A program made the translations under genes and the position numbers. Positions 1-64,000 of a DNA stretch of 64,000 bases are shown one piece after another. Source of the stretch: Elusimicrobia bacterium GWA2_51_34. GTDB taxonomy: Bacteria; Elusimicrobiota; Elusimicrobia; Elusimicrobiales; UBA9959. Below the pieces are notes generated by a model. It did no database searches. It saw only the letters and a program-made list of their open reading frames with translations, and was not told where the DNA came from. Positions within the stretch are counted from its first letter, which is position 1, and each line of letters starts with the position of its first letter. The DNA is taken from positions 65,016 through 129,015 of the forward strand of contig MGTS01000042.1 in NCBI GenBank assembly GCA_001799565.1, read 5' to 3'.

Positions 1-66
1 AAGTTTGATTTAACTATCGCAAGTCTGATCGCCGGCGTGAAATATGCCGTGAATTGTGAGTGTTGA
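1..66 (+). CDS. C-terminal end of an upstream CDS (partial)
   Basis: Frame 1 is open from the first base to a TGA at 64-66 and encodes 21 residues ending AVNCEC. The next gene starts eight bases later, the tight spacing seen throughout this polysaccharide cluster, so this is probably the 3' end of a cluster gene cut by the window edge. The fragment is too short to assign a family. It could also be a chance open frame. Confidence 0.35.
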   Translation, partial: KFDLTIASLIAGVKYAVNCEC

Positions 67-73
67 GGCTGAA

Positions 74-994
74 ATGGTAAAAAAAACTGTTTTAATAACC
101 GGCGCTACGGGGTTCCTTGGGAGTCATTTAGCCAGGAAATTCGTGAATGAAGGATATGAGGTCGTAATCCTGAAAAGAAGCTTCTCTGATATGCAGCGCA
201 TCGCGGACATAACGGATAAGGTTGTTTCTTACGACATAGACAAAATAGATATTGCTGCTCCGTTCAAAAAACACAGGATCACTTCAGTTATTCACGCAGC
301 TACTACCTATGGGAAAAACCAGGAAGAAAAAAGCGAGATAGTGGATATTAATCTTTATTTCCCCTTAAGACTTCTGGAAGCGTCGATCCGGAATCGTGTC
401 GATGTTTTTATTAACACCGATACTTTCTTCGACCCCGGTTATAAATATCTCCAAGCTTATTCGCTTTCAAAAAGCCAGTTCGTGGAATGGTTAAAGATAG
501 CAGATAGCAAGATCAAGATCTTTAATATGAAGCTTGAACATATATACGGCGAAATGGACAGCCCTTTAAAATTCATTCCCGCCATCGTAATACAGCTTGT
601 GGAGCGGTCGAAAGAGATCAAAATGCGCAAGGGCGACCGTAAAAGGGATTTTATTTATGTGAGCGATGTTATTGACGCCTATGCGGCGGTCGTTGCCAAG
701 AGGGTAAAATTCAAGCAAGGGTTCCATGAATATGGCGTAGGCACAGGCAGATCTGTATCAATAAAAGATGTCGTCAGGCTTGTTAAGGAGTTAACCGGCA
801 ACAAAAAAACATTCCTGAATCTTGAGGCGCTGCCCCTGGAAAAAAGCGAGATGGCTGATTCGGCGGCGGATACCCGGAGCATCAGAAAGGAACTCGGTTG
901 GCGTCCCAAAGTTTCTTTGCCGAAAGGCCTGCAAAGAGTAATAGCCTGGCATAGAAATAATCTTAAAATTCAAATGGTTCCAAGTGATGATTAA
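74..994 (+). CDS. NAD-dependent epimerase/dehydratase (extended SDR)
   Basis: A 306-residue extended short-chain dehydrogenase, the family that converts nucleotide-activated sugars. The N-terminus has the Rossmann dinucleotide loop TGATGFLGSH, and the YSLSK sequence near residue 129 supplies the catalytic Tyr and Lys (YxxxK). The C-terminal ELGWRPKVSL stretch is typical of sugar-nucleotide epimerases and dehydratases. A GTG at 56 would add six residues, but the ATG at 74 follows GAGG at a good distance and is preferred. The next gene overlaps its 3' end by 8 bp. The exact sugar is not readable. Related enzymes include UDP-glucose 4-epimerases, CDP-abequose-type synthases and dTDP-sugar reductases. 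Context places it in assembly of a surface polysaccharide. Confidence 0.85.
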   Translation: MVKKTVLITGATGFLGSHLARKFVNEGYEVVILKRSFSDMQRIADITDKVVSYDIDKIDIAAPFKKHRITSVIHAATTYGKNQEEKSEIVDINLYFPLRLLEASIRNRVDVFINTDTFFDPGYKYLQAYSLSKSQFVEWLKIADSKIKIFNMKLEHIYGEMDSPLKFIPAIVIQLVERSKEIKMRKGDRKRDFIYVSDVIDAYAAVVAKRVKFKQGFHEYGVGTGRSVSIKDVVRLVKELTGNKKTFLNLEALPLEKSEMADSAADTRSIRKELGWRPKVSLPKGLQRVIAWHRNNLKIQMVPSDD

Positions 995-2120
995 GATCAT
1001 AATCTTCGCGGATTGTAAGTCGGCGCATACCGCCAGATATGTTGATGTCCTGGCCAGGGAGATATTCGCCGTGGATGAAATACTGGTTCTCAATACCAGG
1101 AACGAATCGGCGGTAAGAAACGATGTGAAAATAGTTAATCTGCTGGCCTTTTATAAAAAGGTCGCCAGGCCGGAGAAGCTGCCTGATAAAGTGTTGTTTT
1201 ATGCCTCAATGTGTTTTGCGTTTTTTAAGGCGGCATACCTTATCCGGAAATATAAACCCGCATATGTACATGCGCTCAGGCTGCAATATGAAGGATATTT
1301 GGCCAACCTGGTATCGTATGTACATAAAACCAAATATGTCTATTCGATCTGGGGCCAGGACCTGATCGCTTATATGCTAAGGCCCGGCCATTCCCTAATG
1401 CTCCGGGCAATACTCAAAAGGGCGTCTGTTGTTATTGCGGATACCTGGCGGGACTATTATATAGTTGCTGCTAACTCAAAAAAACGGGTCAGGGCATATG
1501 TTATGCCCGCTAATTATGGCGTTGAACTGAAGGAATACGATATAAACGGCCTGGCACAAAAACACGGTGATGATGAAGTCAGGGTCATCAATGTCCGGTA
1601 CCCTGGCGATACGTTCTATACAAAAGCGGCAGATATGCTTGGCTTGATAGAGCGCACCGAAGACAAGAATGTGAAGTACTTAATAGATACAAAAGTCGCC
1701 AATAAAGCGGCATTCATGTTTAAGAAGCAGGCTGATAAATTAAATAAAAAAAATTACGAGCTATATCTCGACAACACACGGGCCGAATTTCTTGAGCTCC
1801 TGAAGAAATCTCACATCTACTTGTCCCTGACTTATATCGACGGCTTCCCTATTTCACTTATTGAGGCGGTGCAGCACGGTTTGATACCCGTGTTAAGCAA
1901 ATATATGCCTGTCAGGGAGTATTTTATTGAAGGTGAAAATTGCTTCTATGTAGATCCGGCGGATACGGACGAAATAATACGGATGATAGCCTATATTAAA
2001 TCAGCCCCGGAATTGAGAAAGAGGATGTTAAAAAACAATATCGAGCTGCTAGGCAAATTTCAATATATGAAAAATATAAGTGTTTTAAAAGAAATATTAG
2101 TTGCTGACAGTAGAGAATAA
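987..2120 (+). CDS. Glycosyltransferase, GT4-like (GT-B fold)
   Basis: About 377 residues with GT-B architecture. An N-terminal acceptor domain contains YVHALRLQYEGY and a WGQDL segment. A C-terminal donor domain has the GT4-type block YIDGFPISLIEAVQHG, whose glutamates normally contact the nucleotide-sugar phosphate, followed by GENCFYVDPAD. It should transfer a sugar from a nucleotide donor to a growing lipid-linked oligosaccharide at the inner membrane. The start is ATG 987, with GTG 984 as an alternative one codon earlier. It overlaps the preceding epimerase, so the two are co-translated. Donor and acceptor cannot be inferred. Confidence 0.85.
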   Translation: MIKIIIFADCKSAHTARYVDVLAREIFAVDEILVLNTRNESAVRNDVKIVNLLAFYKKVARPEKLPDKVLFYASMCFAFFKAAYLIRKYKPAYVHALRLQYEGYLANLVSYVHKTKYVYSIWGQDLIAYMLRPGHSLMLRAILKRASVVIADTWRDYYIVAANSKKRVRAYVMPANYGVELKEYDINGLAQKHGDDEVRVINVRYPGDTFYTKAADMLGLIERTEDKNVKYLIDTKVANKAAFMFKKQADKLNKKNYELYLDNTRAEFLELLKKSHIYLSLTYIDGFPISLIEAVQHGLIPVLSKYMPVREYFIEGENCFYVDPADTDEIIRMIAYIKSAPELRKRMLKNNIELLGKFQYMKNISVLKEILVADSRE

Positions 2121-2155
2121 AATCTGTAAATGGTGAGGCTGAGATTTGTACGATT

Positions 2156-3655
2156 ATGCGCATCCTGCTGATTGCCCCTCCTTTTTACCAGTTTATCGGC
2201 TTTTACAACCGGTATTTTCCGCTTGGGCTGGCGTATTTGGCCGCGGTATTAAAAGAACGCGGCCATGAGGTTTCGGTTTATGATTCCGACACCAACATCA
2301 ACCCGGACAAAATGAATTTTGCGGTGCTGGAGCAAAGCTATCCCAAGTACCTTAAAGCCGTTGCGGATGAAGCGCATCCGGTGTTTGAAGGAATTAAACA
2401 AAAATTAAATAAATTTAACCCCGAACTTATAGGGATATCTGCATGGACAACTTATGTCGCTTCTTCCATGAAAACGGCAGAAATATGTAAAAAATGGAAT
2501 GCGTCTGTGCCTGTGGTGATGGGAGGGCCGCATATTTCGATAAAAGGGGAGGAACTTCTGCGGATATGCGCGGATGTGGATGTGTTGGTGAGGGGGGAGG
2601 GTGAGGAAACGCTGCCGGAACTGGCTACATTGCTGCAAACCAAAAAGTTTATCCCAGATGAACTTAAAAAAGTAAATGGCATTGCATTCCGCGCGCCTGA
2701 AGGCATAACAACTACGCCTGACCGGGAATTCGCGCGGAACCTGGATGCCATGCCGTTTCCCGCCAGGGACTTGCTTGTGCATAAAGACGCCTACGACTGC
2801 GAGGATATGGGGCTTTTAATGACTACGCGGGGCTGCCCTTTTGCCTGTACCTATTGCGCCACAACCATTTGGGGACGGAAAGTGCGCAGCCGCTCCATAG
2901 CGAATATTATTGAAGAGGTTAAAAGCGTTGCGGCGCGTTACGGCACAAAACAATTTGCTTTTAAGGATGATTCGTTTACAATAAACAGAGCACGCACACT
3001 TGCTTTTTGTGAAGCTCTGATAAAGGAGCACTTGAACATTAACTGGGAGTGCAATGCCAGGGTAGATTCGCTGGACGCGGAGTTACTTGCCAGAATGCGA
3101 AAGGCCGGCTGCAACAGCATTAAGGTTGGGATAGAAACAGGCAGCGAGCGCATACTGAAGCTGGTAAACAAAAATATCACACTTGAACAATGCCGCCAAG
3201 CGGCAAAAGCCTTAAGAGACTCCGGAATCCACTGGACAGCATATTTCATGATAGGCTTGCCCACCGAAACCAAAGAGGATATGAACAAGACCCTGAGCTT
3301 CATGAAAGAGCTCCGGCCGGATTTCGCTTCTCTCAGTGTCTATGAACCATTCCCCGGGACTAAGCTCTACGATATCGGAGTTGAGATGGGGCTGGTTTGT
3401 CCAGAGAGGACACGAGAAGACTATTTCACTATTTCGCCAAAATACTATTACGTAAAAAATGTCATGCACCGCATTGACACGATGCCGGAAGAAGAATTTG
3501 TGCGGGTGGAAGCTGAGATAAAATGCGAGTTTCGCCGGTACAACCTGTCTTTCACTCGCCTGGCCCGCCGGGCTTTATCCCGAACCGGAGTTTATTTAAA
3601 CCGTCCTTCAATATTATTCAGTGACATTAAAAAGTTTCTGGCGTATGTCAGCTAG
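2156..3655 (+). CDS. B12-binding domain radical SAM enzyme
   Basis: A 499-residue protein with two recognisable parts. Residues about 1-150 form a cobalamin-binding Rossmann domain (YFPLGLAYLAAVLKERGHEV, later VVMGGPHISIKG). From about residue 222 a radical SAM core carries the cluster motif CPFACTYC inside TTRGCPFACTYCATTIWG, followed by the KVGIETGSE strand motif. Class B radical SAM enzymes of this architecture perform methylations, ring rearrangements and lipid or sugar modifications. Its position between a GT4 and other polysaccharide genes suggests modification of the polymer or its lipid carrier, which is inference. It ends at a TAG, immediately followed by the left copy of a direct repeat that brackets the next gene. 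Confidence 0.85.
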   Translation: MRILLIAPPFYQFIGFYNRYFPLGLAYLAAVLKERGHEVSVYDSDTNINPDKMNFAVLEQSYPKYLKAVADEAHPVFEGIKQKLNKFNPELIGISAWTTYVASSMKTAEICKKWNASVPVVMGGPHISIKGEELLRICADVDVLVRGEGEETLPELATLLQTKKFIPDELKKVNGIAFRAPEGITTTPDREFARNLDAMPFPARDLLVHKDAYDCEDMGLLMTTRGCPFACTYCATTIWGRKVRSRSIANIIEEVKSVAARYGTKQFAFKDDSFTINRARTLAFCEALIKEHLNINWECNARVDSLDAELLARMRKAGCNSIKVGIETGSERILKLVNKNITLEQCRQAAKALRDSGIHWTAYFMIGLPTETKEDMNKTLSFMKELRPDFASLSVYEPFPGTKLYDIGVEMGLVCPERTREDYFTISPKYYYVKNVMHRIDTMPEEEFVRVEAEIKCEFRRYNLSFTRLARRALSRTGVYLNRPSILFSDIKKFLAYVS

Positions 3656-3656
3656 A

Positions 3657-3699
3657 ATCCGGTGACATAATACCTATATCGGGCCTCAGCAAAGGCGGG
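3657..3699. repeat. Left direct repeat flanking the nucleotidyltransferase gene
   Basis: About 43 bp beginning one base after the TAG of the radical SAM gene, with the core GGTGACATAATACC and then a CTCAGC..GGCGGGG tail. A copy with only a few mismatches and a short indel lies at 4806-4846, directly after the stop of the next gene. Together they bracket that single gene. Confidence 0.75.
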
Positions 3700-3702
3700 G
3701 AG

Positions 3703-3740
3703 TTGAAGTTATACGTAGAATTGGTATAATATACGTATAA
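3703..3740 (+). promoter_or_regulatory. Sigma-70-type promoter with palindromic operator
   Basis: TTGAAG at 3703-3708 and a perfect TATAAT at 3725-3730 are separated by 16 bp. An 8-bp perfect inverted repeat, TTATACGT (3709-3716) and ACGTATAA (3733-3740), surrounds the -10 box, the placement expected for a repressor operator. The start codon lies at 3759. This gives the nucleotidyltransferase gene its own regulated promoter, independent of the polysaccharide operon. Confidence 0.7.
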
Positions 3741-3758
3741 CCAGGCGGGGGCTATTTT

Positions 3759-4805
3759 ATGCGCAGACTTTCTCCTGAAACACATACTCTTTACGCTGAG
3801 CTGATGGACCAGCTTACAGCTATTGAGGCGCGCCATTCCATAGGCACGCTTAAAGGCTGTTTTACAACCAAAAACGTAAAAGGTGAAACTTACTGCTATT
3901 TTCAATATTTCGGCCTTAACGGCACAGCAGTGCAGCTATACCTGGGTCGCAAGACTCCGGCGTTGGACGCGCTTGCCGCGAAATTCAAAGACGAAAAAGC
4001 CCTTTTTGAACCTGACCTGGACCGTATAAAGAAGCTCTGCGCCCAGATAAAGGCAGGCGGCGGCCTGCATACCGATGCTGCTCACGCTAAAGTGCTGTCC
4101 GCCCTGGCCGCCTGCGGTGTGTTCCGCCTTGGGGGCGTGCTGGTAGGAACGCACGCTTTCGCCGCCATGGGGAATATGCTGGGCATTAACTGGGAGGCGG
4201 CGGTAAAGACACAGGATATAGACATAGCCGCCTCTAAAGCCATAAATATAGCTCTCCCCGCAGGAAAAGCCGATGTGCCGGCGGCGTTGGAAAATCTGGA
4301 GCTCGGCTTTCTGCCTGTGCCTCAGCTGGACCATAAAAACCCCTCCACTTCTTTTAAGGTGCGCGGCAGTACGCTCACCGTGAATATCCTGACTCCCGGC
4401 GCAAAAGAAGGGCTTAAGCCGATTTTTATCCCCTCACTGAACACCGCCGCCCAGCCGCTGCTTTTTCTTGATTACATTACGGAAGCCACGGAGCGCGCCG
4501 CAGTTGTGAATAGCGGCGGCATATTGGTAAGCCTGCCAAACCCGGCCCGGTTCGCTTTCCATAAATTGATAATAAGCCGCGAGCGGGCGGCGGCAATGCA
4601 GGCCAAGGTGCAAAAAGATCTGGCCCAGGCCGCGGCATTGTTTAGTGTGCTGGCTGAAGACCGGCCCGGTGATATATTGTTGGCATATGAGGCGATAACC
4701 GCACGGGGTCCGTTATGGAACGGTAAACTTAAAAAGGCTCTGCCGATATTTGCCGCAAAATATCCGGAGGAGCATAAAAAACTTCTTTCTCTTATTCCGC
4801 GGTAA
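3759..4805 (+). CDS. GSU2403-family nucleotidyltransferase-fold protein
   Basis: A 348-residue protein resembling the GSU2403 family of nucleotidyltransferase-fold proteins. The N-terminal block includes LKGCFTTKNVKGETYCYFQY. The probable active-site region reads GGVLVGTHAFAAMG followed by TQDIDIA, where the DID pair matches the metal-binding aspartates of the nucleotidyltransferase fold. Its biochemical role is not established. The fold is shared with AbiEii and MNT-type toxins, so a defence or toxin-like role is possible. It has its own promoter with an operator palindrome, is flanked by about 40-bp direct repeats, and interrupts a polysaccharide operon. All three point to an acquired cargo gene. 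No obvious antitoxin ORF is adjacent. Confidence 0.75.
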   Translation: MRRLSPETHTLYAELMDQLTAIEARHSIGTLKGCFTTKNVKGETYCYFQYFGLNGTAVQLYLGRKTPALDALAAKFKDEKALFEPDLDRIKKLCAQIKAGGGLHTDAAHAKVLSALAACGVFRLGGVLVGTHAFAAMGNMLGINWEAAVKTQDIDIAASKAINIALPAGKADVPAALENLELGFLPVPQLDHKNPSTSFKVRGSTLTVNILTPGAKEGLKPIFIPSLNTAAQPLLFLDYITEATERAAVVNSGGILVSLPNPARFAFHKLIISRERAAAMQAKVQKDLAQAAALFSVLAEDRPGDILLAYEAITARGPLWNGKLKKALPIFAAKYPEEHKKLLSLIPR

Positions 4806-4846
4806 ATCAGGTGACATAATACCGATATGGGATCTCAGCAGGCGGG
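4806..4846. repeat. Right direct repeat flanking the nucleotidyltransferase gene
   Basis: Starts immediately after the TAA stop and repeats the ATC..GGTGACATAATACC..ATAT..GG..CTCAGC..GGCGGGG pattern of 3657-3699. Both copies begin within one base of a stop codon. A third copy of the 14-bp core occurs at 9061-9074. Confidence 0.75.
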
Positions 4847-4930
4847 GGGGTACGTCAGCCCGTACATTAAAAATCGAGAAAAAGATGTTTACACCAGGTT
4901 TCTGATATTTTTAGATATATTTTTTTCGCA

Positions 4931-4999
4931 ATGAAAATCTCCATTATCACCACTTGTCTTAATTCGGCCGCCACTGTGGCGGACACGCTCTGGGCTTGA
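4931..4999 (+). pseudogene. 5' remnant of a GT2 glycosyltransferase gene
   Basis: The first 59 bases match the start of the intact GT2 gene at 6518-6576 with four differences. The reading frame gives MKISIITTCLNSAATVADTL, two codons and then TGA. Three of the four differences change an amino acid, so this is not a fresh copy; it looks like the stump of a divergent homologous allele. Similarity ends at about 4989, and the -35 box of the AbiE promoter begins at 4996. The AbiE cassette therefore starts almost exactly where the remnant stops. Confidence 0.8.
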
Positions 5000-5057
5000 C
5001 TTATCGGGATAACCTGCTATACTATTTCCGTAAGTAATCAATAATGATTAGTTACGG
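4996..5057 (+). promoter_or_regulatory. abiE promoter and operator
   Basis: TTGACT (4996-5001) and TATACT (5018-5023, with an extended TGC) are 16 bp apart, a strong sigma-70-type promoter. Just downstream lies a 13-bp inverted repeat, CCGTAAGTAATCA (5028-5040) and TGATTAGTTACGG (5045-5057), with one mismatch and a 4-bp spacer. It ends six bases before the antitoxin start. AbiEi antitoxins are known to repress their own operon by binding inverted repeats in the promoter, so this is the expected autoregulatory site. Confidence 0.75.
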
Positions 5058-5063
5058 GAATAT

Positions 5064-5696
5064 ATGAAATTTGGGGATTTTAAGACTAAGTTCAGGGATT
5101 TGCCTTTGCTGCCTAGCAGGATTATCTTTGGCAACGCCAGCGGGGCGGAACTTAACCAGCTTAACCGATGGCGCAAACAAGGGCTTCTGCTTCAATTACG
5201 GCGCGGTTTGTATATGCTCGGCAAAGCCGACCGCAAGATTGAACCAAGCAGGATGTATATGGCCGGACAAATTTATCAGCCTTCTTATGTAAGCCTGGAA
5301 TATGCCCTTAACCGGTACGGCCTGATTCCGGAAAGGGTGGCCGATGTGACTTCAATTGCAACCAAAAAGACCGCAATCTTTGCAAATGATTTCGGCACGT
5401 TTACCTACCAGACCGTGAGACCGGCCGCTTTCCGGGGTTTTGTCTCCGGCAATGATGAGGCGGGGCTGCCGTATTTTATCGCGGAGCCGGAGAAGGCGGT
5501 GGCCGATTTTGTTTACATGAATCTTGACAGGATTACGGCCGGCGCTGCGGAAAAGACGCTATTGGAATCTTTCCGTTTCCAGAATCTGGGCTTGTTAAGA
5601 AAAAAGAAAATTGCGGATTACTTCGGTTTATTTAACAGCGGAAAAATGGCTGAGATCGGAGAAATTTTACAGGCCATGGCGAGGAGAAGACCATGA
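5064..5696 (+). CDS. abiEi: AbiEi-type antitoxin / transcriptional autorepressor
   Basis: A 210-residue protein with an N-terminal winged-helix region (LNRWRKQGLLLQLRRGLYML) followed by the AbiEi signature stretch YVSLEYALNRYGLIPE. It continues into an all-purpose C-terminal domain ending in a basic tail. In type IV AbiE systems this protein binds its own promoter and neutralises the nucleotidyltransferase toxin without a stable complex. It overlaps the toxin gene by 4 bp (ATGA), so the pair is translationally coupled, and it has its own promoter and operator just upstream. No strong Shine-Dalgarno is visible. The alternative reading, a stand-alone regulator, is unlikely given the partner. 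Confidence 0.88.
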   Translation: MKFGDFKTKFRDLPLLPSRIIFGNASGAELNQLNRWRKQGLLLQLRRGLYMLGKADRKIEPSRMYMAGQIYQPSYVSLEYALNRYGLIPERVADVTSIATKKTAIFANDFGTFTYQTVRPAAFRGFVSGNDEAGLPYFIAEPEKAVADFVYMNLDRITAGAAEKTLLESFRFQNLGLLRKKKIADYFGLFNSGKMAEIGEILQAMARRRP

Positions 5697-6511
5697 TAGA
5701 GGCCTTGAAACAGGAATTGTCGGGCGACGCTTCGGTTGAGGATAAAACCAACAGGGCCAGGGAATTCCTTCAGATCCTGGCGCTTAAGTCTTTGTCAGAC
5801 CAGAACGCGTTTTTCAGTATCGCTTTTATCGGCGGCACGGCATTACGCATTATTTTCGGGCTGCGGCGGTTTTCAGAGGATCTGGACTTCTCTGTTATCA
5901 GCGCTAAAGGCTACGATTTCACCGCAATCTGCGGCGGGCTTGTGAAGGTTTTTCACCTTAATGGCCTTAAGGCCGTCTTGGATAAGAAGAATGTAAAAAC
6001 GGTAAATTCCGCTTTTTTAAGTTTCCCCGGTTTGCCGCAAGCTTTAGGCTTGTCCGGGCATAAACAGGAAAAGCTGTCTATTAAAATTGAAGTGGATACA
6101 AATCCGCCCGCCGGCTGGAGCAAGCAGACAACCGTACTGAATAAGACATATCTGTTCAGCGTGGCGCATTATGACCTGCCGTCGATGTTTGCGGGAAAGC
6201 TTCACGCCTGTTTTTATAGGCGTTATACGAAAGGGCGCGATATCTATGACCTTTTCTGGTACCTTGGCAGGAAGGTTCAGCCCAACTTTGAAATGCTGAA
6301 CAACGCGGTCGCCCAAAGCCAGGGGCGGGCGCCGGGAGTGGATGCGGGGAATTTTAAGGAATTTATGATTGAGAGAGCGGGTAATATTGATCTGGTCGCA
6401 GCGAAGAAAGATGTTGAGAAATTTCTTGAGGACAAATCCGAGTTGAAACTTTTCAATAAGGTTACCCTGGCCGCTGCAATCAATTCAGCCGGACAGGGCA
6501 TAAATATCTGA
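5693..6511 (+). CDS. abiEii: AbiEii-type nucleotidyltransferase toxin
   Basis: A 272-residue AbiEii/AbiGii toxin-family protein. The nucleotidyltransferase motif reads FIGGTALRIIFG then RRFSEDLDF, giving the GG/T loop and the catalytic acidic pair. A downstream LPSMFAGKLHACFYRRYTKGRDIYDLFWY region matches the conserved Lys/Arg/Asp block (two segments here). These enzymes block growth by modifying an RNA target, in some homologues tRNA acceptor ends, and can give abortive phage resistance. All key residues appear present, so the gene looks functional. It is followed after six bases by the intact GT2 gene, so the cassette sits tightly inside the polysaccharide cluster. Confidence 0.9.
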   Translation: MIEALKQELSGDASVEDKTNRAREFLQILALKSLSDQNAFFSIAFIGGTALRIIFGLRRFSEDLDFSVISAKGYDFTAICGGLVKVFHLNGLKAVLDKKNVKTVNSAFLSFPGLPQALGLSGHKQEKLSIKIEVDTNPPAGWSKQTTVLNKTYLFSVAHYDLPSMFAGKLHACFYRRYTKGRDIYDLFWYLGRKVQPNFEMLNNAVAQSQGRAPGVDAGNFKEFMIERAGNIDLVAAKKDVEKFLEDKSELKLFNKVTLAAAINSAGQGINI

Positions 6512-6517
6512 ACGCTA

Positions 6518-7261
6518 ATGAAAATCTCCATTATCACCGCCTGTTTTAATTCGGCCGCCACTATGGCGGACACGCTTAAGTCCGTGTCCGGGCAGGATTA
6601 TGGCGACATAGAGCATATTATTGTGGACGGCGGTTCCACAGATAACTCGCTTGCGCTGGTAAGAGAGCACGGCAAGCGCGTAAGCCGCGTGATAAGCGAA
6701 TCTGACACGGGTATATACGACGCCCTGAATAAGGGCATAAAGGCTGCCGGCGGCGATATTGTGGGGATTCTGCACTCCGACGACCTTTACGCAAATGATT
6801 CCGTTCTGCAAAAGGTGGCGGAGTTTATGTCCGCCAAAAGTGTGGAGAGCTGTTACGGGGACTTGGTCTATGTAGAACGCGGGAATACGGCTAAAATAGC
6901 CCGCCGCTGGCAGGCCGGCGAGTATGACCGGGAGAACTTTAAACGTGGGTGGATGCCTCCGCATCCGGCTTTTTTCCTAAAGCGCGCGATTTACGAAAAA
7001 TATGGGCTTTATAACCTGGCTTTTCCGCTGGCTTCCGACTACGAACTGATGCTTAGAATACTTTACCGCCACGGCATAAGCACGGCCTATCTGCCGGAGG
7101 TACTGGTCAAAATGCGCCGCGGGGGGACAAGCCGGGCCGGACCTATAAATACCGGCAGAATGCTGCTTGAAAACTACCGGGCCTGGAAATGCAACAACCT
7201 GCCGGTTAACCCGCTTACCTTTATAATGAAGCCTTTATCAAAACTGTCCCAGTTTAGATAA
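6518..7261 (+). CDS. Family 2 glycosyltransferase
   Basis: A 247-residue GT-A fold enzyme. It begins ISIITACFNSAATMADTL, has the nucleotide-binding IIVDGGSTDNS, a DTGIYDALNKGI block and LHSDDLY as the metal-binding DxD-type site. The later GWMPPHPAFFLKR and PLASDYELMLR are typical of WcaA/colanic-type GT2 enzymes. It should add one sugar to a lipid-linked repeat unit at the cytoplasmic membrane. Its first 59 bases are repeated in the remnant at 4931, so the AbiE pair is bracketed by direct repeats of this gene's 5' end. It has no clear ribosome-binding site and is probably translated by coupling to abiEii. Confidence 0.85.
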   Translation: MKISIITACFNSAATMADTLKSVSGQDYGDIEHIIVDGGSTDNSLALVREHGKRVSRVISESDTGIYDALNKGIKAAGGDIVGILHSDDLYANDSVLQKVAEFMSAKSVESCYGDLVYVERGNTAKIARRWQAGEYDRENFKRGWMPPHPAFFLKRAIYEKYGLYNLAFPLASDYELMLRILYRHGISTAYLPEVLVKMRRGGTSRAGPINTGRMLLENYRAWKCNNLPVNPLTFIMKPLSKLSQFR

Positions 7262-7355
7262 GGTTGGGATGCCAGGGGATAAAGAGTAAAGAGGCAGATG
7301 CATCAACATTGTACGGCTAAACAACCATAAACAGTTTGAAGGAAACTGGAAGGGG

Positions 7356-7383
7356 GTGACTTTTAAAAGAAATACGCTATAAT
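7356..7383 (+). promoter_or_regulatory. Probable promoter in the gap before the glycosylphosphotransferase
   Basis: GTGACT (7356-7361) and a perfect TATAAT (7378-7383) are 16 bp apart. The site lies in the 367-bp gap 7262-7628, which otherwise holds only a possible 28-codon leader ORF. A transcript from here would have a leader of about 240 bases before the next large gene. Confidence 0.45.
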
Positions 7384-7421
7384 AAAATGCGGCAGATTGC
7401 TAAAGATGATAACATAATGCC

Positions 7422-7508
7422 ATGAAATTGGATAAATTGCTCAGTTTTGTGTCGGATGTTGAGAACTTCCTGGAAAATCCATCCGACAGGGAGATCTTTA
7501 CCAAATAA
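7422..7508 (+). CDS. Possible 28-codon leader peptide or gene remnant
   Basis: ATG at 7422 to TAA at 7506-7508 encodes MKLDKLLSFVSDVENF then LENPSDREIFTK. The composition is protein-like and amphipathic, and it lies just downstream of a good promoter, but there is no clear ribosome-binding site and no family match I recognise. It could be a leader peptide or the tail of a decayed gene. Nothing else coding is visible between 7262 and 7628. Confidence 0.25.
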   Translation: MKLDKLLSFVSDVENFLENPSDREIFTK

Positions 7509-7628
7509 AACATTCTCAGCCTGATAAAGGAAAAAACATAAAAGGATAAAGGCTTCTTTTCGCAAGGCGGGGGAACTGTAACTAAAATCACAGCTTCAGG
7601 GGCTTTCAGAAATAGTAAAATTAAAGTA

Positions 7629-9056
7629 ATGCGGGCCGGAATATACAGACTACTTCTTGTGTTCGGCGACGTGGCGATATTCTACCTCTCGCTGGGGCTT
7701 GCGCTCGCGCTAAGGCGGCCCAATGATTTTTCCGGGAATTATTACCTTTTTCACGCCGGCTATTTTACCGTCGTCCTGCCTGTTTTTCTTGGCGTAAACA
7801 TTGCGCTTGGCCTTTACGACTTCCGGCAGATACGTGAACTGGATGACATCATAGGCGAGAGCCTGCTGGCCTTTGCCTACAGTTTTACCGCTTCTTTAAT
7901 GGTTTTTTACGCGTTCGGCGGCTTGCTGCCTTCCCCTAAAACTCACCTGGCCCTAACCCTGCTCTTCGCGATGACTTTTGGAATTATCTGGCGCAGATTG
8001 TGGATGGAAATGAGCTCCTCCGGCATGTTTGCCACAAAAACGCTTTTTGTGGGAAACAATCCCATAATACACTCAATAATAACCGACCTGCAAAGCCGCA
8101 AACACACGCGGTTCCGTCTTATTTCTTCGGAAGTTTTTGAGCGCTGGCTGGAAAAAAAGTCAGACCGGCATTCCGGCATTGGGCATAACGCGAAAACAAT
8201 ATCGGAAATTATTGACCTTGTGGTAGTTGACGCGGAGCAGGCCGCGCCGGACCCTAAGGCTCAAGGGATAATTTCAGCCGCCATGGATAACGGCATCCCC
8301 ATATGGACGCACCTGGATTTTTATGAGGAGCTTTACAAAAAGATCCCGCTGCATGTGCTGAACAGCCCGGTTTGGCTGCTTACTCATGTGCTGCACCGCA
8401 GGAACGCTTTTTACACTTTTTTCAAGCAGGCGGGGGGCAGGCTTGCGGCCGGCCTGCTTATTCTGGTTTTATTGCCGTTCCTGCCGTTCATAGCGCTGGC
8501 CATAAAGCTTACGGACGGAGGGCCGGTGTTTTATTCGCAGATGCGCGCCGGGCATTTGAAGAAAAATTTCAAAATGTGGAAATTCAGAACCATGAAGCCC
8601 GGCGTAGAAAAACTTGGCTATGTGTGGAATACGGCCAGGGCGGACCCGCGGATTACAGCCGTGGGGCGGTTCCTGCGCAAGTTCAGGCTTGACGAACTGC
8701 CGCAACTGTGGAACGTGCTGCGCGGTGAGATGTCTTTGGTGGGGCCGCGGCCCACCTGGGTGGGGGAAACGCAGGCCCGGGATATTGCGGACTACCATAT
8801 GCGGCGGCTTGTAAAGCCCGGCCTTACCGGCTGGGCGCAGATAAATTCTTCGGCCACCGACAGCGAAGAAGACACGCGGGAAAAGCTTTGCTACGACCTT
8901 TACTACATTAAGAACATGTCCCTTGCCCTGGACCTTTCCATTCTGCTTAAGACCGCGCGCCGGGTGCTGCAAAGCGACCACGCGCTCCGCCAAAGGCGCC
9001 GCTCCGCCACACCAGCCTCCTCCAACCCCCCCGTTGCCATTGAAGAAGGTGTTTGA
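7629..9056 (+). CDS. Polyprenyl-phosphate glycosylphosphotransferase (WcaJ/EpsE-type)
   Basis: A 475-residue initiating transferase that moves a sugar-1-phosphate from a nucleotide sugar to undecaprenyl phosphate, the first membrane step of exopolysaccharide or O-antigen synthesis. Several N-terminal membrane segments cover roughly residues 5-115. A degenerate soluble central domain runs to about 245. The C-terminal bacterial sugar transferase domain has [29 protein letters not shown] and [11 protein letters not shown], including the catalytic Asp-Glu pair in RLDE. Full length suggests function. It probably begins the pathway served by the upstream GT genes. The initiation region lacks a strong Shine-Dalgarno, so the start is less certain than the product. 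Confidence 0.9.
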
Positions 9057-9060
9057 AATA

Positions 9061-9105
9061 CGGTGACATAATACTTAATTACCGGAAATAGGTATTATGG
9101 CACCG
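9061..9105. terminator. Bidirectional hairpin between convergent genes
   Basis: CGGTGACATAATAC (9061-9074) pairs with GTATTATGGCACCG (9092-9105) across a short loop, with one mismatch. It separates the glycosylphosphotransferase and mntP, which converge here, and T/A-rich runs flank it. The left arm is the same 14-bp core found in the direct repeats at 3657 and 4806, again just after a stop codon. The element family may therefore serve as terminator hairpins. Confidence 0.6.
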
Positions 9106-9107
9106 TA

Positions 9108-9680
9108 TTAAAAAACAGCTAGGTGCTCAAACAGGATTTTAAGGCCTATGGCTATCAGTATAAGCCCGCCAAGGGCTTCTATGCGTTTTTCAAAAAAATG
9201 TCCGACCTTTGAGCCCAGCGCCACGCCAAAAATAGAAACAATAAAAGTGACCAGCCCGATTATTAAAGCCGGGCCCGCTATAGAAACCGTCAGCATGGAA
9301 AATGTGAGGCCCACAGCAAGGGCGTCTATGCTGGTTGCGATGGAAAGCATGGTGAGGGTTCCCGTGTCAAAAGGGGAGGGCTTCCCAGCGCAATTTTGTT
9401 CTTCTTCCATTTCAAAAGACTCGTAGATCATTTTTCCGCCTATAAAACCAAGCAGGCCGAAAGCAACCCAGTGGTCAAAACCGGAAATATAATTTTTCAG
9501 CCTGAAACCGGCAAGCCACCCGAGCGCGGGCATAATGACCTGGAAACCACCGAAGAAAAAGCCCATTTTAAGCGCCCGCGGGATATGGAGTTTTTTCATG
9601 GTGGCTCCGCCTGCCACCGCCACGGCAAAAGCGTCCATGGAAAGCCCAAGGGCGATAAACAATATCTCCAGCGTTTTCAT
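9108..9680 (-). CDS. mntP: Putative Mn2+ efflux pump MntP
   Basis: A 190-residue membrane protein matching the usual MntP length. It has two homologous halves, each with a conserved Asp motif: SMDAFAVAVAGG near the N-terminus and SIDALAVGLTF in the second half. About six membrane helices are evident. MntP exports manganese and protects against Mn excess. The open frame extends further upstream, but the ATG at 9680 gives the canonical N-terminus MKTLEILFIALGLSMDAF. A TATAAT box lies only six bases before this ATG, which suggests a leaderless message. There is no room for the yybP-ykoY manganese riboswitch that often precedes this gene. Confidence 0.9.
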   Translation of the reverse strand: MKTLEILFIALGLSMDAFAVAVAGGATMKKLHIPRALKMGFFFGGFQVIMPALGWLAGFRLKNYISGFDHWVAFGLLGFIGGKMIYESFEMEEEQNCAGKPSPFDTGTLTMLSIATSIDALAVGLTFSMLTVSIAGPALIIGLVTFIVSIFGVALGSKVGHFFEKRIEALGGLILIAIGLKILFEHLAVF

Positions 9681-9686
9681 TACGCA

Positions 9687-9743
9687 ATTATACAATTTAA
9701 CGTATAAAATAGTTTGCAACACCGGACTGCTTTTTAATATATT
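9687..9743. promoter_or_regulatory. Divergent promoter region with -10 boxes next to both start codons
   Basis: On the minus strand TATAAT (9692-9687) is six bases from the mntP ATG. On the plus strand TTGCAA (9714-9719) and TATATT (9738-9743) are 18 bp apart, and the second is six bases from the ATG at 9750. Transcripts would start at or near the start codons, consistent with missing Shine-Dalgarno sequences. The minus-strand promoter has no good -35. Confidence 0.4.
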
Positions 9744-9749
9744 AACCTC

Positions 9750-10253
9750 ATGAACCCTTTGGGCCTCATACGCCAGTTTGTAAAAGGCATCACCACCGAA
9801 ACCGAGCCGCCGCAGATAGCCGCGGCGGTGGCGCTTGGTTTTCTTATCGGTCTGCTGCCTAAAGCCACGCTGACAGCGCAACTGCTGCTGATACTGGTAA
9901 TGGCCCTGCGCGTAAATTTCCCCATGGCCCTGCTGACCATTTTCGCCACGATCCTGGTCAACCCGGTTTTTGACCGCATAACCGATCCTTTGGGCTACGC
10001 TTTCCTTACGGCGCCTGCTCTGGCTCCGCTTTGGACTAAACTTTATAATATGCCGGTGCTGCCCTGGACCGGTTTCAACAACACTGTGCTTCTGGGCGGC
10101 CTGATATTCGGCCTTGTAATGTTCGTGCCGGTTTATATTTTAGCGAAGAAGGGCGCGGTGGTTTATAACGAGCGGTTCAAGATTAAAGTCATGAACTCTA
10201 AACTCGTGAAAGGATTAAAAAGCTCCTGGCTGATGGATTGGTATTTTAAATGA
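9750..10253 (+). CDS. TIGR03546/DUF2062-family membrane protein
   Basis: A 167-residue protein with the DUF2062-like N-terminal segment EPPQIAAAVALGFLIGLLP and NFPMALLTIFATILVNPVFD, then two further hydrophobic spans (about residues 110-135), and a short basic C-terminal tail. It matches my knowledge of TIGR03546, an uncharacterised family found in outer-membrane bacteria as a two-gene pair with TIGR03545. Here its partner (10728) lies downstream but is separated by an inserted four-helix-bundle gene. The TGA stop at 10251-10253 runs straight into the left arm of that insertion. Function unknown; a role in envelope maintenance is a guess. Confidence 0.75.
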   Translation: MNPLGLIRQFVKGITTETEPPQIAAAVALGFLIGLLPKATLTAQLLLILVMALRVNFPMALLTIFATILVNPVFDRITDPLGYAFLTAPALAPLWTKLYNMPVLPWTGFNNTVLLGGLIFGLVMFVPVYILAKKGAVVYNERFKIKVMNSKLVKGLKSSWLMDWYFK

Positions 10254-10722
10254 GTCTGGAGTCTTGGCGTCTGGGAGTCTAGGAGTCGGGGAGTCAAGGT
10301 AGCATGACTATAACGCGATTTGAGGATATTCTGGCTTGGCAAAAAGCGAGAGAATTGGCCATCGCAGTATATAAGCTTTCAAGAAATGGAGATTTTGCCA
10401 AAGATTTTGATTTACGCGGTCAAATACGCCGGGCAGCCGTATCCGCAATGTCCAATATAGCCGAAGGCTATGCGCGACGCAGTGACAAGGAATTCGCTAA
10501 TTTTTTAAACATCGCACATGGGTCACTCGGCGAGGTGCAAAGTCAGCTTTATCTGGCCACAGACCTAGACTATATAGGCACAGCAGATTTCGCAAAACTA
10601 TACGCGCTTGCAGATGAAGCAAGCCGTCTGTCTGCAAAATTTGCCAAGTTTCTTCATAGTACGAAAAATAATATCAGAGTCCCAAACTCCAAGACTCCCG
10701 GACGCTAGACTCTGAGACTCTT
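10252..10722 (+). mobile_element. Candidate mobile element: four-helix-bundle gene between GGAGTCT inverted arms
   Basis: The left arm (10252-10294) is a degenerate tandem array of GGAGTCT-like words on the plus strand. The right arm (10676-10722) carries the complementary AGACTCC-type words. The only gene inside is the four-helix-bundle CDS, and its last ten codons and stop lie within the right arm. The element separates the TIGR03546 and TIGR03545 genes, which are normally adjacent, so it is best read as an insertion. The same word forms gene-less hairpins at 28908-29012 and 62578-62698. No transposase or target duplication is visible, so mobility is inferred from structure alone. Confidence 0.5.
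10304..10708 (+). CDS. Four-helix bundle protein (S23/IVP family)
   Basis: A 134-residue protein of the family first seen in intervening sequences of 23S rRNA genes and related in fold to the Avd accessory protein of diversity-generating retroelements. Hallmarks are FEDILAWQKARELAIAVYKL, LRGQIRRAAVSAMSNIAEGY and FLNIAHGSLGEVQSQLYLA. These small basic helical bundles assemble as oligomers and may bind nucleic acid. It is not in an rRNA gene and no reverse transcriptase is nearby. It begins ten bases after the left arm of a repeat hairpin, and its C-terminus RVPNSKTPGR is encoded by the right arm, so the element has remodelled the end of the protein. Its biological role is unknown. Confidence 0.88.
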   Translation: MTITRFEDILAWQKARELAIAVYKLSRNGDFAKDFDLRGQIRRAAVSAMSNIAEGYARRSDKEFANFLNIAHGSLGEVQSQLYLATDLDYIGTADFAKLYALADEASRLSAKFAKFLHSTKNNIRVPNSKTPGR

Positions 10723-10727
10723 TAATT

Positions 10728-12497
10728 ATGCGCTGGTCTTATATCATACCCCGGTTTACCCTGTTGGCCCTTGTGTGGGCTTTCTTTTATTTCGCCTTTG
10801 ACCCCATATTGAAGTGGGCAATGATAAAGGGTCTGGAAAAAGGCGCCAAGGCCAAAGTGGAAATTGCGGACGTAAAAACCTCTTTTCTGCCTCCGGCGCT
10901 GCGCATAAGCGCATTGGCAGTAGCCGATTCAAAAGAGGAGTATAAGAACCTCTGTGAATTTTCCGCGCTGGATCTTAAAATAGAAGGCAGGCCGCTGCTG
11001 GAAAAGAAATTCATAATAGACAAGGCTTCTCTTTCCGGCCTGAAGTTCGGCACGGTCCGCAAGACCTCCGGGAAGTTATTCCTGGCAAAGGAAGAAACAC
11101 CCGAGTTTGTAAAAGAACTGGGCGACTCCTCTAAAAATTTCGCCCTGGACAGGGCCGCCGACATAAAAACCGACGCCATAAGTTCCTATAAAGTTGACCC
11201 GGATTCCCTGGAGTCGGTAAAACTTGCCAAAGAGCTGGAACAGAAATACAACGAGGACTACAAGGCTCTTTCCGCAAAAGCGGATTTTCAGAAATATCAG
11301 GCCCGCATGGACGCCCTTAAGGCGGATTATGAAAAAGCCAAAGGCGAAAGCAACCCGCTGAAAAAGGCGGGGGACTACGCCAAAGCGGGCAAAGAACTGA
11401 AAAAGCTTTCGGAAGATTTCAAGAAAGACCGCGCGGAAATAGAGAAAACCCTGGCCGACGCTAAAAACTCAATAAAAGCTATTGAGGAAGCACGCAGAAG
11501 AGATACATCCTCCGTAATGGCAAAACTTAAACTGCCGTCTCTTGATAAAGCCTCCCTTGCCAGAATGCTTGCCGGCCCGGTTGTGGCGGCAAATACCGAA
11601 AAAGCCTGGAAATGGCTGGCCATCGCGCGCAAATATATGCCGCAAAGCGCCAACGCAAAAGCGCTCGCCAACGAGGCGGCACGGGGCCGCGTAGTGCATT
11701 TTCCCAGGGAAAAAACATGGCCGTCTTTCCTTATTAAAGAAATGTCGCTTTCCGGCGAATTGGGCCTTGAAGAGCCCCTGGACTATAACGGCAGTATTGA
11801 AGGCATAACCACCCAGCCCAAACTCTACGGCAAGCCGCTGACCGCGGAGATAAAAGGCCGCAAGGGAGCCCGGGCGCTTTATTTCTCAGCCCGTGCCGAC
11901 GCCTCAGGGGACGCCCTTAAAACAAAGACCTCCCTGAAATATTCCGGCATGGCCGTTAACGGCTTTAAACTAGGCTCGGAAAATTCCATTTCCGTGGATG
12001 TCAAAGGCACAGGGGCTTTTAAAGGGGATTTTACCACTGAGGGCACGGCGCTCCGGGGCTTTGCCGTGTTTAACATTACCGGCGCTTCCTTCCTGCCTAA
12101 AGCCGACGCGGTGAAAGCCGCCCCGGTAAAAGACGCGCTGCTTGGCGCCTTTAATTCTCTGAACTCCGCTTCTATAGAAGCGGATATCTCCGGCACTCTT
12201 ACGTCCCCGAAATTCTCTGTTGATACCGATCTGGCCAAAGCCCTTTCTGCCGCGTTCTCCAAAACCCTGGGCTCCGAAGTGAAAAAAGCCGAAGAAGAAG
12301 CCGCTAAAAAAGTTGACGCGGCCCTTGAGCCTTACCGTAAAAAACTGGACTCGCTGACCTCCGCGAAAGAAACCGAGCTTAAAGAAAAGCTGGGCGCGGG
12401 AGAAAAGTCCATAGGTTCATTCAGCGACGGCATGCTGAAAAATCTCAAAGAAAAAGCCGCTCCCGGCGGCCTTAAACTGCCGAAATTCAAATTATAA
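10728..12497 (+). CDS. TIGR03545-family envelope protein (AsmA-like)
   Basis: A 589-residue protein with one N-terminal membrane helix (about residues 8-27). This is followed by a domain with AsmA/TamB-like strands (VEIADVKTSFLPPALRISAL), a Lys/Glu-rich helical coiled-coil stretch at roughly 165-265, and a C-terminal beta-rich region. The C-terminus is again charged and helical. It fits TIGR03545, an uncharacterised family of diderm bacteria typically paired with TIGR03546. AsmA-like proteins bridge the periplasm for lipid transport, so an envelope role is plausible but unproven. Its start is only 20 bases after the inserted four-helix-bundle gene, so that insertion may affect its translation or transcription. 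Confidence 0.75.
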   Translation: MRWSYIIPRFTLLALVWAFFYFAFDPILKWAMIKGLEKGAKAKVEIADVKTSFLPPALRISALAVADSKEEYKNLCEFSALDLKIEGRPLLEKKFIIDKASLSGLKFGTVRKTSGKLFLAKEETPEFVKELGDSSKNFALDRAADIKTDAISSYKVDPDSLESVKLAKELEQKYNEDYKALSAKADFQKYQARMDALKADYEKAKGESNPLKKAGDYAKAGKELKKLSEDFKKDRAEIEKTLADAKNSIKAIEEARRRDTSSVMAKLKLPSLDKASLARMLAGPVVAANTEKAWKWLAIARKYMPQSANAKALANEAARGRVVHFPREKTWPSFLIKEMSLSGELGLEEPLDYNGSIEGITTQPKLYGKPLTAEIKGRKGARALYFSARADASGDALKTKTSLKYSGMAVNGFKLGSENSISVDVKGTGAFKGDFTTEGTALRGFAVFNITGASFLPKADAVKAAPVKDALLGAFNSLNSASIEADISGTLTSPKFSVDTDLAKALSAAFSKTLGSEVKKAEEEAAKKVDAALEPYRKKLDSLTSAKETELKEKLGAGEKSIGSFSDGMLKNLKEKAAPGGLKLPKFKL

Positions 12498-12498
12498 G

Positions 12499-12580
12499 AC
12501 AGGCTGAAGGCTTAAGGCTGATGACTTAAAGGCTGCAGGTTTTTCGGCATGCTTTCCCCCAACTCTTCCTTCAGCCTTTC
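12499..12580. repeat. Word hairpin, AGGCTGAAGG family
   Basis: Degenerate AGGCTGA/AGGCTTA words begin two bases after the stop of the preceding gene. AGGCTGAAGG (12501-12510) is perfectly complementary to CCTTCAGCCT (12568-12577). It lies between two convergent genes. Confidence 0.65.
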
Positions 12581-12602
12581 TTGCTTACTCCTATTACCGT
12601 AC

Positions 12603-13442
12603 CTAAGGGGACACCGCCTGGCAATAGTTTTCAAGTATGAATTTGGCGGTTGCAGACGACATTTTTTGGGTTTTGCACGCATCCGAGTTGGGCGGACACA
12701 GGCGCGCGATGGGATGGCCGGCCGCAACATATCGCGGACAAACCGGACATATGTTTTCAAGGGTTTTTAATATCTGCTTTTTCTTTTCATCCTGCAGCGT
12801 TTCAAAAAACTTCGCCGCGTCTTCTTTCATACGGCCGGCGAGGGTGCGGGTAGGGTAAACCAGGCTTAATTTAGGCTTGCAAAGCCTGGTCCAGGAATCA
12901 GGAAGCGCTTCCGAATCTCCGTAAAGAGTTTCCACGCGGCTTAGCACACGGCCGCGCGCGGCCGGTGGAGCCGGAATTGTGGGGGAATATTTGCTGTGCG
13001 AGGTAAACCCGCCGTAAAGGTCATATTTGGAAACGCAGGCGTCAATATCTGGATAGAATTTTTCTTTTTGGGGGCCGGTAACAAAGCCGCCCCGGGCGTC
13101 GCCTTCTCCGATAAAGAAAAAACCGAGCACTGCCGGTTGCGTGAGATTTATAAAAACAGAATCAGGCGTCAGGTCCCGATATATCTCAATTTCAGCCCGG
13201 GGATAAAGCGCGCCCAGGCTCCGGCTCAGGAAGGCGGGAATATCGGAGCAGGTATTCAAAGTTACTGAATCCTTGTATTTTGATTTTTTCGGCAGCGAAC
13301 AATTTCCGGCGAAAATCAGGAACCTGCCCTGGGAGCAAAAATCAATTGCCTCCTTTTTTTGAGACGCCGCTTTATCCACATAAAACTGGGCGGAACCGGA
13401 CGCCGTCAGGGAAAGTAAAACTATCATTATTAATTTTTTCAT
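12603..13442 (-). CDS. Secreted cysteine-rich protein of unknown function
   Basis: A 279-residue protein with an N-terminal signal peptide (MKKLIMIVLLSLTASGSAQF) and ten cysteines in the remainder, including a CPVC pair near residue 233. An even cysteine count in an exported protein suggests disulfides or metal binding. I do not recognise the family. It overlaps the 3' end of the Mrp gene by 4 bp (ATGA), so it is translationally coupled to that gene and the two form an operon. A link with extracytoplasmic redox or metal chemistry is possible but not shown. Confidence 0.65.
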   Translation of the reverse strand: MKKLIMIVLLSLTASGSAQFYVDKAASQKKEAIDFCSQGRFLIFAGNCSLPKKSKYKDSVTLNTCSDIPAFLSRSLGALYPRAEIEIYRDLTPDSVFINLTQPAVLGFFFIGEGDARGGFVTGPQKEKFYPDIDACVSKYDLYGGFTSHSKYSPTIPAPPAARGRVLSRVETLYGDSEALPDSWTRLCKPKLSLVYPTRTLAGRMKEDAAKFFETLQDEKKKQILKTLENICPVCPRYVAAGHPIARLCPPNSDACKTQKMSSATAKFILENYCQAVSP

Positions 13443-14251
13443 ACAAATCCTTTAATAACCTTTTCCACAGCCGACTCCAGCGCTTTTACAGTATCGCTCT
13501 CTTTGCGGGTAAGCGCGAAGATCTCGCCCCTGTCGGCCGCCTCCACCATCGCGGGGTCAAAAGGCACGCTCCCTAAAAACGGAACGCCCAGTTCTTTTGC
13601 GGCCGCGGCCCCGCTGCCGGCCTTGAATAAATTTATATCTTTCGCGCAATGCGGGCATTTAAAGGCGGCCATGTTTTCCAGCACGCCCAGCACGGGGATA
13701 CTTAAAGCTTTAAGAAAATTCACGGCCTTCATGGAGTCAAGCAGGGCCACATCCTGGCCGGTGGTCACAATTATCCCGCCGCTCAGACACGGTATAAGCT
13801 GGCATATAGTCAGAGGTTCGTCACCGGTGCCGGGGGGGGAGTCTATAATCAGATAATCCAGCTCTCCCCAAACCACATCAGCCAGAAATTGTTTTACAAC
13901 ATTCATTTTCATCGGGCCGCGCCAGATCACAGGTTTACGGCTTTCAGGCAGAAACGACCCCATTGACATGAGGGTAAAACCCGGCTTTATTTCAACAGGC
14001 CGGATACTTTTGCCGTCCGACTCCGGCGCGCGCCCCTCTACCCCGGCCATTTTTGCCATGGAGGGGCCGTGCATGTCTATATCCAGAAGCCCCACCTTAT
14101 TTCCCCCGGCGTGAAGCAAAGCCGCGAAACTTAAAGCCGCCGAACTCTTGCCGACGCCGCCCTTATTGCTCAGTACAAGAATCTTGCGTTTAATTTTTGT
14201 AAGCCGCTCTCTTATTCTGGAGGCGCTTTCGTCAATAATCACTTTATGCAT
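13439..14251 (-). CDS. mrp: Mrp/ApbC-type Fe-S cluster carrier ATPase
   Basis: A 270-residue P-loop ATPase of the Mrp/NBP35 group, which carries and transfers [4Fe-4S] clusters to apoproteins in the cytoplasm. The deviant Walker A reads SNKGGVGKSSAAL. LLDIDMHGPSM and DSPPGTGDEP are the other nucleotide motifs. CPHC near residue 194 is the CxxC that bridges a cluster between two subunits. The many Fe-S proteins encoded in this window are plausible clients. It has its own promoter (14276-14304) and is followed with a 4-bp overlap by a secreted cysteine-rich protein. Confidence 0.9.
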   Translation of the reverse strand: MHKVIIDESASRIRERLTKIKRKILVLSNKGGVGKSSAALSFAALLHAGGNKVGLLDIDMHGPSMAKMAGVEGRAPESDGKSIRPVEIKPGFTLMSMGSFLPESRKPVIWRGPMKMNVVKQFLADVVWGELDYLIIDSPPGTGDEPLTICQLIPCLSGGIIVTTGQDVALLDSMKAVNFLKALSIPVLGVLENMAAFKCPHCAKDINLFKAGSGAAAAKELGVPFLGSVPFDPAMVEAADRGEIFALTRKESDTVKALESAVEKVIKGFV

Positions 14252-14275
14252 AAATTCTCCGCTGCCGGTTTTAAG

Positions 14276-14304
14276 AGTATAGCACCGTATGCAAAGGAAA
14301 TCAA
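14276..14304 (-). promoter_or_regulatory. Promoter for the mrp operon
   Basis: On the minus strand TTGATT (14304-14299) and TATACT (14281-14276) are separated by 17 bp, with an extended TGC before the -10. The mrp ATG follows 25 bases downstream, after a purine-rich CGGAGAA that can act as ribosome-binding site. Confidence 0.7.
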
Positions 14305-14339
14305 CGCGGCTCCCGGAACCCGAAAAAATACGGCGTTTT

Positions 14340-14348
14340 TGTTATAAT
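14340..14348 (+). promoter_or_regulatory. Extended -10 promoter for the CoA-transferase operon
   Basis: TGTTATAAT contains a perfect TATAAT preceded by the TGn extension, which can compensate for the lack of a recognisable -35 hexamer. It lies 49 bases before the chosen start codon and opens the long plus-strand catabolic block. Confidence 0.5.
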
Positions 14349-14396
14349 GTTTTCATACGTAGCGCTCAGATCCGGGCCAGAGGAGCCTTTTCAAGA

Positions 14397-15074
14397 ATGA
14401 AATCCATACAAACAGCTGACGCGGCCGTCTCCGCCATAAAAGACGGCTCCACCGTAATGGTAGGCGGCTTCATGAGCTGCGGCAACCCTTTCACGCTTAT
14501 TGACGCGTTAATCAATAAAGGCTCAAAGAACCTCACCCTTATTACCAGCGACACGGGCTACCCGGAAGTGGGAGTGGGCCGCCTGATCTGCCAGAACAGG
14601 GTAAAAAATCTGATAGCGTCACATATAGGCACGAACCCGGTATCGGGCCAGAAAATGAATTCGGGCGAAATGAAGGTCACGCTGGTGCCGCAGGGTACGC
14701 TGGCGGAACGTATGCGGGCCAAAGGCGCTGGGCTCGGCGGGGCGCTTACGCCAACCGGCCTTGGCACGGAAGTTGAAAAAGGCAAACAAAAACTTTCCAT
14801 AGAGGGCAAAGACTACCTGCTGGAGCTGCCGCTGGGCGCGGACTTCGCCCTTATAAAAGCCGAAGTCTGCGACAAATACGGAAACTGTTTCCTGCCTATG
14901 GCCACCAAAAATGCCGCCGTGATGATGGCCATGGCCGCGGACTACGTGGCGGTTGAAGCCGACAAGATAGTGGAACCCGGCGAGCTTGACCCGGAAAAAG
15001 TCACCATTCCCGGGGTTTTTATTTCGGTTATAGTGAAGGCCGTGCTCCCGGCTTCCAACCTGCGGCCCGGCTGA
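14397..15074 (+). CDS. scoA: 3-oxoacid CoA-transferase, subunit A
   Basis: A 225-residue family I CoA-transferase A subunit, with VMVGGFMSCGNPFTLIDAL carrying the conserved GGF..G.P motif and later KAEVCDKYGNCFLPMA. With the B subunit directly downstream it moves CoA between acids, typically succinyl-CoA to acetoacetate, or acetyl-CoA in AtoDA-type enzymes. The open frame extends 36 codons upstream, but the ATG at 14397 gives the usual family N-terminus and follows AGGAG at 14381. Context (HMG-CoA-lyase-like enzyme, succinyl-CoA-producing oxidoreductase) favours an acetoacetate role. The substrate is inferred, not read. Confidence 0.85.
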   Translation: MKSIQTADAAVSAIKDGSTVMVGGFMSCGNPFTLIDALINKGSKNLTLITSDTGYPEVGVGRLICQNRVKNLIASHIGTNPVSGQKMNSGEMKVTLVPQGTLAERMRAKGAGLGGALTPTGLGTEVEKGKQKLSIEGKDYLLELPLGADFALIKAEVCDKYGNCFLPMATKNAAVMMAMAADYVAVEADKIVEPGELDPEKVTIPGVFISVIVKAVLPASNLRPG

Positions 15075-15087
15075 CCGGAGAAAATTT

Positions 15088-15747
15088 ATGGACGAGAAGG
15101 AACTTAAAAGGGTACGGGTGGTGAAACGCATAGCGCAGGAGCTTCCTGACGGAGCGCTGGTGAACCTGGGCATAGGCATGCCCACGCTGGTGGCCGACTA
15201 CATACCGGCCGGCCGCAAAATACTGCTGCAGTCCGAGAACGGATTTATAGGCCTGGGCCCGCAACCGCAGAAAGGTAAAGAAGACCCGCGGCTGGTGAAC
15301 GCGGGGGGGCTTGCGGTATCAATAGTGCCGGGCGGCTGTTTTTTTGACTCGTCCATGTCTTTTGCCATCATACGCGGCGGCCACGTTGACTACACCGTGC
15401 TGGGGGCGCTGGAAGTGGATGAGCAGGGCAACCTTGCCAACTACATGATACCTGGTAAAATGGTGCCCGGCATGGGCGGTGCCATGGACCTTGTGGCGGG
15501 AGCCAGGAACGTGATAGTATCCATGGAGCACGTTAATAAGAACGGCGCTCCTAAAATTTTAAAAAAATGCACCCTGCCGCTTACAGCAGTAGGTGAAGTG
15601 GACCTTATAGTGACCGATATGGCTTTTATACGGGTCACGAAAAAAGGCCTGGTGCTTGAAGAGATAGCGGAAAACACCACGGTGGAAGAAGTGATAAAAA
15701 ACACCGGAGCGAAGCTGCACGTAGCCGGCACTCTCCGCAGGTTCTGA
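15088..15747 (+). CDS. scoB: 3-oxoacid CoA-transferase, subunit B
   Basis: A 219-residue B subunit. It contains LVNLGIGMPTLVADYIP and the catalytic SENG motif (Glu50 within LLQSENGFIGLGP), the glutamate that forms the enzyme-CoA thioester. The C-terminal LVVT-type segment (DLIVTDMAFIRV) is also characteristic. It follows subunit A after 13 bases with the ribosome-binding site CCGGAG in between, so the two are co-expressed. Length is typical (about 215-220). Confidence 0.88.
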   Translation: MDEKELKRVRVVKRIAQELPDGALVNLGIGMPTLVADYIPAGRKILLQSENGFIGLGPQPQKGKEDPRLVNAGGLAVSIVPGGCFFDSSMSFAIIRGGHVDYTVLGALEVDEQGNLANYMIPGKMVPGMGGAMDLVAGARNVIVSMEHVNKNGAPKILKKCTLPLTAVGEVDLIVTDMAFIRVTKKGLVLEEIAENTTVEEVIKNTGAKLHVAGTLRRF

Positions 15748-15860
15748 CGTTTTATTGACTCTAAAAGCGGGCTTGTGATAAGATTGTAAACATCCCCACG
15801 CCGGCCGCAAGTCCGTCTGAAAACAGCAGGCCGGGAGATATACTTCAGGGAGGTTCCAGC

Positions 15861-17003
15861 ATGGCCAAAAAATACCGGATAGCATGGCTTCCCGGCGACG
15901 GCGTAGGCGTTGAAGTAATGGAAGCCGCAAGAATAGTGCTTGACCGCGTTGAGCTTGACGCCGACTATATACACGGCGATATCGGCTGGGACTTCTGGCG
16001 CAAAGAAGGGGACGCTTTCCCCGCCCGCACCATTGAACTTTTAAATAACGTGAACGCCGCTATGTTCGGCGCCATCACTTCCAAACCGGTGAAGACAGCC
16101 GAGACGGAACTGATACCCGCGCTGCAGGGCAAGGGCCTGGTCTACCGCTCGCCCATAGTGCGCATGAGGCAGCTGTTTGACCTTTATATCTGCCTGCGGC
16201 CCTGCAAGGCCTACCCGAAGAACCCGCTAAACTACAAAGAGGGCATAGACATAGTGGTTTTCCGCGAGAACACCGAGGACCTTTACGCGGGAGTGGAATT
16301 TAATACCGTGCCGGACAAGCTGCGCGACACACTTGCCGAACTCGCGCCCGCCTTCAAGGCTTTTAAAGGCCTGAAAAGCGACGAATACGCTATTTCATGC
16401 AAGATAAACACGAAGAAAGGTTCGGAGCGCATCGCCAGGGCCGCGTTTGAATTCGCGCGCAAGTTCGGCCGCAAAAAAGTCACGGTGGTACACAAGGCGA
16501 ATGTTGTGCGCGCGACCGACGGGCTTTTCCTTGAAATGGCGAAAACCGTGGCAAAGGATTACCCCGAGATAAAGATGGATGACGCCAACATTGACGCCAT
16601 GACCATGTGGCTTCTTAAAAACCCGTTCAACTACGACGTGCTGGTGGCGCCGAACCTTTATGGCGACATCATCTCGGACCTGAGCGCGCAGATGGTGGGG
16701 GGGCTGGGCTTCGGCTGCTCAGCCAATATCGGTGATAAGCTGGGAGTATTTGAACCTTCCCACGGCTCGGCGCCCAAGTACGCGGGCCAGTACAAGGTAA
16801 ACCCGATAGCCACTATCCTTGCCGCCAAGATGATGCTTGACTGGCTGGGCGAGACCGCCAAGGCGAAGGATATTGAGGACGCTACTGCCCGTGTAATACT
16901 TGAGGGTAAAGTGCGCACCTACGACATGGGCGGCTCCGCGACTACTCTTGAGATGGCGCGTGCCATAGCGGATAAATGCGGCGTAGCCCCGGCGCGCAAA
17001 TGA
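15861..17003 (+). CDS. Isocitrate/isopropylmalate dehydrogenase family enzyme (NAD-IDH-like)
   Basis: A 380-residue beta-decarboxylating dehydrogenase. It has WLPGDGVGVEVMEAA at the N-terminus, FRENTEDLYAGVEF, HKANVVRATDGLF, NLYGDIISDLSAQMVGG with the metal-binding aspartates, and FEPSHGSAPKYAG near the cofactor site. ENTEDLYAG is more typical of isocitrate-type than of leucine-biosynthetic enzymes, and the cluster lacks leuA, so NAD-isocitrate dehydrogenase is favoured. Homoisocitrate or another 2-hydroxyacid remains possible. A good ribosome-binding site GGGAGG precedes the ATG. The next gene overlaps by 4 bp, coupling this enzyme to the lyase. Confidence 0.8.
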   Translation: MAKKYRIAWLPGDGVGVEVMEAARIVLDRVELDADYIHGDIGWDFWRKEGDAFPARTIELLNNVNAAMFGAITSKPVKTAETELIPALQGKGLVYRSPIVRMRQLFDLYICLRPCKAYPKNPLNYKEGIDIVVFRENTEDLYAGVEFNTVPDKLRDTLAELAPAFKAFKGLKSDEYAISCKINTKKGSERIARAAFEFARKFGRKKVTVVHKANVVRATDGLFLEMAKTVAKDYPEIKMDDANIDAMTMWLLKNPFNYDVLVAPNLYGDIISDLSAQMVGGLGFGCSANIGDKLGVFEPSHGSAPKYAGQYKVNPIATILAAKMMLDWLGETAKAKDIEDATARVILEGKVRTYDMGGSATTLEMARAIADKCGVAPARK

Positions 17004-17926
17004 GTACGCGCAATTCGCCGCGCATCCTCCTGCACGAGGTCGGCCCGCGCGACGGCCTGCAAGTGGAGAAGGCAGTAGTCCCAATTGAAAAGAAAGAGGC
17101 CTGGCTCCGGGACCTGATGGCATCCGGCCTGGACATCATCCAGGTAGGCTCTTTCGTCCATCCTGAAAAAGTCCCGCAAATGGCGGATACGGACGAGCTC
17201 TTTCGCCGGCTCACCGCCGGAAAGGTTTCCTCCGCCATCCTTTCGGGGCTGGCGCTTAATGAGAAAGGGCTGGAGCGGGGGCTTGCCTGCGGAGTTGAGA
17301 TGTTCTGTATGGGCGCTTCGGCCAGCGAGACCCACAGCCGAAAGAACACCGGCATGGGAACCGAAGAATCCACGAAGCGCATTATAAGCGCGGCCAAAAC
17401 CGCCGCAGCCGCCGGCAAAAAAGTGCAGGTCTCGGTTCAATCCGCGTTCGGCTGCGGCTTTGAAGGGCCTATTTCCGAAGAGCGCGTGCTGAATATGGTT
17501 CGCGCATACCTGGAAGCGGGCCTGCGAAATATCAGTCTGGCCGATACCGCGGGACACGCCAATCCGGCGCAGGTAGAGCGCCTTTTCGGCGCTGTTTTAA
17601 AAATGGACAAAGACATTGAATGCGCCTGCCACTTCCATAACACCTACGGGCTGGGAATGGCGAACATGTTTGCGGCTATGCGCGCCGGAGTGGTTTCTTT
17701 TGAAACTTCCTTCGCGGGGCTAGGCGGCTGCCCCTTCACAAAGGTTGCCGCCGGAAACGTGGCCACCGAAGATTTCGCGCACGCCCTTCAAAGGGAGAGG
17801 CTGCGCGTGGACGTGAACCTGGACCGTCTTATAGCCGTTGCCCGCGACGCGGCCGCGCATTTCGGCCGAGATCTGCAGGGTTTTGTGTATAAGACCGGGG
17901 CCATTGGGAAAGTGGCGAGTGGCTAG
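17000..17926 (+). CDS. HMG-CoA lyase-type DRE-TIM metallolyase
   Basis: A 308-residue TIM-barrel lyase. LHEVGPRDGLQ is the DRE motif that binds the divalent metal. CHFHNTYGLGMAN gives the HxH metal ligands. GLGGCPFTKVAAGNVATED contains the catalytic Cys of HMG-CoA lyases. Such enzymes cleave 3-hydroxy-3-methylglutaryl-CoA to acetyl-CoA and acetoacetate; the adjacent CoA-transferase AB could then activate acetoacetate. A related 3-hydroxyacyl-CoA is possible. ATG 17000 (ATGA overlap) is preferred over ATG 16976. The last codons (KVASG) and the TAG stop fall inside the arm of a repeat hairpin, so the native C-terminus may have been altered. Confidence 0.82.
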   Translation: MSTRNSPRILLHEVGPRDGLQVEKAVVPIEKKEAWLRDLMASGLDIIQVGSFVHPEKVPQMADTDELFRRLTAGKVSSAILSGLALNEKGLERGLACGVEMFCMGASASETHSRKNTGMGTEESTKRIISAAKTAAAAGKKVQVSVQSAFGCGFEGPISEERVLNMVRAYLEAGLRNISLADTAGHANPAQVERLFGAVLKMDKDIECACHFHNTYGLGMANMFAAMRAGVVSFETSFAGLGGCPFTKVAAGNVATEDFAHALQRERLRVDVNLDRLIAVARDAAAHFGRDLQGFVYKTGAIGKVASG

Positions 17927-18005
17927 TGATAAGTGGTCAGAATATTGAAGTGAACAAAACTCTTACTGACTCGCCACTCGCCACTAATCACCAGCCACTG
18001 ACTTT
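17909..18005. repeat. Word hairpin, AGTGGCGAGTGGC family
   Basis: The left arm (17909-17940) is made of GTGGCGA/GTGGCTA/GTGATAA words. The right arm (17968-18005) is its near-complement, with AGTGGCTAGTGAT matching the reverse complement of ATCACCAGCCACT save one base. The left arm supplies the stop codon of the lyase gene. The right arm ends just before the ribosome-binding site AAGGAG of the next gene. Confidence 0.75.
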
Positions 18006-18016
18006 CAAGGAGTAAT

Positions 18017-19216
18017 ATGGGTGAACAGATCCTTTCCGGAGTGCGGGTGCTTGACCTCACTAACGTGCTGTCGGGACCTTTCGCCACGCTGCACCTGGCG
18101 CTGCTTGGCGCGGAAGTTATAAAGATAGAGAACCCGAAAGACGGCGACCTGGCCCGCAAGCTGGGAGTAAAGCCGGCCTTGAATGAACAACTGATGGGCA
18201 CAAGTTTCCTGGCACAGAACGCCAATAAAAAATCGGTAACCTTGAACACCAAAACCCCCGAAGGCAAAGAAATATTCAAGAAGCTGGTGAAAACCGCGGA
18301 CGTGCTGGTGGAAAATTTCCGGCCCGACGTGATGGGGCGCCTGGGGCTCGGCTATAAGACCCTGGCTGAGATAAATCCGCGCCTGATCTATTGCTCCATA
18401 TCGGGTTTCGGCCAGACCGGCCCCGACGCTTTTAAACCCGCTTACGACCAGATCATCCAGGGCCTTAGCGGGGTGATGGACATCAACGGGGATGAGCGCC
18501 TGAACCCGTTGCGCGCCGGGTTCCCGGTATGCGATACGGTGGGGGGGCTTAACGCCGCTTTTGCCATAATGGCGGCCCTCTATCACCGCGAACGCAGCGG
18601 CAGGGGGCAACTTATAGACATAGCCATGATAGATTCTATCATGCCGCTCATGGGCTGGGTGGCGGCAAACCTGCTCATTGCCGGCCAGAAGCCGGTGCCC
18701 ATGGGAAACGACAACTTTACGGCCGCCCCTTCGGGGACGTTCAAAACGAAGGACGGCTACATGAACGTGGCCGCCAACAAGCAGGAACAGTGGGAATCTC
18801 TCTGCGACGCAGCCGGGGTACCGCAACTGAAGACGGACCCGCGCTTCGAGAAACGCGACATCCGCAAGAAGAACCGCAAGCTTCTGACACCGCTCCTGGA
18901 AGAAAAATTCGTTCAGCGCCCTACGGCGGAGTGGGTGGACCTCCTTAACGCTAAAAACGTGCCCAGCGGCGCTATTCTAAGCCTTGGCGACGCGCTGAAC
19001 CAGCCGCAGATAAAGCACCGGGCAATACTGAAAGAAGTAACGGCCGAGGGCATAGGCACCCTGAAGCTGTTCGGCCTTGCGGCCCAGTTTTCCGACACCC
19101 CGGGCGAACTTAATGCCCCGCCCCCGCGCCTTTCAGCCCACACGGCGGAGATACTGGCCGGCCTCGGCGTCACAGAAACCGAGCTGGCTGGCTTGAAAGC
19201 CAAAGGAGTTGTGTAG
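18017..19216 (+). CDS. CaiB/BaiF-type (family III) CoA-transferase
   Basis: A 399-residue formyl-CoA-transferase fold protein. It has VLDLTNVLSGPFAT, GAEVIKIENPKDGD, VLVENFRPDVMGRLGLGY, CSISGFGQTGP and the catalytic Asp173 in AGFPVCDTVGG. Family III enzymes transfer CoA between carboxylic acids; succinyl-CoA:glutarate/HMG-type, itaconate-type and formyl-CoA members have this outline. Next to an HMG-CoA-lyase-like gene it could activate a 3-hydroxy-3-methyl dicarboxylate. The substrate cannot be fixed from sequence. It has a good ribosome-binding site, AAGGAG, immediately after the right arm of a repeat hairpin. The next hairpin begins at its own stop. Confidence 0.88.
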   Translation: MGEQILSGVRVLDLTNVLSGPFATLHLALLGAEVIKIENPKDGDLARKLGVKPALNEQLMGTSFLAQNANKKSVTLNTKTPEGKEIFKKLVKTADVLVENFRPDVMGRLGLGYKTLAEINPRLIYCSISGFGQTGPDAFKPAYDQIIQGLSGVMDINGDERLNPLRAGFPVCDTVGGLNAAFAIMAALYHRERSGRGQLIDIAMIDSIMPLMGWVAANLLIAGQKPVPMGNDNFTAAPSGTFKTKDGYMNVAANKQEQWESLCDAAGVPQLKTDPRFEKRDIRKKNRKLLTPLLEEKFVQRPTAEWVDLLNAKNVPSGAILSLGDALNQPQIKHRAILKEVTAEGIGTLKLFGLAAQFSDTPGELNAPPPRLSAHTAEILAGLGVTETELAGLKAKGVV

Positions 19217-19302
19217 GACATAGGAAAGCAAATAGTAAGAAAGTAAATAGTGAATAGTAAACAGTTGAGTTTTTCCATTTATTATTATTCACTGTTCGCT
19301 CA
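19214..19302. repeat. Word hairpin, AATAGTGAATAGT family
   Basis: AATAGTAAG/AAATAGTGAATAGTAAACAGT words (from about 19230) are followed by a GAGTTTTTCC loop. The shorter complementary arm ATTATTATTCACTGTTCGC ends near 19300. The array begins at the TAG of the CoA-transferase and ends just before the ribosome-binding site GGGAG of the next gene. Confidence 0.7.
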
Positions 19303-19318
19303 TCAAGGGAGAATTGTT

Positions 19319-20611
19319 ATGGCAATGACCTATGTGCAGAAGCTGCTCGCTAAGGCGAGCGGACAGGCAAGCGCCGCGGTGGGCAACGTGCTTGAGCCGG
19401 AAGTCAGCCTTGCGATGTCGCACGAGAACGGCGCGCTGGTGATAAACCAATTTGACGAGATCTATAAAGGCACGGGCCGCGAAGCGAAGGTGTGGAACCC
19501 CGGCCGTATAGCCATTATTTTTGATCACCGCGTGCCGGCGGAATCTTCCAAAACCGCGGGTAACCAGAAGAAAATACGCGAGTTCGTGGAAAAACAGGGA
19601 ATAAAGAAATTCCACGACATCCGCGGAGACATCGGGGGCATCTGCCACCAGATACTGCCCGAGAACGGTTATGTGCGGCCCGGACAGGTGCTGGTAGGAA
19701 CCGATTCCCACACCACCACGCACGGCGCGCTGGGAGCTTTCTCCTTCGGCATAGGCGCCACGGAAATGGCCTCCGTGTGGGCGCTTGGCAGGATACTTAA
19801 CGTTGAAGTGCCGGCAACCATCAAGGTGGTGGTAAACGGAAAACTGCCGAAACACGTATACGCAAAGGACCTGATACTTCACATTATAGGCCGGCTGACA
19901 GCGCAGGGCGCCAATTACAAGGTGCTGGAATTTCACGGCGACACCATCCGCAACATGTCCACCTCCGGACGCCTGGTGCTTTGCAACATGAGCGTTGAAG
20001 CGGGCGCAACCTCCGGGCTGGTCCCGCCCGACGAAGAAACGCTGCGCTATCTTCGCGAAGAAGCAGGCGTAACGGAGCAGGTGGAGGTTTTCGGACCGGA
20101 CCCCGACGCCGTATACGAACAGGTACTTGAGATAAAAGCCTCAAAGCTGGAGCCCCAGATAGCCTGCCCGCACGCGGTGGACAATGTGAAACCGATCGGA
20201 GAAGTGGCAGGCAAGAAGCTCAACCAGATAGTTATTGGCTCCTGCACCAACGGCCGCCTGGACGACCTTAAAGTAGCGGCGAAGATCCTGAAAGGGCGCC
20301 GCGTGGCGGACGGCACGCGCATGCTGGTGTTCCCGGCGTCGTGGCGCATTTATCACAAAGCCATGGACCTGGGCTATGTACAGGCGCTGTCCCGCGCGGG
20401 CGCCGTGGTATGCAACCCCGGCTGCGGGCCGTGCCTGGGCATACACCAGGGTGCGCTGGCCGACAACGATGTGGCTCTGGCAACCACTAACCGCAATTTC
20501 AAGGGACGCATGGGCAACCCAAAAGCTGAAGTATACCTATGCTCGCCCGCGGTAGCGGCGGCCAGCGCCATTACAGGTGTAATAACGGATCCCCGGGAAG
20601 CGGGAAGATAG
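19319..20611 (+). CDS. LeuC-type aconitase-family hydro-lyase, large subunit
   Basis: A 430-residue large subunit of the split aconitase group (3-isopropylmalate dehydratase, homoaconitase, dimethylmalate dehydratase). VGTDSHTTTHGALGAFSFG is the substrate/Fe-S region. Cysteines in VIGSCTNGR and NPGCGPCLG ligate the [4Fe-4S] cluster. The upstream frame extends to 19250, but that part is repeat-hairpin sequence; ATG 19319 follows GGGAG. Together with the isocitrate-type dehydrogenase it could act as aconitase or as a hydro-lyase on a citrate analogue. Leucine synthesis is less likely because leuA is absent and the context is catabolic. Confidence 0.85.
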   Translation: MAMTYVQKLLAKASGQASAAVGNVLEPEVSLAMSHENGALVINQFDEIYKGTGREAKVWNPGRIAIIFDHRVPAESSKTAGNQKKIREFVEKQGIKKFHDIRGDIGGICHQILPENGYVRPGQVLVGTDSHTTTHGALGAFSFGIGATEMASVWALGRILNVEVPATIKVVVNGKLPKHVYAKDLILHIIGRLTAQGANYKVLEFHGDTIRNMSTSGRLVLCNMSVEAGATSGLVPPDEETLRYLREEAGVTEQVEVFGPDPDAVYEQVLEIKASKLEPQIACPHAVDNVKPIGEVAGKKLNQIVIGSCTNGRLDDLKVAAKILKGRRVADGTRMLVFPASWRIYHKAMDLGYVQALSRAGAVVCNPGCGPCLGIHQGALADNDVALATTNRNFKGRMGNPKAEVYLCSPAVAAASAITGVITDPREAGR

Positions 20612-20663
20612 AATGTAGAAGGTAGAATATAGAATGTGGGAGGTGGAAAATATATATTCCATT
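20609..20663. repeat. Word hairpin (short), GAATGTAGAAGGTA family
   Basis: Degenerate TAGAATGTAGAAGGTAGAAT words start with the TAG stop of the preceding gene. A short complementary ATTCCATTCCCC arm closes a weak hairpin just before GGAGG, the ribosome-binding site of the next gene. The right arm is truncated compared with other elements. Confidence 0.55.
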
Positions 20664-20682
20664 CCCCGGAGGTAATTTATAT

Positions 20683-21186
20683 ATGACGATTAAAAAAGTG
20701 GTTTTAAAACTCGGCGACGACGTTTCCACCGACATAATCTACCCGGGACGGTTCATGGCCACGGTGCTGCCCACCGAAACGCCGCAGTTCGCTTTTGCCG
20801 ACAATACGGATTTCAACCGCAGGCTGAAGGCGGGAGAAATACTCTCCGGCAGCGCCATTGCGGCCGGCAAGAACTTCGGCTGCGGTTCCTCAAGGGAGCA
20901 GGCGGTCTCCTGCCTTAAGGGCTACAACCTGATGATAGTCGCGCGCGATATCTCGCGCATCTTTCTGCAGAGCGCCATCAACCTGGGGCTTAATATCATC
21001 ATCTGCCCGGAAATAGAAGCCGCCGAAGGCGACGAGCTTGAAGAAGACGGCGGGAAGATCATTAACCGCACTTCGGGAAAATCATTCGCGGTAACCCCGC
21101 TTCCGAAAGCGCGCCAGGCCATTATAGACGCGGGAGGGCTTATACCGTACACCCGCAAATTACTGGGAGCGACAGCAAACCGCTAG
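20683..21186 (+). CDS. LeuD-type aconitase-family hydro-lyase, small subunit
   Basis: A 167-residue swivel domain partner of the large subunit upstream, of the short LeuD/HacB type. GDDVSTDIIYPGR opens the domain, and GKNFGCGSSREQAV is the active-site loop with catalytic Ser/Arg. The substrate-specificity loop after PGR reads FMATVLPTE rather than the YLRM-type sequence expected for isopropylmalate isomerases, so a different substrate is likely. The stop codon TAG lies within the GCTAGCAGGCTAG start of the next repeat hairpin. The ribosome-binding site GGAGG at about 20664 lies right after the preceding one. Confidence 0.85.
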   Translation: MTIKKVVLKLGDDVSTDIIYPGRFMATVLPTETPQFAFADNTDFNRRLKAGEILSGSAIAAGKNFGCGSSREQAVSCLKGYNLMIVARDISRIFLQSAINLGLNIIICPEIEAAEGDELEEDGGKIINRTSGKSFAVTPLPKARQAIIDAGGLIPYTRKLLGATANR

Positions 21187-21244
21187 CAGGCTAGTATGCG
21201 GGTATGCTTTTTTTAGCGCCTACTAGCTTACAGGCCTACCGGCA
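21184..21244. repeat. Word hairpin, GCTAGTAGGC subfamily
   Basis: GGCTAGTATGCGGGTATGC is followed by a T-rich loop and then GCCTACTAGCTTACAGGCCT. It belongs to the same subfamily as the elements at 38845, 52148 and 59157. It overlaps the stop codon of the small hydro-lyase subunit, and the T7 run in the loop could aid termination. Confidence 0.7.
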
Positions 21245-21277
21245 TTATCGCTTCATACATCCTGAGGAGAACACACC

Positions 21278-22609
21278 ATGAAACACACACTTATTAAAAC
21301 CGAAATACCAGGGCCGAAAAGCAGGGAACTGACCGCAAGAAGAAAAGCCTGCGTAGCTTCCCCGATGGAATCGCTTGCCCCGTTCTATATAAAAACCGGA
21401 CACGGCGCCATGGTTGAAGATGTGGACGGCAACAGGTTCCTGGATTTTACCGGCGGCTGGGGCTGCCTTGTAACGGGGCATTGCCCCAAAGAAGTTGTTG
21501 AGGCTGTAAAATCTCAGGCCGGAAATTTCCTGCACTCGGATTTCACCGTGGTCCCGTACGAATCCTGGATAGAGTTGTCCGAAATGCTGGTTAAAAAAAC
21601 CCCGGGAAAATCCGACAAAGCCGCGGCATTCTTCAACAGCGGAGCGGAAGCGGTTGAAAACGCGGTCAAAATAGCGCGGGGCGCCACACGGAGAAGGAGC
21701 ATAGTGGTTTTTGAGGGGGCCTTCCACGGGCGCACGGTGCTCACAATGACCATGACGCAGCGGCCGATGCCGTATAAATATATCTTCGGCACCGCGCCGG
21801 ACGTGTACCGGCTGCCGTACCCGAATCCCCGTAAAAACAGATATTTGCCGGAGGATTTTGAAAGATTGCTGCTGGAGACTGTGTGCCCTGAAGACGTAGC
21901 GGCTGTAATAATAGAGCCTATTCAGGGCGAAGGCGGCTTTAACGTTCCGCCTGAAGGTTTCCTTCAGGAGATACGCAGGGTAACCGCGAAATACGGAGTT
22001 CTAATGGTAGCGGACGAAGTGCAGTCGGGCTACGGCAGGACCGGCAAGTTTTTCGCCATTGAAAACTGGGGCGTGGAACCCGACCTGATAACGCTTGGAA
22101 AATCTATCGCGGCGGGGCTGCCGCTCTCGGCCGTGGTCGGAGATAAAAAATATTTTGATCTGCTGCCGAAAAGTTCTATAGGCAGCACTTTCGGCGGGAA
22201 CCCTGTGGCATGCGCGGCGGCTGTTGAAGTAATTAAAACTATAGACAGGGAAAAATTGCTGGAGAGAGCCCTTTACCTGGGGAAAATAATAAGGCGAAGG
22301 TTTGAAGGACTGAAGGAAAAATATCCCGAGATAAAAGAGGTGCGGGGAATCGGCGCGATGCTGGCGATAGAATTTATTAAAGATGAAGAAACCTGGTCGC
22401 CGGACACCGAAACATGCCAGAAGGTAATACAGGAAGCCCGCAACAACGGGGTAATTCTCGCGGGCGCGGGACTGAACAAAAATGTCATCCGCCTGCTGCT
22501 CCCGCTTGTGATAACGGACGAACAACTGGCTGAGGGACTTGACATAATTGACAAGGCAGTCGCGCGCGTCACGAAAAAACAGCCTGAGAGAGCAAAAACA
22601 AAAAAGTAG
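21278..22609 (+). CDS. Class III aminotransferase (4-aminobutyrate transaminase-like)
   Basis: A 443-residue PLP enzyme. FLDFTGGWGCLVTGHCP, FFNSGAEAVENAVKIAR (phosphate and cofactor loop), EGAFHGRT, VADEVQSGYGRTGKFF (Asp to pyridine N) and TLGKSIAAGLPLSAVVG (Schiff-base Lys) are all present. Class III enzymes act on omega-amino groups; similarity is to GabT-like transaminases that convert 4-aminobutyrate or 5-aminovalerate with 2-oxoglutarate. The 2-oxoglutarate produced by the neighbouring dehydrogenase could be the amino acceptor. A partial copy of its last about 50 codons occurs at 23889-24043 as a result of a downstream tandem duplication. Ribosome-binding site GAGGAG precedes the ATG. 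Confidence 0.85.
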   Translation: MKHTLIKTEIPGPKSRELTARRKACVASPMESLAPFYIKTGHGAMVEDVDGNRFLDFTGGWGCLVTGHCPKEVVEAVKSQAGNFLHSDFTVVPYESWIELSEMLVKKTPGKSDKAAAFFNSGAEAVENAVKIARGATRRRSIVVFEGAFHGRTVLTMTMTQRPMPYKYIFGTAPDVYRLPYPNPRKNRYLPEDFERLLLETVCPEDVAAVIIEPIQGEGGFNVPPEGFLQEIRRVTAKYGVLMVADEVQSGYGRTGKFFAIENWGVEPDLITLGKSIAAGLPLSAVVGDKKYFDLLPKSSIGSTFGGNPVACAAAVEVIKTIDREKLLERALYLGKIIRRRFEGLKEKYPEIKEVRGIGAMLAIEFIKDEETWSPDTETCQKVIQEARNNGVILAGAGLNKNVIRLLLPLVITDEQLAEGLDIIDKAVARVTKKQPERAKTKK

Positions 22610-22671
22610 TTTTTTTTTATCTCAGGGCAAAAACGGCAAACACCGATCAGCTAGGGGGAACGAAACGATAT

Positions 22672-23307
22672 ATGAAAAATGAGAAAATTGTGGGTGTACA
22701 GTTTAAACCGGGCAGAAAACATTGCCTTTTCGCCCTGGTGGCGGCTTTCCTTTGCTTCCACCCTCGGCCCCTGGGCTCGGAAACACTTACCCTTAGCACA
22801 TACTATCCGGCTCCTTATGGCGGTTATGTCGCTATCCTGACCACCGGCGGTACGGCCGCAAGTCCTGTAAACACCGTGCTTGCCCGCGACGGAGGAAAGG
22901 TGGGTATCGGGACGGTGTCCCCGGCCTCCAAGCTCTCGGTCTCAGGCGGTATTCAAATGGGAGATGACACCGCGGCCTGCACCGCAAGCAAGAATGGCAC
23001 CCTGCGGTGGCACGCAGGGGTAGTTGAGGTCTGTGCCGGGACCGTATGGACGTACGTCACCTCCTTGCCCGACTGCAACAACGCTGGCTTCCCGGAAAAT
23101 TCCACCAATAGGCCATGCAATGCGCCTGTTTACCGCTGCCCCATGGTGTACACAGCTGTCGGGGGGTGGTCGGTACCGGCCTCCTGGTCAGGGATCGAAT
23201 TCCAATGCAATGGCCAGATTCAGATGGAGGCGACGTGCATGGTTATAATTTCCAATTTGTGTCGGAATTACCTATGCACACCGGTAGGAAAGAGTCCACT
23301 GTATTGA
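22672..23307 (+). CDS. Secreted beta-structured protein, copy 1
   Basis: A 211-residue exported protein. After a signal peptide (residues about 1-37) comes the motif TLSTYYPAPYGGY. A Gly-rich segment with GKVGIGTVSPASKLSVSGG follows, a pattern common in trimeric fibre or tail-spike-like repeats. The C-terminal half is Cys-rich (about ten cysteines). I associate the TYYPAPYG motif after a signal peptide with surface proteins of Elusimicrobiota/Omnitrophota-type genomes, from memory. It is followed by a small membrane protein gene, and the pair is duplicated at 24101-25117. Copies match almost exactly over the N-terminal 140 residues but diverge in the C-terminal Cys-rich part. Function unknown. 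Confidence 0.75.
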   Translation: MKNEKIVGVQFKPGRKHCLFALVAAFLCFHPRPLGSETLTLSTYYPAPYGGYVAILTTGGTAASPVNTVLARDGGKVGIGTVSPASKLSVSGGIQMGDDTAACTASKNGTLRWHAGVVEVCAGTVWTYVTSLPDCNNAGFPENSTNRPCNAPVYRCPMVYTAVGGWSVPASWSGIEFQCNGQIQMEATCMVIISNLCRNYLCTPVGKSPLY

Positions 23308-23341
23308 GCCTATTTCATAAAACAGGAACAGAGGAGGCTTA

Positions 23342-23716
23342 ATGACTAAATGGCTTGTTTTGATCACTGTGGCGTTATTCGTGGTCCTGGTCGCCCTGCA
23401 ACTAGTGCAGCAAAAAAGCCAGGGCGATAGTTCCCTGTCGCCGCAAACCATCCACTCTGAACCGATAGGCGTGCTCCTGCCCCAGGGCGCCTCCAACTAC
23501 GCGGGAACCGATATGTTGGCGAAGAAGGAATACTTTCCCGTTTCGCAGAGTTTGGCGCCGACGCCCGCTGCCATGAAAACAGATGACAATACCGGGCTGA
23601 GCGCGGATTATCTGAAACGGATTAAACAGGACCAGAAAAAGTTGGTAAAGGAACAAATGAAGATGTTGCAGGCGGCAATGAAAAATACCCAAAAAAATAA
23701 GACTAAAACAGACTAA
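23342..23716 (+). CDS. Small single-pass membrane protein, copy 1
   Basis: A 124-residue protein with one N-terminal membrane helix (WLVLITVALFVVLVALQLV), an extracytoplasmic Pro/Ser-rich stretch, and a Lys/Gln-rich helical C-terminus with coiled-coil character (KRIKQDQKKLVKEQMKMLQ). A strong ribosome-binding site, GAGGAGG, precedes it. It follows the secreted protein after 34 bases, and the duplicated copy at 24758 keeps the same arrangement, so the two products probably work together at the cell surface. No family is recognised. Confidence 0.7.
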   Translation: MTKWLVLITVALFVVLVALQLVQQKSQGDSSLSPQTIHSEPIGVLLPQGASNYAGTDMLAKKEYFPVSQSLAPTPAAMKTDDNTGLSADYLKRIKQDQKKLVKEQMKMLQAAMKNTQKNKTKTD

Positions 23717-23780
23717 AACGGCGCTTCGCCCAACGCCGGACTTTATGCGTGGTGAACTGTTGATAAAAAAAGAGGCTTGA

Positions 23781-23888
23781 TTGGCTAGTAAAACGCTGAT
23801 AATTCACCTTATAACACGGATTGAGCCGGATGACGCGGCGCGCATGTTCTTGACAGTGCCGCTTACCAGGCCAAAAGCAGCCGGGTAA
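23781..23888 (+). pseudogene. Truncated 5' copy of the GT4 gene
   Basis: Starts TTG at 23781 and matches the first about 110 bases of the glycosyltransferase at 25198. One base has been lost in the CGCGCAATG stretch, which shifts the frame into a TAA at 23886-23888. It is the left-junction relic of the tandem duplication. The stretch 23717-24100 contains no intact gene. Confidence 0.85.
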
Positions 23889-24043
23889 TTATAGCGGGCG
23901 CGGGACTGAACAAAAATGTCATCCGCCTGCTGCTCCCGCTTGTGATAACGGACGAACAACTGGCTGAGGGACTTGATATAATTAATAAGGCGGTAGCGCG
24001 CGTCACAAAAAAACAGCCTGAGAGAGCAAAAACAAAAAAGTAG
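23889..24043 (+). pseudogene. Truncated 3' copy of the aminotransferase gene
   Basis: From about 23894 the sequence repeats the last about 150 bases of the aminotransferase gene (from the GCGGGACTGAACAAAAATG segment to the AAAAAGTAG end) with a few substitutions. It has no start and no catalytic residues. It is joined directly to the truncated GT4 start and marks the internal junction of the tandem duplication. Confidence 0.88.
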
Positions 24044-24100
24044 TTTTTTCTTAACTCAGGGCAAAAACGGCAAACACCGATCAGCTAAGGGGAACGACAT

Positions 24101-24733
24101 ATGAAAAATGAAAAAATTGTGGGTGTACAGTTTAAACCGGGCAGAAAACATTGCCTTTTCGCCCTGGTGGCGGCTTTCCTTTGCTTCCACCCTCGGCCCC
24201 TGGGCTCGGAAACACTTACCCTTAGCACATACTATCCGGCTCCTTATGGCGGTTATGTCGCTATCCTTACCACCGGCGGCTCGGCCACAAATCCTGTAAA
24301 CACAGTGCTTGCCCGCGACGGAGGAAAGGTGGGTATCGGGACGGTGTCCCCGGCCTCCAAGCTCTCGGTCTCAGGCGGTATTCAAATGGGAGATGACACC
24401 GCGGCATGCACCGGAAGCAAGAATGGCACCCTGCGGTGGCACGCAGGGGCGGTTGAGGTCTGTAAGGGGGGTGTATGGACGGCATCCACCGGCTCCTTGC
24501 CCAACTGCGACAACGCTCTCACCCCGGACTATTCCACCAATAAGCCGTGCAATGCGCTTATTTACCGCTGCCCCGAGGTGTACACTGCAAACGGGCGGGC
24601 AAGCGGGGATTGGGCCAATTTCCAATGCCTTGGCCAGATTCAGATGGCACCGACGTGTCTGGTTATAGTTTTCCCTGAGTTCCAGAGTTACCCATGCGAT
24701 CCGGCAGGAAGGAGTCCGCTGTATAATTTTTGA
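24101..24733 (+). CDS. Secreted beta-structured protein, copy 2
   Basis: A 210-residue paralogue of the 22672 gene, with the same signal peptide, TYYPAPYGGY motif and fibre-like GIGTVSP segment. The N-terminal about 140 residues are nearly identical. The C-terminal region differs strongly in sequence while most cysteines are kept (for example NALIYRCPEVY against NAPVYRCPMVY). Diversification restricted to one domain after duplication suggests that this domain is under different selection, for instance for binding or antigenic variation. The ribosome-binding site AGGGGAA is a slightly altered version of the copy 1 site. Confidence 0.75.
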   Translation: MKNEKIVGVQFKPGRKHCLFALVAAFLCFHPRPLGSETLTLSTYYPAPYGGYVAILTTGGSATNPVNTVLARDGGKVGIGTVSPASKLSVSGGIQMGDDTAACTGSKNGTLRWHAGAVEVCKGGVWTASTGSLPNCDNALTPDYSTNKPCNALIYRCPEVYTANGRASGDWANFQCLGQIQMAPTCLVIVFPEFQSYPCDPAGRSPLYNF

Positions 24734-24757
24734 TAAAACAGGAACGGAGGAGGATTA

Positions 24758-25117
24758 ATGACTAAATGGCTTGTTTTAATCACTGTGGCGTTATTCGTGG
24801 TCCTGGTCGCCCTGCAGCTAGTGCAGAAAAAAAGCCAGGACGATATTTCCCTGTCGCCGCAAACTATCCACTCTGAACCCATAGGCGTGCTCCTGCCTCA
24901 GGGCGCCTCCAACTACGCGGGAACCGATATGTTGGCAAAGGAGGAATACTTTCCCGTTTCGCAGAGTTTGGCGCCGGCGCCCGCTGCCATGAAAACAGAC
25001 GAAAATACCGAACTGAGCATGTATTATCTGAAACAGATTAAACAGGACCAGAAAAAGTTGATAAAGGAACAAATGAAGATGTTGCAGGCGGCAATGAAAA
25101 ATTTTAAAAAAAAATAA
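24758..25117 (+). CDS. Small single-pass membrane protein, copy 2
   Basis: A 119-residue paralogue of the 23342 gene, with the same N-terminal membrane helix and helical Lys/Gln-rich C-terminus but a shorter tail. It follows the secreted paralogue after 24 bases and has the ribosome-binding site GGAGGAGG. Retention of the pair after duplication supports a joint role. No function can be assigned. Confidence 0.7.
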   Translation: MTKWLVLITVALFVVLVALQLVQKKSQDDISLSPQTIHSEPIGVLLPQGASNYAGTDMLAKEEYFPVSQSLAPAPAAMKTDENTELSMYYLKQIKQDQKKLIKEQMKMLQAAMKNFKKK

Positions 25118-25197
25118 GGCTAAGACAGGCTAATACGGCGCTTCGCCCAACGCCGGACTTTATGCGTGGTGATCTGTTGACAAAAAAGGAGGCTTGA

Positions 25198-26364
25198 TTG
25201 ACTGGTAAAACGCTGATAATTCACCTTATAACACGGCTTGAGCCGGATGACGCGGCGCGCAATGTTCTTGACAGCGCCGCTTACCAGGCCAAAAGCAGCC
25301 GGGTAATTATAGCGGCGGGGCCGTGCTCCGCCGCGCTTGAATTGCCGGAAGGCGTGCAATACATGGAAATACCCGGGTTAAAAAAGATAATGTCGCCTTT
25401 AAGCGATTTGAAAGTTTTTCTTGAGCTGAAAAAGATATTTGCAAAGTTTGAACCCGGCGTAATACACACGCACGCTTCAAAAGCCGGTTTTTTGGGACGC
25501 CTGGCCGCCATGGCCTACAACCGCGCGGCGGATAAAAAAGCCGTGGTAGTGCACACGCCGCACGGCCATCTGCTCTACGGTTATTGCGGCCCTTTAAAAA
25601 CATTTATGTTCAAACTCGCCGGACGCCTGGCCGCGCGCTGGACGGACCGCTTTATAGCCCTCACGCGGGGGGAACTTGAAGAATCCGTGGCGGCGGGCAT
25701 AGGCTCGCGCGAAAAATGGGCGGTTATACACAGCGGCGTGCGCTTTACGCCCAGGGAGGTTGACAGGAAAGCGGTCCGAAAGGAAATAGGCATTGAACCC
25801 GATGAAATAGTAGTGGGCACGGCGGCCGGATTGGAACCGATAGAGGGCGTTGAATATTTTATAAGGGCGGCTAAAATCCTGACTGACAAGGAAAAAAACA
25901 GAAAACTCCGCTTTCTTATAGTGGGCGGCGGAAGGCTTGAACCTGAGCTGCGCGCCCTGGCCGGCCGGTTTGGCCTTGGAGAAAAAATAATTTTTACCGG
26001 CTTCCAGAAAGATATTTTTCGTTATCTTTGCGTTATGGACCTCTACATCCAGCCATCTCTGAACGAAGCCATGGGACGTTCGGCCCTGGAGGCGCAATAC
26101 GCCCGCCTGCCGGTGATAGCTTCAAAGGTCTGCGGCCTGCAGGATACGGTTAAAGACGGAGAAACCGGAATTCTGACGCCTCCGGCCGACGCGGACGCGC
26201 TCGCCGACGCGGCGGAAACCCTGCTTAAGAACGAAACCAGAAGACGGACCATGGGCGAGGCCGCGCGCCGCTGGGTAATGCAAAAAGACTATACCGGCTA
26301 CACGCAGTTCAGTGTGGAAGCAATGAACATCTCGCTCAAAAACTTCTACGGCAAAATGGCGTAG
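25198..26364 (+). CDS. Glycosyltransferase family 4
   Basis: A 388-residue GT-B enzyme. VIHTHASKAGFLGRLAA and VHTPHGHLLYGY lie in the acceptor domain. AGLEPIEGVEYFIRAAKIL, IVGGGRLEPELRALA and YIQPSLNEAMGRSALEAQ carry the donor-binding residues. The start is a TTG at 25198, preceded at five bases by AAAGGAGG; no ATG is available near the N-terminus, and the family N-terminus (TLIIHLITRLE) begins here. It is separated from the polysaccharide cluster and could glycosylate the neighbouring surface proteins or another acceptor. Its first about 110 bases are duplicated at 23781. Confidence 0.85.
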   Translation: MTGKTLIIHLITRLEPDDAARNVLDSAAYQAKSSRVIIAAGPCSAALELPEGVQYMEIPGLKKIMSPLSDLKVFLELKKIFAKFEPGVIHTHASKAGFLGRLAAMAYNRAADKKAVVVHTPHGHLLYGYCGPLKTFMFKLAGRLAARWTDRFIALTRGELEESVAAGIGSREKWAVIHSGVRFTPREVDRKAVRKEIGIEPDEIVVGTAAGLEPIEGVEYFIRAAKILTDKEKNRKLRFLIVGGGRLEPELRALAGRFGLGEKIIFTGFQKDIFRYLCVMDLYIQPSLNEAMGRSALEAQYARLPVIASKVCGLQDTVKDGETGILTPPADADALADAAETLLKNETRRRTMGEAARRWVMQKDYTGYTQFSVEAMNISLKNFYGKMA

Positions 26365-26547
26365 CGGTCAAAGCGCCCGGCATCCTGCCGGACCCGGATT
26401 GCGGACCATATAAAAACGTAAAAGGGCTGAAATTTTTTTATCAAAAATGGATTCTTGCGCCGATTTTTTTGATATACTTTAAGCACAGGCTTTTTACAAC
26501 ATCGGCCTCCGGCAGCCCGACACATAGGGGCAGGGCAAAGCGTGGAG

Positions 26548-26632
26548 GGGGCAGGTTACAGAGTAAGGAGTTTCTTACTTCTGCACCATCTACACTCTAA
26601 GCTAACCCCTCTACCCTTTCTCAACTACCCGC
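26548..26632. repeat. Word hairpin, weak, in the gap before the ferredoxin
   Basis: Located in the 348-bp gap 26365-26712. GGGGGCAGGTTACAGAGT is followed by GTAAGGAGTTTCTTAC, a small perfect stem with a GAGTTT loop, and then ACACTCTAAGCTAACCCC as an imperfect complement. It shares the GGAGTTTC core of other elements. The rest of the gap shows an A/T-rich stretch around 26430-26480 that may contain a promoter, but no confident -35/-10 pair. Confidence 0.5.
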
Positions 26633-26712
26633 CGAGCTCTGCCAGCCGCGCAACAAAATCCTGGGTGAATGCCGCTATAACACCCGCCTTATATCAAGCC
26701 TGGGAGGTTATA

Positions 26713-26916
26713 ATGCCTAAAATGGAAGTGGAAATTGATAAGTGCAAGGGCTGCTACCTGTGTATACAGGTTTGCCCGAAAAAGTGCATTGAAAAATCCG
26801 GCACATTCTCTAAAACAGGCTATTATCCGGCCATGAACTCCAGGGAAGGCTGTTGCATAGCGTGCCAAAGCTGCGCCCGCATATGCCCGGACCTGGCGAT
26901 AAAGGTGTATAAATAG
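26713..26916 (+). CDS. 2[4Fe-4S] ferredoxin subunit of the 2-oxoacid oxidoreductase (delta)
   Basis: A 67-residue protein with two cluster motifs: CKGCYLCIQVCP near the N-terminus and CIACQSCARICP near the C-terminus. The open frame runs further upstream, but ATG 26713 follows GGGAGG and gives a compact ferredoxin. It precedes the alpha, beta and gamma subunit genes, the usual delta-first arrangement of VorDABC/KorDABC complexes. There it carries electrons from the TPP site to external ferredoxin. A stable hairpin right after the stop and a repeat element separate it from the alpha gene. Confidence 0.85.
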   Translation: MPKMEVEIDKCKGCYLCIQVCPKKCIEKSGTFSKTGYYPAMNSREGCCIACQSCARICPDLAIKVYK

Positions 26917-26943
26917 GGGCTGCGAAAAAAGTCAGCAGCCCCT
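26917..26943 (+). terminator. GC-rich hairpin after the ferredoxin gene
   Basis: GGGGCTGC and GCAGCCCC form an 8-bp perfect stem enclosing an A-rich loop, immediately after the stop codon and followed by TTG. There is no long U-tract, so it may be an attenuator or RNA-stability hairpin rather than a full terminator. That would allow different dosage of the ferredoxin and the downstream subunits. Confidence 0.45.
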
Positions 26944-27066
26944 TGATTACAGTGATAGTAGAACGATTACAGTGATAAAACAATAGTTTTGGAAATTTGA
27001 TATTCCTTATTATTGTATCCATACTCTTCCCCATCGCTGTAATCTCTCTTTAATCACTGTAATCAT
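26944..27066. repeat. Word hairpin, GATTACAGTGAT family
   Basis: Two direct GATTACAGTGATA words (26945 and 26966 region) are complementary to ATCGCTGTAATC and ATCACTGTAATC (27033-27064) across a 50-base A/T-rich loop. The right arm ends six bases before the ribosome-binding site AAGGAG of the alpha subunit gene. The ATCGCTGTAATCTCT sequence recurs as isolated arms near 54803 and 55636. Confidence 0.75.
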
Positions 27067-27082
27067 TTCCAAGGAGATCACA

Positions 27083-28171
27083 ATGTCTGAAAAAAAGTTA
27101 ATGAAAGGCAATGAGGCCCTGGCCGAAGGCGCGCTGCGCGCCGGCTGCAGATTTTTCGCCGGGTATCCGATAACGCCGCAAAACGAAGTGCCCGAATATA
27201 TGTCGTGGCGCCTGCCGCAGGTGGGCGGAGCTTTCGTGCAGTCCGAATCGGAAGTGGCGGCTATAAACATGATCTACGGCGCCGCGGCCACCGGCAAGCG
27301 CACAATGACTTCTTCTTCCAGCCCCGGCATCAGCCTGAAGCAGGAAGGAATATCCTATTGCGCCGGCGCTGATCTGCCTTTTTTAATAGCCAACGTGATG
27401 CGCGGCGGCCCGGGGTTGGGCAATATAGCGGGCGCGCAGGGCGACTACTGGCAGTCCACCCGCGGCGGCGGACACGGCGATTATCGCCTGTTCGTTATGG
27501 CGCCTAACGGCGCGAATGAAATGGGTAATTTTCCGCACAAGTGCTACGAGGTGGCTTTCAAATACAGAATACCGGCCCTGATGCTGGCCGACGGAATTAT
27601 AGGCCAGATGATGGAGCCGGTGGAATTTACAAACGCTGAAATTGACATTAAAACGCTTAAAGAGCCTGACTGGGCGCTCGGCGTTAACAATGGGCGGGCC
27701 AAGCGCATAGTAAAATCCTACGACCTGCGGGAAGGCTGCCTTGAAAAAATGGTTCTGGAACGCGTGAAGCGTTACAGGCAGATAGAGGAAAACGAAGTAC
27801 TCTATGAAGAAAGGATGATTGAAGACGCCGAACTTGCCATAGTGGCCTACGGCACTTCCGCCCGGGTTTCAATGGCGGCGGTAAAAATGGCACGCGAGAA
27901 GGGGCTTAAAGTCGGGCTTTTCCGGCCCATCACGCTTTGGCCTTATCCTAAAAAACGCCTGGTTGAGCTTTCAGGAAAAATAAAGAAGTTCCTCACTGTA
28001 GAGATGAGCCTTGGGCAGATGGTGGAAGACGTGCGCCTGTCACTTAACGGCCGAAGCGAGGTTTACCTGCATTCAAAGCCCGGCGGCTCGGTTATAACCG
28101 CCGAAGAAGTGCTTGCCACCATTGAAGGCGTAATGAAAAAAGGAGCAAAAGAATATGCAGCTATTAAATAA
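27083..28171 (+). CDS. vorB: 2-oxoacid:ferredoxin oxidoreductase, alpha subunit (VorB-type)
   Basis: A 362-residue alpha subunit. The N-terminal LMKGNEALAEGALRAGC and FFAGYPITPQNEVPEYMS are hallmarks of VorB-type enzymes, with ESEVAAINMIYGAA and TSSSSPGISLKQEG binding the substrate/TPP interface. MRGGPGLGNI and GGGHGDYR follow. The complex oxidatively decarboxylates a 2-oxoacid with CoA to an acyl-CoA plus reduced ferredoxin. Closest resemblance is to branched-chain (VorB) and 2-oxoglutarate (KorA) enzymes, and the substrate is not decided by sequence; neighbouring isocitrate-type dehydrogenase favours 2-oxoglutarate. It overlaps the beta gene by 17 bp. Confidence 0.9.
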   Translation: MSEKKLMKGNEALAEGALRAGCRFFAGYPITPQNEVPEYMSWRLPQVGGAFVQSESEVAAINMIYGAAATGKRTMTSSSSPGISLKQEGISYCAGADLPFLIANVMRGGPGLGNIAGAQGDYWQSTRGGGHGDYRLFVMAPNGANEMGNFPHKCYEVAFKYRIPALMLADGIIGQMMEPVEFTNAEIDIKTLKEPDWALGVNNGRAKRIVKSYDLREGCLEKMVLERVKRYRQIEENEVLYEERMIEDAELAIVAYGTSARVSMAAVKMAREKGLKVGLFRPITLWPYPKKRLVELSGKIKKFLTVEMSLGQMVEDVRLSLNGRSEVYLHSKPGGSVITAEEVLATIEGVMKKGAKEYAAIK

Positions 28172-28934
28172 AAGGCCGGAATCCCTGCTGGACGTAAAAA
28201 TGCATTACTGTCCGGGCTGCGGACACGGCACTATACACCGCCTTATAGCCGAAGCGATGGATGAACTGGGCATACGCGGCCGCGCCATAGGCATCGCGCC
28301 GGTCGGCTGCGCGGTGTTTGCCGATGTTTATTTCAACTGCGACATGATACAGGGCGCGCACGGGCGCGGCCCGGCCGAAGCCACGGGCTTAAAGCGCGCT
28401 AAACCAGAGACTATAGTCTTTTCCTACCAGGGAGACGGCGATCTTGCCTCCATCGGCATGGCGGAAATAGTGCACGCCGCCATCCGTTCGGAGAATATCA
28501 CGGTTATCTTTGTAAACAACGCCATATACGGCATGACCGGCGGACAGATGGCGCCCACCACCCTTATAGGGCAGAAAGCCACCACCTGCGTGGAAGGACG
28601 CACCGCCAAACAGGCCGGCTACCCCATAAAAATGTGCGAATTGCTTGCTACTGTAGAAGGCGCGGCTTACCTTGAACGAACCAGCGTTCACAATGTGCCG
28701 GGAGTGATAAAGACCAAAGCCGCCATAAAGAAAGCTTTCCAGAACCAGATGGACTGCAAAGGTTTCTCAATGGTGGAGATACTGTCCATGTGCCCCACCA
28801 ACTGGGGCACCCGGCTTGACAATCCGTCGGAGGCCACAAAGTACGTGGCTGAAGGCATGCTGCCGGTGTTCCCGCTGGGAGTGTATAAGAATGCGGCAAA
28901 AACAGTCGGGGAGTCTAGGAGTCTGGGAGTCTAG
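28155..28934 (+). CDS. 2-oxoacid:ferredoxin oxidoreductase, beta (TPP-binding) subunit
   Basis: A 259-residue TPP-binding subunit. MHYCPGCGHG has the conserved cysteines of the small subunit, and QGDGDLASIGMAE is the TPP diphosphate/Mg loop (GDGD). FVNNAIYGMTGGQMAPTT completes the cofactor site. It pairs with the alpha subunit, whose 3' end it overlaps. The last seven codons (ESRSLGV) and the TAG stop are encoded by the GGGAGTCT-word repeat element that follows, so the natural C-terminus was probably replaced by insertion of that element. Active-site residues are all far upstream and intact. Confidence 0.9.
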   Translation: MQLLNKRPESLLDVKMHYCPGCGHGTIHRLIAEAMDELGIRGRAIGIAPVGCAVFADVYFNCDMIQGAHGRGPAEATGLKRAKPETIVFSYQGDGDLASIGMAEIVHAAIRSENITVIFVNNAIYGMTGGQMAPTTLIGQKATTCVEGRTAKQAGYPIKMCELLATVEGAAYLERTSVHNVPGVIKTKAAIKKAFQNQMDCKGFSMVEILSMCPTNWGTRLDNPSEATKYVAEGMLPVFPLGVYKNAAKTVGESRSLGV

Positions 28935-29012
28935 GAGTCTGGGAGTCGGGGAGTCGGGGAGTCGGGGATTCTTTACTCCAGGACTCCGGGACCCCAAGAC
29001 TCGCGACTCTCT
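28908..29012. repeat. Word hairpin, GGGAGTCT subfamily
   Basis: Left arm 28908-28970: at least seven GGGAGTCT/AGGAGTCT/GGGAGTCG words. Right arm 28976-29012: ACTCCAGGACTCCGGGACC and related complements ending GACTCTC. The word is the same as in the element carrying the four-helix-bundle gene (10252-10722) and in 62578-62698. The left arm provides the stop codon of the beta subunit. The gamma subunit ribosome-binding site lies directly after the right arm. Confidence 0.8.
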
Positions 29013-29031
29013 ACAAATGGAGGCTTTACTT

Positions 29032-29571
29032 ATGTATCAAGGCATAAAATTATCCGGTTTCGGCGGGCAGGGAGTTATTTCGGCCGGCGTACTGCTTGCG
29101 CAGGCGGGCATGATGGAAGGCAAAGAAGTAAGCTTCTTCCCTTCCTATGGAGCCGAAATGCGCGGCGGAACGGCCAACTGTTCGGTGGTAATATCCTCCG
29201 ACGAAGTTACCACGCCCATAGTTTCCGAGCCCGACACGGTAATAGTGTTTAACGAACCCTCTCTCACCAAATTCGAACCGCTTGTAAAGAAGGGAGGTCT
29301 GCTGATAATAAACAGCTCACTTATAACCTCAAAAGCGGCCCGCAAGGACATAAAGACGCTTTATGTGCCATGCAATCAGATAGCCGGAGAGCTTGGCAAC
29401 GGCAAGGTTATGAACATGGTGGCTCTTGGGGCTTTCGCGGCGGCTACAGGCGCCATAACCGTGGATGCCATAGCGAACGCGCTGCCCAAGGTGTATAAGA
29501 AGCTCAAGCCCGAGGTGATAGAGCTGAATGTGAAAGCTCTCAAACGCGGCGCGCAGTTCAAGCTGAATTAA
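29032..29571 (+). CDS. 2-oxoacid:ferredoxin oxidoreductase, gamma subunit
   Basis: A 179-residue gamma subunit, with IKLSGFGGQGVISAGVLLAQ as CoA/nucleotide-type glycine loop, FFPSYGAEMRGGTANC as the conserved core, and SEPDTVIVFNEPSL. The open frame extends upstream through the repeat element, so those residues are artefactual; ATG 29032 follows GGAGG at eight bases. ATG 29017 is a weaker alternative. It completes a delta-alpha-beta-gamma complex of the VorDABC/KorDABC type. A strong terminator ends the operon. Confidence 0.9.
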   Translation: MYQGIKLSGFGGQGVISAGVLLAQAGMMEGKEVSFFPSYGAEMRGGTANCSVVISSDEVTTPIVSEPDTVIVFNEPSLTKFEPLVKKGGLLIINSSLITSKAARKDIKTLYVPCNQIAGELGNGKVMNMVALGAFAAATGAITVDAIANALPKVYKKLKPEVIELNVKALKRGAQFKLN

Positions 29572-29590
29572 ATTGGCGGGGGGGGTAAAT

Positions 29591-29625
29591 AAAAAGGGCA
29601 CGGGTGAAACCGTGCCCTTTTTTTA
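29591..29625 (+). terminator. Rho-independent terminator of the oxidoreductase operon
   Basis: A 13-bp perfect stem, AAAAAGGGCACGG paired with CCGTGCCCTTTTT, encloses a GTGAAA loop and continues into a T run. The A tract on the left side makes it usable also for transcripts arriving from the minus strand. Confidence 0.92.
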
Positions 29626-29641
29626 TATATATCGGCCGTGA

Positions 29642-30868
29642 TCAAAGCCAGCGATTGGAAGGATAACGGCCCGTAAAGCGGCGGCAGACGGACTGCCACA
29701 ATATCTGGCGGCCCCATTTAAGCGGGGCGTAGAGCCTGATGAATGAAAATATTTCGCGTATAACGCCGCGCCTTTCACCCGGCGCCAGCCGCTTTAGGGC
29801 GGCGCGGAAATCCGCTTCATGCGGCCGCCCAAAAGCTATTTCCAGCGGATTCCACTGGTCCGAACACCGCCTGACTTCGGAAGCTATCATGCCCCGATAT
29901 ATCCGCTGAATATCTTTGGAAGTCCTGAAAGCTTCAACGGCGGCCTCTCCAGCCACGGCGCCGGAATGCAGCGCGCAGCTCATGCCTTCGGCTATCATGT
30001 TAAAAAAACCCGCCGCCTGACCGGTTATAAGAACGCGCCCCCTGCCAAAAATATAGCGGTTTATAAGCGAAGGGCCGAAATTGGCGGTAACTATCTCGGG
30101 CGACTCTGACGGCCCAAGCCTTACATGATGTTTTTTTTCCAGGTACTCCACCACCCTCTGGTGGCGGGCGTCGAAATTATCCCCTTTAAGAAACCCCACT
30201 CCCACTATCTGCCTGCCGTCCCTGGCGTGGCTCCAGGTATAGTGGCCCAGTTCCGCGTTGAACCAGAAATGGAAATACCTGTCGTCCAGCGGACAGTCTA
30301 TTATGGGGTGGAACTTCTGCCCCACCACAAACCAGGGTATTTTCCGCGCGTAGTCCGGATACACCGCCCGCACTACAGCAAGGCTCGGGCCCTCCGCGCC
30401 TATCACGAAACGCGCGCGGTAATTTACCGGTAGCCCATCCCGCGTGGCGGCAACGTCCACATGCGTCCCCTTGTCCGAAAGCCCGGTAAATTCGGTCTGA
30501 TCGTGTATCTCCGCCCCGCTGCGCAGCATTGCCCAGTGATCCGCGTACTTGCGATGCAGGTGCGGCGTGGGACCGCCGTCAAAATTTATTGACACGGAAC
30601 GCATGCTGGGAAAATGGAACGTCACTCCGCTAGCAGAGGACGGAGTATGCAGGATCTCTTTCGGGAGGGGTCCGAAATTCTCCAGCAGGAACCTGTGGCC
30701 GCGCGGAGAAAGGATGCCGCTGCAGGCCTTGTGGCGCGGAAGTTCCCTGCTCTCAAGGGCCACTGTCTCGCAGCCCGCGTCTACCAGACGCTTGGCGCAG
30801 GCCGCCGCGGCCGGCCCCGTGCCGACTATAAGCGCGTCAACTTTTTTTACATTTTCGATAAAGCTCAT
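29642..30868 (-). CDS. Geranylgeranyl reductase-family flavoprotein
   Basis: A 408-residue FAD-dependent oxidoreductase. ALIVGTGPAAAACAKRL is the N-terminal dinucleotide loop, RELPRHKACSGILSPRG the conserved Cys-containing segment of the geranylgeranyl reductase group, and GRVLITGQAAGFFNMIAEG the second FAD contact with the GD/GQ-type motif. Members reduce prenyl chains of lipids or quinones, or act in other FAD redox steps. It is the last gene of a minus-strand set with an Fe-S protein and an FAD-linked oxidase, suggesting a small electron-transfer module. Substrate unknown. A repeat hairpin separates it from the Fe-S gene. Confidence 0.8.
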   Translation of the reverse strand: MSFIENVKKVDALIVGTGPAAAACAKRLVDAGCETVALESRELPRHKACSGILSPRGHRFLLENFGPLPKEILHTPSSASGVTFHFPSMRSVSINFDGGPTPHLHRKYADHWAMLRSGAEIHDQTEFTGLSDKGTHVDVAATRDGLPVNYRARFVIGAEGPSLAVVRAVYPDYARKIPWFVVGQKFHPIIDCPLDDRYFHFWFNAELGHYTWSHARDGRQIVGVGFLKGDNFDARHQRVVEYLEKKHHVRLGPSESPEIVTANFGPSLINRYIFGRGRVLITGQAAGFFNMIAEGMSCALHSGAVAGEAAVEAFRTSKDIQRIYRGMIASEVRRCSDQWNPLEIAFGRPHEADFRAALKRLAPGERRGVIREIFSFIRLYAPLKWGRQILWQSVCRRFTGRYPSNRWL

Positions 30869-30875
30869 TGTAATA

Positions 30876-30974
30876 GCAGACAGTAGTCAGAATACAGTAG
30901 ACAGTAGACTGCGACTAAAAAAGGCAACAGTGTAAATGCAAAACTCCGACTACTGTATTCTGTCTACTGACTTC
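30876..30974. repeat. Word hairpin, ACAGTAGACAGTAG family
   Basis: Words AGACAGTAGTCAGAATACAG (30878 on) are complementary to CCGACTACTGTATTCTGTCT (30947 on), across an A-rich loop. It lies between two minus-strand genes, just upstream of the flavoprotein start. Confidence 0.78.
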
Positions 30975-30980
30975 CCTCTT

Positions 30981-31958
30981 TTAACTTACCAATTGCGCTA
31001 TATGGATAACTTCGGTGCCTGGTATATTTTTGAAGACCTGCATATCATCTATGTCTTCAACCACAACACGTTCCGGCCGGCGATGGTGCAGTATCCAGCG
31101 GGCCTGTTCGGCCGGGTCCACGCGGCCAGGCCCACGGTTCCGCATGCCCGCAGCACCTGTAGGTATCGCAGCGCGCTGAAGGCTTGTGTTCAGCCTGCAG
31201 CCGGTCTCAAGACGCATCCGGTCGTATAAATTCACCAGGCGGCTGTGGTCGGCGTGATAGCCGCGGGGCTCTATGATATAGAGGTCGGTGGATTTGATGG
31301 CTTTTTTTACTTCCGGCCGCGCAAGCAGGGTTTCGCCAAGGCCCGCCACGCGCGCGCCCGGCAGCCATTGACGCAAATGCCGGTGCAGGAAGCCGTCGGC
31401 TGCAATTATATGTTTCACGCCGCGCATTGAAGAGATGAAGCGTGTTAAGCGATCCTGGTCCGGCCTTACCCCGGCTTCCATATCGGCGGCTATAGCGGAT
31501 ATTTCCGTATCATCAAAGAGTATATAGCCATCCTGTTCAAGCAGGCGCGCGGCGCTGCGAAAAATGTTTTCGTCCCGGCGCATGGCGGAACCGGGAAAGA
31601 ACAGTTTTTGCGCGGTCGTGACCGGCGGGGTTTTACCCTGTATCCGGTTTTGCGCCTCCGGGCGGCCTGTTCCATCGGCAAGGCTCATCCGCAGCTCCGT
31701 TGTAAGGGCCACGGTATCCACTCCGGCGGGGCAAACCGAACCGCAGGCGCCGCATAAAACGCAGGCCGCAAGGGACTGGCGCATATCCTCGGGCGCCCCG
31801 CCGTTTTGCAGCACGCGCGCCCGCCCGCAAACCGTAAGCATGATGTCGCGCGTCTGGTTCCAGACCGGGCAGGTAAGCATACATACACCGCAACCGGTGC
31901 AGTGTTCATAGCCGGACCTTATCCGGCTGTTAAGTAATTCAGCAGTGGTTTCAGTCAT
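30981..31958 (-). CDS. Dicluster [4Fe-4S] protein (HdrC/GlcF-like, lacks CCG domain)
   Basis: A 325-residue protein with two cluster motifs, CTGCGVCMLTCP (near residue 19) and CVLCGACGSVCP (near residue 66), each followed by a Pro. The arrangement is like HdrC and the N-terminal half of glycolate-oxidase Fe-S subunits. Unlike GlcF/LldE proteins, no CCG cysteine repeats occur in the long C-terminal region, which I cannot assign. It should pass electrons between the neighbouring FAD oxidase and a partner. ATG 31958 is preferred over a TTG three codons upstream. No clear ribosome-binding site. Confidence 0.75.
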   Translation of the reverse strand: MTETTAELLNSRIRSGYEHCTGCGVCMLTCPVWNQTRDIMLTVCGRARVLQNGGAPEDMRQSLAACVLCGACGSVCPAGVDTVALTTELRMSLADGTGRPEAQNRIQGKTPPVTTAQKLFFPGSAMRRDENIFRSAARLLEQDGYILFDDTEISAIAADMEAGVRPDQDRLTRFISSMRGVKHIIAADGFLHRHLRQWLPGARVAGLGETLLARPEVKKAIKSTDLYIIEPRGYHADHSRLVNLYDRMRLETGCRLNTSLQRAAIPTGAAGMRNRGPGRVDPAEQARWILHHRRPERVVVEDIDDMQVFKNIPGTEVIHIAQLVS

Positions 31959-31979
31959 GTTTTGCAACTGCGCAAGTTG

Positions 31980-32090
31980 TCAGGGTCAAGGTTCAATGGT
32001 TCAGGGTTCAACGGTTCACGGTTATTTTTTCCACGATCTTCTTGTGTTCCCTGATTTTCAACCGTTGAACCGCTGAACTGTGAACCTGCG
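31980..32090. repeat. Word hairpin, GGTTCAA family
   Basis: GTCAAGGTTCAATGGTTCAG and further GGTTCAACGGTTCACGG words (31983-32020) are complementary to CAACCGTTGAACCGCTGAAC and TGTGAACC (32058-32085), across a T-rich loop. It lies between the FAD oxidase and the Fe-S gene, both on the minus strand. Confidence 0.78.
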
Positions 32091-32109
32091 TAGCAACCAT
32101 GTTTTTAAT

Positions 32110-33687
32110 TCAAAATATCACATCGGGGTTCAGTATCATGGCCGGATCGGCCAGGCGTTTCATGGCCAGGTGCTTTTCAACCAGTTCGTCCCCGAAAGCC
32201 CGCCGTATATAACCCTTCATCATGCCGCCGAAACGGTAATAGCTGGTTTTCATTTCCACGCCTATTTCGTATATCTCGTTCTTGAACGCCTGCAGGTACT
32301 CGCGGCTGTAAACAGTGTCGCCCAGTATCGGCTCAAACTCGCACCCATAGGCAAAGCCAGCGGCGTCCGGCGGAACGCAGGACATCTCGTAGCGCTCGCG
32401 CCGGCCCGAAAGCTTTATACCCACGCAGTAAAGAGTGTAACGCGGGAAATACTTTTTGCATACCGCGTTTCCGCGCTCAATGGCCTCCACAAATTTATCG
32501 GCGCTGGTGGCCAGGTCCGGTATTACCATCTTCCGGCCGCCCCAGAATTTCCAGACCTGGTTTCCGAAAACTACCGCGCGGTCAATAATCCTGCCGTCTT
32601 CCATGAAATGGGCCGGATTGAAGGCCGGCTCAAGCTCCTGCTTGCGGCCCAGCAGGTAAAGCGCTTCACCGACGCGCCATGGCCTGAGCGCGTAATGCCA
32701 GGCCATGCGCAGGCCGAAACCCAGCTCTCCGTGGCCGCGGAGGCGTTTGCGCCAGCCGGCAAAAAAAGCGCGTTCGCGCCCGTCCGAATCAAACGCCACA
32801 AGCAGGTTCACGGCCTTGTCCATTATAGTGAGTATCCCGCAATAGTCCGCCGCGTCCTCCCGCACCAGCATCTGCAGGTCTTCCATTGCCTCGCGCAGGG
32901 AGCCATAGTAAAAGTAATGCATGGTTACGGGAGTGAATTTGCGCACCCGCATCGTGGCTTCGGTTATCACTCCGAACTGGCCGTAGCCCAGCAGAACGCG
33001 TTCAAAGAGATCCGCATTCAGGGTTTCGGAACATTCCTTTATCTCGCCCGTGGGAGTGACCACCTGAAGAGAGACCGCCTGATCGGCGCTGCAGCCCAGC
33101 CGCGGAGAATTTATATCTATCCCTCCAACCGCCAGCGTCCCGCCCAGGGACGATGTCAGGTTAAGCGGAGCCGACAGGTAATCCAGGCCGTCCCGGCGCA
33201 GCACCTCGGCCAGAGTATGCCAATAGACGCCGGCCTCGGCCCGGACCGTCATGTTTTGCGCGTCCACCGATATAACGCGGCTCATGCCGCGCATATCAAG
33301 CAGAAGGCCGCCGAAGGCCACCGATTCTCCTTCAGTGGTAAGCCCTCCGCCTTTTACCGTCACGGGCACACGGTGCAGCTGGGCCTGCTTAAGAATAGCC
33401 GAGATCTGCGCGGCTGAACCGGCAAGCGTTATACCGTGCGGCATACCGTAAGCCAGGCCGCCGGAATCCGAGGAGTAAAAACCGCAGGTTTGCCTGTTTT
33501 CGCATACTTCTATGTTACGGGCCCGCAAAGCCGTGACGAACTCGTTCCAGCCCTTGCCGTTCCACCGGGCCGGATTGGTCTGCCGCCGCGGTATCCCCTT
33601 AAGGGAATCCGGCGCGACGTGGTCAATCGCGGCCGGGGACGAAACGCGCGCGGCAGCCGCAAAAGCGCTTATGTCGGAACCTTTCAT
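32110..33687 (-). CDS. FAD-binding PCMH-type oxidase (GlcD-like)
   Basis: A 525-residue flavoprotein of the vanillyl-alcohol-oxidase/GlcD superfamily. From about residue 90 the FAD-binding domain has VPVTVKGGGLTTEGESVAFG and the later LTSSLGGTLAVGGID, SLQVVTPTGEI, LLGYGQFGVITEATMRV motifs. Such enzymes oxidise hydroxy acids or alcohols and pass electrons to a partner; the following dicluster Fe-S protein is the obvious acceptor. The long C-terminal half, which determines substrate, is not recognised. First gene of a three-gene minus-strand set; diverges from the ABC exporter genes. Confidence 0.82.
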   Translation of the reverse strand: MKGSDISAFAAAARVSSPAAIDHVAPDSLKGIPRRQTNPARWNGKGWNEFVTALRARNIEVCENRQTCGFYSSDSGGLAYGMPHGITLAGSAAQISAILKQAQLHRVPVTVKGGGLTTEGESVAFGGLLLDMRGMSRVISVDAQNMTVRAEAGVYWHTLAEVLRRDGLDYLSAPLNLTSSLGGTLAVGGIDINSPRLGCSADQAVSLQVVTPTGEIKECSETLNADLFERVLLGYGQFGVITEATMRVRKFTPVTMHYFYYGSLREAMEDLQMLVREDAADYCGILTIMDKAVNLLVAFDSDGRERAFFAGWRKRLRGHGELGFGLRMAWHYALRPWRVGEALYLLGRKQELEPAFNPAHFMEDGRIIDRAVVFGNQVWKFWGGRKMVIPDLATSADKFVEAIERGNAVCKKYFPRYTLYCVGIKLSGRRERYEMSCVPPDAAGFAYGCEFEPILGDTVYSREYLQAFKNEIYEIGVEMKTSYYRFGGMMKGYIRRAFGDELVEKHLAMKRLADPAMILNPDVIF

Positions 33688-33809
33688 ATACTCAATTTTA
33701 ATAAATTATCGGCCCAGATGCGGCGGAAAACTGATCTTACGGCGCCTAGAGCCCTGAGCCCGATACATGTATAAGGCGCGACAATTGTGAATTTTGTAGA
33801 ATACCATTT

Positions 33810-35591
33810 ATGCACGGAGACGCCCACTACGACGAGAGCCAGGACCAGAAGGAGAAAATAAACTACAAAGCCACCTTCCGCATGCTTTACAGCCTAATGG
33901 CGCCGCAAAAGCGGGGGTTTGCCGTTGCCGCAGTCTGGCTCACGCTCTCCTCCGCGTTGAATCTGCTCTCTCCGATAATCGCGAAGTATATAATTGACAC
34001 GGCCATGCCGGCGAAAGATTACCGCCTTGTCATTTTTTCAGTTACGGCCCTTTTCAGTAATTCGCTTCTCTTCCTGGTCTTCACCTATTTCCTGCGCATG
34101 GGGCTTGTGCGCACCGGCCAGCAGATAATGACAAACCTGAAGAAAAAGATGCTCGGCCATATGCTGGGCCTTGACCTTCCGTTCTACGCGCAATATCCCG
34201 TGGGGCGGCTTATGGCCCGCGTTCAATCGGACACGGCCAGCCTCTATGAGCTTTTTACCGAAACCTCCATCACCATATTCCGCGATATACTGATGTTCTT
34301 CGTCACATTCGGCATACTGGCTTTCTTCAACCTGCGGCTCACGCTGCTGCTTATGAGCGTGCTGCCCTTCGTCATGATAGTCAGCGTGATCTTCCTGCAT
34401 AAAAGCTCCACTATGTTCGTGACCGTCAGAAAACTGGCCAGCGAGATATCCGGCTTTTTAAGCGAACACGTCAGCGCCATCGCGCTGCTGCAGGCCTACA
34501 ACCGTGAAGCCATGGCCGCTGCCAGGCTGAACGCCGTAAATAAACGTAAATTCGACGCCGAGCTGAGCGCTGAAATAATGTCAATAATCTTTTTCCTGGC
34601 CGTAATACTGCTTAGCCCTATATCCATAGCCATGATACTGGGCGTAGGGGGCGGCTGGGCGCTGGAAGGCGGCATCAGCATAGGAACGCTTGTAATGTTC
34701 ATTCTCTATGTGGACAAACTTTTTGAACCGGTGTTCCGCCTGTCCGAGCACATAAGCATCATACAGCGCTCCTTCTCGGCCGGCCATCGCATAGCCCGGA
34801 TAATGGAACGCCGCCCCGCCATAACCGACCCGGCAAAACCGCATTTTATACATTCCATGCGGGACAGCATAGAATTCCGCGACGTCTGGATGAAATACGC
34901 CCCGGAGGACCCCTGGGTGATAAAAGGCGTTTCATTCACCCTGCGTAAAGGCAAAAGTCTGGCCATAGTGGGCGAGACCGGCGGCGGCAAGACCACCATA
35001 ACCAACCTGCTTTTCAAATTCTATACCCCGCAGAAAGGGCGGATACTGATAGATGGCGCGGATATCTCCGAAATAAGCCTGAAATCCCTGCGCACCGCCA
35101 TAGGCCTTGTGCAGCAGGATATATATCTTTTCCCCGGCACGATAATGCAGAATCTTAAGCTGATGGACGACGCTGTGCCGGACGCCCTGGTGCACGACGC
35201 CATAAAGACAATAGGCCTGGACGCCTTTTTCAAACATCACAGCCTGAACAAGCAGATAGTGGAAAAAGGCGTAAACCTCTCGGCCGGCGAAAAGCAGGTG
35301 ATCTCCCTGGTGCGGGCCATGGTCCTTAATCAGGAGGTGCTGGCGCTGGACGAGGCCACTTCGCACATAGACCCCTACACCGAGCGCCTGATAAACACCG
35401 CCATGCGGCGGCTCCTAAAGCAAAAGACCATGATAGTAATAGCGCACAGACTTTCCACCATAAAGTACGCCGACGAGATAATACTTATATCCGAGGGAGA
35501 AGTGAAGGAACGCGGCACACACGCGGCTCTGCTGGCCCATGGCGGAATTTACTCCAGGTTTTACAAATTGCAGTTCGGGGATAGCGGCTAG
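33810..35591 (+). CDS. ABC exporter half-transporter, subunit 1
   Basis: A 593-residue fusion of a six-helix membrane domain (about 30-320) and an ATPase domain. Walker A is GETGGGKTT. The signature is non-canonical, NLSAGEKQ instead of LSGGQ. Walker B LALDEATSHID keeps the catalytic Glu, and the switch His is in IAHRLST. It pairs with the next gene as a heterodimeric exporter of lipids, drugs or peptides. The altered signature combined with the partner's altered Walker B predicts one degenerate and one active ATP site. A TAGAAT box lies seven bases before the ATG and there is no Shine-Dalgarno, so the mRNA may be leaderless. Confidence 0.88.
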   Translation: MHGDAHYDESQDQKEKINYKATFRMLYSLMAPQKRGFAVAAVWLTLSSALNLLSPIIAKYIIDTAMPAKDYRLVIFSVTALFSNSLLFLVFTYFLRMGLVRTGQQIMTNLKKKMLGHMLGLDLPFYAQYPVGRLMARVQSDTASLYELFTETSITIFRDILMFFVTFGILAFFNLRLTLLLMSVLPFVMIVSVIFLHKSSTMFVTVRKLASEISGFLSEHVSAIALLQAYNREAMAAARLNAVNKRKFDAELSAEIMSIIFFLAVILLSPISIAMILGVGGGWALEGGISIGTLVMFILYVDKLFEPVFRLSEHISIIQRSFSAGHRIARIMERRPAITDPAKPHFIHSMRDSIEFRDVWMKYAPEDPWVIKGVSFTLRKGKSLAIVGETGGGKTTITNLLFKFYTPQKGRILIDGADISEISLKSLRTAIGLVQQDIYLFPGTIMQNLKLMDDAVPDALVHDAIKTIGLDAFFKHHSLNKQIVEKGVNLSAGEKQVISLVRAMVLNQEVLALDEATSHIDPYTERLINTAMRRLLKQKTMIVIAHRLSTIKYADEIILISEGEVKERGTHAALLAHGGIYSRFYKLQFGDSG

Positions 35592-35812
35592 TCACAAGAC
35601 ACAAGTCACAGGTCACAAGTAACAGCCGGAAGAAACAAGTGCGGAAAAATGATTTTTTAAAACTTTAATTATTGCAGACTGAAACCAAAAAACTGTTATA
35701 TGACTTCTATGAAAATTTGTAGTTTGCCATTACTTGTGCTCTGTGACTTGCAACTTGAAGCTGTTGTTTTTTCCGGCTTGTGACTTGTGACATGTGACTT
35801 GAGACTATTATT
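35589..35812. repeat. Word hairpin (long), GTCACAAG family
   Basis: CTAGTCACAAGACACAAGTC and further GGTCACAAGTAAC words start within the stop codon of exporter subunit 1. The right arm (35724-35808) has GTGACTTGCAACTTGAAG and CTTGTGACTTGTGACATGTG. An about 80-base A/T-rich loop separates them. This is the longest hairpin of the set and occupies the whole gap between the two exporter genes. Confidence 0.78.
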
Positions 35813-35814
35813 CT

Positions 35815-37608
35815 ATGTTCTTCACTCTTAACTGGCTTTGGCCTCACTGGAAACGGCATAAGTACCGGATGCTTGCCATCGTGGCGCTTGGCATGGTCAG
35901 CGCCGCGCTTACCGCCCTTTACCCCTACGTAATAAAGCAGATAATAAACGGCCTGAGCGGCGGCATAACCAGGGAACTGCTGCGCCGGGACATCTATATC
36001 ATCTTAGGCGTAGGAATTGCCAACACTATAACCAGCATAATCGCCCAGCGCAACCGCGCATACATGAACATGCGCTTTGAATGGGAATTTCGCCAGCAGC
36101 TCTTTGAGCACATCCTGACTCTGGACCAGGCCTTCTATCACCGCTATACCACCGGCGACCTTGTCACCCGCATGGTGGACGACATCTCCAATAAAATATC
36201 CTGGTTCTCCTGCTCGGGAGTGTTTCGTTTTATCCAGTCCTTATTCACGCTTATAGGCGCGATCACTATGATGGCACTTCTGAACCCGCTGCTTGCCCTC
36301 TGGGTGCTGGCTCCGGCTCCGCTGCTTATTGCCACCTCAATAAAAACCGGCCGCAAGCTGGAAGCGCGCTACGACAGCCTTCAGAAAACTATTTCACTGA
36401 TCTATGATTTTCTTGAAACCTGCTTTACCGGGATAAAGCTCATAAAAGCCAACGCCAAGGAACCCGCCCAGGGGATATTTTTCTCCGCCAAGGCTGACGC
36501 GCAGAGGGACGCCGAAATTTCGGTGGCAAAAGTGGATATTATATTCTCGTATTTCTATCACTCCGCCAATTTTATTTCCATCTCCATGGTTTTCCTGGCC
36601 GGAGGCCTGATGGTGATAAGCGGCAGAGCCAGCCTTGGCGACCTTATAGCCTTTTATTTCTACGCGGGCATGATCATGATGCCGCTTATGGACATAAGCC
36701 AGTTCTTCGTGGCGGGCAACAGGGCGGGTGCCTCAGTAAAGCGCGTGGATGAACTGCTGCAGGCGAGATCCGCGGTAAAAAAACCCTCCGTGCCCGCGCC
36801 CGCGCCCACCCGCATTGAAACAGTGGAATGCAGCGGGGTCTCGGTGACACCACTACCTCTCAGCGGCAACAAGCAGCAGACAGGTGGCGGGGTGACGGCG
36901 GGCAAGGACGGCGCCCATTTACTTAAAGCAATAACCTTCGCGGTGAAGTCCGGCCAGCTTATCTCGGTGGTCGGAAAGATCGGTTCAGGCAAGAGCAGCC
37001 TGCTGGCCATGCTGACCCGCTTCGCGGAATTTTCGGGGGGGGAACTGCGCGTAAACGGCACGGACATACGCAAGTTCACTCCGGCGGCAATAAGGGAACG
37101 GATGGGGCTGGTTACGCAGGACCCATTCATTATGACGGGAACGGTCCTTAACAACATAACCCTTGGCAGGGAAAATATTCCGGAAGGGGCCGTTGATACC
37201 GCGATACGGGTCTCCCAGCTGAAGCACGATATTTCAAAGCTGCCTAAAGGCCTGGAAACTTCCGTTGGCACGCGCGGCTTCGCGCTCTCAGGCGGGCAGA
37301 AGCAGCGGGTGGCTATAGCGCGGGCCCTGCTGCTGCGGCCGGACCTGCTCTTACTGGACGACGCGACCAGCGCGATGGACGCGCAGACCGAGGACAATTT
37401 CTGGCGTGATTTCCGCGAAGAGATGCCGGACGCCATCTGCCTTATTGTGACCCACAGAGTGAAGACTATTGAGCATTCCGACCTTATTTTGACGCTGGAC
37501 GGGGGCCGTATGGCGGAGAAAGGCACCCACGCTGAACTGATGGCCTTAAACGGCCTCTACCGGCAGATTTACGAACGCCGTAAACTGGAAGAAGAACTGA
37601 AAATGTAA
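35815..37608 (+). CDS. ABC exporter half-transporter, subunit 2 (degenerate site)
   Basis: A 597-residue half-transporter with a six-helix membrane domain and an ATPase domain. Walker A is KIGSGKSSL, the signature ALSGGQKQR is canonical, but Walker B ends LLLLDDATSAMD, with Asp in place of the catalytic Glu. The switch His is present (VTHRVKT). A Ser/Pro/Thr-rich linker of about 50 residues separates membrane and ATPase domains. As in TM287/288-type exporters, its Walker motifs probably form the degenerate site with the partner's NLSAGEKQ. Substrate unknown. Confidence 0.88.
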   Translation: MFFTLNWLWPHWKRHKYRMLAIVALGMVSAALTALYPYVIKQIINGLSGGITRELLRRDIYIILGVGIANTITSIIAQRNRAYMNMRFEWEFRQQLFEHILTLDQAFYHRYTTGDLVTRMVDDISNKISWFSCSGVFRFIQSLFTLIGAITMMALLNPLLALWVLAPAPLLIATSIKTGRKLEARYDSLQKTISLIYDFLETCFTGIKLIKANAKEPAQGIFFSAKADAQRDAEISVAKVDIIFSYFYHSANFISISMVFLAGGLMVISGRASLGDLIAFYFYAGMIMMPLMDISQFFVAGNRAGASVKRVDELLQARSAVKKPSVPAPAPTRIETVECSGVSVTPLPLSGNKQQTGGGVTAGKDGAHLLKAITFAVKSGQLISVVGKIGSGKSSLLAMLTRFAEFSGGELRVNGTDIRKFTPAAIRERMGLVTQDPFIMTGTVLNNITLGRENIPEGAVDTAIRVSQLKHDISKLPKGLETSVGTRGFALSGGQKQRVAIARALLLRPDLLLLDDATSAMDAQTEDNFWRDFREEMPDAICLIVTHRVKTIEHSDLILTLDGGRMAEKGTHAELMALNGLYRQIYERRKLEEELKM

Positions 37609-37628
37609 TAAGGAGTACCTTTATCGCT

Positions 37629-37688
37629 CGGGGGCCTGCCGCCGGATTTATTTGCGGGGGCCTGCCGCCGGATTTATTTGCGGGGGCC
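37629..37688. repeat. 26-bp tandem repeat (2.3 copies)
   Basis: A 26-bp unit beginning CGGGGGCCTGCCGCCGGATT occurs exactly at 37629-37654 and 37655-37680, with a third partial copy CGGGGGCC. It lies in the 308-bp gap 37609-37916 between a plus-strand and a minus-strand gene. The following 37708-37757 segment resembles 59337-59386 (GGCNGTGCCGTANCA..CAGACGGC). Nothing coding is visible in the gap. Confidence 0.85.
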
Positions 37689-37916
37689 GGGTCGGCTACC
37701 AGCCTATGGCAGTGCCGTATCAAGGCCTATGGCCATCAGACGGCTCACGGCCGCCCTTATCCTCGGCCTCCTGAATGCCCAAGTCGGCCTCCGGAAAACC
37801 CCCGCAAACAAACCCGGCGTCACCCCTAGCGAACAGCATAAAGTTTTTAATATATACATGGCCCCACCCTCATTAATGGTAAATTAAAATTGCCCTACCC
37901 GTTCACTTAGATAGCT

Positions 37917-38831
37917 TCACAGCGCCAGGGTCATTACCCAGTCGTAGAGGTAGAGGAGGGGGAAGAAAAGCAGCGTGGTAAAGATGATGGACTGGGAGAC
38001 CAGGTCAGCGTCAAAATTAAATTCCTTCGCTATCACAAAATTCAGCACCGCCACCGGCATACACGCTTCCAGATACCCCACCCGCGCGGCTTCGCCTTTA
38101 AAATCCAGAAGATAGGCCAGCAGCAGATAGAATAACGGCAGCACGAACAGCTTCAGGCCGGCGATAAAGGAAAGTTTCTGGAAATTGCCGGAGACGCTCT
38201 TGCCGTAAAGGCTTAACCCCATAGTGAAAAGCGCCAGCGGCAGGGTTGTCCTGCCGATATCAGAAAGCACCGTCTTTAAGAGCCCGGGTACCGGTACTGC
38301 GAACCACGATATCAGAAGCCCCGACACCGAAGCCCAGAGCACAAGATTATGCAGTATTATCTTCCTTAAACTTGAGATGCCTGGACAGCTCCCCTCGCAT
38401 ATCACATTGATCAACAGGAAACCCAGAGTGAAGATCACAATATTCTGAATTGAGCCCAGCACGGCGGCATAGCCGATGGCCCACTCGCCAAGGCGCATGG
38501 AAACCACGGGAAAGCCGAGATACACCGTATTTCCCAGCGCCGCCACTATCACCGCAGTCCGCGCCAGCCGCCAGTCCAGCACCCGCGCCCGCCATAACCC
38601 GGTTATTAACGCCATCAGCGCTATTATCGGAAGCGTGTTGACCAGCAGGAAATCAACGCCTAGGCCCTTAAGAGGCGTGTCAATTATCTTTACAAAAGTA
38701 AGGGCCGGCAGAGCGGCGTAGTAAAGATACCGGTTGAAAACATTTTCCGCGCCGTCTGGAACCAGGCTGTATTTGCGGAACACCCAGCCTAAAACCATGA
38801 TAAGGAAAATATTGGCAACAATAGAAGTCAC
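37917..38831 (-). CDS. AEC-family transporter
   Basis: A 304-residue membrane protein with about eight to ten hydrophobic segments in two halves, typical of the auxin efflux carrier family. MVLGWVFRKYSLVPDGAENVF at the N-terminus (two overlapping motifs) and LAFTMGLSL-type central segment (ALFTMGLSLYGK) match bacterial members that carry malate, malonate or other small acids. Its neighbours are also transporters, but no operon partner fixes a substrate. It is separated from the AspT-type antiporter gene upstream by a GCTAGTAGGC-subfamily hairpin. Confidence 0.8.
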   Translation of the reverse strand: MTSIVANIFLIMVLGWVFRKYSLVPDGAENVFNRYLYYAALPALTFVKIIDTPLKGLGVDFLLVNTLPIIALMALITGLWRARVLDWRLARTAVIVAALGNTVYLGFPVVSMRLGEWAIGYAAVLGSIQNIVIFTLGFLLINVICEGSCPGISSLRKIILHNLVLWASVSGLLISWFAVPVPGLLKTVLSDIGRTTLPLALFTMGLSLYGKSVSGNFQKLSFIAGLKLFVLPLFYLLLAYLLDFKGEAARVGYLEACMPVAVLNFVIAKEFNFDADLVSQSIIFTTLLFFPLLYLYDWVMTLAL

Positions 38832-38844
38832 ATAAGCTCCATAG

Positions 38845-38932
38845 GATAGCCGGCTTGTAGGCGGGTAAGCTAGTATGCTTTCTGTGGAGTTCCTAAATTA
38901 GGCTTACAAGCATACACGCCTACCAGCAAACA
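38845..38932. repeat. Word hairpin, GCTAGTAGGC subfamily
   Basis: Left arm GGCTTGTAGGCGGGTAAGCT (38856 on), loop TTTCTGTGGAGTTCC, right arm AGGCTTACAAGCATACACGC then CTACC. Loop and right arm are almost identical to those at 52148-52236 and 59157-59290. It sits between two minus-strand transporter genes. Confidence 0.82.
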
Positions 38933-38936
38933 ATTG

Positions 38937-40592
38937 TCATTTCATAAACAACAGCACCATCACCTGCGCGGAAATTATGCGCAGTATCATTACAAGCGGG
39001 TAGACTGTGGCGTACGACATGGCGGACAGGTTAGACGGGGCCATGGCGCCGGCAAAAGCCAAAGCGGGGGGATCGGTCATGGAACCGGCCAAAAAGCCGC
39101 AAAGCGACATGTAATTAATTTTATATCTGACCTTGGCGAATATTCCGATAACAAGAATGGGAATGACCGTAAGCGCGAAGGCAAGTCCCATTATCATCAG
39201 GCCGTTGCCGTTTACTATGGTCTCAACGAATTTCCCGCCGGCCTTAAGGCCCACGCACGCCAGAAACATCACAATGCCAAGTTCCCGCAGCATCAGGTTG
39301 GCGGCCGGGGGCATATACCAGTTTAACGGGCCGATGGTCTGCGCGTAACTTAAGAATATGGCCGTTATCAACGGCCCGCCCGCGAGCCCCAGTTTTACAG
39401 GCTCGGAAAGACCCGGTATTGAAATAGGAATGGAACCCAGTATAACCCCCAGAGCAATACCTATAAAAGCCGGCACCAGCTGCGGATGATTAAGATCTTT
39501 CGGGGAATTGCCAAGCATGGCGGCGGCGTTCGTCACCGAAGACTCTTCGCCCACTATAACAAGGTTGTCGGCGAATTGCAGCACATATTTGTCGGAAACA
39601 ATAAATTCCACGTCGGCGCGGGAGACGCGGGTGGCTACCACATTATATTGCGACTCCAGTTTTACCTCCTCAAGTGTGCGGCCTATCACATCCTTTCTGG
39701 TCACTATAACGCGCGAATGTATTATGCGGCTGGGCAGTTCTTTAAGATTCATATCGCTTTTTGAGCCCACCACCAGCATGAACCCGGCCACATGCTCTTC
39801 GCTGCCCACGGCCAGCACCACGTCGCCCACATGGATCACTGTATCATCGTGAGCGATTACCATCCGGCCGTCATGATAGACGCGGGAAATTACCACGCTC
39901 AGCTCGGCTATCGCGGGAATGCCTTTTATTTTCAAGCCTTCCAGATTTTTATTTTCCACTTTTATGCTGGTGGAGGTCAGGTTTGATCCGGTTTTTTCGG
40001 GGGGGCAATAACGCATGTCGGCCTGAACCTCGGCGCGAAAAATGCGCTTTATAACTATCATCGTAAGTATGACGCCGAGTATAGCTCCCGGGTAGGCCAG
40101 GGCGTAGCCCACCGACGCGCTGCTTGCCGCTTCCGGGTTTACGGCGCCAAGAGTCTGCTGGGCCGCGGCCAAAGAAGGGGTATTGGTAACGGCGCCGGCG
40201 TACATTCCCACGGCTGTGGGAATATCCACGGCGAAGAACCTGCTTATCAAAATGGTTATGCCTACGCCGCCAAGCACCACGGCCGAGGCAAGCAGGTTAA
40301 GGCGCACGCCTTCCTTGCGCAAAGAGGAGAAAAAGCCGGGCCCGACCTGCGTGCCTATGGAATAAACGAAAAGTATAAGGCCGAAGTCGCGCAGGAATTC
40401 CAGCGTATCGTGGTTGATATCCACGCCTAAATGCCCGAAAAATATGCCGGAAAACAAAACACCGGCTATACCCAGGTTTATGCCTAAAATTTTTATATTG
40501 CCGAAAGCCAGTCCCGCCGCCGAAACCACCATTATCACAAAAACGGACCAGGCCACAGACTGCGGGGAGAAAAGCTGGGAAAAAAATTCCAT
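38937..40592 (-). CDS. AspT/YidE-family antiporter with two RCK_C domains
   Basis: A 551-residue transporter. The N-terminal membrane half starts with NIKILGINLGIAGVLFSGIF and FLRDFGLILFVYSIGTQVGP, hallmarks of the AspT/YbjL/YidE antiporter duplication domain. The central soluble part has two RCK_C-type domains (around DDTVIHVGDVVLAVGSEEHV and KYVLQFADNLVIVGEESSV). A second membrane half ends the protein. AspT exchanges aspartate and alanine; other members are uncharacterised. The RCK_C pair suggests regulation by a small ligand. Diverges from the MFS gene. Confidence 0.85.
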   Translation of the reverse strand: MEFFSQLFSPQSVAWSVFVIMVVSAAGLAFGNIKILGINLGIAGVLFSGIFFGHLGVDINHDTLEFLRDFGLILFVYSIGTQVGPGFFSSLRKEGVRLNLLASAVVLGGVGITILISRFFAVDIPTAVGMYAGAVTNTPSLAAAQQTLGAVNPEAASSASVGYALAYPGAILGVILTMIVIKRIFRAEVQADMRYCPPEKTGSNLTSTSIKVENKNLEGLKIKGIPAIAELSVVISRVYHDGRMVIAHDDTVIHVGDVVLAVGSEEHVAGFMLVVGSKSDMNLKELPSRIIHSRVIVTRKDVIGRTLEEVKLESQYNVVATRVSRADVEFIVSDKYVLQFADNLVIVGEESSVTNAAAMLGNSPKDLNHPQLVPAFIGIALGVILGSIPISIPGLSEPVKLGLAGGPLITAIFLSYAQTIGPLNWYMPPAANLMLRELGIVMFLACVGLKAGGKFVETIVNGNGLMIMGLAFALTVIPILVIGIFAKVRYKINYMSLCGFLAGSMTDPPALAFAGAMAPSNLSAMSYATVYPLVMILRIISAQVMVLLFMK

Positions 40593-40704
40593 AAGGACTC
40601 TTTGCCGGAAGATAAAATATAGCTACAGATACAATCTTATCAAAATGGGTTCACACCTCAAAATTTAATATCATTAATATATTCATCGGGAATGGAGCTG
40701 AAAA

Positions 40705-42189
40705 ATGAACGTGGAAAAACGCAATCCCTGGCACTTTGTGCCCACCATCTATTTTGCCGAAGGCCTGCCTTATGTGATAGTAAACTATGTTTCCGTCATA
40801 CTTTATAAAAACATGGGGGTTTCAAACGCCCGGATCGCTTTCTGGACCAGCTGGCTATACCTGCCCTGGGTTATAAAAATGCTCTGGGGCCCGATGGTGG
40901 ATATGTACGGCACACGCAGAAAGTGGACGATTTATACCCAGGCCCTTATGGCCTTCTGCCTCGCGGCGGCCGCCATGTCGCTTGGCACTGCTCACTTTTT
41001 CACAATTTCACTTGCGGCTTTCGCGGTGGCGGCCTTTATCTCGGCCACCCACGATATAGCCGTGGACGGTTTCTACATGCTCGCCCTTACCAAAGAGGAC
41101 CAGGCGTTCTTCGTGGGCATACGATCCATGTTCTACCGCTTCGCGATGATATTCGGCACCGGTTTTATGGTTTACAGAGCGGGGCGGCTGCAGGAGGCGT
41201 TTTGCAGCGTGCCGGACAGCTGGACCATTATGCTTATGACCCCCGTTCTTATTTTCCTGATACTGTTTGCCTATCACCGTTTTGTTTTGCCCTATCCGCC
41301 GGAAGACATACCGAAAGCCAAGGCTGAACCTCTGACCATCCTGCGCTCGGCAGGCTCGCTTAGCGCCTACCTGCTTGCGGCAGGCGCCCTGATATGGCTG
41401 TTCAGTATGCTGCATGGCGTATGGCAGAAGCTCGGCGCGGCGGCCATGATTACGGCTGCGCTGATCGCAGTCTGCCGAAGGTATATCTTCCCTTATCTGA
41501 AAAGCAAAATGTCGGCTCAGGGGAGTTCTTTTAACGAGGCTTTTGTCTCTTACTTCACACAGGAAGGCATAGGCTATATAATCGCTTTTATATTGTTCTA
41601 CCGCTTTGCCGAAGCCATGCTTTTGAAACTCACTTCACCATTTTTACTTGACGGCCTTGAAAAGGGCGGGCTTGGCATTTCCACCGCGGAAGTGGGAATT
41701 ATTTACGGCACTGTGGGCATGATAGCGCTTATAATCGGCGGGGTGCTTGGCGGCTGGCTTATTTCGAAATACGGCTTCCGCCGCTGTCTGTGGCCCATGG
41801 TGTTCGCCCTGCACGTGCCGGACGTATTTTACCTTTACATGTCCTATGCGCAGCCGGCCCTGCGCCAGATAGCTGTATTCGGGCGTGATATTCCTTTCGG
41901 CACGGTGCCGCTGCTGGTGGCGGCCGAGCAGTTCGGCTACGGCATAGGGCTTACAATTTTCACGGTGTACCTGATGATGATCTGCAGGGGTAAGTATAAA
42001 ACCGCCCACTTCGCCATCTCCACCGGCATAATGGCGCTGGGGATGATGGTGCCGGGCATGATAAGCGGCCTGCTGCAGCAGGCCGTAGGCTACCGCCACT
42101 TTTTTCTGGCGGTCTGCATATTGACCATACCGGGAATTCTTATAATTTTCCGCCTTCCGATTAAGGACGCGGAGGAAAAACCGGCATAA
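40705..42189 (+). CDS. MFS permease, AmpG-like
   Basis: A 494-residue twelve-helix transporter. IYFAEGLPYVIVNYVSVILY, LYLPWVIKMLWGPMVDMYG and ATHDIAVDGFYMLAL resemble AmpG and related permeases that import muropeptides from cell-wall turnover or export siderophores. DxxGxRRxW-type loop sequence (MYGTRRKW) follows helix 2. A good ribosome-binding site (GGAG) precedes ATG 40705. Substrate not certain; muropeptide uptake is the best-supported guess from similarity alone. Confidence 0.75.
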   Translation: MNVEKRNPWHFVPTIYFAEGLPYVIVNYVSVILYKNMGVSNARIAFWTSWLYLPWVIKMLWGPMVDMYGTRRKWTIYTQALMAFCLAAAAMSLGTAHFFTISLAAFAVAAFISATHDIAVDGFYMLALTKEDQAFFVGIRSMFYRFAMIFGTGFMVYRAGRLQEAFCSVPDSWTIMLMTPVLIFLILFAYHRFVLPYPPEDIPKAKAEPLTILRSAGSLSAYLLAAGALIWLFSMLHGVWQKLGAAAMITAALIAVCRRYIFPYLKSKMSAQGSSFNEAFVSYFTQEGIGYIIAFILFYRFAEAMLLKLTSPFLLDGLEKGGLGISTAEVGIIYGTVGMIALIIGGVLGGWLISKYGFRRCLWPMVFALHVPDVFYLYMSYAQPALRQIAVFGRDIPFGTVPLLVAAEQFGYGIGLTIFTVYLMMICRGKYKTAHFAISTGIMALGMMVPGMISGLLQQAVGYRHFFLAVCILTIPGILIIFRLPIKDAEEKPA

Positions 42190-42195
42190 AAAACA

Positions 42196-42314
42196 GTAAC
42201 GGAAGGCAAAAGAAGGCAACGAAAAGCCACAAAAAGAAAAAAGACCGCGTAAAGCAGTCCTTTCCCTTCTTACCTTCCGTTGCCCTCCGTAACTTTCCGT
42301 GCCTTTCTGTTGCT
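42196..42314. repeat. Word hairpin, AACGGAAGGCAA family
   Basis: AACGGAAGGCAAAAGAAGGC then AACGAAAAGCCAC words face ACCTTCCGTTGCCCTCCGTA and TTTCCGTGCCTTTCTGTTGC. A shared word, AACGGAAGGC, also opens the element at 61818. It lies between two convergent genes. Confidence 0.75.
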
Positions 42315-43260
42315 ATAAAACTTTTTGCGGAGAGGAGCAATTCGGCTGACAATCGTACGGGCAGACGCTCTTGCACGGTTCTATATGGATAGTCACCTTG
42401 GAACGCGTTAACACCTTTTCTATATCCTCAATTATATAATCGGTAAGCTTGTGGGCATTTTCCACCGACATTCCGGCATCAACTAATATGTCAAATTCTA
42501 TAAACTTCGTACTCCCGGCTTTTCTGGTGCGCAGGTTCTTAAAACTTATAACCCCGCCCTGTGTTTTAATAAGTTCAGCGATCCTGGCATTGTCATCCTT
42601 CGGCAGGGATTCATCCAGCAGATCACCCAGGGATTGAACGGTCAGATCATAGGCGGCCTTAATAATCATTATGGCCACCATCATCGCTATTACGGGGTCT
42701 ATCCAATGTACATGGTGTCCCACCCAGGCCAGCTCTATAAGCCAGATAAGCGCCAGTCCCATCATTACGCCCATTGAAGTATAAACATCGGTGCGCAAGT
42801 GCCAGGCATCGGCCTTGATGGCTATGGAATCAGTCGCATTGCCCACTTTAAACAGCATGTGGGAAACAGCCATATTCACAAAAGAGGAAAGCCCCATTAC
42901 CAATATACCCCAGCCGATCATTTCTATCGGCTCGGGACTGATAAGTTTTTTTGCCGCTTCAAAAATAATCCAGGCGGCGGCGAGGAAAATAAGTATGGCT
43001 TCAACAAAACCGGAGATATTTTCAAACTTATCATGTCCATACTGGTGGTCCTTATCGGCCGGCTGGGCGGAAGACCGCACCGCGAACCAGGCTATAAACG
43101 CGGCGACAAGGTCTATGCCGGAATGTATGGCCTCCGACAGAACGGAAATGGAACCGATAGCCAGACCGGCAATAAGTTTAAAAACCACCAGGGCGCCGTT
43201 GGACACTATTGAAAGCTTAACAACTCCCTGTTTCGCGGAATTTATATCTTTTGAATCCAT
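42313..43260 (-). CDS. Cation diffusion facilitator (CDF) metal exporter
   Basis: A 315-residue CDF transporter. SEAIHSGIDLVAAF and KADAWHLRTDVYTSMG carry the HxxxD-type metal site residues of helices 2 and 5, and DHQYGHDKFENI is the conserved cytoplasmic loop. The C-terminal domain ends in an unusual tail with four cysteines (CKSVCPYDCQPNC), a possible metal sensor. CDFs exchange Zn, Fe, Co, Mn or Cd for protons; the metal cannot be read. It is transcribed on the minus strand after the small ferredoxin, with a terminator hairpin between them. Confidence 0.9.
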   Translation of the reverse strand: MDSKDINSAKQGVVKLSIVSNGALVVFKLIAGLAIGSISVLSEAIHSGIDLVAAFIAWFAVRSSAQPADKDHQYGHDKFENISGFVEAILIFLAAAWIIFEAAKKLISPEPIEMIGWGILVMGLSSFVNMAVSHMLFKVGNATDSIAIKADAWHLRTDVYTSMGVMMGLALIWLIELAWVGHHVHWIDPVIAMMVAIMIIKAAYDLTVQSLGDLLDESLPKDDNARIAELIKTQGGVISFKNLRTRKAGSTKFIEFDILVDAGMSVENAHKLTDYIIEDIEKVLTRSKVTIHIEPCKSVCPYDCQPNCSSPQKVL

Positions 43261-43303
43261 AAAATAAAACCCGCCTGTTTTTCTTTTAAGAAACCCAGGC
43301 GGG
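43258..43303 (-). terminator. Rho-independent terminator of the ferredoxin gene
   Basis: On the minus strand CCCGCCTG and CAGGCGGG form an 8-bp stem with a loop of about 20 bases rich in A and T, followed by TTTTATTTT. It lies between the ferredoxin stop and the CDF start and overlaps the CDF start codon by three bases. Confidence 0.75.
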
Positions 43304-43342
43304 CCTGTGCGTCACGCTTTAGGCGGACGGCTTATAACTTGT

Positions 43343-43525
43343 TTATTCGCACTTAATGCACTGCACAGGGCAGTTGGCGGCGGCGGTCTTGCAGGCATCT
43401 TCCTTGCCGGCCGGAACATCGCCCTTTGAAATGGCTTTTTCGCCCTTCATCTCAAACACTTCGGGGCAGTCGCTGGCGCAAAGGCCGCAGCCGATACAGG
43501 TGGCTTCATCAATAACAGCTTTCAT
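43343..43525 (-). CDS. Monocluster [4Fe-4S] ferredoxin
   Basis: A 60-residue ferredoxin. CIGCGLCASDCP gives the first three ligands, and a distal CPVQC provides the fourth. The second motif is incomplete, so this is a single [4Fe-4S] cluster protein, probably with a disulfide from the remaining cysteines. The start ATG 43525 follows GGAGGAGG. Such ferredoxins shuttle low-potential electrons and could serve the 2-oxoacid oxidoreductase encoded about 15 kb away, but linkage is not shown. It is monocistronic, with its own terminator. Confidence 0.9.
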   Translation of the reverse strand: MKAVIDEATCIGCGLCASDCPEVFEMKGEKAISKGDVPAGKEDACKTAAANCPVQCIKCE

Positions 43526-43628
43526 CTTGACCTCCTCCAATTCGTATTATAAGTAAGTAAAATCCGCATGGATATTATACTTATAAACCACTATTTCAGG
43601 CAAAATCATAACTGTCCAGGTCCCGCTT

Positions 43629-43693
43629 TGTTATTGCGAGCGGAGCTAAGCAATCTGATGAGATTGCCGCGGACTTCGTCCTCGCAATGACGA
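43629..43693. repeat. REP-like palindrome (ATTGCGAG/CTCGCAAT type)
   Basis: TTATTGCGAGCGGAGCTAAG (43631 on) faces CGGACTTCGTCCTCGCAATG, with AGCAATCT and AGATTGC closing the inner stem. This TTGCGAG..CTCGCAA palindrome is a widespread intergenic repeat in many bacteria. It differs from the word hairpins because its arms are not tandem words. Nothing else is visible between 43541 and 43753. Confidence 0.8.
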
Positions 43694-43753
43694 AGAGAGC
43701 TGAGCGACTAGTAAAAGTCAAAACAACTCCGTATTTCCGGGAAAGATGCGCAG

Positions 43754-44932
43754 TCAGATTTTCAGCCAGTTCCGTTTATAAAACACCTTGATATATCTTT
43801 CAGGCCCCTGCCAGCCATATTGCGTTTTAACTTTAACGGACAATTTATTGAAACCCTGGTTCAGTTCCCAAAACAAAATACTGGCGGCAACTTCATTATA
43901 TCCGGCGTCATCCTGGTTAATCAAAAATGACTTGAAAGAAGGGCAATTTTGCGGCTCCAGTTTTATTTTTATAAGTCCGCGCGCGCTTATGGTTTCATAT
44001 ATATACATTATCTGGTTGAACGGGTCTTTAAAATCGCCCTCATCGCCGCTGGCTTGCTTGCCTGGAAAATATTCTTTCGCGTGGGGCTCCTGCCAGGCAA
44101 GAAAAACCACATCAAAAACGATCTTGTCCCTTCCCGCTTTTGGATAATTCCGGTAGTCGCTCTCTATGGCCAGCTTTTTTTTAACCCCGTTCACTTCTAC
44201 ACTTACAGGTTCCGAAAGCTGGGTATTCTTTAAAACAATGGAAAACATGCGGTAAAGGTAAAGGTCATCCTTTTTTATTTTTGTTTTGTTTCCGTGGGAA
44301 TCAACCTTATATATATCCTGCCAGATATCCGCCCAGTAAGCGCGGCACAAGTCTATCCCCCCTAATGGACGGCCGTTCCGTTCATAATGTACTTCGAAAT
44401 ACGGGTCCATGGCAATCCATTTATTAAAATCATCCGACCACACGCTTACAATGAAATGTCCGGGGAGATCCACATATCTGGCGTGCAAACCCATGGAAAG
44501 ACATGCCTGCAAAAACACAATTGCATATTGAGCGCAGAAACTTTGGTTTCCGTATTTTCGCGCCAGGTCTATAATTTCCACGGCATCCCATGGAGGATAG
44601 TAAAACTGCCCTGAAGACCTGATTAATGTTTTATTCGTCCATCTGCGTAATAACAAAAGTTTTTCAAACTCTGTTTGCCCCTCGGATGTAATCTCGTCCA
44701 GTTTTTCCCTTTTCCTCAGTAGTTGCAGCCTTGGATGATTGAAATTTTCCTGTTCTAGCTGATAGTAGCTCCATATCGGAGGAAAAGCGCTTTTTCCCAC
44801 GGTAACAATAAACTCGCTTCTAGCGGCAGCCAGCAGGAGTATTACGGTAAGGACGCATATTACCGCTCTTTTCGTTCTGATGTTCGGAACGCCTGGGCTG
44901 CTCTGCACTGTTTTATTATTAATCTTTTTCAT
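43754..44932 (-). CDS. Membrane-anchored transglutaminase-like protein
   Basis: A 392-residue protein with one N-terminal hydrophobic segment (about residues 24-41). The middle region carries a transglutaminase/protease fold triad: Cys in GNQSFCAQYAIVFLQAC, His in DLPGHFIVSVW and Asp in WIAMDPYF. The C-terminal about 180 residues are unassigned. Exported transglutaminase-like proteins act in peptide cleavage or crosslinking of surface polymers. It precedes the sugar ABC genes in the same orientation only by 30-odd bases (it lies downstream of malK), so it may be co-transcribed. Confidence 0.7.
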   Translation of the reverse strand: MKKINNKTVQSSPGVPNIRTKRAVICVLTVILLLAAARSEFIVTVGKSAFPPIWSYYQLEQENFNHPRLQLLRKREKLDEITSEGQTEFEKLLLLRRWTNKTLIRSSGQFYYPPWDAVEIIDLARKYGNQSFCAQYAIVFLQACLSMGLHARYVDLPGHFIVSVWSDDFNKWIAMDPYFEVHYERNGRPLGGIDLCRAYWADIWQDIYKVDSHGNKTKIKKDDLYLYRMFSIVLKNTQLSEPVSVEVNGVKKKLAIESDYRNYPKAGRDKIVFDVVFLAWQEPHAKEYFPGKQASGDEGDFKDPFNQIMYIYETISARGLIKIKLEPQNCPSFKSFLINQDDAGYNEVAASILFWELNQGFNKLSVKVKTQYGWQGPERYIKVFYKRNWLKI

Positions 44933-44964
44933 GTATGAAGGAGTTCCTGCTTCGCTCTTTTTGT

Positions 44965-46062
44965 TCAGCCTATCCGTTTTTCGGTCAGTTTGTCAAAAAA
45001 GTGCATATTGGCATAATTAAAACAGAAAGGCACGGCGCTGCCGGGGCTTTGATTAAAAAACGCCTCCACCGTGGCGACCAGCCTGGTTTGGCCGGCCTGC
45101 AAATAAAGATTCTCCCTGTGGCCGAGTAACTCGCATACCTCAAGCGTCGCCTGAAGTTTTTCGGAGCAATGCTCGGCGGACCTGGCTCCCACCAGCACAT
45201 CATCGGGGCGTATTCCCAGCACAACTTCCCGCCCGTCTATAGCTTCCGCCCCGCCCAGCACAAAACCCGGCACGTTTATTGAAATATCTCCGCCTTTAAA
45301 TACAGCTTTTCCGCCGGACATTGACAGGCGGCCGGCAATAAAATTCATGGTGGGACTGCCTATAAATCCGGCCACAAACAAATTTTCAGGCTTCCTGTAA
45401 ACCTCTATGGGGCTGCCCACCTGCTGGATAACGCCCCGGTTCATTACCACGATGCGGCCGGCAAGCGTCATGGCTTCCACCTGATCGTGGGTCACATAAA
45501 TAATGGTGGAGTTGAGGCGCTGGTAAAGCTTGGCTATCTCAACGCGCATTCCCTCGCGCAGCTTGGCGTCAAGGTTTGAAAGGGGCTCGTCAAAGAGGAA
45601 GACCTTCGGCTTTCTTACTATAGCCCGCCCTATGGCCACGCGCTGGCGCTGGCCGCCTGAAAGCTGGCGGGGCATGCGCAGAAGGAACTTTTCAAGCTGC
45701 AGAGTTTGAGCCGCTTCTTTTACCCTGGCGGAAATTTCAGCGCGCCCCACTTTTTTCAGGCGCAGGGAAAAACTCATGTTCTCAGCCACCGTCATATGGG
45801 GATATAAGGCGTAATCCTGAAACACCATGGCTATCTGGCGCTTTGAAGGATGAAGTTCGTTTACCAGCAGGTTATCTATGCGAATCTCGCCGTCGGTGAC
45901 TTCTTCCAGACCGGCAAGCATCCGCAGCAGGGTGGTTTTGCCGCAGCCGGAGGGGCCGACAATCACCACAAACTCGTGGTCTTTTATTTCAAGGTTAATG
46001 CCGTCGAGCACCAGATTTTCTTTGAATTTTTTTACGATATTTTTAAATTGCACGCAAGCCAT
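44965..46062 (-). CDS. malK: Sugar ABC transporter ATPase (MalK/UgpC-type)
   Basis: A 365-residue ATPase. [10 protein letters not shown] is Walker [14 protein letters not shown] the Q loop, [15 protein letters not shown] the signature, [16 protein letters not shown] Walker B and D loop, and [10 protein letters not shown] the switch His. The C-terminal about 120 residues form the MalK/UgpC-type regulatory domain (TOBE) with [12 protein letters not shown]. It drives import by the MalF/G permeases and the lipoprotein encoded in the same minus-strand set. The ATG at 46062 is preferred (AAGGAA upstream), twelve codons inside the open frame. The sugar is not determined. Confidence 0.9.
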
Positions 46063-46083
46063 AAGTTGTTCCTTTTTTAAAAA

Positions 46084-46199
46084 ACACTCGTTTGCCATAA
46101 GCCATAAGCTTTAGGCCATAAACTACAAGGAAACTTCTAAAAAACGTAGGGCATATGGCTTAAAGCGTATGGCAATCATAGCGCTTTGCGCTATGATTC
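46084..46199. repeat. Word hairpin with terminal palindrome, GCCATAAGC subfamily (copy O)
   Basis: GCCATAAGCCATAAGCTTTA faces GGCATATGGCTTAAAGCGTA. The loop on the minus strand reads TTTTTTAGAAGTTTCCTT. It then adds AATCATAGCGC and GCGCTATGATT (46177-46199), which overlaps the TGA stop of malG. Similar elements lie in the next two gaps of the same operon. Confidence 0.82.
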
Positions 46200-47052
46200 A
46201 CCCCTTAACACTGCCCAGCGTCAGACCGGAAATAAGCCACTTTGAAGAGTACAAAAACACGATTAAAACGGGAATGGTAACAAGCATTGACCCGGCAGCG
46301 AACATTCCCCATTGGGTTATGTATTGGCCCTGAAGTTCAAAAAGCCCAAGCGTCCAGGTATATTGTTTTGAGCTGAAAAGCACCACGCGCGCCACCAGGT
46401 ATTCGTTCCAGGCCGTGGTGAAATTAAAAAGAAAGGCGATACTGAGCGCCGGAGTTGAAAGCGGCAGTATGATGCGCCAGAAGGCGCCCACCTGGCTTGT
46501 GCCGTCTACGAGCGCCGCCTCTTCAAGCGAGCGCGGGATGGTATCGTAATAGCCTTTAAGTATCCAGATGCTGAACGGGAGAGAGGAAACAGAATAGGCG
46601 ATTATCATGCCGAGATAGGTATTCATCAGGCCAAGTTTCATTATCATCAGAAATAGCGGCAGAATAAGCATGCCGGCGGGTATCATCTGCGTGGAAAGCA
46701 GCAGTATCAGCCCGCCCTTTTTGCCTGCGAACCTAAACCGCGAGAAAGCGTAAGCCGCGGTAGAAGCCAGGCTGACCCCGATAAACGAGGTAGCCACGGT
46801 GATAAGGAGCGAATTCCAGAGCCAGCGCAGGAACAGCGTCTCTTTCAGCAGGCGGACATAGGCGTCAAAGGCCGCTCCGGCGGGTATCAGCGAGAGGTCC
46901 GTGGAAATCAGCTTATCTCCGGGGCGCATGGAAACGGACAGGATGCGCAGGAGGGGATAGACGCATACGACCACGAAGGCGATAATAGCCAGGTGGATAA
47001 GAAGGTACTTAACAATTTTCTTTCTTCTGTAAACTGCGGCTTCTTTGTTCAT
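46198..47052 (-). CDS. malG: Sugar ABC transporter permease (MalG-type)
   Basis: A 284-residue permease with six membrane helices. The EAA motif is EEAALVDGTSQVGAFWRIILP, split here as EEAALVDGTSQVG and FWRIILPLSTPAL, the loop that docks on MalK. TAWNEYLVARVVL is typical of MalG-type proteins near the fifth helix. It pairs with the MalF-type permease. Its stop codon lies in the palindrome of a repeat element. Confidence 0.9.
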   Translation of the reverse strand: MNKEAAVYRRKKIVKYLLIHLAIIAFVVVCVYPLLRILSVSMRPGDKLISTDLSLIPAGAAFDAYVRLLKETLFLRWLWNSLLITVATSFIGVSLASTAAYAFSRFRFAGKKGGLILLLSTQMIPAGMLILPLFLMIMKLGLMNTYLGMIIAYSVSSLPFSIWILKGYYDTIPRSLEEAALVDGTSQVGAFWRIILPLSTPALSIAFLFNFTTAWNEYLVARVVLFSSKQYTWTLGLFELQGQYITQWGMFAAGSMLVTIPVLIVFLYSSKWLISGLTLGSVKG

Positions 47053-47094
47053 AGATTATACAGATATAACAAATTTCTGGTTGCCATCTGGGCG

Positions 47095-47212
47095 CTGCGC
47101 CCGCCATAAGCTGTAAGCCGTATGCTTTTTTAGGAGTTTCCTTACAGGCCTATGGCTTATGGCGGGCGCACGCCCTTATGGCCTATGGCGATAATAGCGT
47201 TTCACGCTATTA
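47095..47212. repeat. Word hairpin with terminal palindrome, GCCATAAGC subfamily (copy P)
   Basis: Nested arms: GGGCGCTGCGCCCGCCATAA, then GCTGTAAGCCGTATGC, loop TTTTTTAGGAGTTTCCTT, then ACAGGCCTATGGCTTATGGC. It ends with GATAATAGCG and CGCTATTATC (47191-47212) just beside the malF stop. The loop matches copies O and Q in the complementary sense. Confidence 0.82.
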
Positions 47213-48400
47213 TCTTTCCTCCTTCGCCGCGTCAAAAGACTTGAGGTAAAACACGGAGATAAAGAACAACATCGCAAAGATTACTATTGCGAACGCCGCG
47301 GAATAGCTGTAACGGTTATAGGTAAAAGCCGCCTTGTACAACGCCGAAACCAGAATGTCGGCCCGCTCGGTGCCTCCGGACTGGCCGGTGACCAGGTAAA
47401 TCACGTTTATATTGTTGAAAGTCCAGACAGTGCCAAGAGTTACGGCCGGCATAAGGACGGGGCGGATAAGCGGAATAGTGATATAGCGCAGCTTCTGCAA
47501 ATAAGAGGCTCCGTCTATATCGGCGGCGTCATAGTATGAACTGGAGATAGACTGCAGCCCGCCCAAGATCACCACCATCATAAACGGAATGCCCAGCCAG
47601 ATATTAATGAGCGTGCAGGTAGTGAGGGGATAATTGCTCAGCCACTGTACAGGTCCTACTCCCAGGCCGGCAAGGATCGGATAAGCGGCCGCGAGCTTTA
47701 CGAGCATAATATTAATGAACCCGTACTGCGAATGGAACTCGCCGCGCATGGCCAGCACCGCCACCACCTGCGGCATGGCCCAGGGTATAACAAGCAGCGT
47801 GCGGTAAAACCCTTTAAAGCGGATATTATTATTGAGCAGGAGCGCCAGCGTGAACCCGCCGGCAACATGAAAAAACACATTTATAAAAGTCCACCATAAC
47901 GTGCGCCCCAATAGCGCCCAAAAGGTTACTTCGGAAAGCGGCGAGGTGGTGAAAACGTTCACGTACTGCCGGATACCCGCAAAAGGCAGTGAGCCGGTGT
48001 TCTTCCACTGCATGATAGTGGTAAGCTTCAGGTCGTGGAAAGAAAGATATATCTCAAAAATGAAGGGGTAAACCAGCAGGAGAGCCAGACCGATGAAAGC
48101 GGGGGCGAGCAGCAGATAGGCCAGTTTGTTACGGCCCTTTACTATGTGCCGGAAAAACAGCGTTATCAGCGCTTCCGAACCCAGAAACCACAGGAACGGC
48201 TTGACGGGGTCCGCGGCCAGCCCCAAGGCGCGGCAAAGCGCGGCGGCAGCCAACGGAAACCCGACAAGCGCGGCGGGGAAAAACCATCGCCGGGCATAAA
48301 ATTTGAAATGGTAATAGAAGTAGCCCTCTATAAGCGCGATGCCCATAAGCACGATAAGCGCGAACCAGAGAACTTCGTAAATAGAATAAATGATGTCCAT
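47210..48400 (-). CDS. malF: Sugar ABC transporter permease (MalF-type, extended N-terminus)
   Basis: A 396-residue permease. The core with the EAA motif (AADIDGASYLQKLRYITIPL) and about six helices is typical. The first about 95 residues are extra, with roughly three additional membrane segments before LLLAPAFIGLALLLVYPF, where most family members begin. MalF of enterobacteria also has extra N-terminal helices, so the extension need not be abnormal. ATG 48400 is preferred over a start four codons upstream; the ribosome-binding site is weak. Works with MalG and MalK. Confidence 0.88.
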   Translation of the reverse strand: MDIIYSIYEVLWFALIVLMGIALIEGYFYYHFKFYARRWFFPAALVGFPLAAAALCRALGLAADPVKPFLWFLGSEALITLFFRHIVKGRNKLAYLLLAPAFIGLALLLVYPFIFEIYLSFHDLKLTTIMQWKNTGSLPFAGIRQYVNVFTTSPLSEVTFWALLGRTLWWTFINVFFHVAGGFTLALLLNNNIRFKGFYRTLLVIPWAMPQVVAVLAMRGEFHSQYGFINIMLVKLAAAYPILAGLGVGPVQWLSNYPLTTCTLINIWLGIPFMMVVILGGLQSISSSYYDAADIDGASYLQKLRYITIPLIRPVLMPAVTLGTVWTFNNINVIYLVTGQSGGTERADILVSALYKAAFTYNRYSYSAAFAIVIFAMLFFISVFYLKSFDAAKEER

Positions 48401-48414
48401 AAAAATTAACACTG

Positions 48415-48561
48415 ATCTGCCTTAAGCCATATGCTTTAGGCCATAAACGATAAGGAAACTTTTAAAAAAAGCTTATTGCAAACGTTCTGCCTATAGCCTA
48501 TGGCTTATGGCAATAGCCGTATCTAAAACTTATGGCAATCATAGCGCGAAGCGCTATGATT
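48415..48561. repeat. Word hairpin with terminal palindrome, GCCATAAGC subfamily (copy Q)
   Basis: TTAAGCCATATGCTTTAGGC and CCATAAACGATAAGG face GCCTATAGCCTATGGCTTAT. The minus-strand loop is TTTTTTTAAAAGTTTCCTTA. It ends with AATCATAGCGC and GCGCTATGATT (48537-48561), beside the stop of the binding-protein gene. Together with O and P it occupies all three gaps between malE, malF, malG and malK. Confidence 0.82.
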
Positions 48562-49795
48562 ATCTGTTCATCTCCGATATTTTCTGCGCGGCGTTTTCCT
48601 GCATCTTGCGGGTCGCATCCTCAACACTTAACTTCCTGGAGGTGGCAAGGCCCAGATAATTCCTGGCTGAATCCCAAATAGCGCGCATTTCAGTAGCCAT
48701 GGACATGGGCCGGCCTTTTGAGATTTGTTCCATGGACACACGCGCAATCTCGGCGCCGGTTATCTCAGGGGCCCTGAACGCCTCCGCGAGCGCCGGCAGG
48801 CGCTGAAGCTCTTTAAACTGCCTTATCTGGTTGTCGCGGTTGGTATAAAATTCCATAAACCGCTGTAACACCGCGAGCTTCTCCGGCTTCACACCGGAAC
48901 TTATCATAAAATACTTGCCGCTGACCATCGGGGCGGGCCAGAGCCCCGTGGATGAAACTTTCGGCATGAGCCCCAGGCCTAAATCCTTTTTGAAATACTG
49001 CTGATAGCCTGAGATGGCCCAGTCGCCGTTTATAATGAAAGCGGTCTTACCTTCCTTGAACAGCGAATCCATGCAGTTATAATCGCACTCCGGCGGCGCG
49101 TATTTTCTGTTGTATTTGAGGTCCAGGTAGAAGTTGATGGCGGAGCGCATGGCGGGGGTGTCCAGTGCCGGGGTTTTGTTGTCTATGGGCCAGCCGCCGA
49201 AAGCCGCCAGCCAGGGCATAAGCCAGAACGGCTCCCCCATATCAAAAGCCATGCAGAAATCCAGTTTATAGGCCTTGGCTTCCGCGGCACAGAACTTAAA
49301 AAGCTCGTCGGTATCTTTAGGGGCGGTCTTTGAGTACTTCCTGTTGAAGAAAAGCATCAGGTGATTGCCGTTTGAAACAGGCACGCCCCATATCTTGCCG
49401 TCAAGGGTGATAGCCTGGATCACTGTTTTATTGTATTTGGAGGCGTCTATCAGGCCGTCCACCGGACGGATGAAGCCTGAAACGGCGAAAAGACCGGCGG
49501 TATCGGACGGGCACATTATAAGGTCCGGCGCCACGCCCGCAAGAGAGGCCGACTGGAACTGGGAGCGCAGATCCTCTGTCTGATAATGGGTCCGCACCAC
49601 CCGGATGGCCTTATTTTCCGGGAGTTTTTTGAAAGCGGCCAAAACAGAATCTATATAGGGCGCGACCTGCGCGTCTTCCTGCTCCCAGAGTATTATGGTG
49701 GAGGCGTCAAGAGGGGATTTCGGCCTTGAACACGAACACAAAAACAGTATAACCGGCAGTAAAGCGAGCGCAACTCCGGAAAATATTCTTTTCAC
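48560..49795 (-). CDS. malE: Extracellular sugar-binding lipoprotein
   Basis: A 411-residue solute-binding protein. A lipoprotein signal ends LLPVILFLCSCS, so Cys at residue about 20 or 22 is lipid-modified. SACLAGVAPDLIM-type block (SASLAGVAPDLIMCPSD) and the aromatic GEPFWLMPWLAAFGGWPID sugar-binding region match family 1 binding proteins. The frame runs further upstream through a repeat element; the GTG at 49795 (VKRIFSGV) gives the lipoprotein N-terminus and follows AGGGGT. It feeds MalF/G. The sugar is unknown, and malE is used by analogy. Confidence 0.85.
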   Translation of the reverse strand: MKRIFSGVALALLPVILFLCSCSRPKSPLDASTIILWEQEDAQVAPYIDSVLAAFKKLPENKAIRVVRTHYQTEDLRSQFQSASLAGVAPDLIMCPSDTAGLFAVSGFIRPVDGLIDASKYNKTVIQAITLDGKIWGVPVSNGNHLMLFFNRKYSKTAPKDTDELFKFCAAEAKAYKLDFCMAFDMGEPFWLMPWLAAFGGWPIDNKTPALDTPAMRSAINFYLDLKYNRKYAPPECDYNCMDSLFKEGKTAFIINGDWAISGYQQYFKKDLGLGLMPKVSSTGLWPAPMVSGKYFMISSGVKPEKLAVLQRFMEFYTNRDNQIRQFKELQRLPALAEAFRAPEITGAEIARVSMEQISKGRPMSMATEMRAIWDSARNYLGLATSRKLSVEDATRKMQENAAQKISEMNR

Positions 49796-49827
49796 AGGTA
49801 CCCCTGACCCATAGTCGTTAAAAGGGC

Positions 49828-49921
49828 AGAGGTGGAAGTCAGATAACAGATGCCAGAAGTCAGATCGGCACTGGATTTCCTCAAATCTGATTTCTGTCGT
49901 CTGACTTCTGACCTCTGATTG
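49828..49921. repeat. Word hairpin, GAAGTCAGAT family
   Basis: GGAAGTCAGATAACAGATGC and CAGAAGTCAGATCGG words face TCTGATTTCTGTCGTCTGAC and TTCTGACCTCTGATT. It lies directly upstream of the binding-protein gene, so it would be in its 5' leader. Confidence 0.72.
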
Positions 49922-49938
49922 GACCCGATACTCTAGCC

Positions 49939-50175
49939 TTATTTTTTTGAAACATGCGTAATAGCCGCGAGCAGCGCAACCAGCACGGAAAGCTTTAAAG
50001 CGATCCACCACGAAATTTTTTCCGCCACCAGGCCGGAGGCCACGGCTCCTGGAAACAAACCGGGAACGGTCCACATCCAAAACCACTTTATAAGAAAAAT
50101 ACCGAAAATAAAAATACTTATCACCCATATGATCACGGCAGGAATCCCCAAAAAGAACATGTTTCGCAGTTTCAT
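49939..50175 (-). CDS. Small hydrophobic membrane protein of unknown function
   Basis: 78 residues, with two predicted membrane segments (IPAVIIWVISIFIFGIFLI and SWWIALKLSVLVALLAAI) and a basic end. It has an own start but no obvious partner. It might be a small transporter or phage-type accessory, or a chance frame, though hydrophobic composition across two helices makes real coding likely. The gap on its left is repeat sequence. Confidence 0.5.
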   Translation of the reverse strand: MKLRNMFFLGIPAVIIWVISIFIFGIFLIKWFWMWTVPGLFPGAVASGLVAEKISWWIALKLSVLVALLAAITHVSKK

Positions 50176-50211
50176 ACTGAAATTCTAACAAATAAACAGT
50201 CCGCGCAAAAG

Positions 50212-50275
50212 AGGAATCCCAAAAATCCCAAAAAATCAGATAAAACTGATTTTTTGGGACGTTGGGAATGGGACT
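50212..50275. repeat. Word hairpin, CCCAAAAATCCC family
   Basis: GAATCCCAAAAATCCC and AAAAAATCAG face CTGATTTTTTGGGACGTTGG and GAATGGG, a nearly continuous stem with only a short loop. It lies between divergent genes. Confidence 0.7.
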
Positions 50276-50371
50276 CGGAGAATGAAATAAAACGCGGACT
50301 TTTAAGTATAATCACTGAAAGCGGCAACAAATTAAATGAAGAGAAACAATGAAGGAAGCCGTTCCCGATAA

Positions 50372-51169
50372 ATGAAAAAAACTAATTCCAGCCTGGAAAC
50401 ATTCTGGAAACGCAAAGCCGGGCATTACCCGCTCCCTTTTGAAAGAAAAACGGCGGAGCGTACCGCGCGTATAGTCCGCCTGCTTGAAGGCATGGGCGTG
50501 ATTTTTTGCGGCCGCACACTCCTTGACATCGGCTGCGGCACGGGTATTTACGGGCTTTTTCTGGCGGACAAGGCCTCAAAGGTTATTGGAGTGGACTCTT
50601 CCGGCGCTATGCTTGCCAGGTTCAGAGCCCAGGCGCGCGCGTGGAAAATAAAGAATGCCGCCTGCCTGCGCAAAGACTGGCGCTCCGCCAGGAACCTTCC
50701 GGGCGCGCCCTTTGACATAGCGCTTGCCTCAATGAGCATGGCCGTGCGAAGCACCGCAGACATACTGCGCATGGAAAGAACGGCGGGGGAGCGCTGCGTT
50801 TACATCGGCTGGGCGGGGAAGAGAAAAAACTCCTTTATGGAGCGTATTTTCTCCGCGCATGGGCTTGCTTATGAAACCCCCGACGGCGGGGGGAAAATTA
50901 TAAAGGCACTTAAAGGACTGAGTAGAAAGGCAAAAATAAAATTTATATCCGACAGCTGGGTGCGCAGCGGCACTTACAAAGATACCCTGGCCGATACCGT
51001 GGCTCATTTAAAGCTTAACAATGTCACCGTAAGACGGCAATGGCTCCAGAAATTCATAAAGGCCCATATCCGCAACGGCCGTATCACTCATTCCACGCTG
51101 GCCCGCAAAGTCTTGATAGTCTGGCGTCCGCCACTTGGGGTCAGCCGAGCAGCGCGCGCAGACGCTTAA
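50372..51169 (+). CDS. Class I SAM-dependent methyltransferase
   Basis: A 265-residue methyltransferase. LLDIGCGTGIYGLFLADKA is motif I (SAM binding), VIGVDSSGAMLARF carries the acidic residue binding ribose, and ASMSMAVRST occupies the position of the later motif. Substrate unknown: small molecule or protein. It shares 29 bp at its 3' end with the convergent channel gene, so the last codons of both genes lie in the same DNA. Confidence 0.75.
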   Translation: MKKTNSSLETFWKRKAGHYPLPFERKTAERTARIVRLLEGMGVIFCGRTLLDIGCGTGIYGLFLADKASKVIGVDSSGAMLARFRAQARAWKIKNAACLRKDWRSARNLPGAPFDIALASMSMAVRSTADILRMERTAGERCVYIGWAGKRKNSFMERIFSAHGLAYETPDGGGKIIKALKGLSRKAKIKFISDSWVRSGTYKDTLADTVAHLKLNNVTVRRQWLQKFIKAHIRNGRITHSTLARKVLIVWRPPLGVSRAARADA

Positions 51170-52142
51170 TTTCATCGGGAGTGCCAAGCGCCACCAGCAC
51201 TTCGCTTTTTTTTACTATACGTGAGGGCAGGGGATTTATTTCGTAACCGCCGTCCTCCCCGCTTTTAACGGCTACCACAAGCGCCCCCTCCCTGTCCGCC
51301 CCTTTGAAGGCGGCGAGTGGTTTGCCGTCGGCGCCGGGGCCGGCTTCAATATCCTCAAACCGGCAATTAACGCTTTTGCCGCGCATCATTGAATCCAGAA
51401 ACTGCACGGTAGCCGGGCGCGTCATTTCCGAAACCATGCGGAGTCCCCCTATATGGGAGGGACTTACCACAATGTCGGCGCCGCTGCGCGCCAGTTTGTC
51501 CTGCATCTTCGGGTCGTTTTCGTTCTGCACGGTCACGATTTTTATGCCCTGGACGATTCCCCTGGCGGTAAGCGCGATAAAGGCGTTATCTTTGTCGTTT
51601 TTTAAGGCGCAAAAAATACCTCTGGCTTTTAAGAGTGAACATTTAAGCAGGACTTCATCGGTGGAAGCGTCTCCCGCCACCGCGCAATAACCGGCCTCCA
51701 TGAATTTCTTAACTTCCTCGTCTTTGATAACTACCAGAACAAACGGCCGGTCCGTGTTTCTCAATTCTTCGCAGATACTTATCCCGGCGTGCGTGGCGCC
51801 GCATACAATGTAATGATCTTTAATATTTTCCAGCCTGTTTTGCATTTTTAGTCTCCTGAAAACATCCTTCAGTTCGCCCTCTATAAGAAGAGCTGTGATG
51901 CTTGAAAAAATATAGGTCATCGTGCCTATACCGCCCAGAATAAGAAAGATGGTGAATATCCTGCCGCCCTGGGACAGCGGGTGAACCTCGCCATAGCCTA
52001 TAGTGGCGAGCGTTATCACCGTCATGTAGAGACTGTCAAGGAAGTCCCACTTCTCAATTATGGCGTACCCGGCCACGCCCGCGGTAAAAAGAACCAGCAG
52101 AGCGCCGAGGGTGGTAGTGATTCTTTGTTTTATGTCTTTCAT
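51141..52142 (-). CDS. Two-helix potassium channel with RCK domain
   Basis: A 333-residue protein. Two membrane helices flank the pore loop TLATIGYGEVHPL, whose TIGYGE is the K+ selectivity filter. A cytoplasmic TrkA-N/RCK_N domain (YIVCGATHAGISICEEL, VVAGDASTDEVLLKC split) and C-terminal TrkA-C region complete it. Such channels are gated by ligands or NAD and control potassium balance. Convergent overlap of 29 bp with the methyltransferase gene. A repeat hairpin precedes its start. Confidence 0.88.
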   Translation of the reverse strand: MKDIKQRITTTLGALLVLFTAGVAGYAIIEKWDFLDSLYMTVITLATIGYGEVHPLSQGGRIFTIFLILGGIGTMTYIFSSITALLIEGELKDVFRRLKMQNRLENIKDHYIVCGATHAGISICEELRNTDRPFVLVVIKDEEVKKFMEAGYCAVAGDASTDEVLLKCSLLKARGIFCALKNDKDNAFIALTARGIVQGIKIVTVQNENDPKMQDKLARSGADIVVSPSHIGGLRMVSEMTRPATVQFLDSMMRGKSVNCRFEDIEAGPGADGKPLAAFKGADREGALVVAVKSGEDGGYEINPLPSRIVKKSEVLVALGTPDEIKRLRALLG

Positions 52143-52147
52143 ATACT

Positions 52148-52236
52148 TAGAACCGCTGGTAGGCTAGTAAGCCGGCAGGCTTTCTGTGGAGTTCCCTAAT
52201 TAGGCCTACAAGCATACACGCCTACTAGCTGGCAAT
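52148..52236. repeat. Word hairpin, GCTAGTAGGC subfamily
   Basis: GCTGGTAGGCTAGTAAGCCG, loop TTTCTGTGGAGTTCCC, right arm AGGCCTACAAGCATACACGC then CTACTAGC. Loop and right arm match the elements at 38845 and 59157 almost base for base. The acetate kinase stop follows five bases after the array, in a CTACC/CTTACC continuation of the words. Confidence 0.82.
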
Positions 52237-52240
52237 TTTA

Positions 52241-53593
52241 CTACCTTACCAGCTTCCCCACTGGCCTCGCCGCTATTTTTTCCAGTCCCGGTTTTTTTCC
52301 GCATTCTTTTTCAAAGGCCTTGTCACGCATGGCATTGCGGTAGCCAATGTCCTGAAAGCTGTAGTGAAACTTAGCGTGCACGTCATAATCGCCTTTAAGC
52401 AAGCCGGCAACGTCCTCGACAAAAACCCTTTCCTCATCGGTGGGAATTACAAAGATCTTCACCCGCGAGTTGTCCGCTGAAATAATGGTTTCGGCGTTTC
52501 TGGTAGTTGAAAGCGCGTTTTTGTTTTCATCAAGATTTATACCCAGCGTCTCAAGGCCGCCAAGCGCCTGCGCCCTTGTAATAGCGCCCTTTTCTCCCAC
52601 GCCGGCCGTAAAAACAACCGCGTCTATACCGCCCACGGCGGCCGAATAAGCGCCTATATATTTTTTTATCCTGTACGCTTCTATCTCCATGGCAAGAGCC
52701 GCGCGGGCATCACCGCCTGCGGCCGCTGTTTCAACGTCGCGCCTGTCGGTAAACTTGCCGGTGATGCCCAAAATGCCGGATTTTTTATTCAATATTGAAT
52801 CCATTTCCCGCGCCTTTAAACCTTCTTTCTCCATCACAAAAAGTCCTATTGCGGGATCGTGGTCGCCCGCCCTGGTGCCCATTACCAGGCCCTCAAGCGG
52901 CGTGAATCCCATGCTGGTGTCGTATGAAAGGCCGTTTTTTACTACGTTTACCGAGGCCCCGTTGCCTATGTGGCAGATAACAAGATTAACGCTGAAAGGA
53001 TCCCTGCCAAGCAGGACCGCCGCGCGTTTTGCCACATAAAGGAAAGAAGTGCCGTGAAAGCCGTAACGGCGTATCCCGTATTTTTCATACCAGGAGTAAG
53101 GCAGGGCGTAAAGGTACGATGAGGCGGGCATGGTCTGATGCCAGGCCGTGTCCATTATGGCAATATGGCGGATCGCGGGCATAAGCTCCCGGGCCGCCTC
53201 AATACCAAGGATATTAGGCGGATTATGCAGGGGGGCAAGCGCTGAAAGCTCGCGAAAAACGGAGAGGACATTATCATCTATCAAAACCGATTTCACAAAT
53301 TTCTCTCCGCCATGCACCACCCGGTGGCCCACGGCCGAAATACCCTTAAGATCCTTTATAACGCCGTGAAGGGGCGAGGTAAGAGTGTCAATAACCAGTT
53401 TTATAGCTTCTTTGTGGGACGGGCAATCCTGTTTCACCGTCACTTTTTCCTTATCGGGAACTTCGTGCGCCACAAAGGACCCGGTCAGGCCAACCCTTTC
53501 CACCACGCCGGCCGCGAGAGCGATTTTTTTATCCCAGTCAAAAAGAGAATATTTTACGGAGGAACTTCCGCAGTTAAGGCAAAGTATTTTCAT
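52241..53593 (-). CDS. ackA: Acetate kinase (extended C-terminus)
   Basis: A 450-residue acetate kinase; most are near 400. LCLNCGSSSVKYSLF is the N-terminal ATPase-fold motif, AVGHRVVHGGEKF, RYGFHGTSFLYV and VICHIGNGASV complete the phosphate and adenosine sites, and TAGVGEKGAITR the C-terminal one. It makes ATP from acetyl phosphate. No pta is adjacent. The final about 50 residues (from GDYDVHAKFHYS) exceed the usual fold, and the last codons GKLVR lie beside a repeat element, so the extension may be unrelated to catalysis. Ribosome-binding site GAGGAG precedes ATG. Confidence 0.92.
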   Translation of the reverse strand: MKILCLNCGSSSVKYSLFDWDKKIALAAGVVERVGLTGSFVAHEVPDKEKVTVKQDCPSHKEAIKLVIDTLTSPLHGVIKDLKGISAVGHRVVHGGEKFVKSVLIDDNVLSVFRELSALAPLHNPPNILGIEAARELMPAIRHIAIMDTAWHQTMPASSYLYALPYSWYEKYGIRRYGFHGTSFLYVAKRAAVLLGRDPFSVNLVICHIGNGASVNVVKNGLSYDTSMGFTPLEGLVMGTRAGDHDPAIGLFVMEKEGLKAREMDSILNKKSGILGITGKFTDRRDVETAAAGGDARAALAMEIEAYRIKKYIGAYSAAVGGIDAVVFTAGVGEKGAITRAQALGGLETLGINLDENKNALSTTRNAETIISADNSRVKIFVIPTDEERVFVEDVAGLLKGDYDVHAKFHYSFQDIGYRNAMRDKAFEKECGKKPGLEKIAARPVGKLVR

Positions 53594-53618
53594 ATTTTCT
53601 CCTCAAGGTTGAAACTGA

Positions 53619-54659
53619 TTAACATCCCGCAACTTCTTCGTACAAACGCAATAAAAGGTTGCCGGAGACCGGAAGCGACATATTATTGTTTACATGGTTA
53701 AACGCTATTTTTGACATATTATGGCATACCGGCGGATTTGAGATGAGAGATCCTATCGCCTCGGCGTAGGACCCGCTCTCGCCTGGTTCAACCAGCAGGC
53801 CGTTTTGCCCGTGAACAATAAAGTCGCTGATACCCCGGAGGCGCGGCACAACGCAGGCCACGCCGGAGGCCTGCGCCTCAATAAGCGACATTGAAAGGCC
53901 CTCGTGCCGGCTGGCTTTAACAAAAATATGGAGCATAGCCATTACCTCAGGAATATCGCCGCGCTCCCAGAGGATGTCCACCTTATGGCTGATGCCAAGC
54001 GACCGCGCCATCTCGCGAATGCGCTCGTCTTTTACTCCCAGAATTAAAAAATTAGTATCCGGCAGTTTATCCAGAACCGCTTTAGCGACCTTTAAAAAGA
54101 ACTCCTGCTCTTTAAGCGTTTTATCCATGCTTATGGTACCCACTTTGTAGGGACGCTTCAAAAACATGGCGGGCTTTATGAGCATGGCGCTTTCCCAGCG
54201 CCCTATGCTGATAGCCGGCTGCGCCATAAAAATCTTGCGCTGGTCCACTCCGGCGCTTAAAAAATCGTCCTTGACTGAATTGCAGGCTGCCATAAATTTA
54301 TCTATATAAGGCTCAAACCCGGCCAATTTTTTAAAACCCGCGCTATTGCCGGGGGAAAACTTGGTAACAAAGACTTTTGATAAAGCCGCGGCCTTTTTTA
54401 ATATCGCCGTATTGAGAGAATCCGGATTGTAAAAATGACTTATGTCATAGCCCCTCGCCTGAAAAAGACCAAGTCTCGCCGAAAAAGTAAGCGGCAAAGT
54501 CTCCAGACGCTGCTTCAGGCACTCGCCGTAAAGCCAAGAGTCTTCGCGGCACATCACCACCGCGATATTGCCTGTTTTCTTGAAATACGAAGCCGTATGC
54601 AGGGCCTGGTAAGCCGCTATATCCGATTTTTGGGAATCGCAGATATTTAAAATGTTCAT
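53619..54659 (-). CDS. Glycosyltransferase family 4
   Basis: A 346-residue GT-B enzyme. KVGTISMDKTLKEQEFFLKV, FLILGVKDERIREMARSLG and FVKASRHEGLSMSLIEAQAS carry the donor domain. The last has the conserved Glu residues of GT4. Upstream part has SHFYNPDSLNTAIL. It is transcribed toward ackA with a 25-base gap, possibly co-transcribed, although a joint function is not evident. Donor unknown. Confidence 0.82.
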   Translation of the reverse strand: MNILNICDSQKSDIAAYQALHTASYFKKTGNIAVVMCREDSWLYGECLKQRLETLPLTFSARLGLFQARGYDISHFYNPDSLNTAILKKAAALSKVFVTKFSPGNSAGFKKLAGFEPYIDKFMAACNSVKDDFLSAGVDQRKIFMAQPAISIGRWESAMLIKPAMFLKRPYKVGTISMDKTLKEQEFFLKVAKAVLDKLPDTNFLILGVKDERIREMARSLGISHKVDILWERGDIPEVMAMLHIFVKASRHEGLSMSLIEAQASGVACVVPRLRGISDFIVHGQNGLLVEPGESGSYAEAIGSLISNPPVCHNMSKIAFNHVNNNMSLPVSGNLLLRLYEEVAGC

Positions 54660-54663
54660 GTTA

Positions 54664-54789
54664 GTGGTAACAGGTCGCAGGTGGCAGGTAAAAGGAAAAA
54701 AATTCTGTTGGAGAAACTCCAGAAAGCTTTAATATCTGAATCTCCAAATTTTCTGCCTGTTATCTGTAACCTGCTACCCGCAACCTTTA
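54664..54789. repeat. Word hairpin, GGTCGCAGGTGGCAGGTAA family
   Basis: GGTAACAGGTCGCAGGTGGC and AGGTAAAAGG words face CTGCCTGTTATCTGTAACCT and GCTACCCGCAACC. The loop contains TTGGAGAAACTCCAG, a variant of the GGAGTTTCC core seen in others. Confidence 0.75.
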
Positions 54790-54794
54790 ATTCA

Positions 54795-54833
54795 CACTGT
54801 TTATCGCTGTAATCTCTTCACTTTAATCTCTTC
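54795..54833. repeat. Orphan arm of the GATTACAGTGAT family
   Basis: TTATCGCTGTAATCTCTTC followed by a second AATCTCTTC word; the same string occurs at 55636-55660 and as the right arm at 27033. It has no complementary arm nearby. It overlaps the 3' end of the TPR protein gene. Confidence 0.6.
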
Positions 54834-55543
54834 TCTATCATTTTCAACTCTTTCTCGGAGTTAAGCGTATAGAACGGGTCCTTTGAAGTTTGAAGTATGT
54901 CGGCGTAGATCACGGCAGCCGCTTCGTAATTACCGGCCTTCTTATTTAAAAAGGCGGCCAACTGTTTCAGCATTACCGGGCAGTCGCGTTCGCGCACAAG
55001 CGGCGCGATGATTTGCGCCACTTTGGCGGGCTCGGAAGACTTGCTGTAACCGATGGCGGTAAGCATGATAAGAAACTTCCATTCGCGCGGCGTATTTACG
55101 AGCGCATAATTTAAAAGCTCCGCCGCTTCACCAGGCCGGTTCAAGTTAAACGCGAGAGAGCCCGCGGAGTAAAGCACGGCATTTTTGAAATAAGGGTCCA
55201 GGGCCGCTATGTGGCGGGATAAAGCCATAAATTCCGGATAATTTCCGGCGCCGAAATCCAGACCGTGATGGGAATGGCCGTGTTCTTCCTCCTCCTCTTC
55301 TTCTCCGGCAATATGCTCGTGCGTGCCGTAATACTGCATAAGCCTTATAAACCACAAATCCGCGAACAGCCTGCGCGCGCCCAAACTTAGCGCCAGCATA
55401 TCCTCAATAGCGCTATGCCTTACCTCGCGCAAAGCGGAAGGGGGGGGGAATGGGGAAGCGGGACGGCTCCGGGAAGAAAAAAACAACAACCCCGTAAAAC
55501 CAAGCGCCCCCGCCATATAGAGAATCTTTAGTAGCAATGACAT
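54818..55543 (-). CDS. TPR-like membrane-anchored protein
   Basis: A 241-residue protein. One N-terminal membrane helix is followed by a helical repeat region (AALDPYFKNAVLYSAGSL, EAAELLNYALVNTPREWKF, NYEAAAVIYADILQTSKDP) of tetratricopeptide type. Around residues 80-94 there is a run of seven Glu followed by HGHSHH, a possible metal-binding stretch. TPR proteins scaffold complexes; this one lies beside an ABC-2 type exporter operon on the same strand. Function unknown. Confidence 0.6.
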   Translation of the reverse strand: MSLLLKILYMAGALGFTGLLFFSSRSRPASPFPPPSALREVRHSAIEDMLALSLGARRLFADLWFIRLMQYYGTHEHIAGEEEEEEEHGHSHHGLDFGAGNYPEFMALSRHIAALDPYFKNAVLYSAGSLAFNLNRPGEAAELLNYALVNTPREWKFLIMLTAIGYSKSSEPAKVAQIIAPLVRERDCPVMLKQLAAFLNKKAGNYEAAAVIYADILQTSKDPFYTLNSEKELKMIEKRLK

Positions 55544-55635
55544 GATAGATTAGACCGGATTCCTGCAAACAGCATGCGGCAATAACGCAGAAATTGTAAC
55601 TACCGGGCAGGCACTCCCCAGCGCTGTGATTTTTT

Positions 55636-55662
55636 CCTTATCGCTGTAATCTCTTCTTTAAA
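55636..55662. repeat. Orphan arm of the GATTACAGTGAT family
   Basis: TTATCGCTGTAATCTCTTCT, identical for 19 bases to the copy at 54803. It overlaps the 3' end of the ABC permease gene. The preceding GCTGTGATTTTTTCC may be part of a decayed second word. Confidence 0.6.
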
Positions 55663-56416
55663 ATTCTTTTTTTCTGAAAAGTAAAACCGAGGCCCCGTAA
55701 GCGGCAAGCGCCCATAGCGCGGCGTAGAAAACCTGGAACCATCCGCCTGAGGCGGACAAAGGCGCGTCCCTCAGATTATAAAGCTGCAAATCGGGAATCA
55801 TCCAGGCCGCGCCTTTAAGCAAGGCGCCGGAAAAACCGCCGGCTTTTTCAATAAGGAATCTGGCCTCGGGGGTGAAATGTCCAAGCGTCCAGATTACAGC
55901 TGAAATAACCATGGTGGAAACCGGCGAGGTGGAAAAAAGCGAGATGAACAGCGCCAGTGAGATGATGATAACTATTTTCAGCCAAATGCAGGCCACTATA
56001 TTAAAATACGCGGCGCAGGGAGGAAAACCGCGCAGGGAAAGCAGGCTTAAGTGTATAGCAGCCATTACGGCGAGCATAAAAGCGCCCAGCAGATAAAGGC
56101 CGGCCGCCTTGCCAAGCATATAGGCGGGCCTAGAGACGGGCCTTGAAAAGACAAGATAGATAGCTTTTGTCTCCATTTCGCGGGGTATCGCCATGGCCGC
56201 GTGAAAAAGAGCGTAGGCAAGCGTCATAAGCTCCATTAAACCAAAGCCCAGGTCCGAAAGCACTCTGGCTTCCTCTTCTATTGCCATTACTCCGGCAAGC
56301 AATGAGGCGTAAATAGCGCATGCCGCGAAAACGGCAAAAACCGTAAAGAACCGGTTTTTAACGCTTTCCCTGAAGGTTTCCGCGGCTACTGAACGCGCGG
56401 TATAAAGATATTTCAT
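55658..56416 (-). CDS. ABC-2 type transporter permease
   Basis: A 252-residue membrane protein with about six hydrophobic segments. ESVKNRFFTVFAVFAACAIY starts the first helix, and IPREMETKAIYLVFSRPVSR is the conserved loop of ABC-2 permeases in which the ATPase docks. The ATG at 56416 is preferred to the first start in the frame. The ATPase encoded upstream (56551) completes the transporter, of GldA/NatA type. Substrate unknown. Confidence 0.82.
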   Translation of the reverse strand: MKYLYTARSVAAETFRESVKNRFFTVFAVFAACAIYASLLAGVMAIEEEARVLSDLGFGLMELMTLAYALFHAAMAIPREMETKAIYLVFSRPVSRPAYMLGKAAGLYLLGAFMLAVMAAIHLSLLSLRGFPPCAAYFNIVACIWLKIVIIISLALFISLFSTSPVSTMVISAVIWTLGHFTPEARFLIEKAGGFSGALLKGAAWMIPDLQLYNLRDAPLSASGGWFQVFYAALWALAAYGASVLLFRKKEF

Positions 56417-56443
56417 AAAATTTGCTCTTCTTTCTTGTGTCCA

Positions 56444-56560
56444 GGTGAATAGGCTGCCCGCCAAACAACCGGCGGGTCCGCCAGAGGCGGATAGGCGGTT
56501 AGACTATTAGGTAAGGATCGGATTTGACTAACAGCCGAATAGCCTTCAGCCTATCTGCGC
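56444..56560. repeat. Word hairpin, GGCGGATAGGCGG family
   Basis: GTGAATAGGCTGCCCGCC and GGCGGATAGGCGGTTAGACT face GACTAACAGCCGAATAGCCT and CAGCCTATCTGCGC. An inner stem GGCGGGTCCGCC is also present. The stop codon of the ATPase gene (56551-56553) lies inside the right arm. Confidence 0.72.
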
Positions 56561-57291
56561 ACCGCCTCCACAAACAGGGACTCCAAAGCGCCTGGCGCCG
56601 TTTCCCAGTTTTTCCGTTCAACAGAAAGCGTTTTATGTCCCCCGGCCATAATGATCACACGGTCGCATATTTTCTCCAGTTCAGAAATGCTGTGCGAAGA
56701 AAGGAAGATGGTCTTTCCTTCAGCCTGCATGCCGGAAATAAGGGCGCGCATGTCGTGAATGGCAAGGGGGTCCAACCCGCTTACAGGCTCGTCAAGCACT
56801 AGCAGTTCGGGAGAATGCAGCACCGCCTGGGCCAGCCCCAGGCGCTGAAGCATGCCTTTTGAAAACTCTGAAATTTTTTTGGCGGCGTGAGGCGCGAGCC
56901 CCACTTTTTCCATTACAACCGGCAGCGCGGCCGCGATAGCGGAGCCGGACATTCCAGAAAGCAGCCCATAGTAGCGTAAGGCGCCGTACGGAGTGTTATG
57001 CGGGGGGAAATACGGCAGTTCCGGCAGAAAGCCTATACTGTTCTTTGCCCGGGGCTCGCGGGGGTCCAGCCCGAAAACTGAAACTTTTCCCGAGGTTGGA
57101 AAAATCAGGCCGGTAAGCAGTTTCATTACGGTGGTCTTGCCCGCGCCGTTTAAACCCAGCAGCCCCAATATCTCACCTTCAAAGATATCAAGGGTGAAAT
57201 CGGACAAAGCGGCAACTGACATCTTCCGGCCAAGCCCCCGAAGATGGTAAATTTTACCGGCACCGTCAATAGAAACTATCACGCGCTTCAC
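56551..57291 (-). CDS. ABC transporter ATPase for the ABC-2 permease
   Basis: A 246-residue ATPase. GLNGAGKTTVMKLL is Walker A, SKGMLQRLGLAQAVL the signature region (variant of LSGGQ), LLVLDEPVSGLDPLAI Walker B, and LSSHSISELEKICD the switch His region. It resembles the NatA/CcmA group whose permease partners are ABC-2 proteins, here the gene at 55658. A repeat arm supplies the stop codon after VRR. It also has a GC-rich hairpin just upstream. Confidence 0.9.
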   Translation of the reverse strand: MKRVIVSIDGAGKIYHLRGLGRKMSVAALSDFTLDIFEGEILGLLGLNGAGKTTVMKLLTGLIFPTSGKVSVFGLDPREPRAKNSIGFLPELPYFPPHNTPYGALRYYGLLSGMSGSAIAAALPVVMEKVGLAPHAAKKISEFSKGMLQRLGLAQAVLHSPELLVLDEPVSGLDPLAIHDMRALISGMQAEGKTIFLSSHSISELEKICDRVIIMAGGHKTLSVERKNWETAPGALESLFVEAVRR

Positions 57292-57377
57292 CCCACCACC
57301 CCCTTAGCGGCCATAGGCCGCTCGCAATTTTTTACAGTTAAATTCGCCTGAGACGTATAAGGGGGTGGTGGGGTCAT
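57290..57377. repeat. Word hairpin, CCCACCACCCCCTTA family
   Basis: ACCCCACCACCCCCTTA (57291-57307) faces TAAGGGGGTGGTGGGGT (57358-57375), a perfect 17-bp stem. An inner palindrome GCGGCCATAGGCCGC is present in the loop. Its right arm overlaps the DUF885 gene end by a few bases. Confidence 0.8.
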
Positions 57378-59143
57378 TTCACTATTTTCCCTTGATCTTT
57401 TTTCTGCCGGTTCAGTTCCATTTTTATGTCCACAAGAGGAATTCCGCCCTCTTTCAGAAAAGAATCGTGGAATTTTCTCAGGTCAAAATACTTTTGTTCC
57501 GTGCGCCGGTAATACTTTCGCATATCAAGAATCCTGTCCAGACCAACCACCGGACCCAGCGCCTGAGTGGGCGCCAGAGAAAGCCTTAAAATTTCGCCTC
57601 GCGCCTGGACCTCTGAAAAATACAAATTATTCTTAAAAAAATCAACCGCCTCGGTTTCAGTCATCTTTTTACAATGGAGGGAGGCGTCAACATAAGCCCT
57701 CGCGGCCCTTAACATGCGCAAATAGACCCGCAGAAAGCGCGCCCAGTAAGAGGAATAATAGCCCATCTCCTCGGCCAAAAGCTCGGCGTAACAGGCCCAG
57801 CCGTTTACCGCCATCGGCTGGTTTGAAATTCTGCGTATTCTGGAAGGATTCAGGTTCGCCTCAAAACTGAGCAGATGGAGACCAGGCATTATGGCGTAGG
57901 CGCTGAGCAGTTCCAACTGCGCGTAATTAAACCTGTCCTGAAGGATCTTCTCCCTTAACGCCCCGGGAAGGGTGTCGGAAGGGAGCGACACTAAAAGCTC
58001 CGACACCCTGGTTTCATCAAGCGAAAACGGCGCGGAATAATAGACATAAGGCAAAATCGCGGCCGCAAACGAAGGCATGCGCTTTATAAGAAGGCGCTGT
58101 TTCGGGAAAGGCAGGACTTTGTATTCGTCAAAGTGCTGGTAGGCCCTGTCCATTTCATCCTGAAAAACCTTCAAAACCTCACCGTCGGCCGGATGTTCTT
58201 TCGGCAGTTTCTCAAGCACGCCTTTCCAGCCTTTTTCCCTGGCAAGCACAGCGTCAATACTCTGCGCCTCTTTCTGGAGGTCTTTCAGGGACTGCTTGTA
58301 AGCGCTTTTGGAGTAGCGCAGCGCGGCGCCCGGTGTCATATCCAGCGCGTGCCAGCGTTCAAGGTAAAAACCGTAGGTGGAATCTCCGGTCCTGAAATCT
58401 CCGTCGGAAACAGGAAGTATGTCCTTTTGCAGGAAGTCGCGGTAGCGCGCAAGCGCGGTTTTTACCTGTTCAAGCGTCTCGTCCACCTGCATTTTTAAAA
58501 TAGGGTCGTAGCGCGTGTAACCGCGGAAAATGGGAATAAAATCCGAAATGCCCGCTATCGACGCCTCCACCTGCCTTATAGCCTGCCCTGTCCATATTTT
58601 AGGAGGACGCGTAAGGTTTCTTTGTGCCTGCTCCAGAATCAGCGGCAGCTGCTTAAGGCGCGAAATGGCGTTTGCCGCCCTGCTGTTGTAATCGTTAAAA
58701 TCCTTACTCATCAGCGAATAGACAGAAAGAAGCGGTTCCAGGTAATACTGCGGCCTGAGCTTTAAAATATCCAGGTTTTCCATCTCATAAATATCCACTT
58801 CCAGCATATGATCAAGCAGGTTGTAGTCAACCTGCGCGGCCGGATACATGAAGTCTTTTTTTATTTCGTGGAGTTTGTCGCGGAGCTTATGGAAAGTTTC
58901 AAGTTCTTTGCTTTTGCGTTCCTGAATACGCTGGGTCAGGGAAGCGTCGGCGCCGTGCAGACCAATGCGGGTGGCCCGCTCAGGGTCAAACATCTGCATG
59001 GTTGCCAGGTATCGCTCAAAAATCTCATTCAGCTTGGTTTTTTCAAGCGCGCCCTGTATTTCCTCGGTGGACATCCTGTCTTCGTAGGCAAAAGCCGGAC
59101 CTGCCGCAAGGCATAAAAGGAACATTAAAAATATTTTTTTCAT
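57374..59143 (-). CDS. DUF885-family secreted protein
   Basis: A 589-residue protein with a cleavable signal peptide (FLMFLLCLAAGPAFA). The DUF885 fold is helical and metallopeptidase-like. VNGWACYAELLAEEMGYY resembles the family's EGWALYAE block, and YYLEPLLSVYSLM lies in the N-terminal half. The canonical HExxH-type motif is not obvious, so catalytic status is uncertain. It is monocistronic, between a repeat and the ABC ATPase. A role in peptide processing outside the cell is the usual inference for this family. Confidence 0.78.
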   Translation of the reverse strand: MKKIFLMFLLCLAAGPAFAYEDRMSTEEIQGALEKTKLNEIFERYLATMQMFDPERATRIGLHGADASLTQRIQERKSKELETFHKLRDKLHEIKKDFMYPAAQVDYNLLDHMLEVDIYEMENLDILKLRPQYYLEPLLSVYSLMSKDFNDYNSRAANAISRLKQLPLILEQAQRNLTRPPKIWTGQAIRQVEASIAGISDFIPIFRGYTRYDPILKMQVDETLEQVKTALARYRDFLQKDILPVSDGDFRTGDSTYGFYLERWHALDMTPGAALRYSKSAYKQSLKDLQKEAQSIDAVLAREKGWKGVLEKLPKEHPADGEVLKVFQDEMDRAYQHFDEYKVLPFPKQRLLIKRMPSFAAAILPYVYYSAPFSLDETRVSELLVSLPSDTLPGALREKILQDRFNYAQLELLSAYAIMPGLHLLSFEANLNPSRIRRISNQPMAVNGWACYAELLAEEMGYYSSYWARFLRVYLRMLRAARAYVDASLHCKKMTETEAVDFFKNNLYFSEVQARGEILRLSLAPTQALGPVVGLDRILDMRKYYRRTEQKYFDLRKFHDSFLKEGGIPLVDIKMELNRQKKDQGKIVK

Positions 59144-59156
59144 CCAGGCCTTTCTC

Positions 59157-59290
59157 TAGATAGCGAGTATGCCGGTATGCATGTAGGCTGGTATGCCAGA
59201 AGGCAATACTGCTGGCAGGTTACTAGGCTTTCTGTGGAGTTCCAGAATTTAGGCCTACAAACATACACGCCTACTAGCCGGCAATCTCTT
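59157..59290. repeat. Word hairpin, GCTAGTAGGC subfamily (extended)
   Basis: TATGCCGGTATGCATGTAGG and CTGGCAGGTTACTAGGC, loop TTTCTGTGGAGTTCCAG, right arm AGGCCTACAAACATACACGC then CTACTAGCCGGC. It is the third near-identical copy after those at 38845 and 52148, with a longer left array. Confidence 0.82.
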
Positions 59291-59308
59291 ACTAGCCTAT
59301 GGCTGTGC

Positions 59309-59337
59309 CCCGCCTCCGCCTTAGGCGGAAGCGGGGC
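59309..59337 (-). terminator. GC-rich hairpin after lon
   Basis: CCCCGCCTCCGCC and GGCGGAAGCGGGG form a 13-bp stem with one mismatch and a TTA loop, about 50 bases downstream of the lon stop. No U tract follows on the minus strand. The flanking 59337-59386 shares sequence with the gap at 37708-37757. Confidence 0.45.
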
Positions 59338-59388
59338 TGTGCCGTAACAGGGGCTATGCCCTTCAGACGGCCTCGCCTGACGGCGTAA

Positions 59389-61755
59389 TCACCGGGACTT
59401 GACTGTTTTACTGCTACGCGCCGTTTTCTTCGGTTCCAACGCCAGCGCCAGAGCTTCTTCAATAGAAGAAACGCCGATAAGCTTCATTTTAGCGCGTATT
59501 TCTTCCGGTATTTCTTCCAAATCCTTCATGTTATCTTTTGGGAAAAGAACGGTAAAGATTTCATCCCTGAAAGACGCTATTATCTTTTCCTTCAGGCCTC
59601 CTACCGGAAGCACCCTGCCGCTAAGCGTTATCTCTCCGGTCATTGACAATGCCTGTTTTACCACACGGCCGGAGATCAAGCTCGCAAGCACTATGGCTAT
59701 GGTAATGCCCGCAGAAGGCCCGTCTTTGGGAATGGCTCCCTCCGGTATGTGCACATGGAAATTATGAGAAGTCACAAAAGAATTAAGCGAGGATTCCCTT
59801 GAACGCACATAAGAAAAAGCCGCCTGAGCCGATTCCTTCATAATGTCGCCAAGCTTCCCGGTAAGTATAAGATCCCCCTTGCCCGGAACGGCCACGGCTT
59901 CAACCGCGAGTATTTCGCCTCCGTTCTCAGTCCAGGCAAGCCCGGTAGCGATGCCTACGGCGTTATGAGAGACGCTCTGGCGCAGGAACTTGGGGATCCC
60001 AAGGAAATCGCCCAGGTTCTGCGGCGTCACCTTCACGATGTCCAGTTTTTGTTCCACTACTTTCCTGGCGACACGCCGCGACATTGAAGCGATTTCGCGT
60101 TCAAGATTGCGCACGCCGGCCTCTCTGGTATAGCCGCGTATTACGGCGTCCAGGGTTTCATCGGAAAGCCTGAGCAAATTCTCTTTCAGCCCGTGTTCTT
60201 TCATCTGCTTCGGGACCAGAAATTTGTTGGCTATCTGTATTTTCTCATTATGCGTGTAGCCGCCGAATTCAATCACCTCCATGCGGTCGCGCAGGCTTAT
60301 GGGTATGCCCCAAAGGGTGTTTGCCGTGGTTATAAACAGCACCTTTGAGATATCGAACGGCACATCCAGAAAATGGTCCATAAATTCCGGGTTCTGCTCC
60401 GGGTCAAGCGCCTCAAGCAGCGCCGCCGCCGGGTCTCCGCGCCAATCCATGCCCATCTTATCAATTTCATCCATCAAGAAAACCGGATTGCGGCTTTTGG
60501 CTTTTTTCAAGCTCTGTATTATTCGCCCGGGCATGGAGGCGACATAAGTTCGGCGATGGCCGCGGATTTCCGCCTCATCGCGCACGCCGCCCAAAGACAT
60601 GCGCACGAAATTCCTGCCCATAGCGCGCGCTATTGAGCGGGCAATGGAAGTTTTACCCACTCCCGGAGGGCCCACAAAGCAGAGTATGGGGCCCTTAAGT
60701 TTCCGGGTGAGCGTTGTAACCGCCAGATATTCAAGCACCCGCTCTTTGGGTTTGGACAGACCGAAATGGTCCTCATCCAGAATTTTTTTAGCCGACACCA
60801 GATCCAGAGAATCTTTGGTTTCAACGTTCCAGGGCAACTCAACCAGCCAATCCAGATAAGTGCGCGAAACGGTGGATTCGGGGGAAAACGGCATCATATG
60901 CGAAAGGCGGTTCAGCTCTTTTTCCGCCGCGTGTTCAGCTTCTTTCGGCATTTTGGCGGCATTCAACTTCTTCCTTATTTCGTCCAGTTCCCGGGTGAAA
61001 TCGTCTTTCTGGTGCAGTTCTTTCTGGATGGCCTTCAATTGTTCGTTCAGATAGTATTCCTTCTGCGACTTGTCTATCTGGGTTTTTACGCGGTCGTGGA
61101 TTTTGTGCTCAATATCAAGTATCTCTATTTCCTCCGCCAGCAGTTTTATAAGTTTTTCAAGGCGGTCCTTGGGATCTTCGGTTTCAAGCACAGCCTGGCG
61201 GTCCTCAATATTAAAAATGGAATTAGCGGCGATGGTATCGGCCAGTTTTGAAGGGTCCTCTACCTGCTGCAGAAGCGCCACGGAATCAAGAGTTATGCGG
61301 GTGTTGAGTTTGACGTAGGTTTCAAAAATTTCCACCGCGTGACGCATGAGAGCGGTAATTTCAGGGGACTTCCGTACAGGCTCGTCTACATATTCCACTT
61401 CCGCCATCAGGCAGTTTTTTTCCTTATCGGTTATCAGGCTTTTTACGCGGGCGCGCTTTTTGCCTTCCAAAAAGACACGCATGCTGCCGTCAGGCATTTT
61501 CAGCGACTGCGCCACCGCGCTTACTACGCCGTATAGATAAAGGTCGTCGGGAGCCGGATCATTAACCTGGGGTTTTTTCTGCGCGAGGGAAAGTATGTAC
61601 TTGCTTTCTTTCAGGGCGGCCTCTACGGCCCCCACGGACTTAGGCCTGTCCACTGAAAGAGGCAGCGCCATATGGGGAAACATTACCACATCCCGTACAG
61701 CGATAGCCGGTATCAAACCGGGATAGACAACCGCATCTTTTGTATTTGCGTCCAT
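59389..61755 (-). CDS. lon: ATP-dependent protease Lon
   Basis: A 788-residue Lon. The N-terminal substrate-binding domain starts VVMFPHMALPLSVDRPKS. The AAA+ module has GPPGVGKTSIARSIARAMG (Walker A) and PVFLMDEIDKMG (Walker B). The protease domain has the catalytic Ser in PKDGPSAGITI and Lys in GGLKEKIIA. Length and motifs are complete. Lon degrades misfolded and regulatory proteins. It lies in a tig-clpP-lon order, without the clpX often found between clpP and lon. The C-terminal end is Lys/Ser-rich. A repeat hairpin separates it from clpP. Confidence 0.97.
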   Translation of the reverse strand: MDANTKDAVVYPGLIPAIAVRDVVMFPHMALPLSVDRPKSVGAVEAALKESKYILSLAQKKPQVNDPAPDDLYLYGVVSAVAQSLKMPDGSMRVFLEGKKRARVKSLITDKEKNCLMAEVEYVDEPVRKSPEITALMRHAVEIFETYVKLNTRITLDSVALLQQVEDPSKLADTIAANSIFNIEDRQAVLETEDPKDRLEKLIKLLAEEIEILDIEHKIHDRVKTQIDKSQKEYYLNEQLKAIQKELHQKDDFTRELDEIRKKLNAAKMPKEAEHAAEKELNRLSHMMPFSPESTVSRTYLDWLVELPWNVETKDSLDLVSAKKILDEDHFGLSKPKERVLEYLAVTTLTRKLKGPILCFVGPPGVGKTSIARSIARAMGRNFVRMSLGGVRDEAEIRGHRRTYVASMPGRIIQSLKKAKSRNPVFLMDEIDKMGMDWRGDPAAALLEALDPEQNPEFMDHFLDVPFDISKVLFITTANTLWGIPISLRDRMEVIEFGGYTHNEKIQIANKFLVPKQMKEHGLKENLLRLSDETLDAVIRGYTREAGVRNLEREIASMSRRVARKVVEQKLDIVKVTPQNLGDFLGIPKFLRQSVSHNAVGIATGLAWTENGGEILAVEAVAVPGKGDLILTGKLGDIMKESAQAAFSYVRSRESSLNSFVTSHNFHVHIPEGAIPKDGPSAGITIAIVLASLISGRVVKQALSMTGEITLSGRVLPVGGLKEKIIASFRDEIFTVLFPKDNMKDLEEIPEEIRAKMKLIGVSSIEEALALALEPKKTARSSKTVKSR

Positions 61756-61817
61756 TGTGTTTAAATCTCCGTTATCGTTTCTTAAATAACCAGGATGTTT
61801 AGGCTGTTATCATCTAT

Positions 61818-61935
61818 GGCAACGGAAGGCTATTGAATGCTACGGAAAGCAACTAAAAGTAACAAAACTGTTTTATCCGCCCTCTTACTTTCTGTGGCAT
61901 TCAGTCGCTTTCTTTTGCTTTCGTTGCTATTAGTT
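61818..61935. repeat. Word hairpin, AACGGAAGGCTA family
   Basis: AACGGAAGGCTATTGAATGC and TACGGAAAGCAACTAAAAGT face ACTTTCTGTGGCATTCAGTC and GCTTTCTTTTGCTTTCGTTG. It shares the AACGGAAGGC word with the element at 42196. Confidence 0.75.
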
Positions 61936-61955
61936 AAGCCTATCCACCTGAGCAG

Positions 61956-62561
61956 TTATTGTTTTTTAAATTCAAGCACACCGTCTATAATGCCGTACGC
62001 TTTGGCCTCTTCAGCGGACATATAACAATTTCTTTCCATGTCGTCGTGCACTTTCTTCTCGGTCTGGCCGGTATGTCTGGCAAGGATCTGGGTAAGGCGT
62101 TTTTTATTTTCCTGCATCTCGCGGCTTTCTATCTCTATATCGGTGGCCTGGCCTGAAATGCCGCCGCCCCAGATAAGAGGCTGGTGTATCATTATCCGGG
62201 AATTGGGCAGCGCGTAGCGCTTGCCTTTCGTGCCGCCGGCAAGCAGAACCGCGCCGAAGGACATTGCCATGCCCATGCAGATGGTGGAAATGGGTGCCTT
62301 TATAAAATGCATGGTATCGTATACCGCCAACCCCGCCGTAACCATACCGCCGGGGGAATTGATATAAAGGTTAATATCCTTTTCGTTGTCTTCCGCATCC
62401 AAATACAGCAACTGCGCGATAACGGTATTTGCGGAGGCGGTGGAAACCGCGCCTTCCGGGTCGCCTATAAAAATTATCCGGTCTTTCAGAAGGCGCGAGT
62501 AAATATCGTAACCGACCATGGCGCCCTGGTTCCATTTCTCAATGATTGTGGGTATTAACAT
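61956..62561 (-). CDS. clpP: ATP-dependent Clp protease proteolytic subunit
   Basis: A 201-residue ClpP. The catalytic Ser101 lies in [16 protein letters not shown], His126 in IMIHQPL, and the catalytic Asp near residue 173-174. [17 protein letters not shown] and the substrate strands are typical. Ser context GMAMSFGA differs slightly from the usual GQAASMGA. It forms the double heptameric barrel with a Clp ATPase encoded elsewhere. Repeat elements flank it on both sides, so co-transcription with tig is uncertain. Confidence 0.96.
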
Positions 62562-62577
62562 GAACTATTCCTCCGTT

Positions 62578-62698
62578 GTCAGTCTGAGAGTCTGAGAGTC
62601 TAAGAGTCTGGGAGTCTGGGAGTCTGAAAACCGAACTCTCGAATCTTCAGTTCTTGTCTTGACTCTTTGACGCTAAGACTCCCGACTCTACGACTTTT
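62578..62698. repeat. Word hairpin, GGGAGTCT subfamily
   Basis: CAGTCTGAGAGTCTGAGAGT and GTCTGGGAGTCTGGGAGTCT face CTTGACTCTTTGACGCTAAG and ACTCCCGACTCTACGAC. It is the third member of the subfamily that includes the four-helix-bundle gene element. It lies between tig and clpP. Confidence 0.8.
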
Positions 62699-63964
62699 TT
62701 AGCGTGTCTCTTCCTTTATAATTGCCTTTGATTTAACCATGTCCATTGTCCTGTTTTCCATTATGGACGCCAGTATATATTCCCTGCGGTTGTCAAAAAG
62801 CTCACGTGCCCTGGTTTTTTCCTCGTCACTGCCCAGGCGGGATAGCACCTTATCAAGCTCGGCTTTCAGTTCCGCGTCGCCCGCGCTGATATTTTCTTTT
62901 CTGGCTATGTGATGGAGCAAGAAAGTAAGGCTCAGGTTCCGCTCAGCCACGGGTTTTAGTTTTTCAAGAAACGTCTCTTCGCGGAAATTTTCATCGTCAG
63001 CCGGCATTCTCTTTTTCATAAGTTCAAGAAGTTCGCGCGTTTCCTGGCTTACCAGAGTGGGGGGAAGCGGCATGGGATTGTTTTTTATGAGCGCGTCCTC
63101 AAGCTGCGTAAACAGGTCTTTTTCTGTTTTTTCCGCCTCGGTTTTTTCAAGCAGTTTGCGCACATTGGCTTTAAGTTCTTCCACGGTCGCGGCGCCGGCC
63201 TCCTTAAGAAAATTCCCGTCCAATTCCGGCACAATTTTTTGTTTTATTTCCGAGACAGTAACCCTGAAGCGCATTTTTTTGTCGCCGAACGGCGCGTCAA
63301 ATTCGCGCGTCTCTCCTTTTTTCGCGCCTGACACCGCTTCCGCAAGCCCCGCTATGGTCTGAGGGCTCGCCATATTCACAATTTCACCCTTAACTGAACC
63401 GCCTTCCACTTTGACGCCGTTTTCAAATGTTTCATAATCGACAATAACGAAATGCGCCATACCCGCGCTTTCGCTTTCCGGAGCCGGTTTAAGATACGCG
63501 TTGTATTCACGCACCTGTGTCAGATATTTTTCCACATCCTCGTCGGTTACTTTGTGAATTTTGCGCGTGACGGCGATCTTTTCGTATCCGCGCGGTTCTA
63601 TCTGCGGGTTGCATTCGAACAGGACTTCAAAATAAAGCGTTTTATCCGGGTCGTAGCGGAGATTTTTTATACTCGGAGATACCACGGGAGTGAGTTTGTT
63701 GTTTTTAAGTATTTCAGTTACCGCCGACTTGGCCTCGGCCTCAATCACTTCGTCCTTAACCATGGAGGGGAACTGTCCTTTTATCATGGGAACCGGCACC
63801 TTGCCGACCCGGAATCCGGGCAGCGATACCACCGCCTGCAGGCGCGCCAGGGCGGCGGCGGTAGCTTCCGAAAGCGCGGAAGAATCCACATTCACGGCGA
63901 AGGTATAAACACATCCCTCCTGTTTTACTTTTTTTATCCGGTCTCTAAAACCCAGGATGTTCAT
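62699..63964 (-). CDS. tig: Trigger factor
   Basis: A 421-residue ribosome-associated chaperone. The N-terminal ribosome-binding region has LPGFRVGKVPVPMIKG, a variant of the GFRxGKxP signature. A middle FKBP-like peptidyl-prolyl isomerase domain (about residues 155-235) and a helical C-terminal substrate-binding arm follow. It binds nascent chains at the tunnel exit. The ribosome-binding site GGGAGG is nine bases before the ATG. A repeat hairpin follows its stop. Confidence 0.93.
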   Translation of the reverse strand: MNILGFRDRIKKVKQEGCVYTFAVNVDSSALSEATAAALARLQAVVSLPGFRVGKVPVPMIKGQFPSMVKDEVIEAEAKSAVTEILKNNKLTPVVSPSIKNLRYDPDKTLYFEVLFECNPQIEPRGYEKIAVTRKIHKVTDEDVEKYLTQVREYNAYLKPAPESESAGMAHFVIVDYETFENGVKVEGGSVKGEIVNMASPQTIAGLAEAVSGAKKGETREFDAPFGDKKMRFRVTVSEIKQKIVPELDGNFLKEAGAATVEELKANVRKLLEKTEAEKTEKDLFTQLEDALIKNNPMPLPPTLVSQETRELLELMKKRMPADDENFREETFLEKLKPVAERNLSLTFLLHHIARKENISAGDAELKAELDKVLSRLGSDEEKTRARELFDNRREYILASIMENRTMDMVKSKAIIKEETR

Positions 63965-64000
63965 TGTAAAGCCTCCCAGTTGACAAATTTGGACGGTAAC

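Follow-up and report, generated by a model that had tools for sequence, protein, structure and literature searches.

A four-helix-bundle (4HB) gene stands between TIGR03546 and TIGR03545, two operon partners, in an Elusimicrobia genome, and inverted arrays of a short word enclose it. Do gene and arms together form a mobile or self-spreading unit, as a sequence-only reading of this DNA had proposed? We consider it probable that they do, and that this is one gene-bearing member of a widespread class of mobile hairpin elements, in which one PF05635 gene lies between inverted arrays of 7-8-nt words. The unit and its flanks have the following parts, in coordinates of the window (the whole stretch of 64,000 nucleotides that was analysed).

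9750..10253, + strand: TIGR03546, upstream operon partner and left flank of the insertion; stop at 10251-10253
10251..10299, + strand: 5' array, word GGAGTCTN, about six copies, the G-rich arm; its first word contains the TIGR03546 stop
10304..10708, + strand: 4HB gene, 134 aa, PF05635 / TIGR02436
10676..10722, + strand: 3' array, the 5' array in inverted form; includes the end of the 4HB gene (last codons and stop)
10728..12497, + strand: TIGR03545, downstream operon partner and right flank of the insertion

The window unit and its counterparts in Elusimicrobia

Domain matches on both flanking genes bear out that the unit parts TIGR03546 from TIGR03545. The open reading frame at 10304-10708 matches PF05635 (E 1.6e-35) and TIGR02436 (E 9.8e-34), and these matches agree, together with the letters of the 5' array at 10251-10299 (TGAGTCTG GAGTCTTG GCGTCTGG GAGTCTAG GAGTCGGG GAGTCA), with the claim that GGAGTCT-word arms flank an S23/IVP-type 4HB gene. 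The word is 8 nt long and the array has period 8. Its first copy supplies the TGA stop of TIGR03546, and the 4HB stop, TAG at 10706-10708, falls inside the right arm (10676-10722) with the last codons of the gene, as had been read. The window contains 13 copies of GGAGTCT where 3.25 +/- 1.67 are expected, and 0/100 shuffles reach that count. The flank score of the unit, which compares the upstream flank with the reverse complement of the downstream flank, is 28, a value matched or exceeded by 0.5% of the 1216 control genes taken from related genomes, and in a predicted RNA fold the two arms pair (z = -7.35). Over the whole genome a three-word GGAGTCT pattern gives 65 matches at about 20 loci, and the reversed control gives 0. 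The observation made in the window is confirmed as real, beyond chance and extending past the window. Among 13 scanned GGAGTCT array loci of the source genome, the one with a 4HB gene is the window unit. Domain searches detected no known transposase domain and no reverse transcriptase inside it, the 4HB gene being the sole gene between the arms, and the PADLOC models of anti-phage defence gave no match for this gene.

The source genome (2.63 Mb, 97.8% complete) has eight TIGR02436 matches corresponding to seven genes, one of them frameshifted. Inverted word arrays enclose 7/7 of these genes, each with its own word (AGTAGGT, AGAGTCT, CTACGGAAGG, GGAGTCTN, a longer AGGCAAAG-type word, AAGTCACA and CCGGTAT). 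Nearly all 4HB genes of related genomes likewise lie between inverted arrays, and the median flank score of 32 Elusimicrobia units is 22, against 12 for the 1216 genes. The exception, L025, has the sequence signature of the Avd gene of a diversity-generating retroelement. Here (G021:C51), as at a further locus, L334, a divergent 4HB gene without word arrays adjoins an RVT_1 domain and repeat-like sequence, and by its sequence each of the two is such an Avd gene. The sequence-only reading had named two findings that would speak against a specific link. Arms around unrelated genes were looked for in 1.6 Mb of related DNA and not found: the window unit was the only clean gene-enclosing array pair, and the others proved to be repeats rich in GC or ATATCC, or pairs of complete hairpins close together. 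Nor did the relatives hold the gene at the same locus without arms, the gene in G006 having arms of the same word. Two units in different genera, L006 of the source genome and L020, encode proteins 83% identical and share the word AAGTCACA between unrelated neighbours, and their sequence similarity stops at the arms, which suggests that gene and word travel as one unit. Upstream of the L006 gene, within about 260 nt, a stretch of about 60 nt (TTGTGACCTGTGACTTGTG...ACAGAAATTCTGCTA) stands in tandem about four times.

Gene-less hairpins occur elsewhere in the window (no strand is assigned to them).

17907..17985: hairpin, word AGTGGCG, by inverted-word-array detection
28904..29013: hairpin, word GGAGTCT, the same as in the window unit, by inverted-word-array detection
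31999..32080: hairpin, word GGTTCAA, by inverted-word-array detection
35597..35807: hairpin, word AAGTCACA, common to the 4HB unit G000:C42:175.5k and L020 of another genus
48418..48512: hairpin, word CATAAGC/TATAGGC, shared with the 4HB unit L034, which belongs to another genus
49827..49920: hairpin, word AGAAGTC, by inverted-word-array detection
62576..62687: hairpin, word GAGTCTGA (GGAGTCT family), by inverted-word-array detection

The detector searches for inverted word arrays with a short loop, and order-3 shuffles give it almost no false match. More inverted word-like repeats, below its threshold, lie at 26944-27065, 30878-30972 and 47096-47170 of the window and are probably older gene-less hairpins. 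We determined hairpin densities in sampled genome stretches, leaving GC-triplet and ATATCC arrays out of the counts as other repeats. Eight Elusimicrobia genomes with 4HB genes have 47 hairpins in 868 kb (0 to 20 per 100 kb), whereas eight without standard 4HB genes have 1 in 738 kb (genome-level Mann-Whitney U test, p=0.001). G016 departs from this trend: it has two 4HB genes, yet 123 kb of its DNA contained no hairpin. Hairpin words also resemble the 4HB words of their own genome more closely than the 4HB words found in other genomes (permutation p=0.002). The proposal that the gene-less hairpins derive from the unit holds for some, in which gene loss is seen directly, while others may be separate insertions; hairpins that carry the word of a resident unit at further sites look like non-autonomous insertions. 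Long ATATCCGTATATCC-type repeat arrays with about 1 kb spacing, at 15765-19429 of L243 (G002) and 3039-6240 of L273 (G013), are of a different family.

The TIGR03546-TIGR03545 junction itself is empty, with a short spacer, in the genomes G005, G013, G016, G021, G023 and G024 of other genera, among others, and also in G002, which belongs to the source genus. In G006 it holds the same-word 4HB unit, and gene-less hairpins of other words lie there in G001 (GCTGAAGT), G010 (GGTAACC) and G015 (GCGTATA), with a one-armed hairpin in G003. The comparison proposed by the earlier reading thus returned both presence and absence of the unit, plus a hairpin state, and these states indicate that the junction has been occupied repeatedly, by different families. 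Relatives with an empty junction are too diverged for the ends of the insertion to be aligned in search of a target duplication at the window unit.

Arms and words across bacteria

A scan of species-representative genomes yielded 80 4HB loci from about 20 phyla, 78 of which were scored for their flanks. Their median score is 23, whereas 142 neighbouring ORFs have a median of 12 and mismatched flanks one of 11 (p=8e-27), so that inverted arrays are enriched at 4HB genes relative to other genes, a comparison that had also been called for. The 99th percentile of mismatched pairs is exceeded by 50/78 loci and not by the other 28, and control genes within 4HB-bearing loci score like random flank pairs. 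Arms are present at 10/11 units of one Chryseobacterium and at 10/10 inspected plasmid units. One 4HB locus, L102, is in the MAG of a Methanophagales archaeon, where the upstream flank is too short for an arm score. None of 50,697 phage records contained a 4HB match, and carriage of the units by phages is accordingly unsupported.

The words differ from locus to locus and share a common style. Of 71 arms, 51 have a period of 7 or 14 and 13 a period of 8. C is scarce in the 5' arm (11%) and G in the 3' arm, and the triplets most strongly enriched include AGT and TGA. All three frames contain stops in 38/71 5' arms; since the words repeat TAG and TGA, a gene entered from either side usually terminates at once, which would soften the damage of insertion. 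The 3' arms are less closed by stops than the 5' arms. At L010, L016 and L023 the 3' arm codes part of the signal peptide of the next gene (L023: ...LSSLIPHPSSLLSAA), and mobile arrays may here have been turned into secretion signals. Co-orientation with both neighbours is seen in 68/86 units, compared with 48% of control genes, and counter-examples exist. We dropped the polarity of the arms relative to transcription, since the two strands of an inverted repeat give the same reading; the inward G-rich orientation alone is meaningful.

When all pairs at non-orthologous loci are compared, similarity between proteins correlates with similarity between words, although weakly (Mantel rho 0.08, p 0.016), and hence words change faster than proteins. 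A one-to-one code between protein and word is weakly supported by this value and was not adopted. A strict stem with base-by-base covariation was rejected, since copy-by-copy identity of the arms is 0.823 and shared words alone would give 0.807. At one site, likewise, an arm fits its own partner no better (14.6) than its sister's (14.2). The arms therefore match by word and not by register, which fits arrays of binding sites better than a stem paired base by base.

Filled, empty and exchanged sites

The 4HB units on plasmids of Nostoc, Calothrix, Anabaena and Trichormus are bounded by inverted heptamer arrays. At site T of conjugative plasmids of Nostocales, Nostoc linckia NIES-25 and Fremyella NIES-3275 are empty (...AAAAAGTAATTAACAA), while Trichormus variabilis and Scytonema NIES-4073 are filled by a unit of about 430 nt lying between ...AAAAAGTAAT and GTAATTAACAA. 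Filled and empty flanks are 97-98% identical, and the unit is accompanied by a 5 bp target duplication, GTAAT, this being the only site where a duplication is clear. Nostoc C052 has a decayed copy at the same position. On other plasmids site J1 is filled by the same word and protein family as the site T unit, with an apparent duplication, TTCTA, that is less certain and could be word-like sequence; the next junction, J2, holds another element in pNsp_c only. A TraM site carries a 4HB unit on two plasmids, a gene-less hairpin with related words on one and nothing on others. In Nostoc edaphicum a unit lies antisense inside a plasmid nrd operon, and one relative is without it.

In Chryseobacterium the exchange of states between species can be followed at three operon junctions. 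At MoxR-DUF58, 70 species were read; some have a clean spacer of 4-6 nt, others a complete unit, a unit with a gene remnant, or a gene-less hairpin of another word. Intact 4HB genes at this site have a dN/dS of 0.11, which indicates that the protein is kept functional. Between groES and groEL two 4HB types and two types of gene-less hairpin swap between species, and each of the four states is represented among species with groEL flanks 97-98% identical to the query. The queA-rlmN junction is occupied by a 4HB unit of one word in some species and by a gene-less hairpin in others; this hairpin repeats the word of the MoxR-site unit or is one of two other kinds, one of which carries the word of the groES-site hairpin. 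As side observations, a 4HB unit, a word hairpin or a remnant splits groES from groEL in 30/30 Chryseobacterium species read (L357, L377-L406), and at L359 (Chryseobacterium G041) gene-less hairpin copies of about 190 nt form direct repeats on both sides of the 4HB gene.

Filled and empty sites, a 5-bp duplication, decayed copies and the same word at unrelated loci uphold the claim that gene and arms are a mobile or self-spreading unit. Mobility is supported by such comparison of sites rather than by direct movement, and homologous exchange can explain some of the swaps.

A possible mechanism, its alternatives and known systems

In the reading that we favour, each family of elements carries its own word and inserts mostly at operon-internal junctions, usually along transcription, and copies lose the gene and persist as gene-less hairpins. 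As a mechanism we propose that the 4HB protein would bind the repeated word in single-stranded DNA or RNA, gather the two ends and pass the hairpin to a host enzyme whose gene lies outside the unit; it would also drive the spread of the gene-less hairpins. Relatives of the protein with solved structures are 2GSC and 2RLD, and a passage of PMC4990558, citing Lin 2006, describes Xcc0516 (2GSC) as a homopentamer of four-helix bundles. The pairing of a ring protein with a run of equal words suggests multivalent binding.

A host enzyme is invoked because the unit contains no catalytic domain and neither of two candidate movers accounts for the distribution of hairpins. A resident HUH transposase (Y1, RAYT-type) could move units and hairpins as single-stranded DNA, with the 4HB gene as cargo or accessory: Y1_Tnp genes are found in nearly all genomes of the family, and hairpin ends suit the enzymes of IS200/IS605 and REP/RAYT. 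However, Y1 is equally present in hairpin-free genomes (four genes in G005, four in G022, two in G013), word arrays enclose 0/10 of the Y1 loci examined, and the 5 bp duplication of site T is at odds with insertion of the IS200/IS605 type, which leaves none; as a mover this transposase is unsupported, and we regard it as unlikely. Spread through an RNA intermediate, with a reverse transcriptase acting in trans by analogy with the Avd of diversity-generating retroelements, would agree with the homology of Avd to PF05635 (PMC10053308) and with co-directional insertion in operons. Yet a domain search of the 97.8% complete source genome found no RVT_1 domain, in spite of its seven units and many hairpins, and RVT_1 is also absent from G006, G010 and G012. 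A resident reverse transcriptase is thus unsupported as the mover, and among the alternatives this analogy appears to us the least probable of all.

Two further explanations dispense with transposition. If cassettes were exchanged only by homologous recombination of conserved flanks, and arrays arose by local slippage, the swaps between species at the fixed junctions groES-groEL, MoxR-DUF58 and queA-rlmN would be explained, and slippage can indeed lengthen arrays of short words. It does not by itself yield one word in two inverted arms, however, and the presence of one word at many unrelated loci per genome (about 20 for GGAGTCT), of the same gene and word at non-orthologous loci, and of a clean insertion with duplication at site T make this account very unlikely. 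The arrays could instead be regulatory or RNA-processing hairpins of the host (transcript stability, RNase III sites, translational coupling), the 4HB protein a host RNA-binding regulator and the units immobile. The prevailing co-orientation (68/86 units), the purifying selection on the 4HB gene and the stability or coupling roles proposed for the cyanobacterial STRR hairpins (PMC2670836) would all suit such a function, but if the units were immobile, close relatives should not differ at one junction between empty, filled, decayed and swapped states, nor should site T show a target duplication, and the unit antisense to the Nostoc nrd operon and the near absence of hairpins where 4HB genes are missing add to what makes it quite unlikely.

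Mobile 4HB elements, as we read them, share traits with several known systems. The rRNA intervening sequences (IVSs) with an S23p ORF of Leptospira and Coxiella have in common with the window unit the protein family, pairing inverted repeats round the gene and a sporadic spread, and a mobile origin is proposed for them in a passage of PMC4990558 that cites Ralph and McClelland 1993. They sit, however, in a 23S rRNA helix and have one 28-bp stem of unique sequence, whereas the window unit lies between the protein genes TIGR03546 and TIGR03545 and 4HB units have arrays of 7-8-nt words, each with its own word. Unlike the IVSs, 4HB units are accompanied by gene-less word hairpins scattered through the genome. 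The cyanobacterial STRR sequences, 7-bp tandem repeats that form intergenic hairpins of unknown function at operon junctions (hupS-hupL, hoxW and others; PMC2670836), are like the 4HB class heptamer arrays at operon junctions, although the window word itself has period 8; they were described without a partner gene, for which the 4HB gene is here a linked candidate driver. REP/REPIN with RAYT likewise combine a gene-bearing partner with many small gene-less hairpins, but the autonomous copy has a Y1 transposase, while the 4HB unit is without Y1 and its words are tandem and variable. The REP/RAYT-like pairing without a transposase that had been anticipated is borne out by gene-less same-word hairpins. 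Avd has a homologous four-helix-bundle fold, but diversity-generating retroelements also comprise a reverse transcriptase and TR/VR, none of which is near the 4HB units. With insertion sequences and MITEs the class shares a target duplication (at one site, in cyanobacterial relatives), but there is no transposase in the unit. The tandem heptanucleotides of Geobacter metallireducens and the TAACTGA repeats of Beggiatoaceae are multicopy intergenic 7-nt arrays (PMC2700814, PMC4679880), described as regulatory elements or direct repeats and without a 4HB link; these families may belong to the 4HB class, and the survey includes a Geobacter unit, L070, with the word GGAACTC/GGGACTC.

In the full-text literature, a scope that leaves out preprints and most subscription journals, we found no paper linking 4HB genes with word arrays; the element class appears to be new, an earlier description being possible given that scope. 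We lean slightly towards a broader reading, in which PF05635 genes mark a class of mobile elements that extends across the bacteria, lacks a transposase and ends in inverted arrays of short words that evolve fast, with rRNA IVSs and cyanobacterial STRR hairpins as special or degenerate cases and a pentameric word-reading protein as the mobility factor. PF05635 ('23S rRNA-intervening sequence protein', 'four helix bundle protein') is a common family for which structures have been solved and, to our knowledge, no function has been established; the heptamer hairpins of cyanobacteria and other bacteria have been unexplained for decades. If both are parts of one mobile element, each gains a testable role at once, and experiments could address a form of DNA mobility that uses neither a recognised transposase nor a recognised reverse transcriptase. 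Function should be read with caution into 4HB genes inside operons. For instance, '23S rRNA IVP' genes have been listed as CRISPR-linked (PMC10910872), and these may be hitch-hikers, to be compared with the unit L410 of Anabaena sp. 90 pANA02. At 2134-2960 of that locus a type I-D CRISPR operon has a 4HB unit between its cas6 and cas4 genes, the right array of the unit codes the N-terminus of Cas4, and a plasmid with a 99% identical cas6 has a different insert at the same position.
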